In this document: piece after piece, positions 1-8,382 of the stretch | Layout: every line of letters starts with the position of its first letter | Position numbering within the stretch: the first letter of the stretch is position 1 | Program-made: the position numbers and the translations under genes | The notes under the pieces: generated by a model | What the model was told of the DNA's origin: nothing | What the model saw: only the letters and a program-made list of their open reading frames with translations | The model's database searches: none | Origin: Negativicutes bacterium | Lineage (GTDB): Bacteria; Bacillota_C; Negativicutes; Acidaminococcales; Acidaminococcaceae | Assembly (NCBI GenBank): GCA_009930275.1 | Contig: RZYP01000080.1 | Location: 1-8,382 of the forward strand | Direction: 5' to 3' | Length of the DNA stretch: 8,382 bases

Positions 1-1848
1 TTCAAGATGGATCAGGAGCGTTTCCCACGACGCGACTCCTCGGTGCCCTCCGACCGCTATTACGACGATTTCGACCTCCGGTTCGATTACCAGGGCAGCG
101 AAAAGAAGGAGCCGCTTCTGCACTACTACTCGCTGCGTGGCGACTCACCGCAATATATCCAAAGCGATATCTACAGCGGACGGCTTAAACCCACCCGACA
201 GGGTGAGGAAGGGTACCAACAGATACGTGACTATTTCCGAAAGCTGTTGCGGGAGAGGGCGAGCGAGAATCCGTTGGATGTGATCACCGCCTATACCGGT
301 GAGGGCTCCTTTTCCAACAGCATGACCGCCTGGCGTGATCAAGGCATGGTGATGAGGGAGCAGTTCACGGCTGCCTTCCGTAACAAAAACTCGGTGAAGT
401 CCCTTCTCTTCAGCATGCATCCTTACATGAAAGAGCTGGTGACAGCGGAACTGAGAAGAGAGGAGATGGATCTGATGCTGTTCCATGAGCATGGTACCCC
501 CGACAGGCAGTATCTCACCTCATTGCCCCACAGCAAGGGAACGGTAGAACAGCGTGAAGCCGGGCGCCGCCTTTTCCGGCAGGCACTCCGCAGAACCGAC
601 GATACGGAGAAGAGGGAAAGCCTGAAGAGAGCATGGATGGATCATTATCAGATCGACTCACTCTGGTTCGCCGGTGTTGAGACACCGGAACAACTGGAAC
701 AGGACTCGCTCGTGGATCTTCGTACCGGCATCATCCTGGAGGATCTGCCACTGATTGCGCCCAATGCCCGGATGGTGATCTTTGACGCCTGCTACAACGG
801 TGACTTCCGGGAGGATCGCTACATCGCCGGTGAGTATATCTTTGCTGGTGGCAAAACGGTCGTAACCTTTGCCAACAGTGTCAACGTACTGCAGGACAAG
901 AGCTCCACCGATCTGCTGGGGCTGCTGGGTCTTGGCTTCCGCGTGGGTGAGTGGGCCCGTGAGATCAATATCCTGGAGTCGCACATCATTGGCGACCCCA
1001 CCTTCCGTTTTGCAGGCAAAACAGCCTCCCGGGTGGAGCTCAGCTCCGCAGACCAGGCGTACTGGCTGTCACTATATGAGCAGGAGACACAACCCGACCT
1101 GAAAGGGCTGGCACTGCACAAGTTATTTGATCTCGGATATCAACAGATGCCGGAGTTGCTCACAACCGCCTACAATGAATCACCCTGTTACACTGTGCGT
1201 TTGCAGGCATTTCTCCTGTTGCAACACTACGGGGGAGATCATTTTGCAAAGCTCCTGCAACGCTCCGTGCGTGATCCCTATGAGTTTATCCGCCGCAAAT
1301 CTGTATATGCCATGGGTGCTGTCGGTCACGACCATTTCATCCCAACGCTTGCCACTGTCTACCTGAACGATCACCTCGATGAACGGGTTCATTTCAATGT
1401 CACCTTCACCTTCGACAGGATGGATTTCAACCTGATGGAGGAGGAGATCAGGAGACAGTTGGATCAGAATCAATCCTACCCCGACCCGGAAAGTGTGTGG
1501 CGTGATTTCAAAAATGTGATCGATTCCCGTAAACGGATCACGGCAATGGCAGATGATGTCACCGTTAAGGATAAACCGCTAAAGGCGAGGCTCTCCGCTA
1601 CTAGAATGTTGCGTAACAACACCTACCACAAGCAGGTGGATGATTATCTTCGCGTAGTTGCCGATGCGCAGGAGGAGCTCTCACTACGTATCGCGCTTGC
1701 CGAGGCAATGGGATGGTTTACCCATTCCTGCCGCAGAGAGGAGATCGTGACATCCCTCAGGGAGGTAGCTGCCATGGAGCAGGCTCCTCAGCAGCTGAGC
1801 AATGAGCTGGAGAAGAGCATTGCAAGAATTGAGCATTTTATGCGATAG
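1..1848 (+). CDS. Gingipain-like (C25, clan CD) cysteine peptidase with HEAT-like C-terminal region, 5'-partial
   Basis: The reading frame is open from base 1. The codons before the ATG at position 7 encode Phe-Lys, which aligns with Phe120-Lys121 of the downstream paralogue, so the true start lies outside the window and about 119 residues (signal peptide and first strands) are missing. Numbered from the ATG at 7, the caspase/gingipain signature is visible: a hydrophobic stretch then HEHG (His160-Gly163), and a hydrophobic stretch then DACYNG with candidate nucleophile Cys262. IIGDPTFRF (about 327-335) follows, matching the conserved G-D-P-T segment that closes C25 domains. Residues about 345-613 are helical with HEAT-like repeat character (for example DPYEFIRRKSVYAMG and the LAEAMGWF segment). 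Family knowledge suggests cysteine endopeptidase activity in the envelope; substrate unknown. It ends 2 bp before the next gene, so the two are almost certainly cotranscribed. Peptidase-fold assignment is fairly secure; catalytic activity is inferred. Confidence 0.8.
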   Translation, partial: FKMDQERFPRRDSSVPSDRYYDDFDLRFDYQGSEKKEPLLHYYSLRGDSPQYIQSDIYSGRLKPTRQGEEGYQQIRDYFRKLLRERASENPLDVITAYTGEGSFSNSMTAWRDQGMVMREQFTAAFRNKNSVKSLLFSMHPYMKELVTAELRREEMDLMLFHEHGTPDRQYLTSLPHSKGTVEQREAGRRLFRQALRRTDDTEKRESLKRAWMDHYQIDSLWFAGVETPEQLEQDSLVDLRTGIILEDLPLIAPNARMVIFDACYNGDFREDRYIAGEYIFAGGKTVVTFANSVNVLQDKSSTDLLGLLGLGFRVGEWAREINILESHIIGDPTFRFAGKTASRVELSSADQAYWLSLYEQETQPDLKGLALHKLFDLGYQQMPELLTTAYNESPCYTVRLQAFLLLQHYGGDHFAKLLQRSVRDPYEFIRRKSVYAMGAVGHDHFIPTLATVYLNDHLDERVHFNVTFTFDRMDFNLMEEEIRRQLDQNQSYPDPESVWRDFKNVIDSRKRITAMADDVTVKDKPLKARLSATRMLRNNTYHKQVDDYLRVVADAQEELSLRIALAEAMGWFTHSCRREEIVTSLREVAAMEQAPQQLSNELEKSIARIEHFMR

Positions 1849-1850
1849 AT

Positions 1851-4103
1851 ATGATTCAGATGAATAGAATTAAAACCTTACTGTTGGGTTTCTTGGTCTC
1901 CTCCTTTTTTACACTGGCGGCGGCAGAGCGTATCATTCCCGAAAACGGCAGATTCGACACCCGCTTTCTGATCGTGATAGACAGCAAAAGCTTTGAAGAG
2001 GCAACAGAAGAGGTACTGGCCTACAAGGCGATACTAGAGGAACAGGGACTGGGAGCTGTTGTGTTGATCGGTGATTGGGACAACCCGGAAGCATTAAGAG
2101 AAGAGATACGGAAGATCCACCGCCGGAAGCCGGTGATGGAGGGTGCCGTCTTTATCGGTGATATCCCCGTAGTGCGTCTGCGCAACTTCCAGCATGCCAC
2201 CACCGCCTTCAAGATGAACGAGAAGGCCTTCCCCATCGAGGAGTCATCCGTTACCAGTGATCGTTTCTACGATGACCTTGACCTGGTGTTCCGCTTCCAC
2301 AGCGTGGATGAGAAAAACCCACGTCATTTCTATTATGAGCTGACGGAGTGTTCTCCTCAGGTGATAGAGAGTGATTATTACTCTGCCCGGATGCTGCCTC
2401 CCTCCGATATGGGGGAAAATGTGCATGAGCTGCTCAGGAGATATCTCCGCAAGGTAGTGAAGGCACACAGGGAGGTCAACTATGCCGATAACATCAGGTT
2501 CTTCAACGGTCACGGCTATAACTCCGACTGTCTCACAGCCTGGCAGAACCAGCAGTTCGCCATCAGGGAGCAGTTCACGGAAGCATTCCGGACGGCCGAT
2601 GGCAATGCTTTTTATAATTTCCGGCAGGATCCATTCATGAAGTACCGCCTCTTTGAGCGGCTACAGGCACCCGGCACCGACCTTTTTGTCTTCCATGAGC
2701 ATGGCGCCTTCGACACCCAGTATATCAACGGAGAGTATCCCGCACCCAATCAGCTGGGCTACAACCGCGAAGGGGCGCTTGGACCCATGGAACTGTTTGC
2801 CGTAGGCCTGCGGAACAGCTATCGACGTTACAGTGCTGAGAGAAGGGAGGCTTATGTAGAAAAAATGATCAGTGATCATGCTCTTCTACCCGGTTTTTTT
2901 GACTCGTTACGAATCGACAGCACACGGGCGAGCGACTCGCTGATGGCTGCAGACATCAACATCGTGCTTTCCGATCTGCGGGGACTGCGCCCGCAACCGC
3001 GCATCACCATCCTGGATGCCTGTTACAACGGTTCTTTCCATCAGCCTGGTTATGTGGCCGGCTATCATATCTTCGCCGATGGCAACACGGTGGTGGCACA
3101 AGGCAACAGCGTCAATGTGCTGCAGGATAAATGGTCGATGGAGCTGATAGGCATGCTTGCCGAGGGAGCCCGCATCGGTTTCTGGCAGAAAGAGATCCAG
3201 ACACTTGAGTCTCATCTTATCGGCGATCCCACATACCGTCTCACTCCCGGCAGAGCCGCCAACAACCGTGCCGCTGACGCAACAAAACTCAACCGTGATC
3301 TGGCACTGAACCGTCACAAGAGAAAGGTCTGGTTCTCCTATCTGGAGAGCGACAATCCCAATCTGCAATCCATCGCCCTGAAGATGCTCTCCCATCATCC
3401 CCCGAAAGCGTATCCCGAACTGCTGCTCCGTACGCTAAACGAGAGCCCTTATTACAGTGTGCGGATGCAGGCACTGCAACGGATCCTCTACTCTGCCGAC
3501 AACTATCTGACTGAAGCCCTGTTGTTAGCGCTGGATGACCCCTATGAACTGATTCGCCGTAATGGTGCCCGTTTTGCCGGCTATAATGGTGATGAACAAC
3601 TGATCGCTCAACTGGTGGAGACAGTGCTATTCTCCGATGAGAGCCAGCGGGTACAATATGCCGCACAGGGTTCATTGCCGATGTTCAGCATGGAGATGAT
3701 CCGGGAGGAGATCACTCGTCAGACCAATGGTTCCAGCCTGCTGAAGTCAGAAGAAGCAGCCGGGGAGGTGATATCCTATTTTGAGAGTCAGGAGAAACGA
3801 TACGGCCGATACCTGAATGTGATGCAGGATACAACTGCGGAGCCAGGGGAAAGGATCTCAGCCCTCCGTTTCCTGCGTAACTACAACAATCACCGGCAGG
3901 TGCCAGCCCTCCTGACGATCCTGAAAGACCAGGGCGATGACTCGGAAGTGAGGGTGGTGCTGGCCGAGGCGCTGGGCTGGTTTCGCTGGAGCGTGCAAAA
4001 GGAGACAATCGTTGAAGCGTTGAAGGCAGTCCGGAAAGAGAAGCAGACCTCGCAAGAACTGCGTGACGAGATCGATCAATCGCTGATCAGGTTACAGTTC
4101 TGA
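1851..4103 (+). CDS. Secreted gingipain-like (C25, clan CD) cysteine peptidase with HEAT-like C-terminal region
   Basis: Complete 750-residue paralogue of the preceding gene. The N-terminus (basic NRIK, then LLLGFLVSSFFTLAAA) is a classical signal peptide with probable cleavage after about residue 25. A second in-frame ATG at 1860 (Met4) would give an equally good signal peptide, and no strong ribosome site decides between them. After an N-terminal alpha/beta segment (about 35-115, with GAVFIGDIPVV), the catalytic signature is FHEHG (His284-Gly285) and ITILDACYNG (Cys391), ending in LESHLIGDPTYRL (about 452-464). Residues about 485-750 are HEAT-like helical repeats. No type IX secretion C-terminal domain is seen, since the protein ends within the helical repeats, so a periplasmic or envelope location is inferred. 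An extra His-Gly (FFNGHGYN, His221) is not kept in the paralogue, so HEHG is the better catalytic candidate. Its 2-bp spacing from the upstream gene implies translational coupling in one operon. Substrate unknown; the solenoid may bind substrate or regulate the peptidase. Confidence 0.84.
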   Translation: MIQMNRIKTLLLGFLVSSFFTLAAAERIIPENGRFDTRFLIVIDSKSFEEATEEVLAYKAILEEQGLGAVVLIGDWDNPEALREEIRKIHRRKPVMEGAVFIGDIPVVRLRNFQHATTAFKMNEKAFPIEESSVTSDRFYDDLDLVFRFHSVDEKNPRHFYYELTECSPQVIESDYYSARMLPPSDMGENVHELLRRYLRKVVKAHREVNYADNIRFFNGHGYNSDCLTAWQNQQFAIREQFTEAFRTADGNAFYNFRQDPFMKYRLFERLQAPGTDLFVFHEHGAFDTQYINGEYPAPNQLGYNREGALGPMELFAVGLRNSYRRYSAERREAYVEKMISDHALLPGFFDSLRIDSTRASDSLMAADINIVLSDLRGLRPQPRITILDACYNGSFHQPGYVAGYHIFADGNTVVAQGNSVNVLQDKWSMELIGMLAEGARIGFWQKEIQTLESHLIGDPTYRLTPGRAANNRAADATKLNRDLALNRHKRKVWFSYLESDNPNLQSIALKMLSHHPPKAYPELLLRTLNESPYYSVRMQALQRILYSADNYLTEALLLALDDPYELIRRNGARFAGYNGDEQLIAQLVETVLFSDESQRVQYAAQGSLPMFSMEMIREEITRQTNGSSLLKSEEAAGEVISYFESQEKRYGRYLNVMQDTTAEPGERISALRFLRNYNNHRQVPALLTILKDQGDDSEVRVVLAEALGWFRWSVQKETIVEALKAVRKEKQTSQELRDEIDQSLIRLQF

Positions 4104-4143
4104 TCTGATTGCTGCTACTTCTCATTACGCTGTTATCCGGCTA

Positions 4144-5244
4144 TCATGCATGATCAGCAAGGTTTACCGGAACAATAAATTCACGGCCAGTGCTAAAATG
4201 AATGAGTCCCAAATGTTGCAACCTTCCAACTATCATGGCAGGATGCGTATTAAACTCTTTGGCATAATTGATGATGTCATCTGGAGATATGTAAGTAGGA
4301 TGTTCTCGCAATAATTTTTCCTCCTGTTCTTTTGAAAATGTGTATTTTTCAGCAAAATCATTGGCTTGTGCTTCATTTTCAGGATCAGCAGCCGCGAAAT
4401 CTATATTTTCGAGTGAGATATATTTTTTACCATGTAAAACAATATGTCCCAACTCATGAAAAAAGGTAAACCAGAATCGGTCATTTTGTTTATACCGAGC
4501 CGTAAGTTGAATAAGCGGATGATCATTTATCCATCGGGTTGAGCCGCTTAAAGGTACTTTTGGTAATTTGGGAGTATACAGTAGAATGACACCGGCTTCT
4601 AAACAAAGATGTTGAAGTTGGCGAAAGAAATCGACAGGATGATCAACCATTAATTGGCGCATTGCCGGGATATTACTCCTTACTTTACAGATATCAAACA
4701 CAGGGGGGGGGACTTTTTTTGCCTGAATTTCTCCTTGTCTCAACCAAGCAGAAATTGCGTGGGGTTCATGCGATTGTTTTAACGAAGTATAAGCTGCAAC
4801 CTTAAGTTCAGACTCAATATAAAGGCTCTCCCATCCCTTGTGAGAAGCTATACCAAAAAAAATCAGCAGATTTTTTGTTTTTTCTTTGATGTCATGTGTT
4901 GCTGGCAACCAGTTAAGTTTTGCCATTTTTGCATAAGGAAATTCTCGAGCCCATGGTTCAGCGTTATCAATAATAATCTGCAATTTCTCTCTGGTTTTAA
5001 ACTCATTGTAACGCTGCTGATATCTCATCCAGAAATTAGCTGGGATTTGAGTGACATTTTCAAATTTAATTGCCATTTCAGGAGTAATTCCGCTACTACC
5101 TTTCAAAATGGCCGTGATTGTTTTTTCAGGTTTATCGGTTCTTAAAGCAAACTCTTTATTGCACATACCCATCTCTTTGAGTTTCTCTTCCAGGATGGCG
5201 CCAGGATGGGGAATTGTTTGTGGAAAATATTGATTGGTTGCCAT
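4144..5244 (-). CDS. higA: HigA-type XRE antitoxin fused to an ImmA/IrrE-like zinc metallopeptidase domain
   Basis: 366 residues, much longer than a classical HigA (about 100). Residues about 8-75 match the HigA-type helix-turn-helix: PHPGAILEEKLKEMG, then NKEFALRTDKPEKTITAILKG, then TPEMAIKFENVTQIPANFWMR. The C-terminal half carries FTFFHELGHIVLHGK, an HExxH zinc site (His263, Glu264, His267), followed by ExxANxFA with Glu291 as probable third ligand. This is the ImmA/IrrE (M78-like) pattern. The expected role is to bind the operon operator and neutralise the upstream toxin; the peptidase half may make that control switchable by proteolysis (inference). It starts 3 bp after the toxin stop codon, the toxin-first order typical of higBA. 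A7 and C9 homopolymers fall at Lys176-Pro181, between the two domains; the frame is intact here. It converges on the peptidase operon with a 40-bp gap. The gene symbol is by family resemblance. Confidence 0.85.
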   Translation of the reverse strand: MATNQYFPQTIPHPGAILEEKLKEMGMCNKEFALRTDKPEKTITAILKGSSGITPEMAIKFENVTQIPANFWMRYQQRYNEFKTREKLQIIIDNAEPWAREFPYAKMAKLNWLPATHDIKEKTKNLLIFFGIASHKGWESLYIESELKVAAYTSLKQSHEPHAISAWLRQGEIQAKKVPPPVFDICKVRSNIPAMRQLMVDHPVDFFRQLQHLCLEAGVILLYTPKLPKVPLSGSTRWINDHPLIQLTARYKQNDRFWFTFFHELGHIVLHGKKYISLENIDFAAADPENEAQANDFAEKYTFSKEQEEKLLREHPTYISPDDIINYAKEFNTHPAMIVGRLQHLGLIHFSTGREFIVPVNLADHA

Positions 5245-5247
5245 TGT

Positions 5248-5589
5248 TTATCTCTCTTTGTGATAGTTTATGATTTCAATAATCTCAACTGCCTTAATTT
5301 CAGTCCAGTTATATTTGCCTGAATTGTCAGTAGGTATTGGTTTCTTCTGGGGCTCAAAAATTAAACGGTAAGGTTGATCCAGGTCGCATGCCCATTGCCC
5401 TTTTCTATCTCCTGTCAGTTCATGCCAATTCCCAGGTTGATGTCGTAATTCTTCCAGAGTATCAGCGACAGCAATCGCGGTGAGTCGTAACTTGATTTTT
5501 GCAAACCTTATTTTTCCATACGTCTTGAGTGCTGTGCGATCGTCATTCACACACTTTTTCATTATTCTATCTGCAAAGATAATATCCAT
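5248..5589 (-). CDS. higB: HigB-like toxin (RelE/ParE superfamily, plasmid maintenance killer protein)
   Basis: 113 residues. The core PGNWHELTGDRKGQWACDL followed by QPYRLIFEP (about 52-80) is the characteristic HigB/killer-protein segment. The short hydrophobic C-terminal strand ending in INYHKER also fits the family, where a terminal Tyr-His is common. HigB toxins are ribosome-dependent mRNA endonucleases; that activity is inferred here. Compared with typical members of about 90-100 residues, there is a polar insertion at about 81-97 (QKKPIPTDNSGKYNWTE) between the last two strands. The gene lies directly upstream of the HigA-type antitoxin with 3 bp between them, and a perfect inverted repeat sits 18-40 bp upstream of its ATG. 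The alternative ATG at Met10 would remove part of the first strand, so the first ATG is preferred. Confidence 0.85.
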   Translation of the reverse strand: MDIIFADRIMKKCVNDDRTALKTYGKIRFAKIKLRLTAIAVADTLEELRHQPGNWHELTGDRKGQWACDLDQPYRLIFEPQKKPIPTDNSGKYNWTEIKAVEIIEIINYHKER

Positions 5590-5606
5590 TTAAGTAAGAA
5601 ACAATT

Positions 5607-5629
5607 TAATTTACACTTAATGTAAATTA
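5607..5629. promoter_or_regulatory. Candidate operator of the higBA operon (9-bp perfect inverted repeat)
   Basis: The arms taatttaca (5607-5615) and tgtaaatta (5621-5629) are perfect reverse complements around a 5-bp spacer, cttaa. The element ends 18 bp upstream of the toxin ATG, where HigA-type antitoxins usually bind to repress their own operon. On the - strand the area also contains TATAAT-like and TAnnTTTG-like (one mismatch) sequences, so a promoter overlapping the repeat is plausible, but no -33 element was convincing. The arms are AT-only except for one C/G pair, and the repeat is not followed by a T-run in either direction, so an operator is favoured over a terminator. Confidence 0.55.
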
Positions 5630-5654
5630 TAAATTTATCGGCGCGCATTGTTTG

Positions 5655-7856
5655 TCATAAAACATCCAATTCCAATTGATTTTTTATCAAACAATAGTAT
5701 AATCCTTTTTTCTTTGTTAAACTAGAATGTGTCCCTATTTCTGCTATTTTTCCTTGATCCAATACAATTATATTCTCGGCATTTTTTACTGTACTTAAAC
5801 GATGGGCAACCACAAAAACAGTCCTATTTTTAAAAAAAGTCTGTAAACGTTCTAATATAACTTTTTCATTATTAGAATCTAAGGAATTTGTAGCTTCATC
5901 TAAAAATACATATTGAGGGTTCTTGTATATGGCGCGGGCAATTAAGATACGTTGACGTTGTCCCGCACTTATCCCTTTTCCCTCCATACCAATCTGAGTT
6001 TTATATCCCTCAGGCTGTGACTTTATAAAATTCTCAATATTAGAAACATGAGAGGAATACTGAAGACGTCTAAAATCAATTTCCTCTCCCTTTAAATTTA
6101 TATTATTCTCTATAGTATCTGAAAAAACATAACTCTCCTGCATAACAACACCACATTTTTCCCTCCATGAACTGATATTATATGCATCCAGTTTTTTTCC
6201 AGCCAATAGTATCTCTCCCTCTTGTGGACTATAATAACCTAATAACAGTTTTAGTATTGTCGTTTTTCCGCTGCCACTTGTCCCAACAAGTGCATTTATC
6301 TTGCCGGGTTTAATTGTAAAATTTACTTTATCAAGAACTTTCTCTGATTCTGTACCTCCATATTGAAAAGAAACGTCTTTAAAAACAATCTCTCCAACGG
6401 GTGGAATTTTTTCAATCTTATCAGAATTCAAAGGTATTTCATCTTCTTTATTATAGATTTCACCCATACGTTCCAAACTGATATGGGCATCCTGCATACT
6501 TTGTACAAAACTAATGAATTGTTTTAAAGGAGCATTTAACTGTCCTATCACATATTGCATCGCCATCATCATACCCAATGTCATATTTCCTCCCACGACC
6601 AATCTGGCAGCCCAATAAGAAATTACCAGATTTTTAATCTGGTCAAAAAATATACCGCCCACACCTTGTATTTGTTCCAATATCTTCGATTTAATATTTA
6701 TTTGATAAATATTCATTTGTATTTTCTTCCAATCATGCAGTTTGCTTTTTTCACAATTGTTCAATTTAATATCCTGCATACCTGATATCAATTGGATCAT
6801 ATTACTCTGATTAGAAGATAAAACCTGAAAGCGAATTGCATCAAGTTTCTTTCGTTTTGAAAGAAATAAGAAGATCCAAAGAACATAAATTATACTCCCC
6901 AATAAGAAAAGGTATAGGATTTCTTTATTATAGCCGGCCATGACAATTGAATAAACAATAAATGTAATACCTGCAATCAAAATACTAATCAATGAACCTG
7001 TTAAGAATGATTGAATACGGGAATTATCGGCCATGCGTTGCATAATATCTCCTATTTTATTGGAATCAAAAAAGGAAAGAGGCAGTCTTGTTAATTTGGC
7101 TAAAAAATCAAAAATAAAGGATATATTCATCTTCATTGTGATGTGTAGCATTAACCATGAGCGTAACATTTCATTGCCAAATTGTCCAATTGTCAACAAT
7201 AATTGAGCAATTAACAATAGAAATATTAAATGCAGGTCTTCATTTTTTATACCTTTATCCACTACAGCTTGGGTGAGGAAAGGGAAAATTAAACTAATAA
7301 GACTCCCAATTAACATTGTTAAAATAAACTTGAATAAGGATTTTTTAAATGGTATCAGATAACGAAATAAATCCGTCCAAGTAAGAGAAGTATCTTTTTC
7401 GGAGACGATGTTTTTAAATGTTTGCGTAGGAGAAAAAGATAACGCAAATCCTTTATGAGTATAAGTTTTTTGCAGCCAGTGATTTAAAAATAAATCTTTA
7501 TTGTATGTTATCAACCCACTGCCCGGATCTGCGACTAAGACTTTTTCTTCCTTTGTTCGACGGTTTTGTTTGATTTTATAAACAACAACAAAGTGATTAT
7601 TATTCCAGTGAATAATGCAAGGTTTGTTTATTTGTTTAAGTTGTTCCCAATCTAATTCTAATGCATAAGTTTCCAGTCCTATATTTTCTGCAGCCTGCTT
7701 TATTTCTAAAAATGATGTGCCATTATGGGATACAAATGTTTTTTTTCGCATTGTTTCAGCAGTGAAATATTTCCCATAATACTTAGAAATCATTCGCAAG
7801 CATGAAGATCCACATTCAGATTTGTCTAATTGTTTATAGAACGGAAACTTATGCAT
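5655..7856 (-). CDS. Peptidase-containing ABC transporter (PCAT), C39 double-glycine peptidase/exporter
   Basis: 733 residues from the ATG. An in-frame GTG one codon earlier (7857-7859) is an alternative start; a gaaaag run just upstream fits the ATG only loosely. Domain order is the full PCAT plan. The N-terminal C39 peptidase (about 1-140) has QLDKSECGSSCL with oxyanion Gln9 and nucleophile Cys15, NNNHFVVVY with His88, and VADPGSG with Asp110. The membrane domain has hydrophobic segments near 174-196, 208-226, 285-305, 312-333 and 400-420. The nucleotide-binding domain has Walker A GTSGSGKTT (525-533), Q-loop VMQESYVF, signature ISAGQRQR (629-636, Ala where LSGGQ has Gly), Walker B YVFLDEAT (catalytic Glu654) and H-loop VVAHRLST (His685). 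It should cleave a leader after Gly-Gly and export the released peptide across the inner membrane. The gene directly upstream encodes such a leader peptide. It is the last gene of its operon here, and no HlyD-type adaptor is in the window. Confidence 0.93.
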   Translation of the reverse strand: MHKFPFYKQLDKSECGSSCLRMISKYYGKYFTAETMRKKTFVSHNGTSFLEIKQAAENIGLETYALELDWEQLKQINKPCIIHWNNNHFVVVYKIKQNRRTKEEKVLVADPGSGLITYNKDLFLNHWLQKTYTHKGFALSFSPTQTFKNIVSEKDTSLTWTDLFRYLIPFKKSLFKFILTMLIGSLISLIFPFLTQAVVDKGIKNEDLHLIFLLLIAQLLLTIGQFGNEMLRSWLMLHITMKMNISFIFDFLAKLTRLPLSFFDSNKIGDIMQRMADNSRIQSFLTGSLISILIAGITFIVYSIVMAGYNKEILYLFLLGSIIYVLWIFLFLSKRKKLDAIRFQVLSSNQSNMIQLISGMQDIKLNNCEKSKLHDWKKIQMNIYQINIKSKILEQIQGVGGIFFDQIKNLVISYWAARLVVGGNMTLGMMMAMQYVIGQLNAPLKQFISFVQSMQDAHISLERMGEIYNKEDEIPLNSDKIEKIPPVGEIVFKDVSFQYGGTESEKVLDKVNFTIKPGKINALVGTSGSGKTTILKLLLGYYSPQEGEILLAGKKLDAYNISSWREKCGVVMQESYVFSDTIENNINLKGEEIDFRRLQYSSHVSNIENFIKSQPEGYKTQIGMEGKGISAGQRQRILIARAIYKNPQYVFLDEATNSLDSNNEKVILERLQTFFKNRTVFVVAHRLSTVKNAENIIVLDQGKIAEIGTHSSLTKKKGLYYCLIKNQLELDVL

Positions 7857-7880
7857 CACTTTTCAAAAGAAAAGAATCAC

Positions 7881-8099
7881 TCAATTTTCTTCAGGCAGTG
7901 TTCCTGTTGAACCACAATTAGGACAAAGATATGTATACGTTGGACCTGCTTGGATATCATCATCGGTTAAGCCGTGTCCACACATAGGACAAAAATTAAT
8001 CATTTTGTTTACATGAATGACTTCTCCTCCACACACATGTTTCATCCTATCTACTGATAGATGTGTAAATTGTCGCATTTTTGTTACATTGTTTTCCAT
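7881..8099 (-). CDS. Double-glycine leader peptide precursor with zinc-ribbon-like (two CPxCG) core
   Basis: 72 residues. Residues 14-25 read LSVDRMKHVCGG, matching the classical double-glycine leader (Leu-12, Ser-11, Met-7, Val-4, Gly-2, Gly-1); only position -8 is Arg instead of the usual Glu. Cleavage after Gly25 would release a 47-residue acidic core. The core holds CPMCG (Cys37, Cys40) and CPNCG (Cys59, Cys62), spaced by 18 residues as in a four-cysteine zinc ribbon; two disulfides are an alternative after export. The gene ends 21-24 bp before the C39 peptidase/ABC transporter, which supplies exactly the processing activity this leader calls for, so the two most likely form one operon. 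The mature role is unknown: bacteriocin, signalling peptide, metal-binding peptide and RiPP substrate are all possible, and no modification enzyme is visible nearby. An alternative reading is an ordinary small zinc-ribbon protein whose leader match is coincidental, but the match plus its neighbour makes that less likely. Confidence 0.82.
   Translation of the reverse strand: MENNVTKMRQFTHLSVDRMKHVCGGEVIHVNKMINFCPMCGHGLTDDDIQAGPTYTYLCPNCGSTGTLPEEN
8025..8030 (-). other. Predicted Gly-Gly processing site of the exported peptide
   Basis: These six bases encode Gly24-Gly25 of the precursor. By the established C39 rule the transporter's peptidase cuts after the second glycine, leaving Glu26 as the N-terminus of the mature peptide. 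The prediction rests on the leader consensus and on the adjacent transporter. Confidence 0.7.
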
Positions 8100-8168
8100 A
8101 CAATTTGATTTTTTAATTATGCCTACTCTATTTGTTTTATCGTTTTCAGCTTCCCGACCTTGGTTATT
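8100..8168 (-). other. 69-bp spacer upstream of the peptide/transporter operon
   Basis: This AT-rich gap separates the end of the beta-barrel gene from the precursor ATG on the same strand. No TAnnTTTG element of the Bacteroidota housekeeping promoter and no hairpin with a T-run could be found. The precursor is preceded by an A-rich stretch (taattaaaaaatc on the - strand), common ahead of starts in this phylum. The operon promoter may be atypical, or lie inside the end of the beta-barrel gene. Confidence 0.3.
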
Positions 8169-8382
8169 TTAATTTTCACTGCTGATGCGTCCTTGTTCTG
8201 ATCTGTTTCCGGTAGAGGTACGCCGTATTTTTGCGGAACGGTTCCCCCAGTTGAAGATGTAGCTGACTCTTGCCATCACGGTAAAGGTGCTGGAGAGACC
8301 TCTCTGTTTTTGAGAATAATCATTGAAGAAAGAATCGGAGCGTTGACCACCTATCATATTAAAAATATCCCCAAACATAAGC
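8169..8382 (-). CDS. C-terminal end of a probable outer-membrane beta-barrel (TonB-receptor-like) protein, 5'-partial
   Basis: The frame is open to the right window edge (the codon before the apparent ATG at 8376-8378 encodes Leu), so only the last 70 codons are seen and that ATG is internal. The pattern DIFNM, a polar loop of about 25 residues, then a strand STFTVMARVSYIFNWG and a basic tail resembles the end of the OMP_b-brl_3-type (PF14905-like) outer-membrane proteins of Bacteroidota, which often show D-[IL]-F-N before the last strand pair. A tail of about 24 polar residues follows the final aromatic-rich strand, so the chain does not end on the terminal aromatic usual for barrels; basic tails are seen in this group. 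The assignment rests on a short segment. Confidence 0.5.
   Translation of the reverse strand, partial: LMFGDIFNMIGGQRSDSFFNDYSQKQRGLSSTFTVMARVSYIFNWGNRSAKIRRTSTGNRSEQGRISSEN

Follow-up and report, generated by a model that had tools for sequence, protein, structure and literature searches.

The window (the whole stretch of DNA analysed, 8,382 nucleotides) carries on its minus strand an open reading frame of 72 residues that, on balance, we read as the precursor of a secreted, acidic mini-protein of 47 residues with four cysteines. Judged from sequence, the frame is a real gene, its product a probable cargo of the adjacent C39-peptidase ABC exporter (PCAT), and export likely; the peptide would then probably be a variant of the double-glycine (GG) leader peptides of Bacteroidota.

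Precursor gene and leader

The features on which this reading is based are as follows.

7881..8099, minus strand: 72-residue precursor frame (leader residues 1-25 at 8099-8025, core residues 26-72 at 8024-7884, stop at 7883-7881)
8025..8099, minus strand: double-glycine leader, read from the sequence as L-12, M-7, V-4, C-3, G-2, G-1
7911..7991, minus strand: core cysteine knuckles CPMCG ... CPNCG, residues 37-63
5655..7859, minus strand: C39-peptidase ABC exporter (PCAT), 734 residues from GTG or 733 from ATG at 7856
8169..8381, minus strand: 3' end of a gene, probably for an outer-membrane beta-barrel protein on weak similarity; the gene is cut by the window edge

The first-pass annotation had named the frame, its 47-residue core and two CPxCG knuckles with no strand; all are present, on the minus strand. 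The leader, LSVDRMKHVCGG, has Gly25 as its last residue and combines hydrophobic residues at -12, -7 and -4 (Leu, Met, Val) with glycine at -2 and -1, as expected of a PCAT substrate. In the excerpted text of PMC6363468, the co-crystal of LahT150 has leader positions -12, -7 and -4 in the protease groove, and the excerpt of PMC6959990 gives the same groove-binding positions for the PCAT1 substrate. An alternative start at Met8 would shorten the leader from 25 residues, counted from the listed start, to 18. To call this leader nearly perfect, as was done at first, is justified by the hydrophobic positions and the GG but overstated in view of the curated models: neither TIGR01847 (bacteriocin_sig; searched with filters under which few matches above about 0.1 survive) nor TIGR04149 (cut-off 25 bits) has a match to the window peptide listed at E<=1.

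The core holds CPMCG at residues 37-41 and CPNCG at 59-63, the two CPxCG-type knuckles that a zinc ribbon requires, and their spacing, C-x2-C-x18-C-x2-C, is zinc-ribbon-like as originally proposed. Its computed pI is 4.3, its charge -5.0 and its GRAVY -0.26.

Exporter and locus order

The peptide gene lies 21 bp upstream of the intact C39 exporter, the adjacency expected for a PCAT substrate. The exporter contains PF03412 (5.5e-31), PF00664 (1.1e-25) and PF00005 (1.9e-31) and shows the motifs ECGSSC, NHFVVV, DPGSG, GTSGSGKTT, SAGQ and FLDEAT; we take its catalytic residues to be those assigned by motif. Over nearly its entire length it matches PCAT1 (4ry2, E 2.5e-92) and ComA (8hf4, 1e-84).

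On the other side, the peptide gene begins 69 bp downstream of the end of the 8169-8381 gene, on the same strand. The product of that gene fragment had no Pfam match above cut-off and resembles the last part of an 800-residue frame in locus L058 (32% identity over 28 residues, E 0.062). Barrel-like gene end, peptide and PCAT follow one another in an operon-like order. The same order is found in L092, which has an OMP_b-brl_3 barrel (E 6.7e-10), a GG peptide with CICP...CSC and a C39 exporter whose frame ends after 309 residues, near the contig end. L095 (5011-12974) holds three GG peptides with GLPGLI-like partner genes at 4, -8 and 4 bp, the first of which was tested and matches Porph_ging, together with VKOR, HlyD, a C39 exporter and a large frame with a weak TonB-plug match. 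A cassette comparable in order is that of L058 (201-3370, plus strand), which carries the 800-residue barrel-like frame to 2603 and, 85 bp on, from 2689, three near-identical GG peptides with two cysteines each.

Chance expectation and conservation

In 3000 first-order Markov sequences modelled on positions 5601-8382, a leader-like frame alone appeared in 69 sequences, and a frame carrying the leader and one CPxC in none. We also surveyed 5675 frames of 40-160 residues from 129 sequences, namely the window and 128 loci, some overlapping and partly chosen by earlier hits. A leader was present in 67 frames and two CPxC in one, that of the window; a leader with at least one CPxC occurred in nine rows, which represent five distinct sequences.

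A single close relative, P0002, was found among 5.8 billion proteins; it is 83% identical to the window peptide (P0001) over 72 residues and is present on 20 contigs. All 12 substitutions between the two fall in the 47-residue core and none in the 25-residue leader (p=0.0034). Both features whose conservation the first-pass annotation had proposed to check, the leader (identical at 25 of 25 positions) and the four cysteines, are kept in P0002. The P0002 core has a pI of 4.1, and in one source the protein carries a name related to translation: Zn-ribbon protein, predicted to bind RNA, from the DUF1610 family.

GG-CPxC peptides in Alistipes

Two Alistipes loci, L006 and L033, encode peptides in which GG is followed by CPYC or CPHC, on contigs with the same type of exporter (51-53% identical to that of the window). 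We found no published name for these Alistipes peptides (L006, L033, L070, L068 and the related P0003-P0016). Like the window peptide, they have a GG leader with CPxC close behind, mostly four cysteines and an acidic composition. They differ in that the second knuckle is split (its halves, YxC ... VxC, lie around a beta-beta-alpha-beta unit predicted at a pLDDT that is for the most part over 90) and in having a six-bladed propeller gene as partner. The model of P0003, which is of the Alistipes type, is beta-beta-alpha-beta with two cysteines on strands and had no clear match among solved structures. The window and Alistipes peptides align with an hhalign probability of 92 over the leader and first knuckle; core shuffles that kept the knuckles scored at least as high in 919 of 2000 cases for P0001 and 79 of 2000 for P0002, and homology of the cores is not demonstrable from these sequences.

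The propeller gene (DUF5128/DUF4934) lies 3' of the peptide, as tested with Pfam in L006 and L070/L093 and judged by eye in L033 and in the cut fragment of L094; it is possible that it encodes a partner, receptor or immunity protein. L006 further encodes a C39-VKOR protein, HlyD, a LanC-like gene product (19.8 of 23.2 bits) and a GT10 glycosyltransferase. The notion that such peptides always stand next to a C39 gene does not hold throughout this wider set: the stretches read in L093, L094 and L096 carry such peptides but no exporter, and the genome of L093 and L094 has two such exporters on other contigs. The L094 leader terminates in CG. The leader in L068 (180-491, minus strand) likewise ends in CG and that of the near-identical P0005 in GG; the two differ naturally at the site of cleavage.

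Wider relatives

Searching GTDB genomes for the exporter returned 60 loci, 58 with titles that name a Bacteroidota group, one titled as a 'Bacillota' MAG and one simply as 'bacterium'. Based on these exporter relatives and the neighbouring HEAT protein, the host of the window is probably a member of the Bacteroidota. By a strict pattern, a GG-leader frame lies within 3.5 kb of the exporter in 13 of the 60 loci; the density of such frames was 5.1 per 100 kb within 3.5 kb and equal, at 5.1, farther out. Plausible precursors, many of them cysteine-rich, thus appear to be scattered across the exporter loci and intermixed with spurious frames. The exporter-type cargo in L054 has two cysteines. An exporter relative in another genome (G501:C5:95891-97945) has five TAG and two TAA codons in frame and is decayed or recoded.

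A profile search added P0003-P0016, none of which carries a name in its source. A 20-row alignment of the window peptide, P0002 and the rest of the P0003-P0016/Alistipes set, partly redundant in that four rows are copies or near-copies of others, has GG in 19 rows and CPxC with the third cysteine in all 20. Four or five core cysteines are present in P0003-P0015 and three in the short P0016, and every one of 22 cores measured has a pI within 4.1-6.1.

Peptide searches yielded 26 pattern-fitting stretches in genome contigs and four in viral contigs, none confirmed; plasmids gave no match, and phages gave four weak matches, none reaching 80% coverage. Protein searches (2 matches; 16 of 197 candidates; 8 of 242 candidates) found no additional two-knuckle peptide. 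A whole-genome scan gave strong matches in 2 of 12 genomes and matches at E<=1 in 7. In the family of G002, 7 of 200 genomes match at E<=0.01, and G001 and G002 hold GG-CPxC peptides; for the other five matches, frames were read in L072 and L075, and L073, L074 and L076 were left out because they match in frames of 604-975 residues. In the family of G009, 6 of 398 genomes match, with GG peptides in L087, L089, L091 (nine cysteines, no exporter on the stretch read) and L092 and none seen in L088 and L090. In an order sample, 0 of 344 genomes matched, in a scan run without a positive control.

Remainder of the window

Positions 1-4103 (plus strand) encode two proteins in tandem, each with HEAT repeats at its C-terminus, in which Pfam sees mainly HEAT. 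Their N-terminal parts carry HEHG and DACYNG, presumably a caspase-like His/Cys pair, and the second has relatives in 10 of 295 genomes of an order sample, the best at 56% identity in Bacteroidales bacterium CF. Positions 4144-5589 (minus strand) hold a HigB-like toxin gene (PF05015, 9.8e-07) and, after it, the gene of a HigA-type antitoxin that includes a fused M78 metallopeptidase domain (TIGR02607 2.7e-15, PF06114 5.1e-10). The G+C content falls near 4100 from 51-56% to 30-41%, and the toxin-antitoxin and exporter part therefore has the look of a distinct block that was perhaps acquired.

Discussion

In the proposed mechanism, L-12, M-7 and V-4 of the leader would dock into the C39 groove of the neighbouring exporter and the precursor would be cut after Gly25. 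The PCAT would carry the core across the inner membrane, and passage over the outer membrane would use an HlyD/TolC-type path encoded outside the window, proposed because HlyD occurs in related loci. The four cysteines would hold the core in a compact fold.

How these cysteines are used is the main point on which explanations diverge. We give a Zn(Cys)4 ribbon about an even chance, and two disulfides slightly less. The window peptide has 33 weak Pfam matches (best 9.4e-05), and most of the best 25 of the 33 are named as zinc-binding; no zinc family reached its curated cut-off among the matches listed (25 of 33 from Pfam, 15 of 15 from NCBIfam), the best by E-value being PF08271 at 22.3 of 29 bits and NF011481 at 19.7 of 61. 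The solved folds nearest to the predicted model are largely ribbons, including RPC11/RPB9, NrdR and LysW, all as weak matches below significance; the RPB9/RPC11 N-terminal ribbon, NrdR and LysW share two CxxC knuckles with the window peptide. Zinc knuckles have the proline, the spacing and the glycine after CPxC as here, which counts against disulfides. The same export route with two disulfides, the CPxCG motifs being a ribbon look-alike, is nonetheless a real possibility, if not the favoured one. It draws on VKOR proteins in the loci of two relatives, L006 (E 4.9e-11, with a C39 domain) and L095 (E 1.8e-09), on the similarly ordered L092 cassette, whose four cysteines form CxC...CxC and not a ribbon, and on bacteroidetocins A and B, for which the excerpted text of PMC6671954 proposes disulfides and describes a GG leader, a 42-residue core, four cysteines, a PCAT, a thiol oxidoreductase and a redox-dependent gel shift. 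However, the same excerpt has general disulfide machinery missing in Bacteroides, the comparable protein of L054 matches Peptidase_C39 and not VKOR, and no thiol oxidoreductase was seen among the window genes scanned, in a locus cut at 8382. A bolder and rather doubtful extension of the zinc reading is that a dedicated PCAT secretes a mini-protein that is zinc-loaded as Zn(Cys)4 outside the cell, an intracellular ribbon design that has become an extracellular toxin, signal or metal carrier, its leader held constant as the ribbon diversifies.

Two further explanations depart from this picture. It is improbable that we are dealing with a TIGR04149-type RiPP, modified by radical-SAM chemistry or otherwise, with cysteines cross-linked to other residues. 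At E<=1, TIGR04149 (GG_sam_targ_CFB, precursors of rSAM-modified RiPPs) does match 12 rows (best 8.4e-07) out of 20 in the wider alignment, which is partly redundant, and relatives of the window exporter in L001 and L111 (54% and 53% identical) adjoin peptides that score 43 and 28.8 bits against its cut-off of 25; for the window peptide, no match to the model is listed at E<=1, and the window genes scanned, up to the cut at 8382, show no rSAM domain. Still less probable, and in our view very unlikely, is a cytoplasmic zinc-ribbon protein that is not exported and has its GG by chance. The zinc-ribbon pattern and the single-source name of P0002 would fit such a protein, but the leader is kept while the core varies, a PCAT is adjacent, GG-CPxC peptides lie on exporter contigs of two Alistipes genomes, and the combination of leader and CPxC did not arise in the simulations.

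Returning to the secreted mini-protein, its closest described counterparts are bacteroidetocins A and B, basic killing peptides and class IIf bacteriocins of Bacteroidetes (PMC6671954, in excerpt). The window peptide shares with them, by description and not by aligned sequences, a GG leader, a core of about 42-48 residues (here 47) with at least two cysteines (four in A and B, four here) and a peptidase-type ABC transporter in the region. According to the same excerpt, it differs in leader length (25 residues against 15-16), in core charge (-5.0, with pI 4.3, against +2 and +6) and in the visible part of its locus, cut at 8382, which has none of the thiol oxidoreductase found near most bacteroidetocin members; its cysteines also form two CPxCG knuckles, unlike theirs. 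The first-pass annotation regarded the peptide as an unusual cargo of a possibly undescribed family, and this stands in part: a core patterned on a zinc ribbon, from a group with little description so far, is indeed distinctive, but four-cysteine PCAT cargo is already known in Bacteroidota, as bacteroidetocins (PMC6671954, in excerpt).

As to role, exported peptides of this kind commonly serve in attack or signalling. There is perhaps an even chance that this one is aimed at close relatives, whether as a weapon or as a signal, and works via a surface protein and not by membrane insertion. The surface-protein route is preferred because the core is acidic and hydrophilic; given its pI and charge and the pI range of the related cores, a cationic, membrane-inserting bacteriocin is unlikely. 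Bacteroidetocins, which target the outer-membrane protein BamA in the excerpted account of PMC8546649, offer a precedent for a surface target.

An acidic, ribbon-patterned mini-protein, together with the diversified CPxC cargos of Alistipes beside propeller-type genes, would widen the known cargo range of this exporter, and the combination of a GG leader with CPxC would serve as a search rule for genes that have been left unnamed.
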